In this document: positions 1 through 64,000 of the stretch, piece by piece | Layout: each line of letters opens with the position of its first letter | Numbering within the stretch: position 1 is the stretch's first letter | Assembly: GCF_000744655.1 (NCBI RefSeq) | Contig: NZ_JQMJ01000004.1 | Span: 3,286,001-3,350,000 of the forward strand | Source of the DNA: Streptacidiphilus rugosus AM-16 | Lineage (GTDB): Bacteria; Actinomycetota; Actinomycetes; Streptomycetales; Streptomycetaceae | Length of the DNA: 64,000 bases | Direction: 5' to 3' | The notes under the pieces: generated by a model | Told to the model about the DNA's origin: nothing | The model's input: the letters and a program-made list of their open reading frames with translations, nothing else | The model's database searches: none | Program-made: the position numbers and the translations under genes

Positions 1-104
1 GGTGGTGGCGGCTGCCGACGCGTCAGAAGAACGTGGTGATCTTCACTGCGGCGGCCGTCTCCTGGGCCTGGCAGTTGCACCGATACGGCTTCCTGCCGAC
101 CTGA
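1..104 (+). CDS. 3' end of an unidentified gene (truncated by window edge)
   Basis: The third reading frame is open from the window edge to a TGA at 102-104 and gives a short C-terminal tail that is rich in Trp and hydrophobic residues (WWRLPTR... ending GFLPT). It could be the end of a small membrane protein. DUF2752-type proteins are sometimes found beside RDD genes in streptomycetes, but that is only a guess from context. The next gene starts about 80 bp downstream on the same strand. Too little is visible to name it. Confidence 0.4.
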   Translation, partial: WWRLPTRQKNVVIFTAAAVSWAWQLHRYGFLPT

Positions 105-182
105 CCGTCAGCCCTCTCCGATAATCTCACCGCTCGTCAGTACGTCACGTCCCGTCACGCATCCCTGCCCGGAGGCACGATC

Positions 183-875
183 ATGAGCTACCCGCCCGAC
201 CCGAACAACCCCTACGGCCAGCCGCAGCAGCCCAACCCTTACGGGCAGCAGCCGCAGCAGCCCCAGCCGGGTTATGGCTACCCGCAGCAGCCCCAGCAGC
301 CCCAGCCGGGCTACGGCTACCCGCAGCAGCCGGCGGCGGACCCGTACGCGCAGCAGCAGCAGCAGCAGCAGGCCTACGGCTACCCGCAGCAGGCCCAGCC
401 GGGCTACGGCTACCCGGTGGGGGACCCGTACGCGGGCTACGTGCAGAACGCGTACGCCGGTTGGGGATCCCGCGTGGTGGCGCGCATCATCGACACCATC
501 GTCATCGGGCTCATCCCGTGGATCCTCCTGTTCGCGCTCGACGGTCCGTCGACGACGATCAACGCGGACGGCTCCGTCAGCAGCAACACCGCCGGCTACG
601 AGCTGGGCGCCTTCTTCGTGAACATCCTGGTGCTGGTCGGCATCGGCGTCATGAAGGGCACCATGGGCCAGTCCCTGGGCCAGAAGGCCGTCAACATCCG
701 TACCGTGCGAGAGGCGGACGGCCAGCGTCTGGCGGTGGGCCCGGCGATCGTGCGTGAGGTCGCCCACGTCCTCGACAGCATCTGCTGCATCGGCTACCTG
801 TGGCCGCTGTGGGACGCGAAGAAGCAGACCTTCGCGGACAAGATCATGACCACCGTGGTCACCAAGTCCAGCTGA
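183..875 (+). CDS. RDD family membrane protein with Pro/Gln/Tyr-rich N-terminus
   Basis: The first ~85 residues are a low-complexity cytoplasmic-type tail built from PQQPQPGYGY-like repeats. An RDD domain follows: the motif SRVVARIIDTIVIG begins the first membrane segment and contains the Arg-Asp signature. A second hydrophobic stretch (FFVNILVLVGIGVMKG) and the loop MGQSLGQKAVNIRTV are typical of the family. RDD proteins are integral membrane proteins of mostly unknown function, proposed in some cases to be transporters. The ATG at 183 lies just after GGAGGCACGATC, a good ribosome binding site. It ends 21 bp before a strong terminator shared with purH, which faces it. The tail resembles those of other actinobacterial RDD proteins. 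Function is not assignable beyond the family. Confidence 0.85.
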   Translation: MSYPPDPNNPYGQPQQPNPYGQQPQQPQPGYGYPQQPQQPQPGYGYPQQPAADPYAQQQQQQQAYGYPQQAQPGYGYPVGDPYAGYVQNAYAGWGSRVVARIIDTIVIGLIPWILLFALDGPSTTINADGSVSSNTAGYELGAFFVNILVLVGIGVMKGTMGQSLGQKAVNIRTVREADGQRLAVGPAIVREVAHVLDSICCIGYLWPLWDAKKQTFADKIMTTVVTKSS

Positions 876-895
876 GACGCTGCCGCTTGAGCCAG

Positions 896-930
896 AAGGC
901 CCGCCGTCCCGAGGAGGAACGGCGGGCCTT
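896..930. terminator. bidirectional rho-independent-type hairpin between RDD gene and purH
   Basis: Perfect 12-bp inverted repeat, AAGGCCCGCCGT and ACGGCGGGCCTT, separated by 11 nt. It sits between the convergent stop codons at 875 and 971 and can serve both genes. Confidence 0.75.
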
Positions 931-970
931 CGTCATGCCGTGGAGGTCACCGGTGGGCGACCTCGGCGGC

Positions 971-2590
971 TCAGTGGAAGAAGTGCCGCGTGCCGGTGAG
1001 GTACATGGTGATGCCGGCCGCCTTCGCAGCCTCCGCCACCAGGTCGTCGCGGACCGAACCGCCCGGCTGGACCACGGCCTTGACGCCGGCCTCGATCAGC
1101 ACCTCGAGCCCGTCGGGGAACGGGAAGAACGCGTCCGACGCCGCGAAGGATCCCTGCGCCCGCTCGCCGGCCCGCTGGGCCGCCAGCCGCGCCGAGTCGA
1201 CCCGGTTGACCTGGCCCATGCCGACGCCGACCGAGGCGCCGTCCTTGGCCAGCAGGATCGCGTTGGACTTGACGGCCCGGCAGGCGCGCCAGGCGAAGGC
1301 CAGCTCCGCCAGGTCCGCCTCGCCCAGCGCCTCACCACAGGCGAGGGTCCAGTTGGCCGGGTCGTCGCCGGCCGCGTCGATCCGGTCCGCCTGCTGCAGC
1401 AGCAGGCCCCCGGTGACCGCACGGGTCTCCACCGCCGGGACGGCGGGGGTGCCGCGCAGCACGCGGATGTTCTTCTTCTGGGCCAGCACCTCGACCGCGC
1501 CCGGCTCGTAGTCCGGGGCGAAGACGACCTCGGTGAAGATCGGCGCGATCTGCTCGGCCAGCGCCACCGTCACCGGACGGTTGACGGCGATGACGCCGCC
1601 GAAGGCCGAGACCGGGTCGCAGGCGTGCGCCTTGGCGTGCGCCTCGACGACGTCCGCGCCGACGGCGATGCCGCAGGGGTTGGCGTGCTTGATGATCGCG
1701 ACGCACGGCTCGGCGTGGTCGTACGCGGCACGGATCGCGGCGTCCGTGTCGGCGTAGTTGTTGTAGGACATCTCCTTGCCGTGCAGCTGCTCGGCGGCGG
1801 CCAGGCCGGTGCCGGTCCCGTCGACGTACAGCGCGGCGGCCTGGTGCGGGTTCTCGCCGTAGCGCAGGACGTTCTCGCGCTCCCAGGTGGCACCGAGGAA
1901 CGCCGGGAACTGCTCCTCGTCCTGCGGGGCGTAGCCGCCGGCGAACCAGGAGGCCACGGCCACGTCGTAGGCGGCGGTGTGGGCGAACGCCTCACCGGCC
2001 AGACGCTTGCGGGTGGCCAGGTCGAAGCCGCCGTCGCCGACCGCCTTCAGCACGTCCGCGTAGCGGGCGGGCGAGGTGACCACGGCCACGGAGGGGTGGT
2101 TCTTGGCCGCGGCGCGGACCATGGACGGGCCGCCGATGTCGATCTGCTCGACGCACTCGTCCGGGCTCGCGCCGGAGGCGACGGTGGCCGCGAACGGGTA
2201 GAGGTTCACGACGACCAGGTCGAAGGGCGCGACGCCCAGCTCCTGCAGCTGCTCGCGGTGGGACGCGAGGCGCAGGTCGGCCAGGATCCCGGCGTGCACG
2301 CGCGGGTGGAGGGTCTTCACTCGGCCGTCGAGGCACTCGGGGAAGCCGGTCAGTTCCTCGACCGGGGTGACCGGCACGCCCGCGCCGGCGATCTTCGCCG
2401 CGGTCGAGCCGGTGGAGACCAGCTCGACGCCGGCCGCGTGCAGGCCCTGGGCCAGCTCGGTGAGGCCGGTCTTGTCGTAGACGCTGACGAGCGCCCGACG
2501 GATGGGACGAACCCCCGCGGGGGTCTGGGGGTCGCCCCCCGGGATGTGGCTGTCGGAGGTGGGCTGCGGCTGGTTGCTGCCTGAGCTCAT
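971..2590 (-). CDS. purH: Bifunctional AICAR transformylase / IMP cyclohydrolase
   Basis: PurH catalyses the last two steps of de novo purine synthesis: formylation of AICAR by 10-formyl-THF and ring closure to IMP. The N-terminal cyclohydrolase (MGS-like) domain shows [27 protein letters not shown] and VVNLYPF. The C-terminal transformylase domain shows [21 protein letters not shown] and the catalytic KHANPCG loop. About 539 residues, slightly long because of a Ser/Pro-rich N-terminal extension. I chose the ATG at 2588-2590 because AGAAGGA lies 7 nt upstream; a TTG six codons earlier is in frame but has no such site. purN lies just upstream on the same strand (78-bp gap), a usual purNH arrangement, so the two are probably cotranscribed. 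Confidence 0.96.
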
Positions 2591-2668
2591 TACCGAATCC
2601 TTCTGCAATGCCCCGACAGGATGACCACCCCGTCGGCGCGGTTGATGTGGTGTGGTGCGCGCCGCGGG

Positions 2669-3343
2669 CTACTCGGCGGGCGCCGGGATCAGCACCCGGC
2701 GTCCGTCGACCCGGTGGCCCTCGCGGGCCATCCGTCCCACGGCGTCGACGAGCAGTCTGCGCTCGACGTCCTTGATGCGCTCGTGGAGCGCCTCGCCCTC
2801 GTCCTCGTGGTCCGAGTCGGCGACCTCGACCACGCCCTGGGCGATGATCGGTCCGGTGTCCACGCCCTCGTCGACCAGGTGCACGGTGCAGCCGGTGACC
2901 TTGACCCCGTACGCCAGCGCGTCGCGCACGCCGTGCGCGCCGGGGAAGGAGGGGAGCAGGGCGGGGTGGGTGTTGACGATGCGGCCCTCGAAGCGGCGCA
3001 TGAACGCGCCGCCGAGGATCTTCATGAAGCCCGCCGAGACGATCAGGTCCGGCTGGTGGGAGGCGGTGGCGGCGGTCAGCGCGGTGTCCCAGTCGGTGCG
3101 CTCGGGGTAGTCCTTCACCCGGTGCACGAAGGTCGGGATCCCGGCCCGCTCGGCGCGTTCCAGGCCGGCGATGCCCTCGCGGTCGGCGCCGACGGCGACG
3201 ATCACCGCACCGTAGGCCGGGTCGGCGGCGGCGTCGATCAGTGCCTGGAGGTTGGTTCCCGAGCCGGAGACGAGGACGACGAGGCGGGCGGGCGCCGCGG
3301 GTGCGGCGAAGTCCAGCGGTGCACTGCCAGGCGCAAGAGCCAC
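2669..3343 (-). CDS. purN: Phosphoribosylglycinamide formyltransferase (GART)
   Basis: Transfers a formyl group from 10-formyl-THF to GAR, the third step of purine synthesis. Visible family motifs are VLVSGSGTNLQALIDAA near residue 22, the SAGFMKILGG segment, and NTHPALLPSFPGAHG with the catalytic His, followed by VTGCTVHLVDEGVDTGPII with the catalytic Asp. Length (224 aa) is normal with a short Ala-rich N-terminal extension. Start is GTG at 3341-3343 with GAAGGA 7 nt upstream. It is followed by purH on the same strand, so the pair forms a purine biosynthetic unit. Its promoter must lie in the 3344-3760 gap shared with the divergent membrane-protein gene. Confidence 0.95.
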   Translation of the reverse strand: MALAPGSAPLDFAAPAAPARLVVLVSGSGTNLQALIDAAADPAYGAVIVAVGADREGIAGLERAERAGIPTFVHRVKDYPERTDWDTALTAATASHQPDLIVSAGFMKILGGAFMRRFEGRIVNTHPALLPSFPGAHGVRDALAYGVKVTGCTVHLVDEGVDTGPIIAQGVVEVADSDHEDEGEALHERIKDVERRLLVDAVGRMAREGHRVDGRRVLIPAPAE

Positions 3344-3760
3344 AGCTCGGTCCTTCGGGTCGGGCCCGCCGCCGTCCCGCCTGCCTGCTGCCGAGGTGCC
3401 GCTTCGTGCTGCGTGCGGCTTCCGCGCGGCCTGCCGGGACGTGCGTCGAGCTCATTCGGGTGGCAGGCGCGGGGTGTCATCTCGTGACCGGCATCCGCGT
3501 CCGCCGAAGTGTGCCCGCAGGCGTGCCGCGGACCGGAAGGGAACCTCTTGGGCACGCCGTCCGTCAGCAACTTTACCGGTACCCGCGCGCGTACCCGCAC
3601 CCCGGCGGTTCCCCGACGGCCACCCGGCCGACGATCATCCTGGGGTCGCACACCGCGGGAGGGCCCGGAGTGAGAGGGTGTCCCCGTACAGGGATACACA
3701 GACGGAGGCCGCGCAGCGCGTCCGAACCGGAAGATGCGACCAGGAGTAACGGCGAAGACC
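3344..3760. other. Divergent intergenic region, purN / membrane protein
   Basis: About 400 bp with no convincing gene. Several open frames cross it on both strands but none has a good start or family resemblance. It must contain the purN promoter (minus strand) and the promoter of the plus-strand membrane protein. A tgGGGTcg..GTGAGAGGGTGTCCCCGTACAGGG stretch near 3650-3695 is a plausible regulatory area, but I can identify no operator. Confidence 0.4.
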
Positions 3761-4594
3761 ATGGGCCACAGCGGCGACACCAATCGGACCGGCTCGCAGC
3801 AGTCGCGCGACCCCTTCGCGCCGCCGCCTGTCGGCACGCCCGACCGGCCCTGGCAGCCGCGCGGCCCGGTCGCGCAGCAGCACCAGCATCAGCCGCCGTC
3901 CCGGCAGCAGTCCCAGCCGCCGCGTGACGCTTCGGAGGAGCGGCCCGGCGACGAGGACGCGCAGGAAGGGACGCCGGGCGGCACCGGCACCGGCCCGACG
4001 CCGGAGGACGACCCCTCGCGCGGTCGCGCGCAGGTCCCGCCCCCGCACCCGTGGAGCCCCGGCTACCAGGGCCAGCAGCCGCCGCTGCCGCGTTTCTACC
4101 CGCCGCCCCCGGCGCCGCGCTTCGACCCGACCGACCCGGTCCAGCGTCGGGCCAGGTACGCGCTGCTGAGCGGGATGTGGGGGTTCCTCTTCCTGATCCT
4201 CGGCATCCCCTATCTGACGCTGCTGCTCGGGGCCTTCGCGCTCTACTGGGGCATCAGCGCGCTGCGCGGCCAGGCCAAGCCCGCCAACCCCGCGCAGCAG
4301 GCCGTCCAGCCGGGCCCGCAGTACGGGCCGCAGTACGGTCGGCAGCCCTCCGGGTACTCGCCCTACTACCCGCAGCCCTCGCCCAAGCCCCAGGCTCCGG
4401 CCGCGATCGGCGGACTGATCGCCGGCACGGTCAGCCTGGCGCTCGTCGCCGCGCTGTTCGGGTTCCAGCTGTACTACAAGAGCTTCTTCGACTGCCGGGC
4501 GAACGCGCTGACCAACACCGCCTACAACGCCTGCGCGACCTCGGTCACGCCGACCCCGCCGGCCTGGCTGGTCCAGATCAACACCGGAAACTGA
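3761..4594 (+). CDS. Proline/glutamine-rich integral membrane protein, unknown function
   Basis: A long N-terminal segment (about 120 residues) is rich in Pro, Gln and Arg and probably disordered. Two membrane segments follow: MWGFLFLILGIPYLTLLLGAF and, after a Tyr/Pro/Gln-rich linker, IGGLIAGTVSLALVAALFGFQ. The C-terminal part includes two Cys residues (FFDCRA and YNACATS) and is probably extracytoplasmic. No enzymatic motif is visible. The family is a conserved streptomycete membrane protein near purN. I prefer the ATG at 3761 (MGHSGDT); an in-frame ATG at 3734 would add nine residues, and neither has an ideal ribosome binding site. Convergent with the next gene, 24 bp apart. Confidence 0.7.
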   Translation: MGHSGDTNRTGSQQSRDPFAPPPVGTPDRPWQPRGPVAQQHQHQPPSRQQSQPPRDASEERPGDEDAQEGTPGGTGTGPTPEDDPSRGRAQVPPPHPWSPGYQGQQPPLPRFYPPPPAPRFDPTDPVQRRARYALLSGMWGFLFLILGIPYLTLLLGAFALYWGISALRGQAKPANPAQQAVQPGPQYGPQYGRQPSGYSPYYPQPSPKPQAPAAIGGLIAGTVSLALVAALFGFQLYYKSFFDCRANALTNTAYNACATSVTPTPPAWLVQINTGN

Positions 4595-4618
4595 GCACGG
4601 CGACCGCGTCGGTCGCGG

Positions 4619-5899
4619 TCAGAGCGGGCTGAGCACCTCGTCGGCCGGCTCGTCCGTCGGAGCGGCGTGCTCGGCCGCCGCCCTGAGCTCCTGGCGGGCG
4701 GCGTACGCCCGCAGGGCGAGGACCGTCGGCAGGGCGAGCGCGGCGGTCCAGCCGAACGCCGCCAGCGCGGTCCAGCCGACCGGCGGCCCCACCCGGGCCA
4801 GCGCGGCGCTGCCGAGACTGCCGCCGGACCACAGCGCGGCGGCTCCGGCCAGCAGTCCGGTCCAGCCGGCCGCGGCGAGGGCCGTGCCCGCCGCCGCCCA
4901 GCCGCCGCGCGGCGGCGCCGTGACCGCCGACGCGGCGACGAACCAGCCGACGACCGGCCCCGCGACGACCGGGACGGCCAGCGCGCAGAGACCGAGCAGC
5001 GAGCGGCCGGGGGCGGGCGCGTCAGCGAGCAGCGGCAGCGCGATCGGCGGAAGCGCGGCCGCGCCGGTGGCGGCGACATGCCCGCCGAGCACGAAGCCGG
5101 GCCCCAGGGCGTAGCCCATGGACCAGACGACGGCGTTCGGCACCAGCGCCACGCAGAGCAGCAGCAGCGCGGCGCGCCCGGCCGCGTCCGGCGCGAGCAG
5201 CGCCGCGAGCGTGCCGGCCGCGCCGAAGTGCACCACCAGCGACCCGAGCAGCAGCAGTCCGCCGCCGCAGAGCAGCGAGAGCGCGCCGGCCAACCCCGCC
5301 CGCAGTGCGACATCCCGGTACGGAGCGAGCAGCCGTGCCTGCTCGACGCGGGGAGCGAGCCGGCCGTCCGGCCTGCGGACCGGCCAGACGCCGAGCCACT
5401 CCCCGCGGGCGCGCAGCGCCTGCCACCCCGCGGCCAGCCCCCAGGCGCCGGTGTTCCGCCGCGCCCCGGCCATCGCGGCGGGCAGGACGAGCAGGACCAC
5501 CCAGCACAGGTCCGGCAGCGGCTCGCTGCGCGGAGCCCCACCCAGCGCGAGCAGGCTCGCCGGCAGCGCGACGGAGAGGTACCCGAGCACCACGGCCCCG
5601 ATCCCGGCCGCACGGACGGCGGCACGTGCGGCGGCACGGAAGGCCAGCGCGGCGGCGAGCGCGGTGACCACCAGCGGAGCGACTCCCAGCGTGGTGCTGC
5701 CGGCGATCCCCTCCCAGCGCAGCGGCCCGCCGTGCCCGAGCAGCCAGATGGCCGCGGAGGTCCTGGGCACGGCGGCGAGACCGTCCCCGGCGTAGGGGGT
5801 GGCCACCCAGAGCAGGAACACGGGTCCGGCGACGCAGCCCCAGCCGACGGCGGCGGCCGCCGCGCCGGCGAGGAGGGCTGATCGGTCGATGAGCGCCAT
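4619..5899 (-). CDS. DUF6350-type polytopic membrane protein (PerM-like annotation)
   Basis: About 426 residues, almost entirely hydrophobic segments separated by short Arg-rich loops, so 10 or more membrane spans. Sequence character (GGPLRWEGIAGSTTLGVAPLVVTALAAAL, SMGYALGPGF) fits the actinobacterial DUF6350 family, whose members are often annotated cell division protein PerM; mycobacterial PerM stabilises FtsB. I infer the family from overall pattern and its place beside purN, not from a decisive motif. The start is placed at ATG 5897-5899 (MALIDRSALL). The open frame extends further upstream, but that part is AT-richer and reads as promoter sequence. Divergent from the sigma-factor-like gene. 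Confidence 0.7.
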   Translation of the reverse strand: MALIDRSALLAGAAAAAVGWGCVAGPVFLLWVATPYAGDGLAAVPRTSAAIWLLGHGGPLRWEGIAGSTTLGVAPLVVTALAAALAFRAAARAAVRAAGIGAVVLGYLSVALPASLLALGGAPRSEPLPDLCWVVLLVLPAAMAGARRNTGAWGLAAGWQALRARGEWLGVWPVRRPDGRLAPRVEQARLLAPYRDVALRAGLAGALSLLCGGGLLLLGSLVVHFGAAGTLAALLAPDAAGRAALLLLCVALVPNAVVWSMGYALGPGFVLGGHVAATGAAALPPIALPLLADAPAPGRSLLGLCALAVPVVAGPVVGWFVAASAVTAPPRGGWAAAGTALAAAGWTGLLAGAAALWSGGSLGSAALARVGPPVGWTALAAFGWTAALALPTVLALRAYAARQELRAAAEHAAPTDEPADEVLSPL

Positions 5900-6025
5900 G
5901 GAGTTCAGGGTGACGCCGTGACACGCCCGATCTGTCACAAAACATGCAGTTATCACTCTTTGCCCAAACAATTCATATATGCGACTGAGCCCCACCGTGG
6001 CCGCGACGACCCTCCGGGGTGTCGG
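5900..6025. promoter_or_regulatory. AT-rich divergent promoter region
   Basis: This 126-bp gap between divergent starts is clearly richer in A and T than its surroundings (for example TGTCACAAAACATGCAG and CAATTCATATATGCG at about 5930-5985). TATATG near 5977 could serve as a -10 for the plus-strand gene. No operator can be named. Confidence 0.4.
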
Positions 6026-7954
6026 ATGACCGCGCCCTCACCCCGCACCTCCCGCACCAAACGCAAGGCCCAGGCCGCCCGCCGCGCCGCGACGAAGCCC
6101 GCGACGGGCAAGCCCGGCACCCCGTCCAAGGCCGGACCCACCATGGACGGCACGGCAGCTGACCCCTCGTCCGCTGCCGACGCTCCCGCGGGCGAGGGCA
6201 GCCGGCGTGCAGGGCTCGACGGCGACGGCCGCACCGCGGGGCGGTCCGGCGATGCAGGCCGCAAGGCCGCACCCGTCGCCGATCCCGCCGCGGCCACCGC
6301 ACCTGACGCCCCCTCGCCTGCGACGCGGCCCCCGGCCCACTCCGCATCCCGAGGCGCGCCTCCCGCAGCAGCCACCCCGGCCATCACCCGCCCACCACGC
6401 GCCGGCGAAGCCCCGTCAGCCGAAGACACCGACCGGCCATCCGCTCCGCCGCGCGACGGCGAAGCCGGTGCAGCGGCGGCCGGGGGAACCGGCGCAACCG
6501 GTCCAGCGGGCGCAGCAGGCGAAGCGGGCGCAGCCGGTCGAGCAGGCGCAGCAAGCGCAGACGGGGGAGCCGACCGGACGGCCGCTGCCGGTCCAGCAGT
6601 CGCAGCCGGTCCAGCAGTCGCAGCCGGTCGAGCAGGCGCAGCAGGCGCAGCCGGGGGAGCCGACCGGACGGCCGCTGCCGGGTGCAGCGGTGGGCCTTCG
6701 GCCGACGGCGGGGCTGACTCGGCCGCCGCTGCGCGGGAGGCGCACGCCGGGCCGCCGGCTCCTCCTAGTCCGCCGTGGGGGCGGGGTGCCGGGGAGCCGA
6801 CGCTGTCGTCGTTGGCGCCGCCGCCGGCGCCGGGGAGGCGTGGGGCCGTGGGGCATGCGGCCGTCGACGGGACGCGGAGCGTGGAAGCCGCTGCGACCGG
6901 GCGGGGCGGGCTGCGGGGCGGTGCGGTGGCCGTGGCGGAGTCGCGGGCCACGGAGGCGACGGCCGAGGCGTTCGACCTGCTGTACGCGGCCGCCGCGCCG
7001 AGGCTGCTGTGGCAGACCTACCTGCTCACCGCGCACCGGCACCGCGCCGCCCACTGCGTGCGCCGGGCTTTCCAGCTCGCCTGGACGAACTGGGACACCG
7101 TCAGCGCCGACTCCTCCCCTGAGGGCTGGGTCCGCGCCGCCTCGTTCGAGCTCGCGCTCTCGCCGTGGCACACCGGCGGTCCGCGCATGCAGCACCTGAT
7201 GCACCTGCCGCACCGTCGGCTCCGCGTCCCCGAGGACCACGGGAACCTGACCCGACGTGACAAGGCGCTGATGGCGGCGCTGATGCGGCTGCCACGACCC
7301 CAGCGCCGCGCCCTGGTCCTGCACGACGTGATAGGGCTGGACTGGGCGCAGACCGCCGTCGAGGTCGAGGGCAGCACGCCGGTGACGTTCGGGCGGGTCG
7401 CCCTCGCCCGCCGCGCGCTGGCCGGCACCGTGCCGGGGATCGTCGGCCCCGACTCCGAGGTTCCCGGCTTCGGTCGCCGCGTCGGCGAGCAGCTGCGGGC
7501 CGCGGCGGGGCGTGCCCTGGACGGCGGCGACCCGGAGTGGCAGCCCCACCTCGCCCCGGCGCAGCACACCAGGGTCCGCGCCCGTCTGCACGACCGGGGC
7601 GTGACCGCCGCGGCCGGCGCCCTGACACTGGCGACCGCCGGCGGCCTCGCCGCGGCGCTTATCTGGGGCACGCCGCTGCACCCGAGCGAGCAGCCTTTCG
7701 TCAGCCACCGTCAGCCGACCCCGGCCGACCAGGCCGTCTACGCGCCCACGCCGAGGCCGAACCAGCCGTTGACGCACACCATCCCGGTGACCCGTCACGA
7801 GCCGCCCGACAGCGCCGGCGACGCCGTCGACACCGGTGTGAAGGCGTCGCAGCACACAGGCGGCGGCGGTCAGGGCGGCAGGAGCCGCGGCGACCAGCTG
7901 CAGCGCATCCACCACTCCGCTCCGCACGCCCCGCCGCACAAGAAGCACCGGTGA
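6026..7954 (+). CDS. Membrane-anchored sigma-factor-like protein with long low-complexity N-terminus
   Basis: About 642 residues. The first ~310 residues are Ala/Pro/Gly/Arg-rich and include a 90-bp direct repeat. A central region looks like a degenerate ECF sigma factor: a region-2-like helix pair (AEAFDLLYAAAAPRLLWQTYLLT, HRAAHCVRRAFQLAWTNWD) and a region-4-like part (MRLPRPQRRALVLHDVIGLDW). A single membrane segment (AAAGALTLATAGGLAAALIW) follows and then a Pro/His-rich tail. The sigma-like part seems to lack the clean -10 and -35 reading motifs, so it may not be a working sigma factor. Start ATG 6026 is tentative. Codon composition suggests the frame used between about 6380 and 6690 may be a different one (see findings). 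Followed by a strong terminator; sucD is convergent. Confidence 0.65.
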   Translation: MTAPSPRTSRTKRKAQAARRAATKPATGKPGTPSKAGPTMDGTAADPSSAADAPAGEGSRRAGLDGDGRTAGRSGDAGRKAAPVADPAAATAPDAPSPATRPPAHSASRGAPPAAATPAITRPPRAGEAPSAEDTDRPSAPPRDGEAGAAAAGGTGATGPAGAAGEAGAAGRAGAASADGGADRTAAAGPAVAAGPAVAAGRAGAAGAAGGADRTAAAGCSGGPSADGGADSAAAAREAHAGPPAPPSPPWGRGAGEPTLSSLAPPPAPGRRGAVGHAAVDGTRSVEAAATGRGGLRGGAVAVAESRATEATAEAFDLLYAAAAPRLLWQTYLLTAHRHRAAHCVRRAFQLAWTNWDTVSADSSPEGWVRAASFELALSPWHTGGPRMQHLMHLPHRRLRVPEDHGNLTRRDKALMAALMRLPRPQRRALVLHDVIGLDWAQTAVEVEGSTPVTFGRVALARRALAGTVPGIVGPDSEVPGFGRRVGEQLRAAAGRALDGGDPEWQPHLAPAQHTRVRARLHDRGVTAAAGALTLATAGGLAAALIWGTPLHPSEQPFVSHRQPTPADQAVYAPTPRPNQPLTHTIPVTRHEPPDSAGDAVDTGVKASQHTGGGGQGGRSRGDQLQRIHHSAPHAPPHKKHR

Positions 7955-7961
7955 ACGCCCG

Positions 7962-8001
7962 AAGGGCCGTCCCCCGCGCAGCTGCGCGGGGGACGGCCCT
8001 T
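7962..8001. terminator. Strong hairpin terminator between convergent genes
   Basis: Perfect 19-bp inverted repeat (AAGGGCCGTCCCCCGCGCA and its complement) with a 2-nt loop. Lies between the sigma-like gene stop and the sucD stop, so it probably acts in both directions. Confidence 0.8.
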
Positions 8002-8035
8002 CGTCGCCTGGGTGGCGTCGCCTCGTGGCGAGCGA

Positions 8036-8917
8036 TCAGCCGATCAGCTCGCGCGCCAGGCGCGCGGTCTCGGACGGCGTCTTGCCGACCTTGACGCCGG
8101 CGGCCTCGAGGGCCTCCTTCTTCGCCTGGGCGGTGCCGGAGGAGCCGGAGACGATGGCGCCGGCGTGGCCCATGGTCTTGCCCTCGGGCGCGGTGAAGCC
8201 CGCGACGTAGCCGACGACCGGCTTGGTGATGTGCTGCGCGATGTACGCCGCCGCACGCTCCTCGGCGTCGCCGCCGATCTCACCGATCATCACGATGATG
8301 TCGGTGTCCGGGTCGTCCTGGAACGCCTGGAGGGCGTCGATGTGCGTGGTGCCGATGACCGGGTCGCCACCGATGCCGACGGCGGACGAGAAGCCGATGT
8401 CGGACAGCTCGTACATCATCTGGTAGGTCAGCGTGCCGGACTTCGACACCAGGCCGATGCGGCCGGCCGAGGTGATGTCGGCCGGGATGATGCCGGCGTT
8501 GGACTGTCCGGGGCTGATCAGGCCGGGGCAGTTCGGGCCGATGATCCGGGTCTTGTTGCCCTTGGCGGTGGCGTAGGCCCAGAAGTTGGCGGTGTCGTGG
8601 ACCGGCACGCCCTCGGTGATCACGACGGCCAGGCCGATCTCGGCGTCGATCGCCTCGATGACCGCGTCCTTGGTGAAGGCCGGCGGCACGAAGATCACGG
8701 AGACGTCGGCGCCGGTGGCCTGCATGGCCTCCTTGACCGAGCCGAAGACCGGCACCTCGGTGCCGTCGACGTCGACGGTGGTGCCCGCCTTGCGCGGGTT
8801 GACGCCACCGACGATGTCGGTGCCCGAGGCCAGCATGCGGCGGGTGTGCTTCATGCCCTCGGAGCCGGTCATGCCCTGGACGATGACCTTGCTGTCCTTG
8901 GTGAGGAAGATAGCCAT
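8036..8917 (-). CDS. sucD: Succinyl-CoA ligase, ADP-forming, alpha subunit
   Basis: TCA-cycle enzyme subunit that binds CoA and carries the phosphohistidine intermediate. The N-terminal CoA-binding Rossmann domain begins [18 protein letters not shown] with the [12 protein letters not shown] motif. The ligase domain has [10 protein letters not shown] and the active-site His in [12 protein letters not shown]. Length 293 aa is normal. The ATG at 8917 follows GGGGAA about 6 nt upstream. The sucC stop is 17 bp upstream, so sucC and sucD form one operon. Downstream is a strong terminator. Confidence 0.97.
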
Positions 8918-8934
8918 TTTCGGTTCCCCAGCCC

Positions 8935-10110
8935 TTACTTCGCAGCCGCGAGCTCAGCGGCCTTGTCGGCCGCGCCGTCCATGGTGTCCACCTGCTGCAC
9001 GAGCGGGTGGTTCGCGTCGGTCAGGATCTGACGACCCAGCTCGGCGTTGTTGCCGTCCAGACGGACGACCAGCGGCTTGGTGACGGCCTCGCCCTTGCTC
9101 GCGAGGAGCTCGAGCGCCTGCACGATGCCGTTGGCGACCGCGTCACACGCGGTGATGCCGCCGAAGACGTTGACGAAGACGGACTTGACGTCCGGGTCGC
9201 CCAGGATGATCTCCAGGCCGTTCGCCATCACCTCGGCGGACGCGCCGCCGCCGATGTCGAGGAAGTTGGCCGGCTTGACGCCGCCGTGGTTCTCGCCGGC
9301 GTAGGCGACGACGTCGAGGGTGCTCATGACGAGACCCGCGCCGTTGCCGATGATGCCGACCTCGCCCTCGAGCTTGACGTAGTTCAGGCCCTTGGCCTTC
9401 GCCTTCGCCTCGAGCGGGTTGGCGGCGGCCTTGTCCTCCAGCGCCTCGTGCTCCGGCTGGCGGAAGTCGGCGTTGGCGTCCAGGGAGACCTTGCCGTCGA
9501 GCGCGACGATCTTGCCCTCGCCGGTCTTGACCAGCGGGTTGACCTCGACCAGCAGGGCGTCCTCGGCGACGAAGACCTTCCACAGCTGCTGCAGCACGTC
9601 GGCGACCTGGTCCGCGACCTCGGCCGGGAACTTCGCCGCGGCGACGATCTCGGCGGCCTTCGCGGCGGTGACGCCCTCGACGGCGTCGACCGGGATCTTG
9701 GCCAGCGCGTCCGGGTTTTCCTCGGCCACGACCTCGATCTCCACGCCGCCCTCGACGGAGGCCATGGCGAGGAAGGTGCGGTTGGTCCGGTCGAGCAGGA
9801 ACGAGACGTAGTACTCGTCCTTGATGTCCGCCGTCTGGGCGAGCATCACCTTGTGGACCGTGTGGCCCTTGATGTCCATCCCGAGGATGGCCTCGGCCTT
9901 GGCCACGGCGTCCGCCGGGTCCGAGGCCAGCTTGACGCCGCCGGCCTTACCGCGGCCGCCGACCTTCACCTGAGCCTTGACGACCGCGCGGCCGCCCAGG
10001 CGCTCCGCGGCGGCGCGAGCAGCCTCCGGAGTCTCGATGACTTCACCGTCCAGCACCGGTACACCGTGCTTGGCGAAGAGGTCCCTCGCCTGGTATTCGA
10101 ACAGGTCCAC
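8935..10110 (-). CDS. sucC: Succinyl-CoA ligase, ADP-forming, beta subunit
   Basis: Beta subunit with an N-terminal ATP-grasp domain ([37 protein letters not shown]) and C-terminal CoA-ligase domain ([33 protein letters not shown]). It supplies the nucleotide-binding half of the alpha-beta enzyme that interconverts succinyl-CoA and succinate. 391 aa is the usual length. Start is GTG at 10108-10110 with AAGGACG upstream. First gene of the sucCD operon; its promoter lies in the 500-bp region upstream. Confidence 0.97.
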
Positions 10111-10616
10111 GCGCGTCCGTCCTTGTGATCGCGACTGCTTGTCTTCCCAGCGTGCCGCACGGACCGATGGCCGGCGGGGTACCCGGGCCCTGGCAGGGGC
10201 CTCGCGTCAGCGCCGTCGCTACGGGGAGCACACGGCGGCGTGGCACGCGGCATGTCCGTCTCGCAGGTTATCCCCGTCCGGGGGGCTGGGTTGACCCAGA
10301 GGACTCCCCAAGCCGGTGATAACCATCACAACGGGGTATCGGACGGGTCGCCGCCCGGCCCGGACGGCGCATCCGGCGACCTTCTCCCGCCTGGTCGGAT
10401 ACCCGTTCGAGCGGGCGGCGGGATGGCGTCCGGATGGCCGTGGAGCAGCCGCCGGGCGGCGGTTCGACGGCGCTCGCGGGGATCCGCCCTGACGGTGCAT
10501 CAGACACGTTCGGCCGATCACGCGAAGCGCCCCGGCGCAGGCCGCAGAACGGGTATAACGGATGCATCACGTCGGTGGCAGCCGTGAGGCCACCCGTGCC
10601 GAGAAGCGGACGCCCG
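10111..10616. promoter_or_regulatory. Divergent control region sucC / ATPase gene
   Basis: 506 bp without a convincing gene. A perfect inverted repeat GTGAT-AACC-ATCAC occurs near 10316-10330, a few dozen bases from a second GGTTATC at about 10267, so a dimeric regulator could bind here. TATAAC at 10554-10559 is a good -10 for the plus-strand ATPase gene. An in-frame extension of the ATPase ORF crosses part of this region but lacks a ribosome binding site. Confidence 0.5.
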
Positions 10617-11129
10617 ATGCAAAGTAGCGCGCACAGTCCCGGTCATAGACCCGGCCCGGAAGAGCTCGCCTGGGAGCTCACCACCGAGCCGCCCGTCGAC
10701 CGCGCCGCGCTGGGCTCGGCGCGGCAGACCTGGGCGATGGACCGGCAGGCCGCGGCCACCTTCCCGGCCACCGCGGAGTCCGTGACCCGCGCGCGCTGCT
10801 TCGTACGGATCACCGCGGCGATGTGGCGGCTGCGGCCCGACACCCTCGCCGACACCGAGCTCTGCATGTCGGAGCTGGTCGGCAACGCGGTCCGGCACAC
10901 CAGCAGCGTGCGCCTGCACTGCAGGCTCTGGAGCGCCCGCGGCATGCTCTTCGTCGAGGTCGACGACGAGGACCTGCGGGACGTCCCCCGGCTGGAACAC
11001 GCGGGCGAGGACGACGAGGGTGGCCGGGGCATGCTGCTGATCGACACCTTCACCACCGCGTGGGGCAGCATCCCCCGCCCCGCCGGCGGCGGCAAGACCG
11101 TGTGGGCCGCGCTGCCGCTGCCGCGCTGA
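10617..11129 (+). CDS. ATP-binding protein of the anti-sigma-factor (RsbW/SpoIIAB) type
   Basis: About 170 residues consisting of one HATPase_c_2 domain. The N-box is in ELCMSELVGNAVRHTSS and the glycine-rich lid in GEDDEGGRGMLLIDTF, followed by a short GGKTVWAALPLP end. Streptomycetes have many such small single-domain ATPases; some bind and phosphorylate anti-anti-sigma proteins, but most have no known partner. No cognate sigma or anti-anti-sigma gene is adjacent, although an odd sigma-like gene lies 2.7 kb away. Start is taken as ATG 10617 (MQSSAHS), about 60 nt below TATAAC; a longer in-frame extension is open but low in coding quality. Confidence 0.85.
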   Translation: MQSSAHSPGHRPGPEELAWELTTEPPVDRAALGSARQTWAMDRQAAATFPATAESVTRARCFVRITAAMWRLRPDTLADTELCMSELVGNAVRHTSSVRLHCRLWSARGMLFVEVDDEDLRDVPRLEHAGEDDEGGRGMLLIDTFTTAWGSIPRPAGGGKTVWAALPLPR

Positions 11130-11149
11130 GCCGGGCGGGGCCGGGCCGC

Positions 11150-12292
11150 TCAGGGCGCCGGTATCGGCAGCGGCAGCTTCTGCAGGGCCGCGGCCATGAC
11201 CTCGGGGAACAGGTCCGGCGTGCAGGCGAAGGCGGGCGCGCCGAGGGCCGCGAGCGCGGCCGCGTGCTCCCGGTCGTAGCCGGGCGCGCCCTCGTCGCTC
11301 AGCGCGAGCAGGGCGACGAACTGCACCCCGGCCGCCTTCATCGCGGCGACCCGCTTCAGCATCTCGGTCCGGATGCCGCCCTCGTAGAGATCGCTGACCA
11401 GCACGACCACGGTGTCGGCCGGACGGGTGATCCGCGACTGGCAGTAGGCGAGCGCCCGGTTGATGTCCGTCCCGCCGCCTAGCTGGACCCCGAAGAGGAC
11501 GTCCACCGGGTCGGACAGCTCCTCGGTCAGGTCGACGACCGCGGTGTCGAAGACCACGAGCCTGGTGCTGAGGGCGCGCATCGACGCGAGGACCGCGCCG
11601 AAGACGGACGCGTGCACCACGGAGGCCGCCATCGAGCCCGACTGGTCGATGCAGAGGATGACGTCCTTCGCCACCGCCTGCTGGGCCCTGGCGTAGCCGA
11701 CGAGACGTTCCGGCACGACGGTGCGGTGATCGGGGAGGTAGTTCCCCAGATTGGCCCGGATGGTGCGGTCCCAGTCGATGTCGCGGTGGCGCGGGCGGTG
11801 CGTGCGGGCGCCGCGGTCGAGCGCGCCGCCGACGACGGAGCGGGTGCGGGTGGCGATCCGGCGCTCCAGATCGGCGACGACCTTGCGGACCACGGCGCGG
11901 GCGGTCTCCCTGGTGGTCTCCGGCAGCGCCCTGCCGAGGGAAAGAAGCGTGCCGACGAGATGGACGTCGGGCTCGACGGCCTCCAGCATCTCCGGCTCGG
12001 TCAGCAGCCGGGTGAGCCCCAGCCGCTCGATCGCGTCCTGCTGCATCAGCTGCACGACGCCGGTCGGGAAGTAGCTGCGGATGTCCCCCAGCCAACGGGC
12101 GACCTGCGGCGCGGAGCCGCCGAGACCGGCGCTGCGCGGCCCGCTGCCGGGCTGCGCAGCGTAGACGGCGGAGAGCGTGCGGTCCATCGCCGCGTCGCGG
12201 CCGGTGAGCGCCCGGCCGGTGCCGTCGGCGTCCCCGCCGAGCACCAGCCGCCAGCGGCGCAGCCGCTCGTCGTGGGCGTCGGTGGTGGTCAT
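11150..12292 (-). CDS. vWA-domain protein (YehP-like)
   Basis: 380 residues. The N-terminal half is helical and Arg-rich. The C-terminal von Willebrand A domain has an intact MIDAS: DQSGSM (DxSxS), GGGTDINRA (the Thr) and LVSDLYEGG (the Asp). These coordinate a divalent metal and normally mediate protein contacts. The ATG (12290-12292) overlaps the stop of the DUF5682 gene as ATGA, so translation is coupled. With the upstream MoxR AAA ATPase and DUF5682 genes this matches the MoxR-vWA partner arrangement of E. coli YehL-YehM-YehP (378 aa for YehP as I recall). MoxR/vWA pairs act as chaperone- or metal-insertion-like machines in studied cases; the target here is unknown. Convergent with the ATPase gene 20 bp away. 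Confidence 0.88.
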   Translation of the reverse strand: MTTTDAHDERLRRWRLVLGGDADGTGRALTGRDAAMDRTLSAVYAAQPGSGPRSAGLGGSAPQVARWLGDIRSYFPTGVVQLMQQDAIERLGLTRLLTEPEMLEAVEPDVHLVGTLLSLGRALPETTRETARAVVRKVVADLERRIATRTRSVVGGALDRGARTHRPRHRDIDWDRTIRANLGNYLPDHRTVVPERLVGYARAQQAVAKDVILCIDQSGSMAASVVHASVFGAVLASMRALSTRLVVFDTAVVDLTEELSDPVDVLFGVQLGGGTDINRALAYCQSRITRPADTVVVLVSDLYEGGIRTEMLKRVAAMKAAGVQFVALLALSDEGAPGYDREHAAALAALGAPAFACTPDLFPEVMAAALQKLPLPIPAP

Positions 12293-15044
12293 CCTGCCTC
12301 CTGCAGGCCGAGGATCAGGTGGGCGGTCGCGACCGCGGGCGCGGCCTGCGCCGGGTCGAGCCGGTCCGCGAAGCCCGGGTGCCCGGCCTCAGCGTCGTCG
12401 CGGCGGCCGCCGCGAACCAGCTCGCCGACGCTGCGGCGGACGCCGGGCTCCAGCCGGGAGAAGGTGCGGCGCAGCAGCGGCAGCACGTCGGGGAAGGCGG
12501 TGTCGGGGATCCCGGCGATCCAGGCGTCGACGAGCGCGAGCAGCCGCTGGTCGTGCACCAGCAGCACCCCGCCTCCGGCGAGGAACCCGTCCACCCACGC
12601 CGCGCCCTCCGCCGGCGGCACCCCAGGCGTGAGCACCAACCCCAACTGCCGCGCCGCCTCCCCCTCCTCCAGCCACCCGTCGTCCAACAACAGCCTCGCC
12701 GCCCTCCCCCTCACCACCCCGCCGCCAACTCCCGCTCCACCAACCCCCTCAAACACCCCACCCACCTCTCCCGCACCCCAGCCCCTCCCCCCGCTGCGCC
12801 GGGCCCAGCCCCCGGCAGGACGGCAGCAGGCGACGCCTGCGGGGCGTGGGCTGCCGCGTCGGGCAGAGCCTCCGGCTCCACCCCCTCCCATGCCTCCCGG
12901 CCGAGCCCGCCCCGCTCCGCAGGCGCGCTCTCCGCTGCGCCGGGACCAGCCCCCGGCAGGACGGCAGCAGGCGATGGCTTCGGGGCATGGGCTGCCGCGT
13001 CGGGCAGAGCCTCGGGCTCCACCGCCTCCCATGCATCCCGGCCGGGCCGGACCTGCGCCGCAGGCGCGCTCTCCGCTGCGCCGGGCCCAGCCCCCGGCAG
13101 GACGGCAGCAGGCGACGGCTTCGGGGCGTGGGCTGCCGCGTCGGGCAGAGCCTCGGGCTCCACCGCCTCCCATGCATCCCGGCCGGGCCGGACCTGCGCC
13201 GCAGGCGCGCTCTCCGCTGCGCCGGGACCAGCCCCCGGCAAAACGGCAGCAGGCGACGCCTGCGGCACGCGAGCCGCCGGAGGCGAGGGCTCGGTCGTGG
13301 GGGTTGTCGCGAGGAGGGAGATGGCTGAGTGGGTGGCGGTGAGGTGGTCGGCGAGGGCCTGGGCTGCGGTGGGGTCGAGGGAGGAGGCGGCGGAGGGGAG
13401 GCCGATGCAGATGCGGGTGGCGAGGGAGGTGGCCAGGTCGGCGAGGAGGGGGGTGGCCGTGGAGCGGACGTCGCCGTAGCGGAGGGAGCGGACCAGGGCC
13501 GGGAGGGCCTGCGCGAGGTGGGCGACGTCGGTGTCGAGCGCCGCGCGGTCGGCCAGGCAGCTGAGGACGACGGGCAGCGCCTCCGGCAGCGCGGCGAGCA
13601 GGCAGGTCTCGGCGAGGGCCGTGACCTCGCCGAGCCGCTGGGCGTCCACCGCACGGGCCGACACCCGCGCCGACGCCGCCGCCTCGACCGTCGTGCCCCA
13701 GATGCCCGCCTCGGCGACCCTGACCGCCGACTCCGGCTCCCAGGCCAGCTCCCAGCTCTCCCTGAAGGTGCCCGTGGCCCGGGTCTGCGACTCCGCCGGG
13801 ACGGCCCAGTCGATGTCCAGCAGCGCGAGCCGGTGCAGGAACCGGCTCCGCGCCGCGTCCAGTTCCTTGCGCAGGTCGAGTTCGAGGACCCGCACCCGCG
13901 TCTCCGGCTTGAGCCTGAGCTCGCGCTGCAGGCGCGACAGGTCACGCTGCAGCGGCACCGCCGGGGCGGCGTCGGGTACCTGACCGAGCGCGTCGCCGAC
14001 GATCAGCCGGTCCTCGACCAGCCGCAGCGGCACGTCCGACCCCTCGCAGAGCACCGCCCGCACCGCGTCGACCGTCTCGCTCAGGCCCGCCAGCGGCCGG
14101 CCCCGCACCGCCGCGAGCGTCTCGGCGAGCCGTACCGCCTCGATCACGTGCGCGGAGGAGACGGCGTAGTCCTCCTCCCGCAGCAGCCCGGCGACCCTGG
14201 TCAGCCAGCGCTCGACGACCTGGTGGCCGTCCGCGTCGAACAGGTGCTGGTACCAGCCCGGCGAGGCGATGCCCGCGCCGTAGCCGGTGTGCTGGGACAG
14301 CCGCCGGTGCGTCCAGGGGACCCAGGTCACCTCCACCTTGGCCTTGGGCAGCCCGCGCAGCAGCGCGTTGTCCGCGGCGACCGGGACCCGCGCCGCCAGC
14401 GCGGGAACGTGCCAGGCCCCGCAGACCACCGCGATCCGCTCGGCCCCGGCCCGCACGGCCGCGCGGATCTGCCTGCGCATGTACGCCTCGCGGCGCGCGT
14501 CCTCCTCCACCTCGGGGGCCTGCTCGCGCAGCGCCGTCATCGCCTCCGCCAGCGCCAGGAAGGGCGCCAGCGCGTCCTCGCCACCGCCGCCGGGACGCGC
14601 GTGCTCGACGACGTCGTCCCACCAGCGTTCGGCGTCCTCCTGCCCGGCTGCCCGCGCCAGCTCGCCGATCGGATCGACCCCGAGCGCCTCCCGCTCCTCG
14701 CTCTCCTCGGCGCAGGAGGCGGCCAGCGCGAAGGTGTGCGCGGCGGGCAGGTCGATGAACCTGACCGGGATCTCCCGGTCCAGGGCGTGCCGCAGCGCCA
14801 CCCACTCCGGGGAGAACGCCGCGAACGGCCAGAACGCCGCCCTGGCCGGCTCGTCGACCACATGCGCCAGCAGCGCGACCGGCGGCGCCATGTCCTTGCC
14901 TGCGGCGAGCGCCAGCAGCGCGTCCGCCTCGGGCGGGCCCTCGATCAGCACCGTGTCGGGCCGGAACTGCGTGAGCGCCGCGCCCACCGCCCGCGCCGAA
15001 CCGGGGCCGTGGTGGCGCACGCCGAGCAGCGCGATGTCCGTCAA
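12289..15044 (-). CDS. DUF5682 family protein (YehM-like), apparent frameshift near its 3' end
   Basis: The first frame runs from 15044 to a stop at 12711 and ends ...RGLVERELAAGW. The family's C-terminal part (RAARLLLDDGW, AAWVDGFLAGGGVLLVHD, FPDVLPLLRRTF, LEPGVRRSVGELV) continues in another frame to 12289. One extra C in the run at 12717-12720 would restore a single protein of ~918 aa, so this is a 1-nt deletion or a sequencing error. The N-terminal part has LLGVRHHGPGSARAV, LIEGPPEAD and VVCGAWHVPAL, a His/Glu/His pattern like EreA/TraB-type folds. Four in-frame 47-residue repeats form the linker; without them the length (~750) fits YehM. Start is TTG 15042-15044, with a GGGGG site and 10 nt after the AAA gene stop. 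The end overlaps the vWA start (ATGA). Confidence 0.82.
12785..13265. repeat. Tandem 141-bp repeat (about 3.5 copies) inside the DUF5682 gene
   Basis: The core AGCCCCCGGCAGGACGGCAG recurs at about 12807, 12948, 13089 and 13230, exactly 141 bp apart each time (the last copy reads AAAAC in place of GGAC). Each unit encodes 47 residues (SPAAVLPGAG...EALPDAAAHAP) in the frame of the gene, so copy number can change without breaking the frame. The inner units are nearly identical; the copy closest to the 3' end is most diverged. Confidence 0.95.
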
Positions 15045-15054
15045 CGCGGCCCCC

Positions 15055-16170
15055 TCAGTGCGCGGCCGCGTCGCGGCAGCTGCGGTAGAAGTCCTTCCAG
15101 TCCGCGCGCTCGCGCACGACGGACTCCAGGTACTCCTGCCACACGAGTCGGTCCGTCGCAGGGTCGCGGACCACCGCACCGAGGATGCCGGCGGCCACGT
15201 CGCCCGCCCGCAGCTCGCCGTCGCCGAAGTGCGCGGCCAGCGCCAGGCCGCTGGTGACCACGGATATCGCCTCCGCCGTGGAGAGCGTCCCCGAGGGGGA
15301 CTTGAGCTTGGTGCGGCCGTCGGCGGTGACGCCGTCGCGAAGCTCGCGGAAGACGGTGACGACGCGCTGGATCTCGGTCAGCGCGCTCGGCAGCTCCGGC
15401 AGGTCGAGCGAGCGGCCCAGCTCGGCGACGCGGCGGGCGACGATGGCGACCTCGTCGTCGAGCGTCGCGGGCAACGGCAGCACCACCGTGTTGAAGCGGC
15501 GGCGCAGGGCCGAGGAGAGCTCGTTGACGCCGCGGTCACGGTCGTTGGCGGTGGCGATCAGGTTGAAGCCGCGGACGGCCTGCACCTCCTCCCCCAACTC
15601 CGGTATCGGCAAGGTCTTCTCGGAGAGGATGGTGATCAGGGTGTCCTGCACGTCGGCCGGGATCCTGGTCAGCTCCTCGACCCTGGCCGTCTTGCCCTCC
15701 GCCATCGCGCGCAGCACCGGGCCGGCCACCAGCGCCGCCCGGCTGGGGCCCTCGGCGAGCAGCCTGGCGTAGTTCCAGCCGTAGCGGATGGCCTCCTCCG
15801 GCGTGCCGGCCGTGCCCTGCACCAGCAGCGTCGAGTCACCGCTGACCGCGGCGGCGAGGTGCTCGGAGACCCACGTCTTGGCCGTGCCCGGCACGCCGAG
15901 CAGCAGCAGCGCGCGGTCCGTCGCCAGCGTCGTGACGGCGACCTCGACGATCCGGCGCGGGCCCACGTACTTGGGGGTGATCACGGTGCCGTCGGGCAGC
16001 GTGCCGCCGAGCAGGTAGGTGGCGACGGCCCAGGGCGACAGCCGCCAACGGACCGGCCGCGGCCGGTCGTCCGCGGCGGCCAGCGCGGCCAGCTCCGCCG
16101 CGTAGGCCGCCTCCGCGTGCGGCCGGATCGGCTCCGGGGAGGACGTCGGGGTGGGTACGGACGTGGACAT
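15055..16170 (-). CDS. MoxR-type AAA+ ATPase (YehL-like)
   Basis: 371 residues, close to E. coli YehL. Walker A is GVPGTAKTW (about residue 92). A Walker-B-equivalent region reads ARVEELTRIPADVQDTLITILSE, sensor 1 is in NLIATANDRDRG, and the arginine finger region in SSALRRRFNTV. These place it in the MoxR class, which works with vWA partners on protein assembly or metal insertion. Start is ATG 16168-16170 (MSTSVPT) with GAGGAGA just upstream; a longer in-frame extension upstream is Arg-rich noise. First gene of a three-gene minus-strand operon: AAA, DUF5682 (10 nt later) and vWA (overlapping). It is divergent from the SWIM gene. Confidence 0.9.
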   Translation of the reverse strand: MSTSVPTPTSSPEPIRPHAEAAYAAELAALAAADDRPRPVRWRLSPWAVATYLLGGTLPDGTVITPKYVGPRRIVEVAVTTLATDRALLLLGVPGTAKTWVSEHLAAAVSGDSTLLVQGTAGTPEEAIRYGWNYARLLAEGPSRAALVAGPVLRAMAEGKTARVEELTRIPADVQDTLITILSEKTLPIPELGEEVQAVRGFNLIATANDRDRGVNELSSALRRRFNTVVLPLPATLDDEVAIVARRVAELGRSLDLPELPSALTEIQRVVTVFRELRDGVTADGRTKLKSPSGTLSTAEAISVVTSGLALAAHFGDGELRAGDVAAGILGAVVRDPATDRLVWQEYLESVVRERADWKDFYRSCRDAAAH

Positions 16171-16482
16171 AGGTCTCCTCAGGGAGGAAGGCACCAGGGC
16201 ATCGTCGAAGAGGCGGAGGCAGCTGTCGGAAGGGCGCCCACCGCTCGGGCGCCGCCTGCGGGTACCACTCTGCCGGGTGGGTCTGACAGATGCCGGCACT
16301 CGCGCGCCGACGGCCCTGGCCCGTCAGGTCAGGGCCGGTCCGGCCCGGCCCGGCACCCCACCGTCCCCCGGCCCTGACGCGGACTCACCCCGGCGCCACC
16401 ACCTCACCGACGTGCGCCGCGACCGACTCGCCGCCACTCGGCACCGGGAGGAGCGGCCCAACCGCGGCGCTGCCCGGCTCCG
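16171..16482. other. Divergent intergenic region between AAA ATPase and SWIM genes
   Basis: 312 bp with no plausible gene. It holds the promoter of the AAA-DUF5682-vWA operon, which I could not locate exactly; I looked for a damage-type promoter motif on the minus strand and did not find one with correct spacing. GGTACC and several GGCC-rich palindromic stretches are present. Confidence 0.4.
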
Positions 16483-16512
16483 TTGTCAGTGGTGCGCCCT
16501 AACGTCGGGGGT
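16483..16512 (+). promoter_or_regulatory. RecA-independent (PafBC-type) DNA-damage promoter of the SWIM gene
   Basis: TTGTCAGTG (16483-16491), 8 nt, then TAACGT (16500-16505): a perfect match to the actinobacterial RecA-NDp consensus tTGTCRgtg-N8-TAnnnT, the promoter class activated by PafBC in mycobacteria after DNA damage. The -10 ends 7 nt before the ATG, so the transcript is probably leaderless. Confidence 0.78.
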
Positions 16513-17850
16513 ATGGACGATCGCTGGACCGCCGAGCACGTTCTCTCGCTCTCCCCCGACGCCGCGTCACGGAAGGCCGCCGCCGAGCTCGGCACGGCGG
16601 ATCCTTGGTCCGGCACGGGGGCGAACGAGACGGCCGTGTGGGGTGCGTGCAGGGGCAGCGGGTCCCGTCCGTACCGGACGGTGGTCGCGCTGGACGGCCC
16701 CGCCTACCACTGCTCCTGCCCCAGCCGTAAGTTCCCGTGCAAGCACGCGCTCGCGCTGCTGCTCCTCCGGTCCGCCGGCGAACTCACCGGAGCGGCCGCG
16801 CCCGACTGGGCGGATGCCTGGCTGACGGCCCGTCGGCAGCACGCCGACGGCGCGGCCTCGCCGACCGCCTCCGCGACCGGTCCGGCCGACTCCCCGACGC
16901 CCGCCCCGGCGCGGGACGACGCAGCGGCGGCCGCCCGGCGACGACGACGCGAGGCGCGCGTCGCGGCCGGCGCGGCGGAGCTCCAGGCGCGCCTGGAGGA
17001 CCAGCTGCGCGGTGGTCTCGCCGACGCCCCGACCCGCGGCCAGGCGTTCTGGGAGGGCGTGGCCGCCCGTATGGTCGACGCCCAAGCTCCCGGTCTCGCG
17101 GCGCGGGCAAGGGAGTTGGGCGCGCTTCCCGCGTCCGGCGGTTCCTGGCCTTCCCGCCTGGTGGAGGAGTACGGCCTGCTGCACCTGCTGGCGGCGGGCT
17201 ACCAGCGCGTCGACGCACTGCCCGCGCCGCTGGCGGCGACGGTGAGGGCCCGCGTCGGCTTCACGGTCGACAACGCCGAGGTGCTCGGCGGCGGTCCGCT
17301 GATACGCGACCGCTGGCTGGTGCTGGGCTCCCGCGACAGCGCCGACGACCGCCTGACGACCCGCCGGCTCTGGCTCCACGGCGCCAGGTCGGGGCGGCTC
17401 GCGTTGCTGCTGTCCTTCGGACGCCCCGGCGTCGCACCGGAGTTGGCGCTCCCCACCGGGCTGGAAGTGGACGCCGATCTCGCCTTCCACCCGGCGGCGC
17501 GGCCACTGCGCGCGGCACTCGGCTCGCGCTACGCCGCGCCCGTGGCGCCGACCGCGCCCGGCCCCGTGGGCGTCACCCTGGACGCCGCGCTGACGGAGTA
17601 CGCCCGCGCGCTGGGCGAGGATCCGTGGCTGGAGTCCTGGCCCACGGTGCTCACCGGCGTGACGCCGGTCCCCACGGAGTCCGGCTGGCAGCTCGTGGAC
17701 GCCACCGGCGCGGTTCCACTGCGGACCGCCTCGCTCTGGCGTCTGGTCGCAGCCTCGGGCGGCCGCCCGGTGACGCTGTTCGGCGAGTGCGGCCACCGCG
17801 GCTTCTCCGCGGTCACCTGCTGGACCGAGGCGGGCTCGCTCCCGCTCTGA
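16513..17850 (+). CDS. SWIM zinc-finger protein (YehQ-like)
   Basis: 445 residues. The SWIM motif CxCx(n)CxH is intact in YHCSCPSRKFPCKHALALLLL at about residues 57-77 and should bind one zinc ion; SWIM domains contact DNA or protein. The rest (WPSRLVEEYGLLHLLAAGYQRV, RDRWLVLGSRDSADDRLTTRRLWLHG) matches the general pattern of bacterial SWIM proteins that occur with DUF5691, MoxR AAA and vWA genes. Start is ATG 16513 (MDDRWTAEHVL), immediately below a damage-type promoter; no Shine-Dalgarno is seen, consistent with a leaderless mRNA. Followed after a tandem-repeat-containing gap by a DUF5691 gene. The likely role is as a partner of the AAA-vWA machine; substrate unknown. Confidence 0.9.
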   Translation: MDDRWTAEHVLSLSPDAASRKAAAELGTADPWSGTGANETAVWGACRGSGSRPYRTVVALDGPAYHCSCPSRKFPCKHALALLLLRSAGELTGAAAPDWADAWLTARRQHADGAASPTASATGPADSPTPAPARDDAAAAARRRRREARVAAGAAELQARLEDQLRGGLADAPTRGQAFWEGVAARMVDAQAPGLAARARELGALPASGGSWPSRLVEEYGLLHLLAAGYQRVDALPAPLAATVRARVGFTVDNAEVLGGGPLIRDRWLVLGSRDSADDRLTTRRLWLHGARSGRLALLLSFGRPGVAPELALPTGLEVDADLAFHPAARPLRAALGSRYAAPVAPTAPGPVGVTLDAALTEYARALGEDPWLESWPTVLTGVTPVPTESGWQLVDATGAVPLRTASLWRLVAASGGRPVTLFGECGHRGFSAVTCWTEAGSLPL

Positions 17851-17870
17851 CCGGTCGCCGCCCCCACCCG

Positions 17871-17963
17871 GCACCGCAGCACCGCAGCACCGCAGCACCG
17901 CAGCACCGCAGCACCGCAGCACCGCAGCATCGCAGCACCGCAGCACCGCAGCATCGCAGCACC
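17871..17963 (+). repeat. 8-bp tandem repeat (GCACCGCA), about 11.6 copies
   Basis: The unit GCACCGCA is repeated head to tail over 93 bp; a few copies carry a single C-to-T change (GCATCGCA). It lies between the SWIM stop and the DUF5691 start. The period is not a multiple of three and the tract contains no stop in any plus frame, so it creates spurious open frames across the gap. Confidence 0.97.
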
Positions 17964-18032
17964 GACCGAGGATCCCCGGCCACGACAGGCACCGCCCGAC
18001 ACGCCCGACACCGCCCGAACGAAGGGTTCGCT

Positions 18033-19468
18033 GTGAGCGACTGGACCGACCTCGTCGAGGACGCGCTGCTCGGCACCAACCGGCGCGACAGCCCCGACCT
18101 CCTCGACCGCGCCGCCGTGCAGACCCTCGTCCGGCGCGCGGGGCTGCGGCCCGCCCCGGCCCCGCGCGTGCCCGCCCCGCTCCGCTCGACGAGCGGCCCG
18201 CCCTGCCCGGCCCGGCCGCCCGGCGGCTGGCCTCGCTGCTCGCCGAGAGCGGCAGCGAACTGCTGCCGCAGTGGCTCGGCCGAGCGCGGGACCGCGGCTT
18301 CGCCCTCCCGCCGGCCCTGGTGCCGTCCCTGCTCGACGCCGCGCGTCAGCGCAGCGACCTGCGCGGGGACGCCGTCGCGCTCGCCGGACCGCTGGGCCGC
18401 TGGCTCGCCGGAATGAACCCCGACTGGCGCTACGTGCTGCGACTGCCCTCCGCCGACGAGGACGCGCACCCGGAGGCGCGGGCGGGCGCGGACGCCGTGT
18501 GGCAGGAGGGGCTGTTCGCGGAGCGGGTCACCCACCTGACCCGGCTGCGCCGTCGCGATCCCGCCGCCGGGCTCGCCCTGCTCCGCTCGACCTGGCGCAC
18601 CGAACGCGCGGAGGACCGGCTGCTCTTCCTCGACGCCCTCCAGGAAGGTCTCGGCGCCGGCGACGAGGAGTTCCTCGAGGAGGCCCTGGCCGACCGCGCG
18701 AAGAACGTCCGTGCCACGGCCGCCGAACTGCTCTCCACGCTGCCGGGTTCGGCGCTCTCCGAGCGGATGGCGGCGCGGGCCCGCCTGGCGGTCGCCGTCG
18801 GCCCCGAGGGCGGTCTGGTCGTCGAGCCTCCGGCCGCGTGCGACACGGGGATGCAGCGTGACGGGATCGCGCCCGTCTCACCGACCGGCCGGGGCGACCG
18901 GGCCTTCTGGCTGGGCGAGGTGGTCGCGGCGACGCCGCTCTCCTGCTGGACGGAGCTGCTCGGGGCGCCCGAGCGGGCCCTGGCCCTGCCGACGGCTCCC
19001 GAGTGGGCCGACGAGCTCCATGAGGCCTGGGCGCGCGCCGCGGTGCGGCAGCATGCCGCCGACTGGGCGCGGGCCCTGCTCGCCCTGCACCAGGGCCGCG
19101 GCACCAGCGGGACGCAGTCCCGGCTGCTCTCCGTCCTGCCGTCGGCGGAGCGGGCGGCGTGGACGGCGCGCTTCGTGCTGGAGCAGGGGCTGGCGGAGGC
19201 TTTCCAACTCCTGGTCACCTGCCCGCCGCCCTGGTCCGAGGAGCTCGCCGAGGCCGTCCTGGACGCGCTCGCGAGGGCGGCGGCCGCCGGGGCCTACCCG
19301 TGGAGCCACAGCGGCGTGCTGGGCGTGGCCGAGCGCTCCCTGCCGTTCGCGGCAGCCGCACGCGCGGACGCGTTGGCCGAGGCGTCCTCCTCGGCCTGGG
19401 CGGAGGTGTTCACCCGGCTCGCGACGACGCTGCGCACCCGCTCCGCGATGCTGGCGGAACTCGCCTGA
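18033..19468 (+). CDS. DUF5691 family protein, apparent frameshift near codon 50
   Basis: The start GTG 18033 gives the family's usual beginning MSDWTDLVEDALLGTNRR with a Leu-rich helical N-terminus, but that frame runs off into Arg/Ser-rich noise after about residue 50. A frame one base different is coding from about 18185 (LDERPALPGPAARRLASLL, ESGSELLPQWLG, LNPDWR-like MNPDWRYVLRL) to the stop at 19468. Adding one base near 18183-18184 would give a continuous protein of ~478 aa. So this copy is either inactivated by a 1-nt deletion or contains a sequencing error. DUF5691 proteins are all-helical partners of SWIM proteins in these clusters; their function is unknown. The Shine-Dalgarno region is CGAACGAAGGG, about 6 nt upstream. 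Confidence 0.82.
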
Positions 19469-19545
19469 GCCCGGCCGGCCACAGGTCCGGCCGCCGCGGC
19501 CCGCCCGACGACAGGCCGGACGAGCGCGGCGTTCGAGCTTGTGTC

Positions 19546-19959
19546 TCAGGCGGTCGCGCCGGCCCGGAGGTTGGCCTCGACCCAGCTCACGACATCACGC
19601 GTGGGCGTGCCCGGCGTGAAGATCTCGGCGACGCCGAGCTCCTTGAGCTGGGGGATGTCGTCGTCGGGGATGATGCCGCCGCCGAAGACCACGATGTCGG
19701 CAGCGTCGCGCTCGCGCAGCAGCTCGACGATCTTGGCGCACAGCGTCATGTGCGCACCGGAGAGGATCGACAGGCCGATGCCGTCGGCGTCCTCCTGGAT
19801 CGCGGTGTCGACGATCTGCTCCGGGGTCTGGTGCAGGCCGGTGTAGATGACCTCCATGCCGGCGTCGCGCAACGCGCGAGCGATCACCTTGGCGCCACGG
19901 TCGTGACCGTCGAGCCCCGGCTTGGCCACGACTACGCGGATAGGGCCGGACACGCCCAT
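19546..19959 (-). CDS. icmB: Cobalamin-binding subunit of isobutyryl-CoA mutase
   Basis: 137 residues forming one B12-binding domain. The signature DxHxxG is present as [18 protein letters not shown] (about residue 15), followed by SILSGAH and FGGGIIP typical of methylmalonyl/isobutyryl-CoA mutase small subunits. Sequence closely resembles Streptomyces IcmB, which pairs with IcmA (encoded elsewhere) to interconvert isobutyryl-CoA and n-butyryl-CoA, linking valine catabolism and fatty-acid/polyketide precursors. Start is ATG 19957-19959 with AGGAGG 5 nt upstream; an in-frame ATG 15 nt earlier overlaps that site. No mutase large subunit is adjacent. The downstream gap contains only a weak GC-rich hairpin. 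Confidence 0.93.
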
Positions 19960-20296
19960 CTTTGCCTCCTGCATCCCTGCGTCCTTGCAGCTGCTGCGTT
20001 AACCGGCGTTCCCATCCGGTGGTGGAACGTTATCGCCAGCCGGGCCCAAACGCCGTTTCACGGGCCGAAGCGAGGGGAGAATCACATCGATCCACCAGTT
20101 CACTGCGCGTTCGAGCACCGGCCGCACCGGCGACACCCACTCGCGTCGCCGCCTCCCGGCCCCTCGCGGACACGCGCAACGGGGAGCCGAGCCGTCACGC
20201 GCTGCTGCCGCCTTGCCTCATTCCGCGATGCCCGCGCACGCTCGCCCGTCCGCGCCGCACGCTTCCCGGATCTGCACCTGCGGGGAGGTCGGAGCC
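19960..20296. other. Divergent intergenic region icmB / hydrolase
   Basis: 337 bp with no gene I can support. The icmB promoter should lie in the AT-richer stretch around 20000-20090 (contains GGAACGTTATCGCC). A plus-strand frame open through the right half is Arg/Pro-rich and lacks coding character until the hydrolase start at 20297. Confidence 0.4.
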
Positions 20297-21076
20297 GTGA
20301 GCATCCCGTTCTGTCGTACCGCCGCGCTGGCCAGGGGCGTGGGCCTGGAGGGCGCCGCCCTCGCCGGACACCTGGCCCTCTACCCGGGCGGCTTCGCACC
20401 CGAACGCCGTCCGCTGCCGCCGCAGCACTGCGGCCACGACGCCGGCGCCGGACACAGCCCGGTCCTGCTGCTGCACGGGCTCTTCGACAACCGTGCCGTC
20501 TTCACCCTGCTCCGCCACAACCTGCACGTCCACGGCTGGGACCACCTGCACGGGCTGAACTACAACCCGCTGACCCTCGACATCCCCCGCGCCGCGGCAC
20601 TGCTGGGCCGCCATGTCGAGCACGCCCGCCGGGCCTACGGCGGTGAGCGGCTCGCGATCGTCGGTCACAGCCTGGGCGGCCTGATCGCCCGCTACTACGT
20701 CCAACTGCTGGGCGGCGGCGCCCACGTGCACACGGTCGTCACGCTGGGCACCCCGCACCGGGGCACCGTCGTCGCACACGCGCTGCGGCCGTTGCCGATC
20801 GTGCGGCAGATGCTTCCCGACAGCGAGGTGATGGCCGCACTCGCCGCTCCCGCGCCCGGCTGCCGGACGCGTTTCGTCTGCTTCTGGGGCGATCTCGACC
20901 CGTTGATCCTGCCGCACGGGAGCGCCCGGCTGACGCATCCCGATCTGACGGCGGAGAACGTGCTGGTCAGAAATGCCGGCCATCTGACACTCCCGGTCCA
21001 CTGGGAGGTGCTGGCGCGGATCCGGGCCGAGTTGCGGCCCGCGTCGCCGACGGTGACCGATCGTCAGATCGCTTGA
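20297..21076 (+). CDS. Alpha/beta-hydrolase, lipase/esterase-like
   Basis: About 259 residues with an alpha/beta-hydrolase fold: HG dipeptide in VLLLHGLFDNR (oxyanion region), nucleophile Ser in GHSLGGLIARYY (GxSxG), Asp in CFWGDLDPLI and a His in RNAGHLTLPVHWE. The arrangement resembles triacylglycerol-lipase/PGAP1-like esterases. No signal peptide is evident from the chosen start GTG 20297, selected because GGAGG lies 8 nt upstream; an earlier frame extension is poor. Probably an intracellular esterase of unknown substrate. Located between icmB and an M23 peptidase, an arrangement I associate with streptomycete core genome. Confidence 0.85.
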   Translation: MSIPFCRTAALARGVGLEGAALAGHLALYPGGFAPERRPLPPQHCGHDAGAGHSPVLLLHGLFDNRAVFTLLRHNLHVHGWDHLHGLNYNPLTLDIPRAAALLGRHVEHARRAYGGERLAIVGHSLGGLIARYYVQLLGGGAHVHTVVTLGTPHRGTVVAHALRPLPIVRQMLPDSEVMAALAAPAPGCRTRFVCFWGDLDPLILPHGSARLTHPDLTAENVLVRNAGHLTLPVHWEVLARIRAELRPASPTVTDRQIA

Positions 21077-21103
21077 TCTGACAAATGGTACAGGGGGGAT
21101 AAT
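21073..21103 (+). promoter_or_regulatory. Probable promoter for the M23 peptidase gene
   Basis: TTGATC (21073-21078) and GATAAT (21098-21103) are separated by 19 nt, a little longer than ideal. It overlaps the stop of the hydrolase gene and leaves a leader of about 80 nt before the GTG at 21188. I see no c-di-AMP (ydaO) riboswitch, which some streptomycete cell-wall hydrolase genes carry. Confidence 0.5.
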
Positions 21104-21187
21104 TCGGCTGTTCTCTTGTCTCCGATCAGCGACCGGGGATACAGTCACGCTCAATTTCTCGCTGTCGCCGAGGTGGATTGGGAACCC

Positions 21188-22315
21188 GTGACCACTGACA
21201 CCAGTTGGTACGGCCAGCAGACCCTGGTCCACCCCGAGTACCCGCAGTACACCGAATACGCGCAGGTCAGCGACTACGCCGCCTACGGGTACCAGCAGCA
21301 GCCGCAGTACCAGGGCCACGGGTACGACCACCAGCACCAGCAGTACTACGCGCAGCCGGTGTACGGGGTCTACGAGCAGCCGGTCCACCAGGTCTACGAG
21401 CAGCCCGTCCCGGTGCCGGACTACTACGAGTACTACGAACCGCAGGTCGGGTTCGCGGTCGGGACCGGGCCGGAGCCGGAGCCGGAGCTCGAGGCGGAGC
21501 TCGCGCACGAGCCGGACCCCGAACCCGGGTACGCGTACGACGCGCCGGAGTACGAGTCCGAGGCCGCCTACGAGCCCGAGCCCGAGGCGGAGTACGCGCC
21601 GGAGCCGGCCGTCGGCGGCCGCGCCGCGGCGCGGGGGTCGCGCCGGCGCCAGGTGCGACGCAGGTCCGCCGTGCTGACCATCGCCGTGCCCTCGGTGGCC
21701 GTGCTGGGCGTCGCCGGGGCCGCCGCGGCGACGATAGGGCCGCTGCGCCCGCACCAGAGCTCGACGACCGTCTCCGCGTCGGCCGACGCCTCCGCCCAGG
21801 CCAAGGCGCTCGCCGCCGCCGAGGCCAAGGACGCCGCCGAGCGGGCCAGCCGGGACCAGCAGCGCACCGCCCTGGCGCTGCGCAACGCCGCCGCCAAGAA
21901 GGCCGCCGCCGAGGCACCCGTGTTCACCCTGCCGATCGCCTACCACTCGGGGCTGAGCGCGCTCTTCGGCCAGGCGGGCACGCACTGGATGCAGCTGCAC
22001 ACCGGCATCGACTTCCCGGTGCCGGTCGGCACGCCCGTCCACGCGGTGACCGGCGGGACCATCTCCACCGAGTGGAACCCCTTCTACGGCTACATGGTCA
22101 AACTGACCGCGCCGGACGGGACCATCACGTGGTACTGCCACCTCAGCTCGTACCGCGTGCGCAGCGGGCAGGTGAAGGTGGGCGACATAATCGCCTACTC
22201 CGGCGACACGGGTAACTCCACCGGACCGCACATGCACTTCGAGGTGCACCCGAACGGTGGCCCCGCCGTCGACCCCCTGCCCTGGCTGCTGGCGAGGGGC
22301 CTCGACCCCCGCTGA
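21188..22315 (+). CDS. M23 family metallopeptidase with Tyr/Gln/Glu-rich N-terminal region
   Basis: About 375 residues. N-terminal ~150 residues are rich in Tyr, Gln, Pro and Glu. A membrane segment (VLTIAVPSVAVLGVAGAAAATIG) follows, then an Ala/Lys-rich helical stalk, then the LytM/M23 domain with HTGIDFPVPVG (His and Asp zinc ligands), the YCHLSSY strand and HMHFEVHP (HxH zinc ligand and catalytic His). The domain should cut peptide bridges in peptidoglycan outside the membrane. The long N-terminal tail would be cytoplasmic. Start is GTG 21188 (MTTDTSWYG); upstream frame is open but starts with a TTG and lacks a ribosome binding site. Convergent with pcrA. Confidence 0.9.
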   Translation: MTTDTSWYGQQTLVHPEYPQYTEYAQVSDYAAYGYQQQPQYQGHGYDHQHQQYYAQPVYGVYEQPVHQVYEQPVPVPDYYEYYEPQVGFAVGTGPEPEPELEAELAHEPDPEPGYAYDAPEYESEAAYEPEPEAEYAPEPAVGGRAAARGSRRRQVRRRSAVLTIAVPSVAVLGVAGAAAATIGPLRPHQSSTTVSASADASAQAKALAAAEAKDAAERASRDQQRTALALRNAAAKKAAAEAPVFTLPIAYHSGLSALFGQAGTHWMQLHTGIDFPVPVGTPVHAVTGGTISTEWNPFYGYMVKLTAPDGTITWYCHLSSYRVRSGQVKVGDIIAYSGDTGNSTGPHMHFEVHPNGGPAVDPLPWLLARGLDPR

Positions 22316-22349
22316 GCGCGGGGGCCCACGACCCGGCCGGGCCCGCCCG

Positions 22350-24926
22350 CTACAGCTTCTCGACGGGCGCGTAGCGCAGCAGCAGCTGCTTGGTGCCCTC
22401 GCCGCCGAAGTCGATCGTCGCCTTGGCGTCGTCCGCCGGACCCGAGACGGACACGACGGTGCCCAGCCCGAAGCGGTCGTGGGTGACCCGGTCCCCGACG
22501 GCCAGCGTGACCGTGGGGCGGTCCTTCATCCGGCCCGCGTTCTTGCCCCAGCCCGCCGCCGGGGACGAGCGCCGCGCGGCGCCGCCGGACCCCGCAGAGC
22601 CGGACCGTGAGCCGAAGCCGGACGGCACCGCCGCAGCGGCCGAGCGCTTCTCGTCCACCAGCGTCGGCGGGATCTCCTCCAGGAAGCGGGAGGCCGGGTT
22701 GTAGGACGGCTGGCCCCAGGCGCTGCGCAGCACCGCGCGGGAGAGGTAGAGCCGCTCCCGCGCCCGCGTCAGACCGACGTAGGCGAGGCGGCGCTCCTCC
22801 TCGAGCTCCTTGGCGTTGCTCATCGCCCGCATGTGCGGGAAGACGCCGTCCTCCATGCCGGTCAGGAAGACGACGGGGAACTCCAGGCCCTTGGCCGTGT
22901 GCAGGGTCATCAGCGTGATGACCCCGCGGGGCTCGCCGCCCTCGCCCTCCTCGTCGGGAATCTGGTCCGAATCGGCCACCAGCGCCACCCGCTCCAGGAA
23001 GCCGGGCAGCCCCGGCTGCGTCAGCGGCTCGCCGTCCGGGCCCTCGACGGGCTCCTCCTGCTCGAACTCCAGCGCCACGGCCGCGAGTTCCTGCAGGTTC
23101 TCCACGCGCGTCTCGTCCTGCGGGTCCGTCGACGCCTGGAGTTCGGCCAGATAGCCGGTCTCCTCCAGCACTGCCTCCAGGACGGCGGCGGGCCCTGCAC
23201 CCGACTCCACCACACCGCGCAGCTTCGCCATCAAGTCGTTGAACTTCTTCACCGCATTGGCCGAGCGCGCGGCCATGCCGTACGCCTCGTCCACGCGCAG
23301 CAGCGCCTGCGGGAAGGAGATCCGCTCGCGAGAGGCCAGCGCCTCGATCATCGCCTCGGCCCGGTCCCCGATGCCGCGCTTGGGCACGTTGAGGATCCGG
23401 CGCAGCGGCACCGCGTCCTCGGGGTTGGCCAGCACCCGGAGATAGGCCAGGACGTCCCTGACCTCCCTGCGCTCGTAGAAGCGGACACCGCCGACGACCT
23501 TGTACGGCAGGCCGACCCGGATGAAGACCTCTTCGAAGACACGGGACTGCGCGTTGGTGCGGTAGAAGACCGCGATGTCACCGGGCTTGGCGTCGCCCCC
23601 GTCGCCGAGCCGGTCGATCTCGTCGGCGATGAACTGCGCCTCGCCGTGCTCGTCGTCCGCGACGTAGGAGGTGATCCTGGTGCCCTCGGCGCCGGCCGTC
23701 CACAGGTTCTTCTTGCGGCGGTTGCTGTTGCGCTCGATGACGGAGTTGGCGGCGCTGAGGATCGTCTGCGTGGAGCGGTAGTTCTGCTCCAGCAGGATCG
23801 TGGTCGCGTTCGGGTAGTCCTCCTCGAAGTCGAGGATGTTGCGGATCGTCGCGCCCCGGAAGGCGTAGATCGACTGGTCCGCGTCACCGACGACGCAGAG
23901 CTCGGCCGGCGGGATCTGCGCCAGCCCGGCGGCGGCCGGGTTCACGAACTCGCCGTCCGCCGTCATCTTCGGCGCCTGGCCGCTCGCGCCGCCGCTCAGC
24001 TCCCGCACCAGCATGTACTGGGCGTGGTTGGTGTCCTGGTACTCGTCGACCAGGATGTGCCGGAAACGGCGGCGGTAGTGCTCGGCGGCGTCGGGGAAGG
24101 CCTGGAGCAGGTTGACCGTCGTCATGATGATGTCGTCGAAGTCCAGCGCGTTGGCCTCGCGCAGGCGGCGCTGGTAGAGCGCGTAGGCCTCGGCCAGCTT
24201 GCGCTCCATCGGGTTGGCCGCCTGGCCGGCGTAGGTCTCCTCGTCGACGAGCTCGTTCTTGAGGTTGGAGACCTTGGCGGTGAAGGACTTCGGCGGGAAC
24301 TGCTTCGGGTCCAGGTCGAGGTCGCGGCAGACGAGCGCCATCAGGCGCTGCGAGTCGGCTGCGTCGTAGATCGAGAAGCTGGAGGTGAAGCCGAGCCGCT
24401 TGCTCTCGCGGCGCAGGATGCGGACGCAGGCGCTGTGGAAGGTGGACACCCACATCGCCTTGGCCCTCGGCCCCACCAGCGCCTCGACGCGCTCGCGCAT
24501 CTCGCCGGCGGCCTTGTTGGTGAAGGTGATCGCCAGGATCTCGCCCGGCTGCACGCCGCGGGCGGCGAGCAGGTAGGCGATGCGGTGGGTGAGCACACGC
24601 GTCTTGCCCGAACCGGCGCCGGCCACGATGAGCAGCGGGGAGCCGGCGTGCACGACGGCCTCGCGCTGTTGCGGGTTCATCCCGTCCAGCAGCGTCTCCG
24701 GGTCGGCGACCGGGTGCGCGGCGCCGTTGCGGTAGTACGAGCCGGGGACCGGCTCGGCCGGGTCGAACGACTGGAAGAGATCCGCCGGGATCTCCTCCTC
24801 GTACGGTGCGTCGTCATACCCTGCCTCGTGGGCTCCGGCGTCGTCGTACGCGCCGTCGGCCGGGGGCGGCACCGTCACGGGGACGTCCAGGCCGGGCAGG
24901 GGGATGTCGTCAAAGAGGCTGCTCAT
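22350..24926 (-). CDS. pcrA: ATP-dependent DNA helicase PcrA/UvrD type
   Basis: 858 residues, superfamily 1A helicase. Motifs seen: Q-motif-like LNPQQREAVV, Walker A GAGSGKTRVL, FTNKAAGEMRERV (Ia), VDEYQDTNHAQY (Walker B), GDADQSIYAFRGA (III), LEQNYRST (IV), LMTLHTAKGLEFPVVFLTG (V) and YVGLTRARERL (VI), plus a C-terminal Tudor-like KDRPTVTLAVGDRVTHDRFGLGTV segment seen in PcrA. Unwinds DNA in repair and collision of replication with transcription. Start ATG 24926 (MSSLFDD). Acidic N-terminal extension of ~90 residues. A damage-type promoter lies 9 nt upstream, predicting a leaderless, DNA-damage-inducible transcript. It follows the phosphatase gene on the same strand. Confidence 0.96.
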   Translation of the reverse strand: MSSLFDDIPLPGLDVPVTVPPPADGAYDDAGAHEAGYDDAPYEEEIPADLFQSFDPAEPVPGSYYRNGAAHPVADPETLLDGMNPQQREAVVHAGSPLLIVAGAGSGKTRVLTHRIAYLLAARGVQPGEILAITFTNKAAGEMRERVEALVGPRAKAMWVSTFHSACVRILRRESKRLGFTSSFSIYDAADSQRLMALVCRDLDLDPKQFPPKSFTAKVSNLKNELVDEETYAGQAANPMERKLAEAYALYQRRLREANALDFDDIIMTTVNLLQAFPDAAEHYRRRFRHILVDEYQDTNHAQYMLVRELSGGASGQAPKMTADGEFVNPAAAGLAQIPPAELCVVGDADQSIYAFRGATIRNILDFEEDYPNATTILLEQNYRSTQTILSAANSVIERNSNRRKKNLWTAGAEGTRITSYVADDEHGEAQFIADEIDRLGDGGDAKPGDIAVFYRTNAQSRVFEEVFIRVGLPYKVVGGVRFYERREVRDVLAYLRVLANPEDAVPLRRILNVPKRGIGDRAEAMIEALASRERISFPQALLRVDEAYGMAARSANAVKKFNDLMAKLRGVVESGAGPAAVLEAVLEETGYLAELQASTDPQDETRVENLQELAAVALEFEQEEPVEGPDGEPLTQPGLPGFLERVALVADSDQIPDEEGEGGEPRGVITLMTLHTAKGLEFPVVFLTGMEDGVFPHMRAMSNAKELEEERRLAYVGLTRARERLYLSRAVLRSAWGQPSYNPASRFLEEIPPTLVDEKRSAAAAVPSGFGSRSGSAGSGGAARRSSPAAGWGKNAGRMKDRPTVTLAVGDRVTHDRFGLGTVVSVSGPADDAKATIDFGGEGTKQLLLRYAPVEKL

Positions 24927-24934
24927 CACCCCCG

Positions 24935-24957
24935 AGTCTAGGCCGCCCGACCGACAG
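24935..24957 (-). promoter_or_regulatory. RecA-independent DNA-damage promoter upstream of pcrA
   Basis: On the minus strand CTGTCGGTC (24957-24949), 8 nt, TAGACT (24940-24935), then 8 nt to the ATG. This matches tTGTCRgtg-N8-TAnnnT at the TGTCRgt core, exact spacing and TAnnnT, missing the first T and last G. The -10/start segment (TAGACTCGGGGGTGATG) is nearly identical to that of the SWIM gene promoter (TAACGTCGGGGGTATG). Confidence 0.65.
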
Positions 24958-24969
24958 CCAGGGACGGCT

Positions 24970-25446
24970 TCAGCCCACTCGGCCCCTGACCTCGGCGAGC
25001 AGCCCCTCGCAGCCCGCCTCGCAGAGCTGCAGCACCTCGTCGAAGCCCTCCTTGCCCCCGTAGTACGGGTCGGGGACGTCGAGGTCGGCGCCGGCGGCCG
25101 GGTCGAAGGAGCGCAGCAGCCGGACCTTGGCGGCCTCCTCGGGTGTGCGGGCCAGGCGCCGCAGGGCGCGCTCGTGGCCTTGGTCGAGGGCCACGACCAG
25201 GTCGAGCGAGCGGAACCACTCGGGCCTGAACTGGCGGGCCTCGTGCTCGCTGGAGTACCCCGCCTCGCGCAGCACCTGCACCGCCCGTTCGTCGGCCGGG
25301 TCACCCGCGTGCCACGAGCCGGTGCCGGCGCTGTCGACCCGGACCAGGCCGTCGAGCCCGGCGTCGGCCAGCCGGTCGCGCATGACGTGCTCGGCGATGG
25401 GCGAGCGGCAGATGTTCCCGGTGCAGACGAAGCAGATGCGCATCAC
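24970..25446 (-). CDS. Low-molecular-weight protein tyrosine phosphatase
   Basis: About 158 residues. The N-terminal P-loop CX5R is intact: VCTGNICRSPIAE with the nucleophile Cys and the Arg, and a C-terminal DPYYGG carries the general acid Asp (DPY motif). Belongs to the LMW-PTP family, like PtpA of S. coelicolor, which influences secondary metabolism when overexpressed. Start is GTG 25446 or the ATG one codon later; AGGA lies 10 nt before the GTG. Upstream of pcrA, same strand, but pcrA has its own promoter in the 43-bp gap. Physiological substrate unknown. Confidence 0.93.
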   Translation of the reverse strand: MMRICFVCTGNICRSPIAEHVMRDRLADAGLDGLVRVDSAGTGSWHAGDPADERAVQVLREAGYSSEHEARQFRPEWFRSLDLVVALDQGHERALRRLARTPEEAAKVRLLRSFDPAAGADLDVPDPYYGGKEGFDEVLQLCEAGCEGLLAEVRGRVG

Positions 25447-25537
25447 GACACCATGATCCTCCCGCCCCCGGCCGCGGATCGCACCGGGGACGGGAAACTC
25501 GCACGACGTACGCCCCGACGGCCTCTACCGTGCCGGT

Positions 25538-26119
25538 ATGGAAGACAACCGAAGAATGATCAAGAACTCCAAGTTCCTCTCCCGGGTGCTGCGGCACGAT
25601 CCCGGCAGCATCGGGCTGCGGCTGGACGGGGCCGGCTGGGTCGACGTGTCGGAGCTGCTCGCGGCGGCCGCCGCGCACGGACGGGTCATGTCCAGGGCGC
25701 AACTGGACCAGGTGGTGGCCGAGAACGACAAGCAGCGCTTCGCGTTCAGTGCGGACGGCCTGCGGATCCGGGCCAGCCAGGGCCACACCGTGCAGGTCGA
25801 GCTCGGCTACGAGGAGTCCGCGCCGCCCTCGCTCCTCTTCCACGGCACCCACCCGGGCGCGCTGGACGCCATCCGGCGCGAGGGACTGCGGCCGATGACC
25901 CGGCACGCCGTGCACCTCTCCCCCGACGTCGCGACGGCCGAGCGGGTCGGCGGACGGCGCGGACGACCGGTGGTGCTGGCTGTGGACGCGGCGGCGATGG
26001 CCGCGGCGGGCTTCGCGTTCCGGGTGAGCGCGAACGGGGTATGGCTTGCGGAGCGAGTGCCGCCGGAGTATCTGAGCGCGGCCGTTCAAGGGTCGGACGA
26101 AATCAGATCGTCGGACTGA
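25538..26119 (+). CDS. kptA: RNA 2'-phosphotransferase (Tpt1/KptA)
   Basis: 193 residues. Family motifs: SKFLSRVLRHDP near the N-terminus, IRASQGHT, SLLFHGTHPGAL, and GVWLAERVPPEYL at the end. In yeast Tpt1 removes the 2'-phosphate left by tRNA splicing, using NAD+ and making ADP-ribose 1''-2''-cyclic phosphate. Bacteria mostly lack such splicing, so the native substrate is unclear (RNA repair ends or nucleic-acid ADP-ribosylation have been proposed). An upstream TACCGT at about 25523-25528, six nt before the ATG, suggests a leaderless transcript. Divergent from the phosphatase gene. 92 bp separate the two. Confidence 0.92.
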   Translation: MEDNRRMIKNSKFLSRVLRHDPGSIGLRLDGAGWVDVSELLAAAAAHGRVMSRAQLDQVVAENDKQRFAFSADGLRIRASQGHTVQVELGYEESAPPSLLFHGTHPGALDAIRREGLRPMTRHAVHLSPDVATAERVGGRRGRPVVLAVDAAAMAAAGFAFRVSANGVWLAERVPPEYLSAAVQGSDEIRSSD

Positions 26120-26128
26120 TGCTCTGAT

Positions 26129-26195
26129 CGATCGTCAAACGATCGCAATTCGCCGGTGAATCGACAGGAAGCCGTGATCGGAACAACGCGTTCCG
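26129..26195. promoter_or_regulatory. Two inverted repeats upstream of the NlpC/P60 gene
   Basis: IR1 at 26129-26145: CGATCGT-CAA-ACGATCG, perfect 7-bp arms; immediately after kptA, so it may be a weak terminator or operator. IR2 at 26179-26195: CGGAAC-AACGC-GTTCCG. IR2 contains GGAAC that could also be the -35 of an ECF promoter, but the -10 is not clear. Confidence 0.45.
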
Positions 26196-26292
26196 GCTAG
26201 TTCCGGCCAGCCTCGTCAACCACAGGGTGCACACCACTCGCACGGGGTTAGCGTCACGGTCCGACCACACCCCCGGCGAAGGGAACGCCCTC

Positions 26293-27330
26293 GTGGCGTC
26301 ACATCGAAAACCCCGCACCACTCCGCTTGTGGGCCCCGCGGCCCGCACCGCCGCCACCCTGGCGACGGCGGCGGCGGCTTCGGTCGCCGTCCTGGCCCAG
26401 CCCGGACACGCCGCCCCCCAACCGACCGCGAGCCAGGTCAAGGCCCAGGTCGACGCGCTCTACCAGCAGGCCGAACAGGCCACCCAGCAGTACGACGGCG
26501 CCACCGCCGCCGTGACCGCGCTGCAGGCCCAGGCGGCGCAGCTGCTGCAGGAGACCGCCCGCACCGACGAGGCGATGAACGCGCTGCGCACCCGCCTCGG
26601 CTCCATGGCCGCCGCCCAGTACCGCAGCGGCGGGCTCGACCCGCAGCTGGCGCTGCTCACCTCGGCCCACCCCGACGACTACCTCCAGCGAGCCGGGGAC
26701 CTCTCCCAGGCCATGGACTCCCAGTCGACGCTCATGCGGCAGTTCCAGGTCCAGGCCGACACCCTCGCGGCGCAGCGCTCCGCCGCCGAGGCGAAGCTCT
26801 CCGCCCTGCACGCCGAGCAGACCCGGCTCGCCGCCGCGAAGGCCGAGATCCAGGGCAAGCTGGCCGCCGCGCAGGCGCTGCTCGCCAGTCTGGACGCGGC
26901 CACCCTGGCCGGTGTGGACCAGGCGCTGAACCCCCCGGGCGGCGCGGTGCCGCCACCGGACCTCGGCTCCGCCCCGATGTCGGCGCGCGCCGCGGTCGCC
27001 GTCGCCTTCGCCCGCGCACAGCTCGGCAAGCCGTACGTCTGGGGCGCGACCGGCCCGGGTTCCTACGACTGCTCGGGGCTGGTCCAGGCCGCCTGGGCCG
27101 CGGCCGGCGTGAGCCTGCCCCGCACCACCTACGACCAGATCAACGCCGGCCGCCGCGTGTCGACCGCGGACCTGGCCCCCGGCGACCTGGTCTTCTACTA
27201 CTCCGGCGTCAGCCATGTCGGCATGTACGTCGGCGGTGGCATGATCATCCACGCTCCGCATCCAGGAGCCTCCGTGGAGTACGCCCCGGTCGGCGAAATG
27301 CCGATCGTCGGCGCCGTCCGCCCCGGCTGA
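26293..27330 (+). CDS. NlpC/P60 family cell-wall hydrolase with coiled-coil
   Basis: 345 residues. Signal-peptide-like N-terminus (ARTAATLATAAAASVAVLAQPGHA, cleavage after AHA-like GHA). A long coiled coil follows (QVKAQVDALYQQAEQATQ..., ~180 aa), then an NlpC/P60 domain with the catalytic Cys in SYDCSGLVQAAW, His in SHVGMYVG and third residue His in IIHAPHPG. Domain cleaves D-gamma-Glu-meso-DAP bonds in peptidoglycan; coiled coils may bind regulators such as FtsEX-like proteins, as in RipC-type enzymes. Start GTG 26293 (MASHRKP) with GAAGGGAA about 8 nt upstream. Secreted. Adjacent M23 and kptA genes do not form an operon with it. Confidence 0.9.
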   Translation: MASHRKPRTTPLVGPAARTAATLATAAAASVAVLAQPGHAAPQPTASQVKAQVDALYQQAEQATQQYDGATAAVTALQAQAAQLLQETARTDEAMNALRTRLGSMAAAQYRSGGLDPQLALLTSAHPDDYLQRAGDLSQAMDSQSTLMRQFQVQADTLAAQRSAAEAKLSALHAEQTRLAAAKAEIQGKLAAAQALLASLDAATLAGVDQALNPPGGAVPPPDLGSAPMSARAAVAVAFARAQLGKPYVWGATGPGSYDCSGLVQAAWAAAGVSLPRTTYDQINAGRRVSTADLAPGDLVFYYSGVSHVGMYVGGGMIIHAPHPGASVEYAPVGEMPIVGAVRPG

Positions 27331-27430
27331 CGGACCGACCGGCCCGAAGCCGGCCGCCGGAGAACTGGCCCTGCGGGAGCCCGGCACGCGATCATTGATG
27401 CCGAAGGCGACAGCGGGCAGGGGGGCTCCG

Positions 27431-28030
27431 GTGGACGGAAACGTGGTGGCGCTGATCGTCGCCGTGGTCGGCGTACTGGGCACGCTCACCTCGCCGGTGC
27501 TCAGCCAGCGGCTCTCGACGCACGCCCGGCGGGAGGAGCAGGCGGCCCAACGGCAGGACGCCCGGGAGGCCCGCGATCACGCCAGGGCGGAGACCGTCCA
27601 GGCCGAGAAGAAGACGGCGTACATCACCTTCAACGCCGCGATCCGCCGCTACCGGGTCGAGCTGATGAACTACCTGCACGCGGTGGCGGAACGCACTCCG
27701 GACGAGACCGACCGGAGCGAGCTGTACGAGGCCCGCCGGGCCTACTCGGCCGCGGTGGCCGAGATGCAGATCATGGCGGCCGACCCGGTACTCAGCGCGA
27801 TGGAGGAGATCACCACCCGGCTCACCTCGGCGTTCGACGCCGTCAAGAAGATCGAGCTCGGCGCCCCGAAGCCCGGCTGGTCCTTCGAGGAGACCAGGGC
27901 GGAGCTGGTGACCCTGTGGAACTACTGGGGACCTCTGCGCGAGGCGATCCGCCGCGACCTCGGCATCGCCGAGGCCGTCGCGCTGCCCGCCCCGACTACA
28001 CCAGCCGACGCGCCGTCGCCCAGCGTGTGA
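27431..28030 (+). CDS. Hypothetical protein with N-terminal membrane anchor
   Basis: About 199 residues from GTG 27431 (MDGNVVALIVAVVGVLGT), preceded by AGGGGG; an ATG 11 codons earlier is also possible. One N-terminal hydrophobic segment is followed by a charged helical region (THARREEQAAQRQDAREARDHA) and a cytoplasmic helical domain with RRYRVELMNYLHAV. No catalytic motif is visible; similar proteins of unknown function occur in many streptomycetes. Its 3' end overlaps the 3' end of the response-regulator gene on the other strand by about 35 bp. Confidence 0.7.
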   Translation: MDGNVVALIVAVVGVLGTLTSPVLSQRLSTHARREEQAAQRQDAREARDHARAETVQAEKKTAYITFNAAIRRYRVELMNYLHAVAERTPDETDRSELYEARRAYSAAVAEMQIMAADPVLSAMEEITTRLTSAFDAVKKIELGAPKPGWSFEETRAELVTLWNYWGPLREAIRRDLGIAEAVALPAPTTPADAPSPSV

Positions 28031-28661
28031 GCTCGTGACGGTTGCTCAACTGGAGCTTGCGCAGCACCGCGGAGACGTGGCTCTCCACCGTCTTCACCGA
28101 GATGAACAGCTGCTTGGCGATCTCCTTGTACGCGTATCCGCGCGCGATCAGCCGGAGCACCTCGCGCTCCCGCTGGGTCAGCCGGTCCAGATCCTCGTCG
28201 ACCGGCGGGGTGTCCGTGGCGGCGAAGGCGTCCAGGACGAAGCCGGCCAGGCGCGGCGAGAAGACCGCGTCGCCGTCCCTGACCCGGAAGATCGCGTCCA
28301 CCAGATCGGTGCCGGTGATCGTCTTGGTGACGTAGCCGCGCGCGCCGCCGCGGATGACGCCGATGACGTCCTCGGCCGCGTCGGAGACCGACAGCGCCAG
28401 GAACTTCACGCCTTCGAGTGAGGCGCAGCGGCGCAGCACCTCGACCCCGCCGCCACCGGGGAGATGGACGTCCAGCAGGACCACGTCCGGACGCGTCGAG
28501 GTGACGACGGAGACCGCCTGCTCGACGTCGGCCGCCTCGCCCACCACGTCGACGTTGGTCCGCTCGGTCTGGCCGATCTCGGCGCGCACGCCCGTCCGGA
28601 ACATCCGGTGGTCGTCCACCAGGACGACCCGCGCCTGGCTCCGCTCCGCGTTCGCGCTCAT
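27996..28661 (-). CDS. NarL/FixJ-type response regulator
   Basis: 221 residues. Receiver domain: acidic pair and phosphoacceptor in VVLVDDHRMFRTG and VVLLDVHLPGGGG, Ser/Thr in FLALSVSD, Lys in YVTKTITG. The C-terminal LuxR-type HTH has LTQREREVLRLIARGYAYKEIAKQLF and VKTVESHVSAVLRKL. It is the partner of the PspC-domain sensor kinase gene immediately upstream; their coding regions overlap (ATGA), so they are translated together. The pair, divergent from another PspC-domain gene, may respond to envelope stress, as PspC proteins do in other bacteria; this is inference. Start ATG 28659-28661 (MSANAERSQ). Confidence 0.93.
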   Translation of the reverse strand: MSANAERSQARVVLVDDHRMFRTGVRAEIGQTERTNVDVVGEAADVEQAVSVVTSTRPDVVLLDVHLPGGGGVEVLRRCASLEGVKFLALSVSDAAEDVIGVIRGGARGYVTKTITGTDLVDAIFRVRDGDAVFSPRLAGFVLDAFAATDTPPVDEDLDRLTQREREVLRLIARGYAYKEIAKQLFISVKTVESHVSAVLRKLQLSNRHELTRWATARRLV

Positions 28662-30097
28662 CCGCTCGCCCTCTCCATCTCCAGCTCGACCTCCGTGCCG
28701 CCCGCGGGGGCCGGGCGCACGCGGGCGTGACCGCCGTTGCGCTGCATCCGGCCGATGATGGAACCCCGCACGCCCATCCGGTCCTCGGGGACCGCGTCCA
28801 GATCGAAACCGGGCCCGCGGTCGCGGACGAACACCCACACGGTACTGCCCTCGACCTCCGCGTAGACGGAGACCGGTTCGCCGCCACCGTACTTCGCGGC
28901 GTTGACCATCGCCTCCCGCGCCGCCTGGAGCTGGGCAGCGAGGCGTTCGTCCATCGGGGCGTCGCCGACGCAGATGACCTCGACGGGGATGCCGTGGAGA
29001 TCCTCGATCTCGGCGGCGACGGCGCGGATCGACTCGGCCAGGGTGTCCGGCGTCGACTCGTCCTTGGGGTCGGCGGACCGGTAGAGCCACTGCCGGAGGT
29101 CGCGCTCCTGGGCCCGGGCGAGACGGGCGACCTCCTTCGGGTCGTCCGCGTTCCGCAGGATCAGCGTGAGGGTGTGCAGCACGGAGTCGTGGATGTGGGC
29201 GGCGACCTCGGCGCGCTCCTGGGCCCGGATCCGCTCGCGGCGCTCCGCCGTCAGGTCCTGCCACATCCGCAGCAGGTACGGGCCGGCCAGCAGCAGCACG
29301 CCGGCCAGCACCACCAGCACCGCCTGCATCACCTTGCCGAAGTCGGCGAGCGAACCGGACACCACCAGGAAGCTGATCACCCCGGCCGCCACCAGGACCA
29401 CGCCCGCGCCGAGCCGGACCGTGACCGCGCCGCGGCTGTTGTCGTCGAGCGAGAACCAGCGGGACCAGCGGGAGTCGTCCACCTGTCGCCAGACGAGGGC
29501 GACGCCGGCCCCGGAGATCAGCACCGGCCAGAAGTACGGGTCGTCCTGGCCGGCGGTGAGGACGTTGACCAGGACCAGCACGCCGGCCAGCACGGCGACC
29601 AGCGCCAGCAGCCGGCCGCGGTCCTTCGTCGCCCGCTGCCCCTCGGGCGAGGGGTCTCCCCGGAAGAGCGCCTGGAGCGAGCGCCTGGCCCGCGCCAGGC
29701 GGCCGACCGGCCGGCCGGCCGAGCCGTGGTCGGCCGCCGCCCCGTGATCCCCCGCCTCGGGGGCGCCCGGCAGGGCGGGCGCCCCCACGCCGCCCGCCCT
29801 GCCCATCGGCACGACGAACCAGAACGCCGCGTAGAGCACCAGCCCCAGCCCCTGACCCAGCGTCAGCACCACGAAGGCGGCCCGGACCCAGAGCACCGGG
29901 ATGCCCAGGTGTGCGGCGAGGCCGCTGGCCACGCCGCCGATGACGCGACCCTCGGGACGGCGGTACAACTTGCGTACCGGCGTGCCGGGCGCGCCCGGCA
30001 CGTCGGGGCGCTGCTCGGGCCGTGGGTCGGTCCGAGCATCGGCCCGTGCGTCGGTCCGGCCGTCCGGACGGTCGGGAGTGAGGTCGCTGCTTGCCAC
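28658..30097 (-). CDS. PspC-domain sensor histidine kinase
   Basis: About 479 residues. An Arg/Asp-rich N-terminal tail is followed by a PspC domain (YRRPEGRVIGGVASGLAAHLGIPVLWVRAAFV, then VLYAAFWFVVPMGR), several more membrane segments, and a HisKA_3-type dimerisation region with the H-box AHIHDSVLHTLTLI. The ATPase domain has REAMVNAAKYGG (N-box) and FVRDRGPGFDLDAVPEDRMGV (G1). This architecture, PspC plus HisKA_3 kinase, is common in actinobacteria. Start GTG 30097 is tentative; an ATG about 36 nt upstream is in frame. It phosphorylates the response regulator encoded next on the strand. Divergent from the PspC protein gene (120-bp gap). Confidence 0.9.
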   Translation of the reverse strand: MASSDLTPDRPDGRTDARADARTDPRPEQRPDVPGAPGTPVRKLYRRPEGRVIGGVASGLAAHLGIPVLWVRAAFVVLTLGQGLGLVLYAAFWFVVPMGRAGGVGAPALPGAPEAGDHGAAADHGSAGRPVGRLARARRSLQALFRGDPSPEGQRATKDRGRLLALVAVLAGVLVLVNVLTAGQDDPYFWPVLISGAGVALVWRQVDDSRWSRWFSLDDNSRGAVTVRLGAGVVLVAAGVISFLVVSGSLADFGKVMQAVLVVLAGVLLLAGPYLLRMWQDLTAERRERIRAQERAEVAAHIHDSVLHTLTLILRNADDPKEVARLARAQERDLRQWLYRSADPKDESTPDTLAESIRAVAAEIEDLHGIPVEVICVGDAPMDERLAAQLQAAREAMVNAAKYGGGEPVSVYAEVEGSTVWVFVRDRGPGFDLDAVPEDRMGVRGSIIGRMQRNGGHARVRPAPAGGTEVELEMERASG

Positions 30098-30216
30098 GGG
30101 TCGATCGTCACACGTCGCGCCCACCAAAAGCATCAGGGTCGACCCCGATCGTCGCCCTGGTTGGAGCCCGGGCATGTGTCAGGGTGGATCTCAGGGTTCG
30201 ACCAGGGAGATGACGG

Positions 30217-31560
30217 ATGGGCACAGCCGCCGACGACCCGCAGGATGAGGGTATGGATGTCACACCCGGCACGCCCCCCTTCTCGGACGGCGCCTCCGCC
30301 CACGACGGCGGCGGGCCGGAGGGCTCACGCCCGCCGCTGGAGCGCAGCGAGAGTCATCGGGTGGTCACCGGCGTCTGCGGCGGTCTCGGCCGCAGGCTCG
30401 ACATCGATCCGCTGGTCTTCCGCGTGGTCATCGCCGTGCTCTGCCTCTGGGGCGGCGTCGGGCTCTTCATCTACGGCGTCGCCTGGCTGATGATCCCGAT
30501 GGAGGGCACGGGGAAGAACGAACTGCAGCGGCTGATGTCCGGCCGCGTGGACGGCCAGTCCCTCGGAGCGGTGCTGGTCACCGTGCTCGGCACGGGCATC
30601 TTCTTCTCCTACATGGGCGCCAAGGGCCACATCTTCCCGCTGCTGCTGATCGCGGCGCTGGCCTTCGCCGCGCTCCGCTACGACCCCAAGCGCCACCAAC
30701 TGCCTCCGCGCGAGCCCGAGCCCGCGGTCGCACCCGAGCCGCCGCCGACCGCGCCGAACTGGTGGCAGCGGCCGGATCCGCTGCTCAAGACCTCGGCGCC
30801 GCCGACCCCGACCCACTCGGTCCCCGGCGGGACGGGCCCGCTCGGCGGCCTCGAAGAACCGCTGGACACGCCACCGGCCTGGGCCTCCGCCCCGGTGCCC
30901 CCGGTCAAGCCGCCGGGCAGGGGGCCCGCACAGCCCGAGGGCCCGCGCCCGGTCCGCGGTCCCTGGGGGCTGCTGACGCTGCTGCTCGCCGGTGCCACCG
31001 CCGCCGCGGTCCTGGTCCTCGGCCACCGCCACGACGACCACGTCAACACGCTGGCCGTGCTCGCCTCGGCGCTGGTCGTCGTCGGCCTGGGTCTGCTCCT
31101 CAGCGGCCTGCTGCGCCGCCGGGCCGCCGGGCTGGCCCTGGTCGCCGTGCTCCTGTCGGGCGCCACGACGGTGGTCGGCGCCTCCCCCTGGCAGCACTGG
31201 AGCGACCACACCTGGGCGCCGGCCTCCGCCGCGCAGCTGCAGACGCACTACTCGCTGCGGGCCGGCGACGCCACGCTCGACCTCACCAAGGTGCTGCCCC
31301 TCCCCGGCCAGGGCGTCAGCACCGACGTCCAGCTCGGTGCGGGCCGCCTCGAGGTGCTGCTGCCCTCCGGGCCGGACAGCCCGGAGATAAAGATCGACAC
31401 GCAGGTGGGCGCCGGTGAGGTCAGGCTCCCCGACGGCTCCTCCAGCTCGGGCCTGGGCCGCTCCCGCACGATCGACCTCAATCCCGGTGCCGCCGCGGCG
31501 CACGGCACGGTGGACGTCAAGCTCCAGGTGGGCGCCGGACAGGTGGAGGTGGTCCGGTGA
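30217..31560 (+). CDS. PspC-domain membrane protein with C-terminal DUF2154-like region
   Basis: 447 residues. N-terminal PspC domain (SHRVVTGVCGGLGRRLDIDPLVFRVVIAVLCLWGGVG) shows this gene's protein shares a domain with the divergent sensor kinase. Then additional membrane segments, a Pro-rich linker, and a C-terminal extracytoplasmic region (LNPGAAAAHGTVDVKLQVGAGQVEVVR) with a repeated GAG-EV pattern like cell-wall-active antibiotic-response proteins. Start ATG 30217, GGGAGA 6 nt upstream. The next gene starts at the stop codon (TGATG). Likely membrane-stress sensing or response; function not established. Confidence 0.85.
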   Translation: MGTAADDPQDEGMDVTPGTPPFSDGASAHDGGGPEGSRPPLERSESHRVVTGVCGGLGRRLDIDPLVFRVVIAVLCLWGGVGLFIYGVAWLMIPMEGTGKNELQRLMSGRVDGQSLGAVLVTVLGTGIFFSYMGAKGHIFPLLLIAALAFAALRYDPKRHQLPPREPEPAVAPEPPPTAPNWWQRPDPLLKTSAPPTPTHSVPGGTGPLGGLEEPLDTPPAWASAPVPPVKPPGRGPAQPEGPRPVRGPWGLLTLLLAGATAAAVLVLGHRHDDHVNTLAVLASALVVVGLGLLLSGLLRRRAAGLALVAVLLSGATTVVGASPWQHWSDHTWAPASAAQLQTHYSLRAGDATLDLTKVLPLPGQGVSTDVQLGAGRLEVLLPSGPDSPEIKIDTQVGAGEVRLPDGSSSSGLGRSRTIDLNPGAAAAHGTVDVKLQVGAGQVEVVR

Positions 31561-31787
31561 TGCCCCAGCGCGGAGTCCGTCGGGTGCGGCTCTTCCCGAT
31601 CCTGAGCGGCCTGGTCTTCGTCGTCGTCGCCGTGCTCTACCTGCTCCAGGCGAACGGCGTGCTGACGGTCGCCTGGAGGGTGCTGGTGCCGCTGGAGCTG
31701 ATCGCCCTGGGCCTCGCCTGGCTGCTCGCCGCCGTCTACAACCGCTCGCCCCGGCGGGACGCCAGCCACGAGTCGAGGGAGAGATAG
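31560..31787 (+). CDS. Small two-TM membrane protein coupled to PspC gene
   Basis: 75 residues with two membrane segments (LFPILSGLVFVVVAVLYLLQANGV and WRVLVPLELIALGLAWLLAAV) and basic ends. The ATG overlaps the upstream stop (TGATG), so it is translationally coupled to the PspC-domain gene. The C-terminal coding end overlaps the stop region of the DoxX-like gene on the opposite strand by ~50 bp. Function unknown; likely works with the PspC protein in the membrane. Confidence 0.75.
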   Translation: MPQRGVRRVRLFPILSGLVFVVVAVLYLLQANGVLTVAWRVLVPLELIALGLAWLLAAVYNRSPRRDASHESRER

Positions 31788-32272
31788 GGCGTTCCGGCCA
31801 GGATCAGCGGCAGCCAGGCCATCAGGTAGATCAGGTCGTTGCCCAGGAAGTACGGGTAGGTCTGCCAGCTGACCGTGAGGAAGAGGCTCAGGTTCAACAG
31901 CGCCCCGCCCACGGCGGCGACCCGGCCGAGCAGCCCGAAGAGCGTGCCGAGGCCGACGGCGAGTTCGCCGATCGCGAAGGCCACCGCGAAGGCGGTCGGC
32001 GCCTTGAGAGCCAGGTCCAGCAGCGGGCCGATGGGGCTCGCCGCCTTGACGCCCTGCGTCATCGAGGCGAAGGAGAGCGGGTCGGAGAGGCCGCCGAGAT
32101 AGTGCGGGTCGGTCAGCTTGTAGAGCGACGCGTAGACGAACGTCACCCCGAGGAAGACCCTGAGCGGCAACAGCGCATAGGTGGTGCCGAGTTCCTTCAG
32201 GCGCTTTCGCGAAGGCGTTCCACCCATGGCTGCTGCTCCCGGCGTTCTCTTGCTCAGCGTGTCCCTGTTCAT
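31736..32272 (-). CDS. DoxX family / terminal quinol oxidase subunit-like membrane protein
   Basis: About 178 residues with four hydrophobic segments. The N-terminal membrane segment has LLPLRVFLGVTFVYASLYKLTDPHYL, a typical DoxX/DoxD start, then AFAVAFAIGELAVGLGTLFGLLGRVAAVGGALLNL. DoxX-like proteins occur in thiosulfate:quinone oxidoreductase and in oxidative-stress membrane complexes, but most are uncharacterised. Start ATG 32270-32272 is chosen over an in-frame GTG at 32299; ribosome binding site weak in both. Convergent overlap of ~50 bp with the small membrane protein gene. Confidence 0.8.
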   Translation of the reverse strand: MNRDTLSKRTPGAAAMGGTPSRKRLKELGTTYALLPLRVFLGVTFVYASLYKLTDPHYLGGLSDPLSFASMTQGVKAASPIGPLLDLALKAPTAFAVAFAIGELAVGLGTLFGLLGRVAAVGGALLNLSLFLTVSWQTYPYFLGNDLIYLMAWLPLILAGTPYLSLDSWLASRRGERL

Positions 32273-32330
32273 GGTCGTTACTACGCGGGCCGACCGCACC
32301 AGGTTCAGCCAAGATTGTCAGCCGGGGTCG

Positions 32331-33128
32331 TCAGTCCTCGTCGTACGCGCCGACCAGCGCGTCGGAGTGACCGGCGACGAGCGGCTGGTAGTTGATCCAG
32401 GCGACGAGGTCGTTGCCGAGCTGGTCGCGGGTGAGCACGGCGCTCTCGTGGTCGATGGGAACGATCTTTCCTGCGGCCTGGGCGAGCAACTGCACCTGGC
32501 AGGAGCGCTCCATCGTGGTGAACCACCACGCCGCGGCGTCGACGGAGTCGCCGACGGTGAGCAGCCCGTGGTTGCGCAGCACGACGGCCTTGTGCGGCCC
32601 GAGGGCGGCGCCGATCCTGCGCCCCTCCTCACGGTCCAGCACGACGCCGGTGTAGTCGTCGAAGAGCGCGTGCGACTGGTAGAAGGCGCAGACGTCCTGG
32701 GTGATCGGGTCCAGCAGCTGGCCCAGCGCGGAGAAGGCCCGACCGTAGGTGGAGTGGCTGTGCGCGGCGGCGACGACGTCGGGGCGGGCGGCGTGCACCT
32801 CGGAGTGGATGGCGAAGGCGGCCTGGTTCACGTGGTGCCGGCCGTGCACGACCTGGCCCTCGTGGTTGACCAGCAGCAGGTCGCTGACCTTGATCTGCTT
32901 GAAGGACATCCCGAAGGGGTTGACCCAGAAGTGGTCGGTCCATTCCGGGTCGCGCGCGGTGATGTGGCCGGCGACGCCCTCCTCGAAGCCGAACTTCCCG
33001 AAGAGGCGCAGCGCGGTGACGAGCCGCGCCTTCCGGTGTGCCCGCTCGGCCTCGACGGTGTCGAACTTCTCCGGCAGGGCGAAGTGGAGCTGGTCCATGG
33101 GCACGGGCTGCGGCGGGGGGTTCGTCAT
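32331..33128 (-). CDS. Class II aldolase/adducin-family protein
   Basis: 265 residues. Metal-binding His motifs of the class II aldolase (fuculose-phosphate aldolase-like) fold are present: AAAHSHSTYGRAFS and the later NHGLLTVGDS, with VAGHITARDPE near the N-terminus as in the substrate pocket. Similar proteins are often annotated adducin-like, and their substrates are not known in actinobacteria. Alone between the DoxX-like gene and a palindromic element; no sugar-kinase or isomerase neighbours help. Start ATG 33126-33128 (MTNPPPQPV). Confidence 0.88.
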   Translation of the reverse strand: MTNPPPQPVPMDQLHFALPEKFDTVEAERAHRKARLVTALRLFGKFGFEEGVAGHITARDPEWTDHFWVNPFGMSFKQIKVSDLLLVNHEGQVVHGRHHVNQAAFAIHSEVHAARPDVVAAAHSHSTYGRAFSALGQLLDPITQDVCAFYQSHALFDDYTGVVLDREEGRRIGAALGPHKAVVLRNHGLLTVGDSVDAAAWWFTTMERSCQVQLLAQAAGKIVPIDHESAVLTRDQLGNDLVAWINYQPLVAGHSDALVGAYDED

Positions 33129-33160
33129 GGTCGGAAGCTACCGCGCAGTAGCGCGAACCG

Positions 33161-33265
33161 CCAGGGGCGCGGGGAACTGCGCGAGCAACCACCCCGTCCG
33201 GATGGCCTGCCCGCTGAGCGACCCGCCACGTCGGTGGCTTGTCGCGCAGTTCCCCGCGCCCCTTG
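33161..33265. repeat. Intergenic palindromic element, copy A
   Basis: Left arm AGGGGCGCGGGGAACTGCGC (about 33163-33182) and right arm GCGCAGTTCCCCGCGCCCCT (about 33244-33263) are near-complementary. Between them lie GCAACCACC and GGTGGCTTGTCG, which pair too. The same element occurs near 46.9, 52.5 and 55.9 kb in this window. Long palindromes of this sort are scattered in streptomycete intergenic regions; this one lies between the aldolase start and the guaA stop. Confidence 0.85.
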
Positions 33266-33292
33266 CGGTGCGACCTCAGCAGCTGCCGAGGG

Positions 33293-34888
33293 TCACTCCC
33301 ACTCGATCGTGCCCGGCGGCTTGCTCGTCACGTCGACGACGACGCGGTTGACGTCGCGGACCTCGTTGGTGATGCGGGTGGAGATCTTCTCCAGGACCTC
33401 GTACGGCAGGCGGGACCAGTCCGCCGTCATCGCGTCCTCGGAGGAGACCGGGCGCAGCACGATCGGGTGACCGTAGGTGCGGCCGTCGCCCTGGACGCCG
33501 ACGGAGCGGACATCGGCCAGCAGCACGACCGGGCACTGCCAGATCTGCCGGTCCAGGCCCGCGGCCGTGAGCTCCGCGCGGGCGATCGCGTCGGCCTCGC
33601 GCAGCAGGTCGAGGCGGTCCTTGGTGACCTCACCGACGATGCGGATGCCCAGACCCGGGCCCGGGAACGGCTGGCGCTGGACGATCTCCTCCGGCAGACC
33701 CAGCTCCTGGCCGACCATCCGGACCTCGTCCTTGAACAGCTTGCGCAGCGGCTCGATCAGCTGGAACTCCAGGTCCTCCGGGAGCCCGCCGACGTTGTGG
33801 TGCGACTTGATGTTCGCGGTGCCGGCGCCGCCGCCGGACTCGACCACGTCGGGGTAGAGCGTGCCCTGGACCAGGAACTCGACCGGCTCGCCGGCCGCGC
33901 CCGCCTCGGCGATGATCTCCACCTGGGCCTGCTCGAAGACGCGGATGAACTCACGCCCGATGATCTTGCGCTTCTCCTCGGGGTCGGTGACCCCGGCCAG
34001 CGCGGTGAGGAAGCGCTCCTCCGCGTCGACGACCTTGAGCTTGACGCCGGTCGCCGCGACGAAGTCCTTCTCGACCTGCTCGGTCTCGCCCTTGCGCATC
34101 AGGCCGTGGTCGACGTAGACGCAGGTCAGCTGGTCGCCGATGGCACGCTGCACGAGCGCGGCGGCGACGGCGGAGTCCACGCCGCCGGAGAGGCCGCAGA
34201 TCGCCCGCTTGGTGCCCACCTGGGCGCGGATCGCGGCGACCTGCTCCTCGACGACGTTGGTCGTGGTCCACGTCGGGGCCAGGCCCGCGCCGCGGTAGAG
34301 GAAGTGCTCGAGCACCTGCTGGCCGTGCGTGGAGTGCATGACCTCGGGGTGGTACTGCACGCCGTACAGGCGCTTGGCGTCGTTCTCGAAGGCGGCGACC
34401 GGGACGACCTCGGTGGAGGCCGTCACGGTGAAGCCCTCGGGCGCGGCCGAGCAGGCGTCGCCGTGCGACATCCACACGGGCTGCTCGGCGGGCGTGCCCT
34501 CGAACAGGGTGGAGCCGGTCTGGCTGACGGCCAGCGGCGTGCGGCCGTACTCGCGGGCGCCGCTGTTGTCGACCACGCCGCCGAGGGTCGTGGCCATCAG
34601 CTGGAAGCCGTAGCACATGCCGAAAACCGGGACGCCGGCCTCGAACAGGGCCTTGTCGACGGTGGGGGCACCCGGCTCGTAGACCGAGGACGGCCCGCCG
34701 GAGAGGATGATCGCCTTGGGGTTCTTGGCGAGCATCTCGGAGACCGGCATGCTGTGGGGCACGATCTCGCTGTAGACGCGGGCCTCACGGACTCGCCGTG
34801 CGATGAGCTGGGCGTACTGCGCGCCGAAGTCGACGACCAGAACGGTGTCGACGGCGGTGTCCGCGGGGTCGGGGGTCGCTGTTGCCAC
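33293..34888 (-). CDS. guaA: GMP synthase (glutamine-hydrolysing)
   Basis: 531 residues. N-terminal class I glutamine amidotransferase domain with [18 protein letters not shown] and the nucleophile Cys in [10 protein letters not shown]; His/Glu in QYHPEVMHS. Central ATP pyrophosphatase domain with [13 protein letters not shown]-terminal dimerisation domain ends PPGTIEWE. It converts XMP to GMP with glutamine and ATP. Start ATG 34886-34888 (MATATPDP). Complements guaB and guaB3 further along and purH/purN in the same window for guanine nucleotide synthesis. Followed by a palindromic element. Confidence 0.97.
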
Positions 34889-34973
34889 AGGGCGGCCTTC
34901 CGGCGGTTGCTATGGGGGGTCAACCGTCATTCTACTGGTCGACCCACCCACCCCGACCCACGCACCGCACGGC

Positions 34974-35243
34974 TCAGACGCGGCCGCGGCAGAGCTCCAG
35001 CATCAGCATCGCGATCTCCGTGCCGGGGCGGCCCAGCGCGGTGCGGTAGCGGTCGAGGATCTCCATCTCCCTGGTCAGCGAGAGCCGCGGACCGCCGGCC
35101 GCGATCCGCGCGGTCTGCACTTCCGCGGAGACGGCGATCCGGCGCCGCAGCAGGTCCAGGATCTCGCCGTCCAGCCCGTCGATCCGGCCACGCGCCTCGG
35201 CGATGACGGTCTCGGCGGCTTCCTTCGTCATGGTGTCACTCAT
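34974..35243 (-). CDS. Chorismate mutase (AroQ class), monofunctional
   Basis: 89 residues, helical AroQ fold: IDGLDGEILDLLRRRIAVSAEVQTARIAAGG carries the conserved Arg (substrate) and RRR, and REMEILDRYR the Arg/Glu/Asp-like active site segment. Converts chorismate to prephenate, the branch to Phe and Tyr. ATG 35241-35243 follows GGAGGA 7 nt upstream. It is preceded by a leader ORF and terminator that I interpret as a Phe/Tyr attenuator. guaA is next on the same strand with an ~85-bp gap. Confidence 0.92.
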   Translation of the reverse strand: MSDTMTKEAAETVIAEARGRIDGLDGEILDLLRRRIAVSAEVQTARIAAGGPRLSLTREMEILDRYRTALGRPGTEIAMLMLELCRGRV

Positions 35244-35302
35244 GTCCGTGTCCTCCAGGGTTCGGTCGGGCCTCGCCGCCGACGGCCCCGGGGAACGAAA
35301 AA

Positions 35303-35330
35303 GCGCCCCTGGGCCATCGGCCCGGGGCGC
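35303..35330 (-). terminator. Attenuator terminator of the chorismate mutase gene
   Basis: On the minus strand the RNA hairpin has GCGCCCCGGGCC / GGCCCAGGGGCGC arms (one bulged base) and is followed by TTTTT. It sits between the leader peptide and the chorismate mutase start. This is a classic intrinsic terminator, unusual in a streptomycete in having a clear T run. Confidence 0.8.
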
Positions 35331-35349
35331 TCTCAGGGTCTGCGTCGGT

Positions 35350-35418
35350 TCAGACGGCATCACCATGGCGACCGGAGCCTCCGGTGCCATAGGTAAAGAA
35401 GTAGGCCATCTGGAACAT
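35350..35418 (-). CDS. Leader peptide rich in Phe/Tyr (putative attenuator)
   Basis: A 22-codon ORF, ATG at 35416-35418 to TGA at 35350-35352, reading MFQMAYFFTY then a Gly/Ser/His-rich end. Five of the first ten residues are Phe or Tyr. ACCGGA-GGC-TCCGGT within it can form a pause hairpin. A T-tailed terminator follows, then the chorismate mutase gene. Low Phe or Tyr charging should stall ribosomes on these codons and favour read-through. TACGAT 6 nt before the ATG predicts a leaderless leader mRNA. Confidence 0.72.
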   Translation of the reverse strand: MFQMAYFFTYGTGGSGRHGDAV

Positions 35419-35423
35419 GCGGA

Positions 35424-35454
35424 CATCGTAGCGCGTGACCCGTCGCCGGAAGAA
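35424..35454 (-). promoter_or_regulatory. Promoter of leader peptide / chorismate mutase
   Basis: TACGAT (35429-35424 on the minus strand) is a -10 that would start transcription at about the leader ATG. The -35 is poor (TTCTTC about 19 nt upstream). Confidence 0.5.
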
Positions 35455-36172
35455 TCGTTGTGCCCGATGACCGCACGGGGTGCAGCGTCCCCGCCAAGGA
35501 CGGGCTCCAGCCTCCTTCCGGGGGCGATCGTGCGGCAGGCAGGACCACGCGTGGGAGTGACACCCAGTCCGTGGGCGCGATGAGGCGTACGCCGTGGCGT
35601 GCGTCGTGGGACCTCGCGGCCACGCTGTGACCGGACAGCAGGGGACAGCGGCCCGGTTGCGACTGTGGAGAAGGGGTGGTCGGCGACGGGGACGCCCGAC
35701 GCCGACCACCCCCGATCCCGTCCCGTCACACCCCGGGGGTGGCTTTGCGCCACCCGGCGCACACTGCGCCCCGCGCTACCAAGCGGAATCCTTGCGGAGC
35801 GTGACCAAAATCGAGTGTGCCGAAGTATGTCGAACTGGTTGCGCCGAACGGTCCATATCCCCCACGATGCTGGTGAGGGGGTGGAGCAGACGCACCAGGG
35901 ACGCCCGGCGGCAGGCCGGTCCCTGCTGCCGAGAGCGGGCGACCACGAGCAGTATTCGGTGACGTTCCGTAGTCCCTTGGCCGCTCGTGCAACGCAGCAG
36001 GCGCACACCGAACGCGCGCGCCCCCGTCCTCAGGCAGAGCAGAAGCCAAATGACCGACGGCACCCCTCCCCCGGTGCCGTTGCCACAGCACCGGCGCAGC
36101 CCTGACGCCGCGTGCTGCCAGCAAGGGGCCCCGTCTTCCCCCGCGGGGCCCCTTGCCGCTGCCTCGGCCGCC
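35454..36172. other. Intergenic region with hairpins and a candidate orphan ORF
   Basis: About 720 bp. A strong 13-bp hairpin (GGGGTGGTCGGCG / CGCCGACCACCCC) lies at 35673-35712. A second perfect 13-bp inverted repeat (GCAAGGGGCCCCG / CGGGGCCCCTTGC) lies at 36121-36156 and terminates the TMEM175 gene and/or a plus-strand transcript. Plus-strand ORF 35827-36105 (92 aa, MSNWLRRTV...) ends 15 bp before it and has moderate codon bias, but no ribosome binding site or known relative that I recognise. Confidence 0.5.
36121..36156. terminator. Hairpin terminator near TMEM175 3' end
   Basis: Perfect 13-bp arms (GCAAGGGGCCCCG and complement) with a 10-nt loop, 16 bp beyond the TMEM175 stop on the minus strand. 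Confidence 0.7.
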
Positions 36173-36844
36173 TCAGGCGGAGACGACGGACTCGTCGTCC
36201 GGGTCGGCGTTGGGGTTGAGCGGGATCGGCAGCTGGTTGAAGGCGTAGTAGAGCGCCATCGCCCCGTGCAGCCCGAGCGTCACCACGGGCGAGACGAAGG
36301 ACAGGCCGACCAGCACGGGATAGACCACCGTCCCGGCCGCGAAGCGCCACCGCAGCGCTCGCGCGGCGACCACGTCCACCCGCGAGTCGAAGAGGTGACC
36401 GGTCCGGGTGAGCCACCACCACAGGGCCTGGAACGTGAAGGCGTGCAGCACCATGAAGCCGCTGAAGACGGCGACGGCGACCTTGTCCGGTCCCGGGATC
36501 TTCAACCAGTCGGAGACCAGCGCGGTCGGGAACGGCAACGCGGCGACCACCAGCAACAGCAACAGGTTGAGCACCAGCAGCCCTCGGTCGACCCGGGCGA
36601 CGTAACCGAAGACGGTGTGGTGGTTCAGCCACATGATCCCGATGACCAGGAAGCTGACGACATAGGCGTCGTAGGCGGTCCAGATCTGACCCAGCTGGCC
36701 CCAGGCCTCCTTCGCCGTGGTCACGCCCGGATCGTGCACCGCCAACTGCAGGACCAGCAGCGTGATCGCGATCGCGAAGATCCCGTCGCTGAACGCCTCG
36801 ACCCGCCCCGACTCACTTCTCCCCGTGTTGTCCACGAGCGACAA
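36173..36844 (-). CDS. TMEM175-type (DUF1211) potassium channel-like protein
   Basis: 223 residues with about six membrane segments. The first helix has RVEAFSDGIFAIAITLLVL, the RxxxFSDGxxAIxxT signature of bacterial TMEM175 channels (the FSD motif lines the pore-forming helix). A second characteristic segment is YVVSFLVIGIMWLNHHTVF. These proteins form tetrameric channels that are weakly K+-selective. Start ATG 36842-36844 (MSLVDNTGRS). Terminator downstream. Gap of 18 bp to the GMC gene stop, so they may share transcription. Confidence 0.92.
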   Translation of the reverse strand: MSLVDNTGRSESGRVEAFSDGIFAIAITLLVLQLAVHDPGVTTAKEAWGQLGQIWTAYDAYVVSFLVIGIMWLNHHTVFGYVARVDRGLLVLNLLLLLVVAALPFPTALVSDWLKIPGPDKVAVAVFSGFMVLHAFTFQALWWWLTRTGHLFDSRVDVVAARALRWRFAAGTVVYPVLVGLSFVSPVVTLGLHGAMALYYAFNQLPIPLNPNADPDDESVVSA

Positions 36845-36862
36845 CGTACCCGACCCCGGGGC

Positions 36863-38671
36863 CTACTCCCCCTTGCGCGGCGGAACCTGAGGCACCGCCA
36901 GCAGCGGGAGCCGCAGCGCCCCGAAGGCCTCCTCGGGAACGACCGGCCGGACCGGAACGACCGCCTGGACGCGGCGGTACGGCTCGTCCTGCGAGGGGCG
37001 CTGGTCCGCCTCGCCCTTGTTCGGCCAGAAGGACATCGCCCGCTCCGTCTGCGCGGTGATGGTCAGGGACGGGTTGACCCCCAGGTTGGCCGAGACCGTC
37101 GAGCCGTCGGCCACGGTGATGCCCGGGTAGCCGTAGAGCCGCTGGTAGGGGTCGACGACGCCGCGCTCCGGCGAGTCGCCGATGGCGCAGCCGCCGAGGA
37201 AGTGGGCGGTGAGGGTGCGGCCCATCAGGTCGCCGAGGTTGGTGCCGGGGAAACCGCCGATCTCCGTCGCGATCGCGGCGGCGGCCTGCTCGGCGGCCGG
37301 GATGAACTTCGGGTTCGGTGCGCCGTGTCCCTGACGCGAGCTCAACTGGCCCTTCAGCGGCCCGCTCTTCCGCCGCGAGACGTTGATCGAGTTGTCCAGC
37401 GACTGCATCACCAGGCCGATGATGGTCCGCTCGGACCAGCGGCGCTTGTTCATCGCCCGCGCCACCAGGTCGGGCCGCTTGAGCGAGAGCCCGAGCGCGC
37501 GCAGCAGCCGCGGGGCGCGTCCCTCTCCCGGCACCTGGATGGTGGTCATCAGGCTCATCGCGTTCGAGCCCTTGCCGTAGCGGACCGGCTCGATGTGGGT
37601 GTGCTCGTCCGGGTGGACCGACGAGGTGATGGCCACGCCCTTGGTGAAGTCGACCCGCTGTCCGTAGCGCTTGTCCGAGGTCATCGCGCCGACCAGGGCC
37701 TCGGAGTTGGTCCGGGTCAGCGCGCCGAGCCTGTCCGAGATCTTCGGCAGCACACCCTCGTCGCGGAGCCGGTGCAGCAGCTTCTGGGTGCCGTAGGTGC
37801 CGGCGGCGACCACGACCCGCTGCGCGCGGATGGTCCGGAAGCCGTTCTTGGCGGGGTTCTTGGAGCGCGAGTCGGTCCGCCGCACGTCGACCGCGTAGCC
37901 CTCGCCGTCGACCCTGATCGTGGTGACCGTGGTCATCGGGACGATCTCCGCGCCCGCCTTCTCGGCGAGGTAGAGGTAGTTCTGCGTCAGCGTGTTCTTG
38001 GCGCCGTGGCGGCAGCCGGTCATGCACTCGCCGCACTCGGTGCAGGCCTTGCGGCGCGGCCCGGCGCCTCCGAAGTACGGGTCCTCGACCTCCTCGCCGG
38101 GGCGCGTCTTCGCGCCCGCCCCGCCGCAGTCCTGGCCGTCGCCGAAGAAGACGCCGACCGGCGCCATGTGGAAGGTGTCGCCGTAGCCGAGCTTCTCGGC
38201 GGCGTTCTTCAGGTGCACGTCCGACGGGGTGACCGTCGGGTTGGTGCGGACGCCGAGCATGCGCTGCGCCTGGTCGTAGTAGGGCGCGAGCTCCTCCGAC
38301 CAGTCGGTGATGTCCTTCCACTGGTTGTCCTGGAAGAAGGCCTTCGGCGGGACGTAGAGGGTGTTGGCGTAGTTCAGCGAACCGCCGCCGACGCCCGCGC
38401 CGCCCAGCACCATCACGTCGTCGAGGACGTGGAAGCGCTGGATGCCGTAGAGACCGAGGGCGGGGGCCCAGATGTAGTTCTTGGTGTCCCAGGAGGTCTT
38501 GGGCAGCGTCTCCGGCGTGAACCGGCGACCGGCCTCGAGCACGGCGACCTTGTAGCCCTTCTCGGTCAGCCGCAGCGCCGACACCGACCCGCCGAACCCC
38601 GAGCCGACGACGACCACGTCGTAGTCGTACCCGGTCTCCGCGACCGGCCGCTCCTGCACCTCAGAACTCAT
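36863..38671 (-). CDS. GMC-type oxidoreductase, ChoD-like, with a Cys cluster
   Basis: 602 residues. N-terminal FAD Rossmann motif VVVVGSGFGGSVSALRL, GVGGGSLNYANT, and C-terminal GMC elements (HFLGGCAIG, ADGSTVSANLGVNPSLTI). A CxxCxxCxxxC cluster (KACTECGECMTGCRHGAKNT) could bind an Fe-S cluster and is shared with mycobacterial ChoD-type proteins. Often annotated cholesterol oxidase, but true substrate is unknown; mycobacterial ChoD is not the main cholesterol oxidase. It lies near guaA/guaB, a synteny shared with Mycobacterium. Start ATG 38669-38671. Confidence 0.9.
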   Translation of the reverse strand: MSSEVQERPVAETGYDYDVVVVGSGFGGSVSALRLTEKGYKVAVLEAGRRFTPETLPKTSWDTKNYIWAPALGLYGIQRFHVLDDVMVLGGAGVGGGSLNYANTLYVPPKAFFQDNQWKDITDWSEELAPYYDQAQRMLGVRTNPTVTPSDVHLKNAAEKLGYGDTFHMAPVGVFFGDGQDCGGAGAKTRPGEEVEDPYFGGAGPRRKACTECGECMTGCRHGAKNTLTQNYLYLAEKAGAEIVPMTTVTTIRVDGEGYAVDVRRTDSRSKNPAKNGFRTIRAQRVVVAAGTYGTQKLLHRLRDEGVLPKISDRLGALTRTNSEALVGAMTSDKRYGQRVDFTKGVAITSSVHPDEHTHIEPVRYGKGSNAMSLMTTIQVPGEGRAPRLLRALGLSLKRPDLVARAMNKRRWSERTIIGLVMQSLDNSINVSRRKSGPLKGQLSSRQGHGAPNPKFIPAAEQAAAAIATEIGGFPGTNLGDLMGRTLTAHFLGGCAIGDSPERGVVDPYQRLYGYPGITVADGSTVSANLGVNPSLTITAQTERAMSFWPNKGEADQRPSQDEPYRRVQAVVPVRPVVPEEAFGALRLPLLAVPQVPPRKGE

Positions 38672-38721
38672 CGACGCGCCCCGCCTTCAGCTTCAGCAGA
38701 CAGATGTGGGTGGTGGGTGAC

Positions 38722-40344
38722 TTACTTGAACCGCAGTGCCTTGAGCATGCCGAGCGACTTGCCCATGAGCTTGGCGTAGCCCTCGTCGTCCATCCCGAAG
38801 GAGGGCGTCATCTGGATCAGCCGCTGCACGGCGACCGTCTGCACCTCGGTGTACTTCCAGATACCCTCCGCGCCGTGGCGGCGGCCGATGCCGGAGTCAC
38901 CCATGCCGCCCATCGGCGCGGCGACGCTCGCGTAGGCGGGCGCGTAGCCCTCGTTCACGTTGACGGTGCCGGTGTGCAGCCGCGCCGCGACGGCCTTCGC
39001 GTGCCGCAGGTTCTTGCTCCAGACACTGGAGTTGAGCCCATAGGCGGTGCCGTTGGCCCGGTTGATCGCGTCGTCCTCGTCGTCGAAGCGGTAGATCGAG
39101 ACGACGGGCCCGAAGGTCTCCTCGTTGCAGACGGCGCTCTCGCTGCCGACGCCGTCGAGGATGGTCGGCTCGAAGAAGAGCGGACCCACGTCCGGGCGCG
39201 GCCGGCCGCCGGCCAGGACGGTGGCGCCGTTCTTGACCGCGTCCTCGACGTGCCGGGTGACGGTGTCCATCTGGCGCTGCGAGACCAGGGAGCCCATGTC
39301 CGCGCCCCAGGAGAGGCTGTTGCCGAGCTTCAGCGCCTGCGTCCGGGCGACGAACTTCTCCAGGAAGGCGTCCGCGATCGACGAGGCGACGTACATCCGC
39401 TCGATCGAGATGCAGAGCTGACCGGCGGAGGAGAAGCAGGCGCGCACCGCGCCCTCGGCGGCCTTGTCCAGGTCGGCGTCGGCCAGCACCAGCATCGCGT
39501 TCTTGCCGCCCAGCTCCATGGACGCGCCGATCAGGCGCGCGGCGGCGCGGGTCGCGACGTCGCGGCCGGTGCGGGTGGAGCCGGTGAAGGAGACGTAGTC
39601 CGCGTGGGCCACGACCTCGGGGCCGACGACCGGGCCGTCGCCGATCACGATCTGCCAGACCTCGGCGGGGAGACCGGCCTCGATCATCAGCTCGCGGGCC
39701 CGCAGCGCGGTGAGCGCGGTCTGGGTGTCCGGCTTGGTGACGACGGCGTTGCCCGCGACGAAGGCGGGGACGGCGTCACCGGTGAAGAGCGCCAGCGGGT
39801 AGTTCCACGGCGAGATCTGCCCGATCACGCCCTTGGGCTGCCGCAGTTCGAGCACCTGGGTCAGCACCGGGAACACCCCGCCGCGCCGCCGCGCCTTCAG
39901 GTACCTGGCTCCGGCGCGGCCGTAGTGGCGCGCCTCGATCGCGGAGGCGAGCACCTCCTCGAAGGCGTGCGCGCGGGTCTTACCGGTCTCGGCCTGGACC
40001 AGGTCGAGCAGCTCGTCCTTGTGCTTGAGCACCAGGTCGTGGAAGCGCAGCAGCACGGCGGCGCGCTCGCGCACCGGCCGCATGGCCCAGTCCCGCTGCG
40101 CGGCGCGGGCCCGCACGAAGGCGGTGGCCACGTCGGCGGGTGAGGACTCGGGGATCTCGGCGAGCACGTCGCCCGTGAACGGGCAGCGGCTGGTGGCGAT
40201 CGTGGGCTCGGAGCCGGTGACGACCGCGCCGACCAGACGCGCGACCAACTGCGGCGACACGGCGTCGGCGGCGCTCCGCGCCCCCGGGGTGGCCACGGGA
40301 TTGCCTGCGACGGCAGTGCTGCTGCCGGTGCTGATGTCAGTCAT
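38722..40344 (-). CDS. Succinate-semialdehyde dehydrogenase-type aldehyde dehydrogenase
   Basis: 540 residues. Aldehyde dehydrogenase motifs: ISPWNYPLALFTGDAVPAFVAGN (N169-like), FTGSTRTGRDVA, ELGGKNAMLVL (catalytic Glu), SSAGQLCISIERMY (catalytic Cys), and EETFGPVVSIYRF. Closest to GabD2-type enzymes of actinobacteria, which oxidise succinate semialdehyde with NAD(P)+. The start ATG 40342-40344 has TACGCT six nt upstream, suggesting leaderless transcription; the open frame extends further but without support. Next to the GMC gene, same strand. Upstream are small palindromes that may be operators. Confidence 0.93.
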   Translation of the reverse strand: MTDISTGSSTAVAGNPVATPGARSAADAVSPQLVARLVGAVVTGSEPTIATSRCPFTGDVLAEIPESSPADVATAFVRARAAQRDWAMRPVRERAAVLLRFHDLVLKHKDELLDLVQAETGKTRAHAFEEVLASAIEARHYGRAGARYLKARRRGGVFPVLTQVLELRQPKGVIGQISPWNYPLALFTGDAVPAFVAGNAVVTKPDTQTALTALRARELMIEAGLPAEVWQIVIGDGPVVGPEVVAHADYVSFTGSTRTGRDVATRAAARLIGASMELGGKNAMLVLADADLDKAAEGAVRACFSSAGQLCISIERMYVASSIADAFLEKFVARTQALKLGNSLSWGADMGSLVSQRQMDTVTRHVEDAVKNGATVLAGGRPRPDVGPLFFEPTILDGVGSESAVCNEETFGPVVSIYRFDDEDDAINRANGTAYGLNSSVWSKNLRHAKAVAARLHTGTVNVNEGYAPAYASVAAPMGGMGDSGIGRRHGAEGIWKYTEVQTVAVQRLIQMTPSFGMDDEGYAKLMGKSLGMLKALRFK

Positions 40345-40377
40345 GCCCGCAGCGTAGGCGCTTTCGGCCCGTTGCGA

Positions 40378-40430
40378 TACCCATGGGTAACCATAAATAT
40401 GTCGGTACCCGATATATCGAGGACGTCCTT
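40378..40430. promoter_or_regulatory. AT-rich palindromes upstream of the aldehyde dehydrogenase gene
   Basis: TACCCATGGGTA at 40378-40389 is a perfect 12-bp palindrome. CGATATATCG at 40110-type spacing further on (40410-40419) is a perfect 10-bp palindrome, in an unusually AT-rich stretch for this genome. Probably regulator sites for the aldehyde dehydrogenase or the next gene. Confidence 0.45.
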
Positions 40431-40462
40431 GGTTCAGGACGGACGGCAGCGCGGACGAGGGG

Positions 40463-41866
40463 TCAGCCCAACGCCGCGACCGCCGTGCCCACCGCGCGGT
40501 GGAAGGTCGGGTAGGCCCAGATCGTCGCGGCCAGTTCGCTGACCGGAACCCTGGCGGACACCGCCAGCGCCAGCAGCCCGAGCACCTCGCCGCCGGAGGG
40601 GCCCGCGGAGGTCGCGCCGACGAGGGTGTCGCCGGAGGCGACGAGCTTGATGAAGCCCGCGTTGCCGTTGGCCCCGTGGACGTAGCCGCGGCTGCTCGCG
40701 GCCAGGTCGGTGGTCGCGACCCGGACGTCGGCCAGGCCCTCCGCGCGCGCCTGGGACTCGGTGAGGCCGACCGCGCCGATCTCCGGATCGGTGAAGGTGA
40801 CCCTGGGCACCGCGTGGTAGCGCGCCGTCGCGCCGCCCTGACCGAGGATGGCGCGGACGGCGACGTCCGCCTGGTACATCGCCATGTGCGTGAACGCACC
40901 CTTGCCGGTGACGTCGCCGATCGCCCAGACGCCGACCGGCCAGACGCCCGCCGTGCCGACCACCCGCAGCCGCTCGTCCACCGGCAGCGCCCGCGCGTCC
41001 GCGGGGACGCCTAGCACCCCGCCGCCGATGCGGTCCAGGGCGACCTTGCGGCCCGTCGCCACCAGCAGCCGCTCCCCGGTCAGACGTTCGCCCCGGCGGC
41101 AGCGCACCTGGAAGCGGCCGTCGACGTGGTCGACCCCGACGATGTCGGTGCCGGTGTGCACGGAGACCCCGTCCGTGGTCAGCACCCTGGTCACCAGGTC
41201 GCTCGACTCCGGCTCCTCCCGGCCCAGCAGCCGCGGTCCCGCCTCGATCACCGTGACGTCGCAGCCCAGTCGCTGCCAGGCCTGGCCGAGTTCGAGGCCG
41301 ATCGCCCCGCCGCCCAGGATCAGCAGCGACTCGGGGAGCTCCTCCGCCTCGATCAGCTCCCTGTTGGTCCAGTACGGCGTCGACGCCAGCCCCGGCACCG
41401 ACGCGATTAGGGGCTCCGATCCGCTCGCGATGACGATGGCCTGACGCGGCCTCAGCACCGTCTCCCGCCCGTCCGTGCCCAGCACGGTCACCTCGCCGGG
41501 GGCGGTCAGCCGCGCCGTCCCGCGCAGGAAGCTCCCGCCGCGTCCGGTGAAGCGGTCGACGGCGACCTTGTCGTCCCAGGAGTCGGTGGCCTCGCGGACA
41601 CGCCGGGCGACCGGCCGGAACTCCGCGTGCACCCGGGAGATGCCCGCCATGCCCGGGATCCGGTGGGCCTCGCCGACCAGGTTGGCCGAGCGGACCATGA
41701 TCTTCGAAGGGATGCAGCCCCAGTACGGGCACTCCCCGCCCACCAGCCGCTCGTCGATGCCGACCACGTCCAGCCCGGCGTCGGCCAGGCGACCCGCGAC
41801 GTCCTCACCCCCGGGGCCCATGCCGATGACGACCGCGTCCGGGGTCTCTCGCACCGCAGCGGGCAT
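40463..41866 (-). CDS. FAD/NAD(P)-dependent disulfide oxidoreductase (class I)
   Basis: 467 residues. FAD motif VVIGMGPGGEDVAGRLADAG, redox disulfide in GGECPYWGCIPSK (CxxxxC), a NAD(P) motif LLILGGGAIGLELGQAW, and a C-terminal dimerisation domain (RVTFTDPEIGAVGLTE). Family of dihydrolipoamide dehydrogenase, mercuric and glutathione reductase. The C-terminal catalytic His-Glu pair is atypical, so it may act on an unknown small disulfide or quinone. Start ATG 41864-41866. Sits between the aldehyde dehydrogenase and a kinase cluster. No operon partner tells its substrate. Confidence 0.9.
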   Translation of the reverse strand: MPAAVRETPDAVVIGMGPGGEDVAGRLADAGLDVVGIDERLVGGECPYWGCIPSKIMVRSANLVGEAHRIPGMAGISRVHAEFRPVARRVREATDSWDDKVAVDRFTGRGGSFLRGTARLTAPGEVTVLGTDGRETVLRPRQAIVIASGSEPLIASVPGLASTPYWTNRELIEAEELPESLLILGGGAIGLELGQAWQRLGCDVTVIEAGPRLLGREEPESSDLVTRVLTTDGVSVHTGTDIVGVDHVDGRFQVRCRRGERLTGERLLVATGRKVALDRIGGGVLGVPADARALPVDERLRVVGTAGVWPVGVWAIGDVTGKGAFTHMAMYQADVAVRAILGQGGATARYHAVPRVTFTDPEIGAVGLTESQARAEGLADVRVATTDLAASSRGYVHGANGNAGFIKLVASGDTLVGATSAGPSGGEVLGLLALAVSARVPVSELAATIWAYPTFHRAVGTAVAALG

Positions 41867-41936
41867 GGCGTGCCTCCCGGTGAATCGGCGAACCGGAGTA
41901 ACTCGGGAACGGCTCGGTTCACACCACGGTACCGGT

Positions 41937-43781
41937 CTACTGCCCGCCGGGCACGGTGAACGACAGCATCAGCTCCTGGAAGCGCGCATAGCCGGTGGTG
42001 GTCCAGTCCTGCTCCGGGTACGAGACCAGGAAGTCGTACTCGGTGCCGTCGGGCGCCTGGTAGAACTGCTCGATCTCGTGCCGCAGCTGGCCGTTCTTGT
42101 CGTTGTAGGTGAACTCCCACTGGGCGCCCTGGGTGCCCTTGTAGGTGTTCTTGCCGTGGCCGAGCACCTTGTAGCTCGAGTCCTTGGCGGCGACCTCGGC
42201 CCGGAGCGCCTCCTCGGTCTCGTACGGCGTCTTCACCGCGCCCCGGGTGACCCCGAACCGGATGAAGTGCACGTTGCTGTCCGGGCTGTAGGTGATCGAG
42301 CCGGCGCCCTTGCTGCCGTCCCTGGTCCAGCCGCCGTCGGGCAGTGCGAAGGAGAAGCCGAGATACGGGTCGTGCTCCCAGTGGTAGCCGGCCGGCAGAG
42401 CTCCCGGGGAGGACTGCCCCGAGGGCTGGTCCGACCCCTTCGAACTGCTGTCGCTCGGCGAGGGGTTCCCCTGGCCGAGCATCGCGTGGGGGTGGCGGTT
42501 GTACCAGTAGGTGGCGCCCGCGCCCGCCGCCGCGGCGATCAGACCGGCGATCAGCAGCCACGGCCAGACCCTGCGGCGCCGCCGCATCGGCTGCCGCCCG
42601 TTGCCGCCGGCCTGGTACGAGACCGCGTCCACCTCGTACGTCGGCGACTGCTGCGGGGACTGCTGCGACCGGCCCGCCCCCGTCGGGCCGGTGACCCGCG
42701 TCGGCGCGGGCTCGGCGTACAAGGGGCCGCTGATCACGCGCGGCGAGCCGGACGCGGCGGCGGGGACGAAACCGCCCTGCGCGGGGACGCGGGCCGTCGG
42801 GCCGGTCGGCACGCCGCCCGAGCGCTCGCCGGTCTCCGGACCCGTCACGGCCGTGCCCAGCGCGGTCGGGGTGTATCCGCCGTCGTCCTGCCGGTCCACG
42901 GCGGGGACGGACTGCGTGGGTGTGCGCAGCGGGGTGGGGCCAAGGGTCATGTTGGTGGTGTGGCCGCCGGCGACATGCTCCAGCATCCGGACCACGTCCG
43001 CCGCCGGGGGCCGCTCCTGCGGCTCCTTGGCCATCAGCGCGCGTAGCACCGGCGCCAGGGGCCCGGCGTTGCGCGGCTCGGGCAGCGGGTCGGTGACGAC
43101 CGCCGCCAGCGTCGTGAGGGGGGATTCGCGGCGGAACGGCGACTGTCCCTCGACGGCCGCGTAGAGGGTCGCGCCGAGCGCCCACAGGTCCGACTCGGGG
43201 CCGGGACGCCCGCCGTGCACCCGCTCGGGCGCCAGGTAGTCGGGCGAACCGACCAGGTCGCCGGTGCGGGTCAGCGCGGAGTCGCCGACGAAGGTGGCGA
43301 TGCCGAAGTCGGTCAGCACGACGCGCCCTGTGCCGCGCTCCAGCAGCACGTTGGCGGGCTTCACGTCGCGGTGGATCACGCCCACCTGGTGGCCCCGGTC
43401 CAGCGCGGCCAGCACCTGCGCGCCGATCCGCGCGGCCTCACGCGGGTCGAGCACGCCGTCCTGCTCGACCAGCTCGGAGAGCGAGCGGCCGTCGATCAGC
43501 TCCATCACGATCCACGGTTTGCCGTCCTGCTCCAGGACGTCGTGGATGGTGATCACGCTGGGGTGCTTGATCCGCGCGGCGGCGCGGGCCTCCTGCTTCA
43601 TCCGGGACTGGACGATCTGCAGGTCCTCCTCGGCGAGGTGCCCGACGGAGAGCTCCTTGACGGCGACCTCCCGGTCGAGCATCTGGTCGGTCGCCCGCCA
43701 GACCGTGCCCATGCCGCCTCGTCCGAGGCGCGCGCCGAGCAGGTATCTGCCCGCGAGCATCCGCCCCGTCTCCGTGCCCAC
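41937..43781 (-). CDS. Ser/Thr protein kinase with extracytoplasmic domain (kinase 1)
   Basis: 614 residues. Kinase domain motifs are all present: GRGGMGTVW (P-loop), VAVKEL (Lys), HRDVKPANVLL (catalytic loop), DFGIATF, and APERVHG. A Pro/Thr-rich juxtamembrane part is followed by a TM helix (VWPWLLIAGLIAAAAGAGATYWY) and a C-terminal domain of ~160 residues that resembles that of the other kinase in this trio (kinase at 45191): GYHWEHDPYLGFSFALPDGGWTRD. Sensor domain probably reads an external signal. Start ATG 43779-43781. First of three tandem genes in the order kinase, pseudokinase, kinase (right to left: 46789 to 41937). Confidence 0.93.
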   Translation of the reverse strand: MGTETGRMLAGRYLLGARLGRGGMGTVWRATDQMLDREVAVKELSVGHLAEEDLQIVQSRMKQEARAAARIKHPSVITIHDVLEQDGKPWIVMELIDGRSLSELVEQDGVLDPREAARIGAQVLAALDRGHQVGVIHRDVKPANVLLERGTGRVVLTDFGIATFVGDSALTRTGDLVGSPDYLAPERVHGGRPGPESDLWALGATLYAAVEGQSPFRRESPLTTLAAVVTDPLPEPRNAGPLAPVLRALMAKEPQERPPAADVVRMLEHVAGGHTTNMTLGPTPLRTPTQSVPAVDRQDDGGYTPTALGTAVTGPETGERSGGVPTGPTARVPAQGGFVPAAASGSPRVISGPLYAEPAPTRVTGPTGAGRSQQSPQQSPTYEVDAVSYQAGGNGRQPMRRRRRVWPWLLIAGLIAAAAGAGATYWYNRHPHAMLGQGNPSPSDSSSKGSDQPSGQSSPGALPAGYHWEHDPYLGFSFALPDGGWTRDGSKGAGSITYSPDSNVHFIRFGVTRGAVKTPYETEEALRAEVAAKDSSYKVLGHGKNTYKGTQGAQWEFTYNDKNGQLRHEIEQFYQAPDGTEYDFLVSYPEQDWTTTGYARFQELMLSFTVPGGQ

Positions 43782-43977
43782 CGTCTGCCCCCTTGTCCGC
43801 GGGTCCTGCCGTAGGTCGTCCCGTGTCCGGCCGCGGCTGGGACCGCGGTCACGCGCACCCTATCCCGATCCTCGAACACTCCGCCGCACCGGTCGCCGTC
43901 GAGACCGGGATGTGACGCTCCGGCACCCTGACGCCCGACCGGTGGGAGGTGCTCGCCACCCCGACCGCGGGCTGCGG

Positions 43978-45186
43978 TCAGTGTTCGAACAGGGCGATCA
44001 GCGCCATCGCGCCGACGACCCCCAGGATTATGGCACCGACCAGCAGCGGGCCCAGGAGGACCGATCCCCGCCGTGGTGCGGCATGGTGATGACGCTCCGC
44101 GGCCTCCGACGGTTCCCGCTGCGCGGGCAGTCGCGCGCCCGTGAACGGCGCCACGGCCGGCCGCGCGGAGCTCGGCAACAGCGGCGTGGAGAGCACGGTG
44201 AAGGGCGTCGGCTCCTCCAGCGGCTCCGGCGCACGTTGCAGCAACTGCCGTAGTGCGGCCCTGACCTGGGGCAACGTCGGGCGCCGCGCCGGATCCTGGT
44301 CGAGCAGCCGGTCGATCAGCGGGCGCAGCAGGCCGGTCTGCGCGGTGTCGGGACGTGCGCCGGTGCGCACAGCGTCGAAGAGCCGGTCCGGATCCCGCTC
44401 AGGGAACGGCGGCGCGCCGGTGACCACCCGGTACAGCAGCACGCCCAGCGCCCAGGCGTCCGCGCCGGGGCCGACCGGCACGCCGACGCCGCCGACGATG
44501 CCCAGCTGCTCGGGCGCCCAGCGCTCGGGGACCGCGCCGACGATGACCGCGCGCGCGTCCCTGGCCCGCACCCGTGCCGGGCTCCACAGCGCCGTCGGCA
44601 CGCCCGCGCCCGACTCGGCCGTGCCGGGGCCGCCGCAGAGCGCCTCCTGCGCGGCCGAGACGACCAGCCCGCCGACCAGCGCGGTGCCGTCCTCGCAGAC
44701 GGTGACCGTCGCCGGCGTCAGGTTGCCGTGCACCAGACCGGCCCGGTGCACCGCGCCGAGTCCTGAGCTGAGGTCGTAGGCCAGCTCCGCGGCCCGATAG
44801 GGCGTCAAAGGACCGGCCTCCAGCACCTGGGCCAGCGGAACTCCGGCGACCCACTCGCCGGCGACCCACAGATAGCCGTCCTCGGCGAACACCTGGAAGA
44901 CCTGGCTGAGCCGCGGGTGGTCGGCCACCGCCTGTGCCGCGAAGGCGGCGTGGGACAGCGCCAGCCCGGCCGCGTCGTCTCCCCCGGCCTCCGCGTCGGC
45001 GCCCTTCGCCGGGGGCGGCTCGTCGGCGAGCTGGTCGAAGGGGGTCACCAGCTCGGGCAGCGGCACCGCGTCCAGCAGCACCGGCGCGCCGCTGCGCAGA
45101 TCCCGCGCCTCGGCCGTGCCGCCGCGCCGACGGTCCGTCAGCTGGTACCGATCGGCCAGGAGTCGGCCACCGGACGCCCTCGCCAT
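43978..45186 (-). CDS. Membrane-anchored pseudokinase
   Basis: 402 residues with the layout of a Ser/Thr kinase but degenerate motifs: glycine loop RRRGGTAEAR without the usual GxGxxG, no VAxK Lys (VLLDAVPL), HGNLTPATV in place of HRDxKPxN (Asp replaced by Asn), and VGGLV in place of DFG. A C-terminal TM (LLVGAIILGVVGAMALIALF). It is therefore very unlikely to phosphorylate, and may scaffold or regulate one of the two kinases encoded on either side. ATG 45184-45186 lies 4 nt after the upstream kinase stop, so they are coupled. Confidence 0.88.
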   Translation of the reverse strand: MARASGGRLLADRYQLTDRRRGGTAEARDLRSGAPVLLDAVPLPELVTPFDQLADEPPPAKGADAEAGGDDAAGLALSHAAFAAQAVADHPRLSQVFQVFAEDGYLWVAGEWVAGVPLAQVLEAGPLTPYRAAELAYDLSSGLGAVHRAGLVHGNLTPATVTVCEDGTALVGGLVVSAAQEALCGGPGTAESGAGVPTALWSPARVRARDARAVIVGAVPERWAPEQLGIVGGVGVPVGPGADAWALGVLLYRVVTGAPPFPERDPDRLFDAVRTGARPDTAQTGLLRPLIDRLLDQDPARRPTLPQVRAALRQLLQRAPEPLEEPTPFTVLSTPLLPSSARPAVAPFTGARLPAQREPSEAAERHHHAAPRRGSVLLGPLLVGAIILGVVGAMALIALFEH

Positions 45187-45190
45187 CGGC

Positions 45191-46789
45191 TCAGCCCCCC
45201 GGCTTGAAGGTCTTGAAGAAGTGCGTGAGCAGCTGCTCGCTGCGGTGGTCGGCCCAGCTCGCCTCGGGCGCCGTCCAGTAGATCGCGTACGCGTGGCCCG
45301 CGTCCACCACGAAACCGCGATTGAGCGAGTGGCGGGTCGTCCCCCCCGAACGGAAGGTCCACTCCCAGTCGGCGGCGTCCCAACCGCGCCAGTCGACCTG
45401 GGCCAGCTTGATCCGGTGGTAGTCGTTCAGGCTGGGCGCGACGGAGGTCTCCTCCTTCTGCCAGGCGCGCAGCGCTCCTTCGGCGAGCGGGTGGGCCGAG
45501 AACTCGATGTCCAGCGTCCCCGCCGGGCCGGTGTACACGGTGACCGAGCCGCTCTTCCTGGTGACCCGCCAGCCGTCGGGGATCTCGATGCTCGCTCCGC
45601 CCGGCCCGTCGACGCGCTGGTAGCCGAGCGAGGAACCGGCGTCCGTACCGGTGGGGGTGCTGCCCGCGCCCGCGGCCACCGCGGCCGTACCGGTCGGAGT
45701 GGCCGCGGGGGCGGCGGCCTTCGGCTTCCGCACGGTCCCGTCCTGGCTGCCGTGCCTGCCGCCGTTGTCGTTCATCGCGGCGACGGCGGTGATCAGCAGC
45801 GCCACCGCCAGCACGACGCCGCCGACGACCAGCGCGCGCTTGTTCCTCCGGGCGGGCGGCGTGGGGACGGCCGGCTGCGGGACCGGGGCCGGCTGCACCC
45901 GCGTCCGCTCCGGCTCCGGAATCGGCGCCGGCGCCGTCTGCGTCGCGACGCGCGAGCGGCGCTCGTACTCGCCGATCACCCCGCGCAGCATCGCCTGCAC
46001 GGTCGGCGCCTCCAGCCGCGCGGCCGGGTCCTTGTGCAGCAGGCCCTCGATGACCGGGCCCAGCAGTCCGCCGTTGACCAGCGGCGGCACGGGCTCGGTC
46101 ATCACCGCGGTCAGCGTGGACAGCGCCGAGCCCTTGTCGTACGGCGGCACGCCCTCGACCATCGCGAAGAGCGTGGCCCCCAGCGACCACATGTCGGCCG
46201 GCGGCCCGGGCACGCCGCCACGGGCCCGCTCCGGCGAGATGTACGAGGGCGCGCCGACGAGCATGCCGGTGGACGTGACGGAGGGGTCCCCCTCCACCCT
46301 GGCGATGCCGAAGTCGGTGAGCACGACGCGGCCGTCATGGCCGATCAGCACGTTGGACGGCTTGACGTCCCGGTGCAGGATGCCGACCCGGTGCGCCTCG
46401 GCGAGCACGCCGAGCAGTTCCAGCGCGACCTCCGCGGCGCGCTGGGGCGGCAGTACGCCGTCCTGCTGGATCACCTCGCTGAGCGAGCGCGACTCGACCA
46501 GCTCCATGACGATCCAGGGCCGGCCGTCCTCCTCGACCACGTCGTAGACGGTGACGGCGGCGGTGTGCCGCACCCGGGCGATCGCCTTGGCCTCCGTCAA
46601 CGTCCTTGCGACCAGCCGCCGCTGTTCGTCCTCCTCGACCCCGGCGGCGAACCTCAGCTCCTTGACGGCGACGTCGCGCCCGAGGAACGAGTCCTCGGCC
46701 CGCCAGACCGTCCCCATCCCGCCCTGCCCGAGCACGGACTCCAACCGGTACCGCCCTGCCAACAGCCCGCGCTGCTGCTCGCCGTTCAT
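45191..46789 (-). CDS. Ser/Thr protein kinase with extracytoplasmic domain (kinase 2)
   Basis: 532 residues. Full motifs: GQGGMGTVW, VAVKELRF, HRDVKPSNVLI, DFGIARVEG, SPERARGG. After a Pro-rich linker and TM segment (RALVVGGVVLAVALLITAVAAM), an external domain (residues ~370-532) has ASIEIPDGWRV and WADHRSEQLLTHFFKTFK, similar in style to kinase 1. Start ATG 46787-46789 (MNGEQQRGLL). Its downstream neighbour is the pseudokinase (4-nt gap). This trio is likely one signalling unit. Confidence 0.93.
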   Translation of the reverse strand: MNGEQQRGLLAGRYRLESVLGQGGMGTVWRAEDSFLGRDVAVKELRFAAGVEEDEQRRLVARTLTEAKAIARVRHTAAVTVYDVVEEDGRPWIVMELVESRSLSEVIQQDGVLPPQRAAEVALELLGVLAEAHRVGILHRDVKPSNVLIGHDGRVVLTDFGIARVEGDPSVTSTGMLVGAPSYISPERARGGVPGPPADMWSLGATLFAMVEGVPPYDKGSALSTLTAVMTEPVPPLVNGGLLGPVIEGLLHKDPAARLEAPTVQAMLRGVIGEYERRSRVATQTAPAPIPEPERTRVQPAPVPQPAVPTPPARRNKRALVVGGVVLAVALLITAVAAMNDNGGRHGSQDGTVRKPKAAAPAATPTGTAAVAAGAGSTPTGTDAGSSLGYQRVDGPGGASIEIPDGWRVTRKSGSVTVYTGPAGTLDIEFSAHPLAEGALRAWQKEETSVAPSLNDYHRIKLAQVDWRGWDAADWEWTFRSGGTTRHSLNRGFVVDAGHAYAIYWTAPEASWADHRSEQLLTHFFKTFKPGG

Positions 46790-46875
46790 CCGGTCCCCTC
46801 CGCGTCGCTGCTGTCACCGCCCATCATCCCGTGACAGACGCGCACCAAGGAAACGGGGTTCCGCCGGCAGCCCCG

Positions 46876-47005
46876 TCAGGGGCACGGTGAACTGCGCGAG
46901 CAACCACCCTGCGCGGATGGCCCTGCTCGTTGAGGACCCTCCGCACAGGGTGGCTTGTCGTGCCCAAGCGCCGGAGCCGCATATCAGCAGAGCCCCGCGC
47001 CCCTG
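46876..47005. repeat. Intergenic palindromic element, copy B (degenerate)
   Basis: Left arm AGGGGCACGGTGAACTGCGC (about 46878) and inner GCAACCACC / GGTGGCTTGTCGTG are recognisable. The right outer arm is displaced by ~25 bp (CCCCGCGCCCCTGA near 46993), as if a short insertion or rearrangement occurred. Confidence 0.65.
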
Positions 47006-47064
47006 AGTGTTGCAACTGCTCCTCTGCTGAAAGGCGCCACGTCCGCGCGCCCCTGATGGTGCGG

Positions 47065-48774
47065 CTACTTCAGCGGAACGATGTCCGCCGCGCCGAGCCT
47101 CGCCGCGTCGGCCGCGAGGTCGTCCGGCTGTTCCTGGGACTCCCGCTCCGCGGCCACGCGCTTGCGGTAGTGCTCGACCTCCTTGTCGATCTGCGCCTTG
47201 TCCCAGCCCAGTTCGGGCGCCATCAGCTCCGCCGCCTCGGTCATCACGGCCGTCCCCCGGTCGAAGGTCTCGATCGAGATCCGGGTGCGTCGGGCCAGCA
47301 CGTCGTCCAGGTGCCTGGCCCCCTCCGCCCGTGCCGCGTACACGACCTCCGCGCGGAGGTAGTCGTCCGCGCCGGTCAGCGGCTCGCCCAGACCGGGGTC
47401 GTCCACGATCAGCCGCAGCACCTCCTCCGCCAACGAGCCGTAGCGGTTCAGCAGATGCTCGACCCTGGCCACGTGCAGGCCGCTCCCGCGCGCCAGTTCG
47501 CCCCGCGCGTTCCACAGCGCGCGGTACCCCTCCGCGCCGGCCAGCGGCACCGTGTCCGTGCAGCAGGGGGCCACGCGCTGGTCCAGCGCGTGCACCACCT
47601 CGTCCACCGCGTCCTTCGCCATCACGCGGTAGGTGGTGTACTTGCCGCCCGCCACCACGACCAGGCCCGGCGCCGCATGCTGCACCACATGCTCGCGGCT
47701 GAGCTTCGAGGTCGCGTCGGACTCGCCCGCCAGCAGTGGGCGCAGGCCGGCGTAGACGCCCTCCACGTCCTCGCGCGTCAACGGCATCGCCAGCACCGAG
47801 TTGACGTGCTCCAGCAGGTACTCGATGTCCGCGCTGCTCGCGGCGGGGTGGTCCTTGTCGAGGGTCCACTCGGTGTCGGTCGTGCCGACGATCCAGTGCC
47901 GTCCCCAGGGGATCACGAAGAGCACGCTCTTCTCGGTCCGCAGGATGAGCCCGGTCGAGGAGTGGATCCGGTCCCTCGGCACCACCAGGTGAATGCCCTT
48001 GGAGGCCCGGACGTGGAACTGACCGCGCTCGCCCACCATCGCCTGGGTCTCGTCGGTCCAGACGCCCGTCGCGTTCACGATCTGCCGGGCGCGGACCTCG
48101 AACTGCGCACCGGTCTCCAGATCGTGGACCCGCGCGCCGACCACGCGCTCGCCCTCGCGCAGGAAGCCGACGACCCTGGCGCGGTTCGCCGCGTAGGTCC
48201 CGTAGGTGGCCGCGGTGCGGACCAGCATGGTCACCAGCCGCGCGTCGTCGACCTGCGCGTCGTAGTACTGCACCGCGCCGACCAGCGCGTCCTTCCGCAG
48301 CGCGGGTGCGGCACGCAGCGCCTGACGCCGGGAGAGGTGCTTGTGCAACGGCAGCCCCCGGCCGTGGCCGCTGGACACCGACATCGCGTCGTAGAGCGCC
48401 ACGCCGGAGCCGACGTACGGCCGCTCCCAGCCGCGCCCCTGCAGCGGGTACAGGAAGGGCACCGGCTTCACCAGGTGCGGCGCCAGCCGCTCCAGCAGCA
48501 GGCCGCGTTCCTGAAGGGCCTCCTTGACCAGGGCGAAGTCCAGCATCTCCAGGTAGCGCAGGCCGCCGTGGATCAGCTTGCTGGACCGGGAGGACGTCCC
48601 CGCAGCCCAGTCCCTCGCCTCCACCAGCCCGGTGACCAGCCCGCGCGTCGCCGCGTCCAGCGCGGTGCCCGCGCCGACGACCCCGCCGCCGACCACCAGC
48701 ACGTCGAGCTCGCGCTCCGCCATCCGCGCGAGCGCGGCCGCACGCTCCTCCGGACCCAGCTTGCTGCTCCGCAT
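47065..48774 (-). CDS. glpD: Glycerol-3-phosphate dehydrogenase/oxidase
   Basis: 569 residues, FAD-dependent. VLVVGGGVVGAGTALDAATRG (FAD), TSSRSSKLIHGGLRYLE and PWGRHWIVGTTDTEWTLDK are GlpD hallmarks; the C-terminal DAO_C domain is present. Oxidises sn-glycerol 3-phosphate to DHAP, passing electrons to quinone or oxygen. Start ATG 48772-48774 (MRSSKLGPEE) with GGAGG 4 nt upstream; the frame extends upstream without support. Divergent from a small membrane-protein gene. No glpK/glpF here. Confidence 0.94.
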   Translation of the reverse strand: MRSSKLGPEERAAALARMAERELDVLVVGGGVVGAGTALDAATRGLVTGLVEARDWAAGTSSRSSKLIHGGLRYLEMLDFALVKEALQERGLLLERLAPHLVKPVPFLYPLQGRGWERPYVGSGVALYDAMSVSSGHGRGLPLHKHLSRRQALRAAPALRKDALVGAVQYYDAQVDDARLVTMLVRTAATYGTYAANRARVVGFLREGERVVGARVHDLETGAQFEVRARQIVNATGVWTDETQAMVGERGQFHVRASKGIHLVVPRDRIHSSTGLILRTEKSVLFVIPWGRHWIVGTTDTEWTLDKDHPAASSADIEYLLEHVNSVLAMPLTREDVEGVYAGLRPLLAGESDATSKLSREHVVQHAAPGLVVVAGGKYTTYRVMAKDAVDEVVHALDQRVAPCCTDTVPLAGAEGYRALWNARGELARGSGLHVARVEHLLNRYGSLAEEVLRLIVDDPGLGEPLTGADDYLRAEVVYAARAEGARHLDDVLARRTRISIETFDRGTAVMTEAAELMAPELGWDKAQIDKEVEHYRKRVAAERESQEQPDDLAADAARLGAADIVPLK

Positions 48775-48955
48775 GACGCCTCCGCGTATCGCCCAGCACT
48801 GCTGATCAACAGTCTGCCGTGAAGTCCGGCAAAACGGGCGATCGTCCTGGTGAAGTCCAGGAGACCGCCCCGTGCACGGGCCGGAATCCCCGTGCCCGCT
48901 TCGCCTCGCTGCTGCTAGCCTGCGCCCGCCGATCAGAGATCCACTGGGGGACACC

Positions 48956-49429
48956 ATGAGCGAAACCGTCAGAACCGAGGCCACCGCGTCGCCGACGACC
49001 GTCGAGGGCGAGCGCCGGCGCGGCAGCGTGGCGGTCGGCGTGCTGACCGCCGTGGGCACGGCCGTGCTCTGCGCCGTCGCCTACGCCGCGGTCATCGGCA
49101 CCACCCGGACCGTCTACGGCTGGATCGGCGTGATCATCGGTGGCGCGGTCGGCAGCGCGGTGGCCCGGCTGAGCCGTGGCGGCGCGGTCACCTCCGTGGC
49201 GAGCGGGCTGAGCGCGCTCGCGGCGACCTTCCTGGGCCAGATCGTCGGCATGGGGGTGCTCACCGCGAAGGACAACAGCCTGCCCATGTTCGACGTGCTG
49301 CTGCACCACACGGACGTCGCGATGACGGTCTGGCAGGACCACCTCGGCTTCACCAACCTCCTGGGCCTGGTCCTCGCGCCGGTCTGCGGCGCGATCTTCC
49401 CGAACATCGAGCCCACCAGGAAGCGCTAG
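48956..49429 (+). CDS. Small conserved membrane protein, unknown
   Basis: 157 residues with four hydrophobic segments (VAVGVLTAVGTAVLCAVAYAAVIG, VYGWIGVIIGGAVGSAVARL, ALAATFLGQIVGMGVL, TNLLGLVLAPVCGAIF). ATG 48956 follows GGGGG 5 nt upstream, and a TAGCCT -10 lies at about 48915. No known motif. Ends at a strong terminator shared with guaB3, which is convergent. Confidence 0.75.
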   Translation: MSETVRTEATASPTTVEGERRRGSVAVGVLTAVGTAVLCAVAYAAVIGTTRTVYGWIGVIIGGAVGSAVARLSRGGAVTSVASGLSALAATFLGQIVGMGVLTAKDNSLPMFDVLLHHTDVAMTVWQDHLGFTNLLGLVLAPVCGAIFPNIEPTRKR

Positions 49430-49437
49430 CGGCACGC

Positions 49438-49469
49438 TGAAGGGCCCCGGCCGAAGCCGGGGCCCTTCA
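49438..49469. terminator. Bidirectional terminator
   Basis: Perfect 14-bp arms (TGAAGGGCCCCGGC and complement) with CGAA loop, between convergent stops at 49429 and 49485. Confidence 0.8.
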
Positions 49470-49484
49470 CGGAGTCAGCCTGGG

Positions 49485-50597
49485 TCAGCGGGCGACGGTG
49501 ACCTCGACGCGCTGGAACTCCTTCAGCTCCGAGTAGCCGGTCGTGGCCATGGCCCGACGCAGCGCGCCGAAGAGGTTCATCGTGCCGTCGGGGGTGTGCG
49601 ACGGGCCGAGCAGGATCTCCTCGGTCGTGCCGACGGTGCCGAGGTCCACCCGCTTGCCGCGCGGCAGCTCCTCGTGGACGGCCTCGCTGCCCCAGTGGAA
49701 GCCGCGGCCCGGCGCGTCGTTCGCGCGGGCCAGCGCCGCGCCGATCATCACCGCGTCCGCGCCGCAGGCGATCGCCTTCGACAGGTCGCCGGAGAAGCCC
49801 ACGCCGCCGTCCGCGATCACGTGCACGTAGCGGCCGCCGGACTCGTCCATGTAGTCCCGGCGCGCCGCCGCGACGTCCGCGACCGCGGTCGCCATCGGGA
49901 CCTGGATGCCGAGCACGGTCCGGGTGGTGTGCGCCGCGCCGCCGCCGAAGCCGACCAGGACGCCCGCCGCGCCGGTGCGCATCAGGTGCAGGGCGGCCGT
50001 GTACGTCGCGCAGCCGCCGACGATGACCGGGACGTCGAGCTCGTAGATGAACTGCTTGAGGTTCAGCGGCTCGGCGGCGCTGGAGACGTGCTCGGCGGAG
50101 ACCGTGGTGCCGCGGATGACGAAGATGTCGACGCCGGCGTCGACGACGACCTTGGAGAACTCGGCGGTCCGCTGCGGCGACAGGGCCGCCGCCGTGACGA
50201 CACCCGAGTCGCGGATCTCCTTCAGGCGCTGCGTGATCAGCTCGGCCTTGATCGGCTCGCGGTAGATCTCCTGGAGACGACGGGTCGCGACGGCCTCGTC
50301 CTTGACCTCGGTGATCTCCTGCAGCAGCGGGCGCGGGTCCTCGTAACGGGTCCACAGGCCCTCGAGGTTCAGCACGCCGAGACCGCCCAGACGGCCGAAG
50401 GCGATGGCCTGCTCGGGCGAGACCACGGAGTCCATCGGCGCGGCCAGGAACGGCAACTCGAAGCGGTAGGCGTCGATCTGCCACGCGATCGAGACCTCCT
50501 TCGGGTCCCGCGTGCGGCGGCTCGGGACGACCGCGATGTCGTCGAAGGCGTACGCCCGTCGGCCCCGCTTGCCCCGCCCGATCTCGATCTCGGTCAC
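49485..50597 (-). CDS. guaB3: GuaB3-type IMP dehydrogenase family protein
   Basis: About 370 residues. TIM-barrel IMPDH/GMPR fold with AAPMDSVVSPEQAIAFGRLGGLGVLN, and no CBS domains. The catalytic loop equivalent to GPGSICTTR in GuaB reads GGGAAHTTR, so the nucleophilic Cys is replaced by His. Enzymatic role therefore differs from true IMPDH and is not certain; actinobacteria and cyanobacteria retain GuaB3. Start GTG 50597 (MTEIEIGRGKRG), GGGAG 8 nt before. Directly downstream of guaB (terminator in the gap). Confidence 0.85.
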   Translation of the reverse strand: MTEIEIGRGKRGRRAYAFDDIAVVPSRRTRDPKEVSIAWQIDAYRFELPFLAAPMDSVVSPEQAIAFGRLGGLGVLNLEGLWTRYEDPRPLLQEITEVKDEAVATRRLQEIYREPIKAELITQRLKEIRDSGVVTAAALSPQRTAEFSKVVVDAGVDIFVIRGTTVSAEHVSSAAEPLNLKQFIYELDVPVIVGGCATYTAALHLMRTGAAGVLVGFGGGAAHTTRTVLGIQVPMATAVADVAAARRDYMDESGGRYVHVIADGGVGFSGDLSKAIACGADAVMIGAALARANDAPGRGFHWGSEAVHEELPRGKRVDLGTVGTTEEILLGPSHTPDGTMNLFGALRRAMATTGYSELKEFQRVEVTVAR

Positions 50598-50662
50598 CTG
50601 TCCTGCTCCCTCGGTTGTGCTCAGCGTGCGACTGCCGTGCCCCAGTATCCCGCACAACGCGC

Positions 50663-50700
50663 AGGGGAGCCGCCCGGTCTCATTCCGGAGCGGCTCCCCT
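50663..50700. terminator. Terminator downstream of guaB
   Basis: AGGGGAGCCGC / GCGGCTCCCCT arms with an inner CCGG/CCGG pair, 15 bp beyond the guaB stop. Confidence 0.75.
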
Positions 50701-50715
50701 GCGGGGCTGCGACGA

Positions 50716-52293
<1,578 letters not shown>

Positions 52294-52461
52294 CTACGGG
52301 GGCCGCGTTGGTGGGCAGCTCGGCACCGTTGACTAATTCTACCGGGCCCGACGGGGCCCCCTTGTGCATCAGGAACAACTGAGGTAGCAGTCACATTCCC
52401 GACTCCTGGACGATCATCCAGTTGCGCAGCCCTTCGCGTCGGCGGGCCGGTTGCACTGACC

Positions 52462-52570
52462 TCAGGGGCGCGGGGAACGGCGCGGGCGACCACCCGGGGC
52501 GGATGGCCCTGCCCGATCGGTGTCACACGTCCCAGGGTGGCTTGTCGCGCAGCTCCCCGCGCCCCTGGGG
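52462..52570. repeat. Intergenic palindromic element, copy C
   Basis: Left arm CAGGGGCGCGGGGAACGGCGC (about 52463) and right arm GCGCAGCTCCCCGCGCCCCTG (about 52547-52567) with inner CGACCACCC / GGGTGGCTTGTCG. Lies between guaB and the shbA 3' end. Confidence 0.85.
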
Positions 52571-52598
52571 TGCCGCAACCGACCGTCTGCCCGAAACG

Positions 52599-53240
52599 CT
52601 ACGCCGAGAGGCCTTCCGTGCCGCCCTCCGCGAGTGCGCGGAGGCGCGAGAGCGCGCGGTGCTGGGCGACGCGGACCGCGCCGGGCGACATGCCCAGGAC
52701 CTCGCCCGTCTCCTCCGCCGTGAGCCCCGCGCCGATCCTCAGCAGGACCAGTTCACGCTGGCGCTGCGGCAGGAGCGCCAGCAGCTCGCGCATCCACGCC
52801 GCGTCACTGCTCAGCAGCGCCCGCTCCTCGGGACCCAGCGCGTCGTCCGGGGTGTCCGGCAGCTCCTCGCCGAGCGGCACGCTGTGGCCGGGGCCACCCC
52901 GCATCGCCGCGCGTTGCAGATCGGCGATCTTGTGCGCGGCGATCCCGTAGACGAACGCCTCGAAGGGGCGGCCCTCGTCGCGATAGCGCGGCAGCGCGCA
53001 GAGGACGGCGAGGCAGACCTCCTGCGCCACGTCGTCCACATGGTGCCGGGCGTTGCCCGGCAGCCGGACCAGACGGGCCCGGCAGTACCTCAGGACCAGC
53101 GGGTGCACCTGCGACAACAGCGCGTCGACCGCGTCGGGATCACCCTCGACCGCGTGCACCACGAGCGACCCGATGGGCACGCCCGGCCCCGTCGCGGGGC
53201 TCGCCTCGTCGTCACGCACTGGTCCATGGTGCCTGGTCAT
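52599..53240 (-). CDS. shbA: ECF-type RNA polymerase sigma factor ShbA
   Basis: About 213 residues. Region 2: [43 protein letters not shown] (core -10 recognition helix); region 4: [45 protein letters not shown] (helix-turn-helix). By synteny (next to bldM-whiD and guaB) it is ShbA, which drives transcription of the principal sigma gene hrdB in S. griseus; mycobacterial SigD occupies the same place. Start ATG 53240 (MTRHHGP) is tentative; an upstream GTG at 53294 is open. No anti-sigma gene next to it. Confidence 0.85.
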
Positions 53241-53389
53241 GGGCGAAAACGTGACACCGCACCCTGACTTGTGCATCGGAACGTTATCCGCCACGCCACC
53301 ATCCCCGCCCAGCCGGACTCCGCGCTACACCCCCATGGTGCGCCCTCGGGTGGGAAGCAGGCCATGCCCCCTCCCACCCGGGTGAGGAC

Positions 53390-54001
53390 TCAGCGAACCA
53401 GGCCCCAGCGGAAGCCGAGCGCCACCGCGTGCGCCCGGTCCGACGCACCCAGCTTCTTGAACAGGCGACGCGCGTGCGTCTTGACCGTGTCCTCGGAGAG
53501 GAAGAGCTCGCGGCCGATCTCTGCGTTGCTGCGGCCATGGCTCATGCCCTCCAGCACCTGGATCTCACGTGCCGTCAGCGTGGGAGCCGCGCCCATCTCC
53601 GCGCAGCGGAGCCGGCGCGGGGCGAGCCGCCAGGTCGGGTCGGCCAGCGCCTGGGTGACCGTGGCGCGCAGCTCGGCGCGGGAGGCGTCCTTGTGCAGGT
53701 AGCCGCGGGCGCCGGCGGCGACGGCCAGGGCCACGCCGTCCAGGTCCTCGGCGACCGTGAGCATGATGATGCGGGCCCCGGGGTCGGCGGACAGCAGCCG
53801 CCGCACCGTCTCCACCCCGCCGAGGCCGGGCATCCGGACGTCCATGAGGACCAGGTCGGAGCGGTCCGCGACCCAGCGGCGGAGCACCTCCTCGCCGTTG
53901 GTGGCCGTGGTCACCCGGTCGACGCCGGGGACGGTGGCCACCGCGCGCCGCAGCGCCTCCCTGGCCAGCGGGGAATCGTCACAGACGAGAACGGATGTCA
54001 T
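53390..54001 (-). CDS. bldM: BldM, atypical response regulator of sporulation
   Basis: 203 residues. Receiver domain (VLVCDDSPLAREALRRAV, DLVLMDVRMPGLGGVETV, GARGYLHKDASRAEL) and LuxR HTH (LTAREIQVLEGMSHGRSNAEIG, EDTVKTHARRLFKKLG). BldM is required for aerial mycelium formation, binding as homodimer or with WhiI to DNA. Start ATG 54001 (MTSVLVCDDS), GGAGG 6 nt upstream. Its promoter contains a BldN-type site. Adjacent to whiD and shbA, as in S. coelicolor. Confidence 0.95.
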   Translation of the reverse strand: MTSVLVCDDSPLAREALRRAVATVPGVDRVTTATNGEEVLRRWVADRSDLVLMDVRMPGLGGVETVRRLLSADPGARIIMLTVAEDLDGVALAVAAGARGYLHKDASRAELRATVTQALADPTWRLAPRRLRCAEMGAAPTLTAREIQVLEGMSHGRSNAEIGRELFLSEDTVKTHARRLFKKLGASDRAHAVALGFRWGLVR

Positions 54002-54125
54002 GACCCGCCTCCGCAGCTGATGAGCGTCACGTTGAGCCTCCTGGCTGGTACGAATCGTCACCGGCACGGCCTCCGGTGTACTGGCGTCTTCCCCGACGCC
54101 CGTGCCGTTTGCCGCCTCCGCACTC

Positions 54126-54153
54126 CCAACGACCGTCACCCGAATGAGTTACG
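54126..54153 (-). promoter_or_regulatory. BldN-type promoter of bldM
   Basis: On the minus strand CGTAAC (54153-54148), 16 nt, CGTTGG (54131-54126). This matches the sigma-BldN consensus CGTAAC-N16-CGTTGA except for the last base. Known bldM promoter P1 in S. coelicolor is BldN dependent. Leader ~120 nt. Confidence 0.75.
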
Positions 54154-54465
54154 GCCTGGCAGCAGCCTCCACCACTCTACGTGGCTGAACCGCTACGGAT
54201 CATCCACCTCGCGGGGCATACCGGCGCAAATGCGTCGCTCGTGCGACGCCCGCGCGCCTCGCCGGGCGTGCCGTTAGGCCCAACGAGTGCACCCGCATGC
54301 AGGACACGCTTCCCTTCCGTGCGTCCGGTTAGTCCGTTTTCATGGGATTTGATGGTTATCGGCACGTTATGCAACGCTGATGGCCTCTTGTCCGTTAGAT
54401 CTGCATGAGTCATATTTCCATCAGTTCGTACTGAATCGCTAGCACCACTCAAGGGAATGACGACC
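54154..54465. other. AT-richer regulatory region upstream of whiD
   Basis: About 310 bp between bldM promoter and whiD. Contains AT-rich runs (CGTTTTCATGGGATTTGATGGTTATCGG, GAGTCATATTTCC) unlike the rest of the window, so it likely binds developmental regulators. No tRNA or ORF supported. A CGCTAGCAC near 54436 might be a -10 for whiD. Confidence 0.4.
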
Positions 54466-54783
54466 ATGGCCGACTACTCACGGCTCCCTGGCCCGAACGC
54501 AGACCTGTGGGACTGGCAGCTCTCCGCCGCATGCCGCGGCGTGGACAGCTCTCTGTTCTTCCACCCGGAGGGCGAGCGGGGCGCGGCCCGCAGCTCGCGC
54601 GAGCAGTCCGCGAAGGAGGTCTGCATGCGGTGCCCGGTGCGCGCGGAGTGCGCGGCGCACGCGCTGGCGGTACGGGAGCCCTACGGGGTGTGGGGCGGAC
54701 TCACCGAGGACGACCGCGAGGAACTGCTCGGGCGCGCCCGCCGGCGCACGCTCGACCCGCTCTCGCTCCTGCCCGTCGACTGA
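54466..54783 (+). CDS. whiD: WhiB-family [4Fe-4S] regulator WhiD
   Basis: 105 residues. Four Cys of the WhiB cluster: SAACRGVDSSLFF, then VCMRCPVRAEC; G[VI]WGG motif as YGVWGGLTEDDRE; basic C-terminus ARRRTLDPL. Binds a 4Fe-4S cluster and region 4 of a sigma factor, regulating late sporulation; mycobacterial orthologue is WhiB3. Start ATG 54466 (MADYSRLPG) with AAGGGA 9 nt upstream. Adjacent to bldM; terminator hairpin downstream. Confidence 0.94.
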   Translation: MADYSRLPGPNADLWDWQLSAACRGVDSSLFFHPEGERGAARSSREQSAKEVCMRCPVRAECAAHALAVREPYGVWGGLTEDDREELLGRARRRTLDPLSLLPVD

Positions 54784-54808
54784 AGGAACGTTTCTGCACC
54801 ACTGCACG

Positions 54809-54834
54809 CTGCGCGCCGGGGATCCGGCGCGCAG
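54809..54834. terminator. Terminator between whiD and LysR gene
   Basis: Perfect CTGCGCGCCGG / CCGGCGCGCAG inverted repeat with 4-nt loop, in the convergent gap. Confidence 0.75.
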
Positions 54835-54856
54835 GTCAGGGCCTGTCGCCACCCCG

Positions 54857-55771
54857 CTACAGGCCCTTCAGCTTCTCCAGCATCAGCGCGACCGCCGGCA
54901 CCCGTCCCAGGTCCGGCAGCGTCAGCGCGACGATCTCGCGGGCGACGCCCGCAGCCAGCGGTACCACGGCGACGCCGTCGGTCCGGGTCGCCGCCAGGGC
55001 GAGCTCGGGCAGCACGGCCACGCCCAGACCGGCGGCGACCAGGCCGAGCACGGCCGGGTAGTCGTCGGTCGCGAAGTCGATCCGCGGGGTGAAGCCCGCG
55101 GCCTCGCACAGGTCCACGAGATGTCCGCGGCACTGCGGGCAACCGGCGATCCACGGCTCGTCCGCGAGGACGGCCAGGTCGCCCGCCTCGGCCTGCCCGG
55201 CGAGGGCGTGACCCTCCGGCACCAGCGCGACCAGCGGGTCGCGCCGCAGGTGCGTGACCGCGAGGTCGCTCCAGTCCTCCGGCTCGGTGCTCGCCCCCGC
55301 CGCTCTGGGGTACCTGAACGCCAGCACGACCTCGCACTCCGCCGCGCGGAGCATGCCCACGGAGTCCGGTGGCTCGGCCTCGGTGAGCGAGACCTTGACC
55401 CCCGGCCGCTCGGCGCGGAGCGCGGCGACGGCGGCGGGTACGAGGGTGGCGCTCGCGGTCGGGAACGAGACCAGGCGCACGCGCCCGGCCCGCAGCCCGG
55501 CGATGCCGGCGAGCTCGTCCTCCGCGGCGGTCAGCCCGGCGAGGATGCCCGCGGCGTGCCCGGCCAGCACCTCCCCGGCCTCGCTCAGCGCGACGCCGCG
55601 GCCGACGCGGACGACGAGCGGGGTGCCGACGGACTTCTCCAGCGCCTTCATCTGCTGGCTGATGGCCGGCTGCGTCAGCCCGAGCTCGCGTGCGGCGGCG
55701 GAGAAGCTGCCCTGCCGGGCGACGGCGCGGAGCACTCTCAGATGACGGGCCTCGATCACGGTCCTCAGCAT
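54857..55771 (-). CDS. LysR-family transcriptional regulator
   Basis: 304 residues. N-terminal winged HTH (RHLRVLRAVARQGSFSAAARELGLTQPAISQQMKALE) and LysR substrate domain (VRLVSFPTASATLVPAAVAAL, GLGVAVLPELAL). Binds DNA as a tetramer and responds to a small inducer of unknown nature. Start ATG 55769-55771 (MLRTVIEARH). Divergent from the MOSC gene, with a palindromic element between; it may regulate that gene, but this is only inference from position. Confidence 0.92.
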   Translation of the reverse strand: MLRTVIEARHLRVLRAVARQGSFSAAARELGLTQPAISQQMKALEKSVGTPLVVRVGRGVALSEAGEVLAGHAAGILAGLTAAEDELAGIAGLRAGRVRLVSFPTASATLVPAAVAALRAERPGVKVSLTEAEPPDSVGMLRAAECEVVLAFRYPRAAGASTEPEDWSDLAVTHLRRDPLVALVPEGHALAGQAEAGDLAVLADEPWIAGCPQCRGHLVDLCEAAGFTPRIDFATDDYPAVLGLVAAGLGVAVLPELALAATRTDGVAVVPLAAGVAREIVALTLPDLGRVPAVALMLEKLKGL

Positions 55772-55810
55772 AGGCAGCCCCCAACGGGCGCACCTCACAG
55801 CGGAGGGTCA

Positions 55811-55941
55811 GTGGCAACCACCCAGGGGGGCGCGGGGAACTGCGCGACAAGCCACCCACCCAGGTGGCAGGCCGAACGCGCAGGGCCGTCCGCACACGGT
55901 GGTTTCTCGCGCAGTTCCCCGCGCCCCTGAGGTGTTGCCAC
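55811..55941. repeat. Intergenic palindromic element, copy D (longest)
   Basis: Outer arms GTGGCAAC (55811-55818) and GTTGCCAC (55934-55941) extend the standard core GGCGCGGGGAACTGCGCGACAAGCCACC ... GGTGGTTTCTCGCGCAGTTCCCCGCGCC. Thus the whole 131 bp is palindromic in outline. Confidence 0.85.
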
Positions 55942-55956
55942 TTAACCTTGCTGGTC

Positions 55957-56622
55957 ATGGGAACGCTTGTGTCAGTCAACGTGGGCCGCGCGGAAGCGAC
56001 CGTGCACTCCGAGGTCGGGGCGACCGGGATCGGGAAGACGCCCGTCGCCGGGCCGGTGCAGGTCACCGCGCCCCTGGCGGTCAAGGGGGTGAGCGGGCTC
56101 GCCGGTGACGTCGTGTGTGACGACCGGTTCCACGGCGGCGTGGACCAGGCCGTGTACGCGTACGCACGCGAGGAGCTGGACGCGTGGGCCGCCGAGCTCG
56201 GCCGGGAACTGCGGGACGGGATGTTCGGGGAGAACCTGACGACCACCGGGCTCGCCGTGTCCGACGCCGTGATCGGAGAGCGCTGGCGGATCGGCGAAAG
56301 CCTGCTGCTGGAGGTCAGCGCGACGCGGATCCCGTGCCGGACCTTCGCCGGGTGGATGGACGAGGCGCAGTGGGTCAAGCGCTTCACCGAGCGGGCGCGG
56401 CCCGGCGCGTACCTCCGGGTGATCACACCGGGGCCGGTCGCCGTCGGCGACGTGATCACCGTCGTGCACCGTCCGGACCACGGCATCACCTCCGCCGACG
56501 TCACCCGCGCGCTCTCCGCCCGGGCGCCGGAACTGCTGCCCGCCATCGCCGCGCTGGAGACGCTCGGCGTCGCGTACCGGGACGCCGCCGCGAACCGGCT
56601 CAAGGCCGCCGCCGGGGCCTGA
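55957..56622 (+). CDS. MOSC-domain protein (YiiM-like)
   Basis: 221 residues. N-terminal GTLVSVNVG... leads to the MOSC core with VCDDRFHGGVDQAVYAYAREEL, GMFGENLTTTGLAV and the conserved Cys in SATRIPCRTFAGW. MOSC domains bind molybdenum cofactor or handle N-hydroxylated compounds (YiiM reduces 6-hydroxylaminopurine). Start ATG 55957. Terminator shared with groEL1. Possible target of the divergent LysR regulator. Confidence 0.9.
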   Translation: MGTLVSVNVGRAEATVHSEVGATGIGKTPVAGPVQVTAPLAVKGVSGLAGDVVCDDRFHGGVDQAVYAYAREELDAWAAELGRELRDGMFGENLTTTGLAVSDAVIGERWRIGESLLLEVSATRIPCRTFAGWMDEAQWVKRFTERARPGAYLRVITPGPVAVGDVITVVHRPDHGITSADVTRALSARAPELLPAIAALETLGVAYRDAAANRLKAAAGA

Positions 56623-56629
56623 AACGCCG

Positions 56630-56663
56630 GAAGCCCGGCGCCCCCTCGGGGGCGCCGGGCTTC
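56630..56663. terminator. Bidirectional terminator MOSC / groEL1
   Basis: GAAGCCCGGCGCCCCC and GGGGGCGCCGGGCTTC perfect arms with a 2-nt loop, between the convergent stops. Confidence 0.8.
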
Positions 56664-56677
56664 GGGACTGACGGGTG

Positions 56678-58396
<1,719 letters not shown>

Positions 58397-58415
58397 TCAG
58401 GTCAGTGGAGCTGAC

Positions 58416-58724
58416 TTACTTCTCGATGATCGCGAGCACGTCGCGGGCCGAGAGGACCAGGTACTCCTGGCCGTTGTACTTGACCTCGGTGCCGCCGTAC
58501 TTGCTGTACAGGACGACGTCGCCCACGGCGACGTCCAGCGGCAGACGCTGGCCGTCCTCGAAGCGACCCGGGCCCACGGCGAGGACGACGCCCTCCTGGG
58601 GCTTCTCCTTCGCGGTGTCCGGGATGACCAGGCCGGAGGCCGTGGTCTGCTCGGCGTCGAGCGGCTGGACCACGATGCGGTCCTCAAGCGGCTTGATGGC
58701 AACCTTGGAGCTGGTGGTCGTCAC
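58416..58724 (-). CDS. groES: Co-chaperonin GroES
   Basis: 102 residues. [46 protein letters not shown] (mobile loop and core) and [15 protein letters not shown]. Caps the GroEL cavity. Start GTG 58722-58724 with GGGAGGT 6 nt upstream. Promoter and two CIRCE operators lie upstream. Confidence 0.96.
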
Positions 58725-58822
58725 GATCCGACCTCCCCCTTCGGAGATCCGGGGTACACATGTCTTGGGGCGTGAAGACATGGCATGCCCGTCGTCGCGG
58801 TGCCGGACGTGCCGTTTCACGC

Positions 58823-58849
58823 TTAGCGCTCTCTGGTGGAGAGTGCCAA
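58823..58849. promoter_or_regulatory. CIRCE operator 1
   Basis: TTAGCGCTC-N9-GAGTGCCAA: HrcA operator, two mismatches from the TTAGCACTC-N9-GAGTGCTAA consensus. Downstream of the groES -10. Confidence 0.85.
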
Positions 58850-58854
58850 CGACG

Positions 58855-58883
58855 ACAGTAGGCGGCGCTTAGCACTCAGTCAA
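58855..58883 (-). promoter_or_regulatory. groES promoter (principal sigma type)
   Basis: Minus strand TTGACT (58883-58878), 17 nt, TACTGT (58860-58855). Lies between and partly overlapping the two CIRCE sites. Confidence 0.8.
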
Positions 58884-58895
58884 CCAGAGTGCCAA
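58869..58895. promoter_or_regulatory. CIRCE operator 2
   Basis: TTAGCACTC-N9-GAGTGCCAA, one mismatch from consensus. It overlaps the -35 of the groES promoter, so HrcA binding blocks transcription except after heat shock. Confidence 0.9.
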
Positions 58896-59010
58896 CGCGT
58901 TGCTTATGTCCCCGCCCCGGCCAGGCCGTTCCGGGCCCGAACCCGGCCTGCTGCCCGGGCGTGTCGCAGGGGTCGCCGCCGCGGCCCGGCCGACCCGCGA
59001 GAATGGGGCC

Positions 59011-60213
59011 GTGGAGATCGACGCGTTTGCCGCCCTGATGACGGACGAGGGCCAGGCCCTGCTCACCGAGCTCAAGGACTACTCGCCCGCCGACGAGCTC
59101 GCGCTGGCCACGCGACTGCGGCGCTCGTACGAGGCGGGGCTGGTCTCGGCCGCGCTCGCGCAGGCGCGGCTGCGCAGCCGGGCGGCGGCCAAGTTCGGGG
59201 CGGACGCGGAGCGGATGTACTTCACGCCCAACGGCGTCGAGCAGTCCACCCGGTCGGGTGTCGCGCAGTGGCGCGCGCAGCGGTTCACTGCGCTGGGGGT
59301 CCGCTCCGTCGCGGACCTCTGCTCGGGGATCGGCGGTGACGCCATCGCCCTGGCCCGGGCCGGGATCCGGGTGCTGGCCGTGGACCGGGACGAGGCCGCC
59401 TGCGCCGCCGCGGAAGCCAACGCGCGGGCGCTGGGGCTGGCGGATCTGATCGAGACCCGCTGCGCCGACGTCGCCGAGGTCGACACCGTCGGCTACGACG
59501 CCGTGTTCGTCGATCCCGCGCGCCGAGGGGGCCGCGGCAGGATCTTCGATCCCGAGGCGTACTCGCCGCCGCTCAGCTGGGCCGTGGAGGCCGCCAGGCG
59601 CGCGCCCTTCGCCGCGCTCAAGGTCGCCCCCGGGATCCCGCACGAGGCCGTGCCGGAGGACGCCGAGGTGGAGTGGGTGTCCGACGGCGGGGACGTGAAG
59701 GAGGCCGTGCTCTGGTTCGGCACGAAGGCCCCCCAGCCCCACCGGGCGACCCTGCTGCCCGCCGGCGCGAGCCTGACCGGCGGACGGCTCCCCGACCCTC
59801 CGGCCGGACCGGTCCTGAGCTACCTCTACGAACCGGACGGCGCGGTGATCCGCGCCCATCTGGTCGCCGAGGTGGCCGCACAGCTCGGCGACGCGACGCT
59901 GATCGACCCGACGATCGCCTATCTGACCAGTGATCAGCTGACCGCGACCCCTTACGCGACGGCCTACAGGATCACCGACGTGCTGCCGTTCAACCTGAAG
60001 AGGCTCAAGGCCCTGGTCCGCGAGCGGTCCATCGGCACCCTCGTGATCAAGAAGCGCGGCTCGGCGATCGAGCCGGAGGAGCTGCGCAGAAAGATCAAGC
60101 CCGAGGGGGTGAACTCGGCGGTCGTCGTCTTGACGCGGGCCGCCGGGGCGCCGGTGATGCTGCTGGGGCAGCCTGCCGACCGACCGGGGGCCGTCGGCGC
60201 CGTCAGCCCGTAG
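59011..60213 (+). CDS. THUMP-like class I SAM-dependent methyltransferase
   Basis: About 400 residues. SAM motif VADLCSGIGGDAIALARAGIRVLAVDRDE, motif for catalysis VFVDPARRGGRGR, and a C-terminal THUMP-like region (RRKIKPEGVNSAVVVLTRAAG). Family members are related to RNA-modifying methyltransferases; substrate not established. Start GTG 59011 (MEIDAFAALM) with GAGAAT a few nt upstream, possibly leaderless; open frame upstream has low support. Divergent from groES. The 3' end overlaps the deacetylase gene by ~11 bp. Confidence 0.88.
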   Translation: MEIDAFAALMTDEGQALLTELKDYSPADELALATRLRRSYEAGLVSAALAQARLRSRAAAKFGADAERMYFTPNGVEQSTRSGVAQWRAQRFTALGVRSVADLCSGIGGDAIALARAGIRVLAVDRDEAACAAAEANARALGLADLIETRCADVAEVDTVGYDAVFVDPARRGGRGRIFDPEAYSPPLSWAVEAARRAPFAALKVAPGIPHEAVPEDAEVEWVSDGGDVKEAVLWFGTKAPQPHRATLLPAGASLTGGRLPDPPAGPVLSYLYEPDGAVIRAHLVAEVAAQLGDATLIDPTIAYLTSDQLTATPYATAYRITDVLPFNLKRLKALVRERSIGTLVIKKRGSAIEPEELRRKIKPEGVNSAVVVLTRAAGAPVMLLGQPADRPGAVGAVSP

Positions 60214-61087
60214 GCGGCTGGATGTAGTCGTCGAGCCTGGCGACGGTGAAGCCCTGCTCCTCGATCCGCTTCACCAGGTTCACGAACATCGCCACCATGG
60301 TCTCCCCCTTGAGCTCGGAGGGGCCGCGGAAGTGCGCCAGGATGATGTCGCCGGGCCGGAGCTTCTTGTCGGCCGTCTGGTACTGCAGGCCCGTGATCTG
60401 CATCGTCTCCTTCCAGAGCACGATCGCGCGCGGGCCGCAGGCCTGGACGGCCTGGTTGAGCGAGGTGGTGTAGGCGCCGGCGCCGAAAGGCGGGCGGAAG
60501 AGGAACGGCGCCGTGCCGTACTCGGTCGTCAGCGTCGACTGGTCCTCGCACACCTGCCGCTTCTGCGCGGCGAGCGGGATCGTGTTCATCGGCGGGTGGC
60601 TGACGGTGTGGTTCTGGATGCTGTCGCCCAGCGCCTGAAGGGGCTTGAAGTAGCCGTAGTCGTTCTTGATGATGTCCTCGGTCAGGAACATCGTGACCGG
60701 GATCCGCAGATCCTGCATCAACTGGACGAAGCGCGGATCCTTTTCGGCCCCGTCGTCGAGCGTGATGAAGACGATCTTGTCGGAGGCGGGCACCGGCACG
60801 TTCGAGAAGACCGGCACCTTCCCGGTCTTCGTCAGCCTGATCGGCCGGTCCGCGGGCGCGGCCGGCGCGGGGAGCAGCGGCCGCAGCCCCCACTTCGCCC
60901 AGGCGGCCGGGTCGACCGTGCCGCTCCCGTCGCTCGCCAGGGGCGAGGCGGAAGCCGCGTCGCCACCGCCCCCGGGCGCCCCCTGACTCGTGGTCGGCGT
61001 GGACGCCGGTCCGCCGCTGCCGCTGCCGCACGCGCTGACGGCCAGCGCCGTCCCGAGCGCGATCGCCGCGCCGAGCCACTTCTTCAT
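60203..61087 (-). CDS. Polysaccharide deacetylase lipoprotein (NodB fold)
   Basis: 294 residues. Lipoprotein signal with lipobox LAVSAC; a Ser/Gly/Thr-rich stalk; NodB domain with FITLDDGAEKD (metal-binding Asp), QNHTVSHPPM (HxxxxH metal ligands) and RPPFGA. Anchored outside the membrane, likely N-deacetylating peptidoglycan or other polysaccharide. Start ATG 61085-61087. Upstream is tsaD on the same strand (17-bp gap). Confidence 0.92.
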   Translation of the reverse strand: MKKWLGAAIALGTALAVSACGSGSGGPASTPTTSQGAPGGGGDAASASPLASDGSGTVDPAAWAKWGLRPLLPAPAAPADRPIRLTKTGKVPVFSNVPVPASDKIVFITLDDGAEKDPRFVQLMQDLRIPVTMFLTEDIIKNDYGYFKPLQALGDSIQNHTVSHPPMNTIPLAAQKRQVCEDQSTLTTEYGTAPFLFRPPFGAGAYTTSLNQAVQACGPRAIVLWKETMQITGLQYQTADKKLRPGDIILAHFRGPSELKGETMVAMFVNLVKRIEEQGFTVARLDDYIQPPTG

Positions 61088-61104
61088 GTCGTGCTCACGA
61101 ACCC

Positions 61105-62181
61105 TTACTCAGACAAACGGTGCAGTTCATCGTGAGACGCGGGTACATGAGTATCGGTTACCGGCAGGGAAGAATCTGCCGAGAGATCGAAGGCCGAGGG
61201 CGACCGGTCGCGCCAGACCATCTCCGCGCCGAGCGCGGCGACCATCGCCCCGTTGTCGGTGCAGAGCTTGGGACGCGGCACGCGCAGCGTGATGCCGGCG
61301 CGGTCGCAGCGCTCCTGGGCCATGGCGCGCAGCCGCGAGTTGGCGGCCACCCCACCGCCGATCATCAGGTGGTCGACGCCCTCGTCCTTGCAGGCGCGGA
61401 TCGCCTTCTTCGTCAGCACGTCGGTCACCGCCTCCTGGAACGACGCGGCGACGTCCCGGATCGGCACCTCCTCGCCGGCGCGGCGCTTGGCCTCGACCCA
61501 GCGGGAGACCGCCGTCTTCAGGCCGGAGAAGGAGAAGTCGTACGCCGGATCCTTCGCGCCGCTGAGTCCGCGCGGGAACGCGATGGCCTTCGGGTCGCCC
61601 TCGCGGGCGTAGCGGTCGATGACCGGGCCGCCGGGGAAGCCGAGGTTGAGCAGCCGGGCGACCTTGTCGAAGGCCTCCCCCGCCGCGTCGTCGATGGTCG
61701 CGCCGAGGGAACGGACCTCGCTGGTGATGTCCTCGGTGAACAGCAGCGAGGAGTGCCCGCCGGAGACCAGCAGCGCCATCGTCGGCGAGGGCAGCCGGCC
61801 GTGCTCCAACTGGTCCACGCAGATGTGCGAGGCGAGGTGGTTCACCCCGTAGAGCGGCTTGTCCAGCGCGTAGGCGTAGGCCTTGGCGGCGCTCACCCCG
61901 ACCAGCAGGGCGCCGGCGAGGCCGGGCCCCGCGGTGACGGCGATGCCGTCGAGGTCGCTCGCCCTGACCCCGGCCTCGTCCAGCGCGCGCTGCACGGTGG
62001 GGACCATCGCCTCCAGGTGCGCCCGGCTGGCGATCTCGGGCACTACGCCGCCGAAGCGGCCGTGCTCCTCGACGCTGGAGGCGACGGCGTCGGCGAGCAG
62101 CGTGGTGCCCCGGACGATGCCGACGCCGGTCTCGTCGCAGGAGGTCTCGATCCCGAGGACCAGCGGTTCGTCAGCGGCCAT
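61105..62181 (-). CDS. tsaD: tRNA N6-adenosine threonylcarbamoyltransferase TsaD
   Basis: 358 residues, ASKHA/Kae1 fold. [34 protein letters not shown] (Fe-binding His pair, HxxxH), [10 protein letters not shown] and [12 protein letters not shown]. Makes t6A37 of ANN-decoding tRNAs with TsaB, TsaC and TsaE. Start ATG 62181 ([10 protein letters not shown]), overlapping the rimI stop by 11 bp, so coupled. TsaB is two genes upstream. Confidence 0.96.
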
Positions 62182-62683
62182 CGTCAGTCTTTCCTTCATC
62201 CTTCATGTGGCGGAGCATCACCAGGGCGTCGACACCGGACGGTTGGTAGTAGTTGCGGCGGATGCCGACCGGCTCGAAGCCGAAGCGGGTGTAGAGGCGC
62301 TGGGCGCGCTCGTTGTCGACGCGGACCTCCAGCAGCAGTTCGGTGCAGGAGGCGGCGGTGGCCTGGTCGATCAGGCGCTGCAGGAGCCTGGTCCCGAGCC
62401 CCGTGCCCCACTGGTCCTGCGCGACGGCGATCGTCTGCACGTCCCCCTCGCCGGCGACGGCCATCAGCCCGGCGTAGCCGACGATGCGTCCGGCCTCGTC
62501 CTCGGCGACGGTGTACCAGCGGCTGGCGCGCGGGTGCCGCGCGTCGGCGAGCTCGGACCAGAACATGCCGGCCGACCACGCGTCCTCGGGGAACAGCTCC
62601 CGCTCCAGCTCCAGCACCGGATCGATGTCCCACCACCGCATCTCCCGCAGCACGGCGGCGGCGGGCAGGGCGTCACCGGTCAT
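62171..62683 (-). CDS. rimI: Ribosomal-protein-alanine N-acetyltransferase RimI
   Basis: 170 residues. GNAT domain with acetyl-CoA motif [23 protein letters not shown] (V/I-x-x-x-x-x-x-G-x-G) and [19 protein letters not shown]. Acetylates the N-terminus of S18 and possibly others. ATG 62681-62683 overlaps the tsaB stop (ATGA). Standard tsaB-rimI-tsaD operon. Confidence 0.94.
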
Positions 62684-63354
62684 GCCGGGAGCACCGTCTT
62701 GTAGTTCTTCGGGACCTCGGCGTCGGGGCGGCGCAGGTAGAGCGGGGTCGGCGGGAGCAGCGGCGTGCCGGAGGCGAGCGCCTCGGCGGCGAAGGCGGCG
62801 AGCGCGGCGGCGGACTGGTGGGCCGGGGCCTCGCCGCACGCGTCGGGGAAGGTCTCGGGGTAGAGCAGCGCCCCCGCGCCGACGGAGGCGAGCCCGGCCA
62901 CCGCCTTGGCGATCTCGGCGGGCCGGTCCACCGCAGGGCCCTCGACGCGGACGCCGTCCGCGTCGTACCTGGCCCAGTAGACCTCCTTGCGCCGCGCGTC
63001 CGTCGCCGCGACGAGCGGCCCGCTCACGCCCGCGTCGCGCGCCGCGCGGGCGACGCCGTCGAGCGTGCAGACGCCGTGCACGGGGATCCCCAGCGCGTGG
63101 CCGAGCGCGGCGGCGGTGGCGAGACCGACCCGCAGGCCGGTGTAGGGCCCGGGCCCTACCCCGACGACGATCGCTCCGAGCTCCTCCTTCGGCGTGCCCG
63201 CTTCCCGCAGCACCGCGTCGATGGTGGGAAGCAGCAGTTCACCGTGGCGTCGCGCGTCGACCTGGTCGGCGGAGCCGAGCACCGCGCCGGTCTCGGTGTC
63301 CAGCACGGCGGCGGTGACGGCGGGGGTGGCGGTGTCGAAGGCAAGCAGCAGCAC
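62680..63354 (-). CDS. tsaB: tRNA threonylcarbamoyladenosine biosynthesis protein TsaB
   Basis: 224 residues, Kae1-like inactive partner. LLAFDTATPAVTAAVLD, VVGVGPGPYTGLRVGLATA, LVAATDARRKEVYWARYD. Binds TsaD and is essential for t6A formation. Start ATG 63352-63354. First gene of tsaB-rimI-tsaD here. tsaE, often just upstream, is not in the window. Confidence 0.95.
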   Translation of the reverse strand: MLLLAFDTATPAVTAAVLDTETGAVLGSADQVDARRHGELLLPTIDAVLREAGTPKEELGAIVVGVGPGPYTGLRVGLATAAALGHALGIPVHGVCTLDGVARAARDAGVSGPLVAATDARRKEVYWARYDADGVRVEGPAVDRPAEIAKAVAGLASVGAGALLYPETFPDACGEAPAHQSAAALAAFAAEALASGTPLLPPTPLYLRRPDAEVPKNYKTVLPA

Positions 63355-63727
63355 GCCCCCAGGTTAGTCGCCCCGACCCCCACCCCGTCCCCGCCCGCCC
63401 CTCCCGCAACGATTCGCCACCCCCGCGCGGGCCCACCCCGCCTCGCCCGCGCCACGAGCAGGGCGACGACAAGGCGCAGCGGGCCGACGGGAAGGACGGT
63501 GACGTCGCCCGAGCCGCCCGACTGGTCCGCGCGCGTCGGCCCGGTGGCGGGGCGTCGGGCGCCGTGAGCCTCCAGCCCGCAGTCCGGTCGCCCCCCGCCG
63601 CGGCTCCCGTGCCCGGCCGGGGTGAGCTTTCCCGCCCCGTGGGCGGCGATGTGGCGGACCGGGGCTGGCAGGATGAGAGGCTTAGGACGGCCAACGCGAT
63701 GATCGCGATTCATGTGTGGAGGAGACC
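63355..63727. other. Divergent intergenic region tsaB / secreted-protein gene
   Basis: 373 bp. No coding signal I trust; frames open here are Arg/Pro-rich. Contains tsaB and downstream gene promoters. GCTTAGGACG near 63680 might be a -10 for the plus-strand gene. Confidence 0.35.
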
Positions 63728-64000
63728 GTGGCGAAACTCGGGTCGGGCGCAGTCGTCACCGCGCTGACCGCCGGTGCGCTCGCCCTGGTGGCGATGCTCG
63801 CCGTGCAGGCGAAGAGCTCCGCCTCCACCACGGCCGGGACCGGGACCGTGGGCAAGCCGCCGGCGGTGAGCGCGTCCAGCACGCCCGGCGCGGCGGGTTC
63901 GGCGAAGGCCGCCGCCGTGCCGAAGGACTCCGGCACCGGGAAGCGGGTCGTGTACTCCGTCGGCCAGAAGCGCGTCTGGCTGGTCGACCCGGGCCAGTCG
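63728..64000 (+). CDS. Secreted or membrane-anchored protein, 5' part only (cut by window end)
   Basis: GTG 63728 follows GGAGGAG 3 nt upstream. Encodes MAKLGSGAVVTALTAGAL and an N-terminal hydrophobic signal/anchor, then a Ser/Thr/Ala/Pro-rich linker, then KRVVYSVGQKRVWLVDPGQ. The last part resembles the start of L,D-transpeptidase-like secreted proteins of streptomycetes, but the catalytic region is outside the window, so the call is tentative. Confidence 0.6.
   Translation, partial: MAKLGSGAVVTALTAGALALVAMLAVQAKSSASTTAGTGTVGKPPAVSASSTPGAAGSAKAAAVPKDSGTGKRVVYSVGQKRVWLVDPGQS

Follow-up and report, generated by a model that had tools for sequence, protein, structure and literature searches.

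A probable RecA-NDp promoter in front of the SWIM gene of a five-gene cassette in Streptacidiphilus rugosus and its relatives

Five neighbouring genes of Streptacidiphilus rugosus AM-16 encode a SWIM zinc-finger protein, a DUF5691 protein, a MoxR-type AAA+ ATPase, a DUF5682 protein and a VWA/CoxE-like protein, and a few nucleotides in front of the SWIM gene lies a sequence resembling the RecA-NDp promoters of the actinobacterial DNA-damage response. Is this sequence a damage promoter, and what would it control? We address these questions in a 64,000-nt stretch of contig NZ_JQMJ01000004.1 (positions 3,286,001 to 3,350,000 of the forward strand, assembly GCF_000744655.1), called the window below, and in orthologous loci of other genomes. 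Features of the window are collected in Table 1. Articles marked 'in part' are cited from part of their text.

Table 1. Promoter elements and cassette genes in the window
Feature	Coordinates	Strand	Remarks
Upstream element TTGTCAGTG (-26 element in the PafBC literature)	16483..16491	+	Exact consensus match
Spacer GTGCGCCC, 8 nt	16492..16499	+	Weakly conserved
-10 hexamer TAACGT	16500..16505	+	T1, A2 and T6 invariant in 76/76 orthologues
Gap CGGGGGT, 7 nt, from -10 to start codon	16506..16512	+	ATG at 16513
SWIM zinc-finger gene, 445 aa, ddrT-like	16513..17850	+	PF04434, E 5e-7, residues 58-84
DUF5691 gene, ddrU-like, frameshifted	18033..19468	+	PF18944, E 1e-124 on downstream frame
Degenerate divergent RecA-NDp-like box CTGTCAGAC-N8-CAGAGT	16267..16289	-	3 mismatches, weak on its own
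MoxR-type AAA+ ATPase gene (AAA_5)	15055..16170	-	PF07728, E 5e-37; ATG 16170 after GAGGAGA
DUF5682 gene, two frames	12289..15179	-	PF18934 positions 1-570 and 591-727 on two ORFs
VWA/CoxE-like gene, ddrX-like	11150..12292	-	PF05762, E 3e-57

The RecA-NDp consensus used here is tTGTCRgtg-N8-TAnnnT, as printed in PMC5656591 (in part). All of its defined positions are satisfied at 16483-16505 on the forward strand, comprising the TTGTCRGTG element, the 8-nt spacer and the TAnnnT -10. A reading of the sequence made beforehand, called the sequence-only reading here, had claimed a perfect PafBC-type match in front of the SWIM gene with the -10 sitting 7 nt from the ATG, and on both points it was right. 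At up to two mismatches this is the sole match in the window, itself with no mismatch, and shuffled windows contain 0.42 such matches on average. From base composition, the expected number of exact matches is 2.6e-4 for the window and 0.037 for the genome, in which 11 were found.

The element is conserved together with the gene. All 14 genomes searched in the genus have a SWIM orthologue, as do 57 of 61 drawn from the family and 56 of 60 drawn from the order; these make up 95 distinct Streptomycetaceae genomes and 12 from a second family of the order (f3). Box distances were taken with start codons and reading frame; the match to the query can begin inside longer N-termini. Absence of the motif upstream of orthologues in related streptomycetes had been named beforehand as the outcome that would count against the claim, and the motif, at up to two mismatches, is present in all 95 of the family (66 boxes are exact, 16 have one mismatch and 13 have two, many of the last reading TTGTCRGAC). 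It is likewise present in 12 of 12 orthologues of f3. The box ends 6-7 nt before an in-frame ATG in 94 of the 95, the gap from box to ATG being 7 nt in 75 of the 76 tabulated orthologues, 6 nt in one, and 7 nt in the further 19. The exception is G095 (L105), whose box is exact and is followed after 7 nt by an ATG that is out of frame; its SWIM frame begins about 112 nt downstream of the box, so SWIM is not leaderless in that genome.

Across the 76 tabulated orthologues, TGTC (element positions 2-5), G (position 7) and the TA and last T of the -10 are invariant, and the flanks of the box carry near zero bits. Among 224 control windows taken from these loci, none comes within two mismatches of the consensus. 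The promoter of S. jiangxiensis (L060) is identical to that of L058, a genome of the window's genus. Short motifs do recur in a GC-rich genome, as the 0.42 matches expected per window at two mismatches indicate; given an exact match, a position held in 94 of 95 orthologues and the empty control windows, the probability that the match arose by chance is negligible. Orthologue conservation and the control windows together rule out a chance origin of the box.

Accidental resemblance of another kind is conceivable, in that an ordinary housekeeping promoter, or one of another sigma factor, might look like RecA-NDp. By itself TAACGT makes a fair -10, and many actinobacterial genes are leaderless. 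However, in the window the region 16-19 nt before the -10 contains no -35-like hexamer, the distance of 11 nt from TTGTCA to the -10 is unsuited to sigma70, and the 76 orthologues have no conserved columns at the -35 region whereas their TGTC-G block is invariant; we consider such a promoter very unlikely. Recognition sites of other regulators were also sought in the intergenic region of the window. A sigma70 -35 has no good match there, an RDRM site is matched with five mismatches at best, and, for regulation by LexA/SOS, the best match has three mismatches to GAACNNNNGTTC, which we take to be the LexA consensus.

Graded jointly with the whole of the explanation preferred here, the stretch 16483-16505 is very probably a RecA-NDp promoter, the kind at which the DNA-damage activator PafBC works.

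Beyond the order the box fades. Among 15 orthologues (12 together with those of Actinomadura, Nonomuraea and Nocardia), five have it at the start with up to two mismatches (G167, G208, G150, G182 and Nonomuraea), and four have it in the same place with three or four mismatches (G218, G151, G183 and Actinomadura). Nocardia has a two-mismatch box about 28 nt upstream of its SWIM start. A box at the start was not found in the remaining five of the 15: G144 and G157 clearly lack it, and G130, G197 and G215, where the orthologue matches begin at residues 109-130, have no located start.

The element has company elsewhere in the genome. For the regulon we used the pattern TGTCRGTG-N8-TANNNT followed by ATG or GTG within 4-9 nt. 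The genome contains it 32 times, at 30 different places, and the reversed pattern 0 times. Besides the SWIM box, 26 start-proximal boxes are followed by an open frame of 60 codons or more, and a family scan covered 24 of these 26 ORFs, leaving out L040 and L155. Repair and replication genes make up 12 of the 26: those for RecA, RadA, UvrB, DnaX, HolA, SbcD, RuvC and RarA/MgsA, an exonuclease III-type endonuclease, an AlkZ-like glycosylase, a PD-(D/E)XK nuclease and a YoaA/DinG-type helicase, the last counted with a score below the cut-off of its model. Among the products of the other box-headed ORFs are a pentapeptide-repeat protein, two alpha/beta hydrolases, a methyltransferase and a SUKH protein, and some have no family assignment. 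The M. smegmatis regulon is reportedly listed by Mueller et al. in Cell Reports in 2018.

Two of the boxes may be described separately. The pentapeptide-repeat gene (L039:1753-2472, reverse strand) stands directly behind its RecA-NDp box, and its product gives weak Qnr-type matches, well below the cut-offs. In the window itself a second RecA-NDp-like promoter, CTGTCGGTC-N8-TAGACT, occupies 24935-24957 on the reverse strand. It precedes pcrA (TIGR01073, above cut-off; ATG at 24926) by 8 nt and lies about 8.5 kb from the SWIM box; in four genomes of genus g9 an exact box is similarly spaced and oriented relative to the SWIM box.

Genus g9 is probably Streptomyces, and each of 10 of its 10 genomes contains 13-46 matches to the regulon pattern versus 0-1 for the reversed pattern. 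In a study of S. venezuelae, an initial search had suggested that the PafBC motif of M. smegmatis is not conserved there (PMC9380542, in part). That report is in tension with the g9 counts and is not disproved by them. The same LexA study had left open whether there is a PafBC-type regulon in streptomycetes (PMC9380542, in part); the present counts address this point, and such motif data indicate that the regulon exists. In S. coelicolor, SCO6735 is UV-induced behind a RecA-NDp box (PMC5087735, in part).

With respect to the regulator, a pafA gene (NCBIfam TIGR03686, 768 bits, above cut-off) adjoins two adjacent WYL genes on the same strand. NCBIfam gave no name to the two WYL proteins beside pafA, and we take their genes as pafB and pafC from the WYL domain, the pairing and the position. 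It is unlikely, in our estimation, that the damage promoter is read in this family by ClgR or by another WYL activator in place of PafBC: the best ClgR-type site in the intergenic region, by a consensus that we presume, has two mismatches and is no good match, pafA is present with its adjacent WYL pair, and 16 of 16 genomes tested, the box-less G144 and G157 among them, have a PafB homologue. Moreover, the motif is the one tied to PafBC in the cited work (in part). What speaks for the alternative is that an earlier proposal assigned the same P1 promoter to ClgR, whose recognition of P1 is cited in PMC5656591 (in part), that WYL matches in the genome number seven, and that PafBC dependence of the motif has been established in mycobacteria, Streptomyces being left open in PMC9380542 (in part).

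The PafBC reading has a mechanism that can be borrowed from mycobacterial studies, in which single-stranded DNA binds the WYL domains of PafBC, and PafBC reprogrammes the sigma-A holoenzyme at promoters with a -26 element (PMC11804915, PMC8223512 and PMC6789036, all in part). By analogy, damage in the present organism would give rise to single-stranded DNA and this would activate PafBC, which would let the housekeeping RNA polymerase use TTGTCAGTG and TAACGT. These two elements lie too near each other for an ordinary -35/-10 pair.

Transcription would then start at or beside the A of the SWIM ATG, giving a leaderless SWIM mRNA; a start 6-8 nt past the -10, if so, leaves no room for a leader with a Shine-Dalgarno site. 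In other RecA-NDp regulon genes of the genome the distance from box to start is 5-9 nt, so the leaderless placement is a feature of the regulon and goes beyond the SWIM gene alone. The sequence-only reading had proposed a PafBC-type promoter placed for a leaderless transcript. Orthologue conservation and regulon company strongly support that placement; damage induction, PafBC dependence and the 5' end of the SWIM transcript are what we infer by analogy.

As to what the promoter would control, Pfam matched all five families of the cassette within 11150-19468. The pair of SWIM and DUF5691 genes singled out earlier does lie downstream of the box, but it is part of this larger cassette, and its DUF5691 gene is frameshifted in the assembly. 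The remaining three genes and the divergent box had escaped the sequence-only reading. DUF5691 begins at 18033 in one frame and goes on in another from about 18188, which places a frameshift near 18183-18188 in the assembly. DUF5682 is broken by a frameshift (12711-13173) at a 141-bp tandem repeat (12791-13265). Each break may be either a sequencing error or true decay. Between SWIM and DUF5691, at 17871-17964, an 8-bp unit is repeated 11.8 times.

The SWIM finger, C67-x-C69-x6-C76-x-H78 (CxC-x6-CxH), is kept in four of four aligned sequences. G015, G086 and G079 (L219, L220 and L221) keep the box, the start and the C-terminal domain, and the finger is absent from the frame; by their reading frames these three genomes speak against a strict need for the SWIM finger. 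Structure prediction for SWIM, from a 4-sequence alignment, gave no usable fold (mean pLDDT 43.9). For DUF5691 (the protein of L059) the mean was 70.3 and the model is all helices. It matches HEAT/ARM-type repeat proteins (best Z 9.9, rmsd 7.8), and these matches of a helical repeat may reflect a common arrangement only. Foldseek returned no match to the DUF5691 model at E <=0.001, and neither the SWIM nor the DUF5691 alignment had a sequence relative in the PDB at E 0.01.

The cassette is split and divergent in the window, not a single co-directional operon, and this arrangement is usual in the family. In 54 of 56 Streptomycetaceae loci with enough upstream sequence, MoxR is found upstream and points the other way; the other two have no MoxR hit. 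In contrast, the genes are co-directional over the stretch fetched in 20 of 20 loci of other actinobacterial families, two of these stretches ending inside MoxR. In Streptomycetaceae, a co-directional operon would have been split into two divergent arms.

The MoxR arm often has a box of its own. Within 350 nt, a second RecA-NDp-like box (up to two mismatches) faces MoxR in 47 of the 56 loci, with the pattern TTGTCAG(TG or AC)-N6-TGCAnnGT, as compared with 10 of 280 control windows that match the looser second-box pattern. Nine of the 56 have no good second box within 350 nt. In all 47 loci the -10 on the MoxR side reads CAnnGT behind a TG, with C and never T at its first position; it may be a distinct promoter variant. 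The divergent box of the window lies about 97 nt before the MoxR ATG, and MoxR has the Shine-Dalgarno-like GAGGAGA. We infer that the second box kept damage control on both arms after the split; it would hold the MoxR arm in the damage response at most loci. In loci L044-L058 of genus g1, that of the window, the TTGTCAGTG and TTGTCRGAC forms swap arms between two groups: SWIM has the consensus form and MoxR the AC form in one, and the reverse holds in the other.

Compared with the known RecA-NDp/PafBC promoters of mycobacteria and streptomycetes, such as recA P1 and that of SCO6735, the SWIM promoter has the same consensus and spacing and is shared in the same way with recA and repair genes. 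It differs in its target, the SWIM/DUF5691 arm, in standing almost invariably 7 nt from the start codon and in the second divergent box, with the unusual CAnnGT -10, that most loci have.

The cassette is not confined to actinobacteria. All five families occur in one direction in Rhizobium (two records), Deinococcus taeanensis, Actinomadura, Nocardia, Nonomuraea and Methylobacterium. SWIM and DUF5691 share a single long annotated gene in Hymenobacter sp. HDW8; for H. radiodurans and Methylosinus, the annotation of the stretch shows no VWA gene. The ddrTUVWX genes of D. deserti encode a SWIM protein first and a VWA CoxE-like protein last, are radiation-induced and IrrE-dependent (SWIM more than 10-fold and three others more than 5-fold), have an RDRM in each of the four species listed for them and are described as of unknown function (PMC5552922, in part). 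The order in D. taeanensis is SWIM-DUF5691-AAA-DUF5682-VWA, and the names ddrU, V and W were matched via this annotated locus, not via the D. deserti sequence. By the RDRM consensus of PMC8533742 (in part), D. taeanensis has an RDRM-like site with two mismatches 21-35 nt upstream of the SWIM start, the only one at up to two mismatches in 19.3 kb.

The Streptomycetaceae cassette thus resembles ddrTUVWX (Deide_18730 to Deide_18690) in having SWIM first and VWA/CoxE-like last and in a damage regulation, putative in Streptomycetaceae, that does not depend on SOS. The two differ in regulator, which in Deinococcus is the IrrE/DdrO repressor system with RDRM and here would be a PafBC-type activator promoter, and in arrangement, one co-directional operon as against two divergent arms. 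No recognised damage box was found at six alphaproteobacterial and Hymenobacter loci. With the alphaproteobacterial SOS box consensus GTTC-N7-GTTC, no exact match lies upstream of the Rhizobium, Methylosinus and Methylobacterium copies, the best having two mismatches; in the two Hymenobacter loci a damage box was likewise not found.

The sequence-only reading knew of no earlier description of a link between these genes and the damage regulon. For actinobacteria this stands within the literature searched, since no paper linking actinobacterial SWIM/DUF5691 with RecA-NDp or PafBC was found in the open-licence literature. It does not stand in general: the homologous cassette is the known radiation-induced ddrTUVWX (PMC5552922, in part), and RecA-NDp was already known in Streptomyces (PMC5087735, in part).

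SWIM and DUF5691 would accordingly form one arm of a cassette SWIM-DUF5691-MoxR-DUF5682-VWA that is equivalent to ddrTUVWX. It shares a MoxR-family ATPase and a VWA partner with RavA-ViaA and other MoxR AAA+/VWA pairs, which have been described as chaperone-like (PMC3893208, in part). Here SWIM, DUF5691 and DUF5682 come as extra subunits and there is a damage-type promoter. We suggest, tentatively and with the balance somewhat against it, that the MoxR AAA+ ATPase, VWA and DUF5682 form a remodelling machine, and that SWIM and DUF5691, the latter a probable helical-repeat scaffold, recognise damaged nucleoprotein so that protein-DNA complexes are cleared or rebuilt. SWIM would serve as the recognition subunit of this damage-induced AAA+ machine.

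The cassette could instead be an anti-phage or conflict system in which damage induction is a by-product. MoxR-VWA pairs occur in conflict systems, from which the weakly matching bpMoxR takes its name, and plasmids in several phyla carry the cassette. Yet PADLOC matched no model to any of six proteins, a presence in 57 of 61 genomes of the family sample and 56 of 60 of the order sample is more core-like than is usual for defence genes, and the cassette sits in a repair-dominated regulon in two phyla. We regard a conflict system as rather improbable.

The repair-linked reading can be put more broadly, namely that the cassette is an SOS-independent genome-maintenance machine, brought under damage control in two phyla by unrelated regulators (PafBC and IrrE/DdrO), with both Streptomycetaceae arms kept in that control by the second box. 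We consider the chances of this broader proposal to be evenly balanced. Five families of unknown joint function thereby gain a concrete damage-response hypothesis, which is supported in two phyla and is testable with standard Streptomyces genetics.
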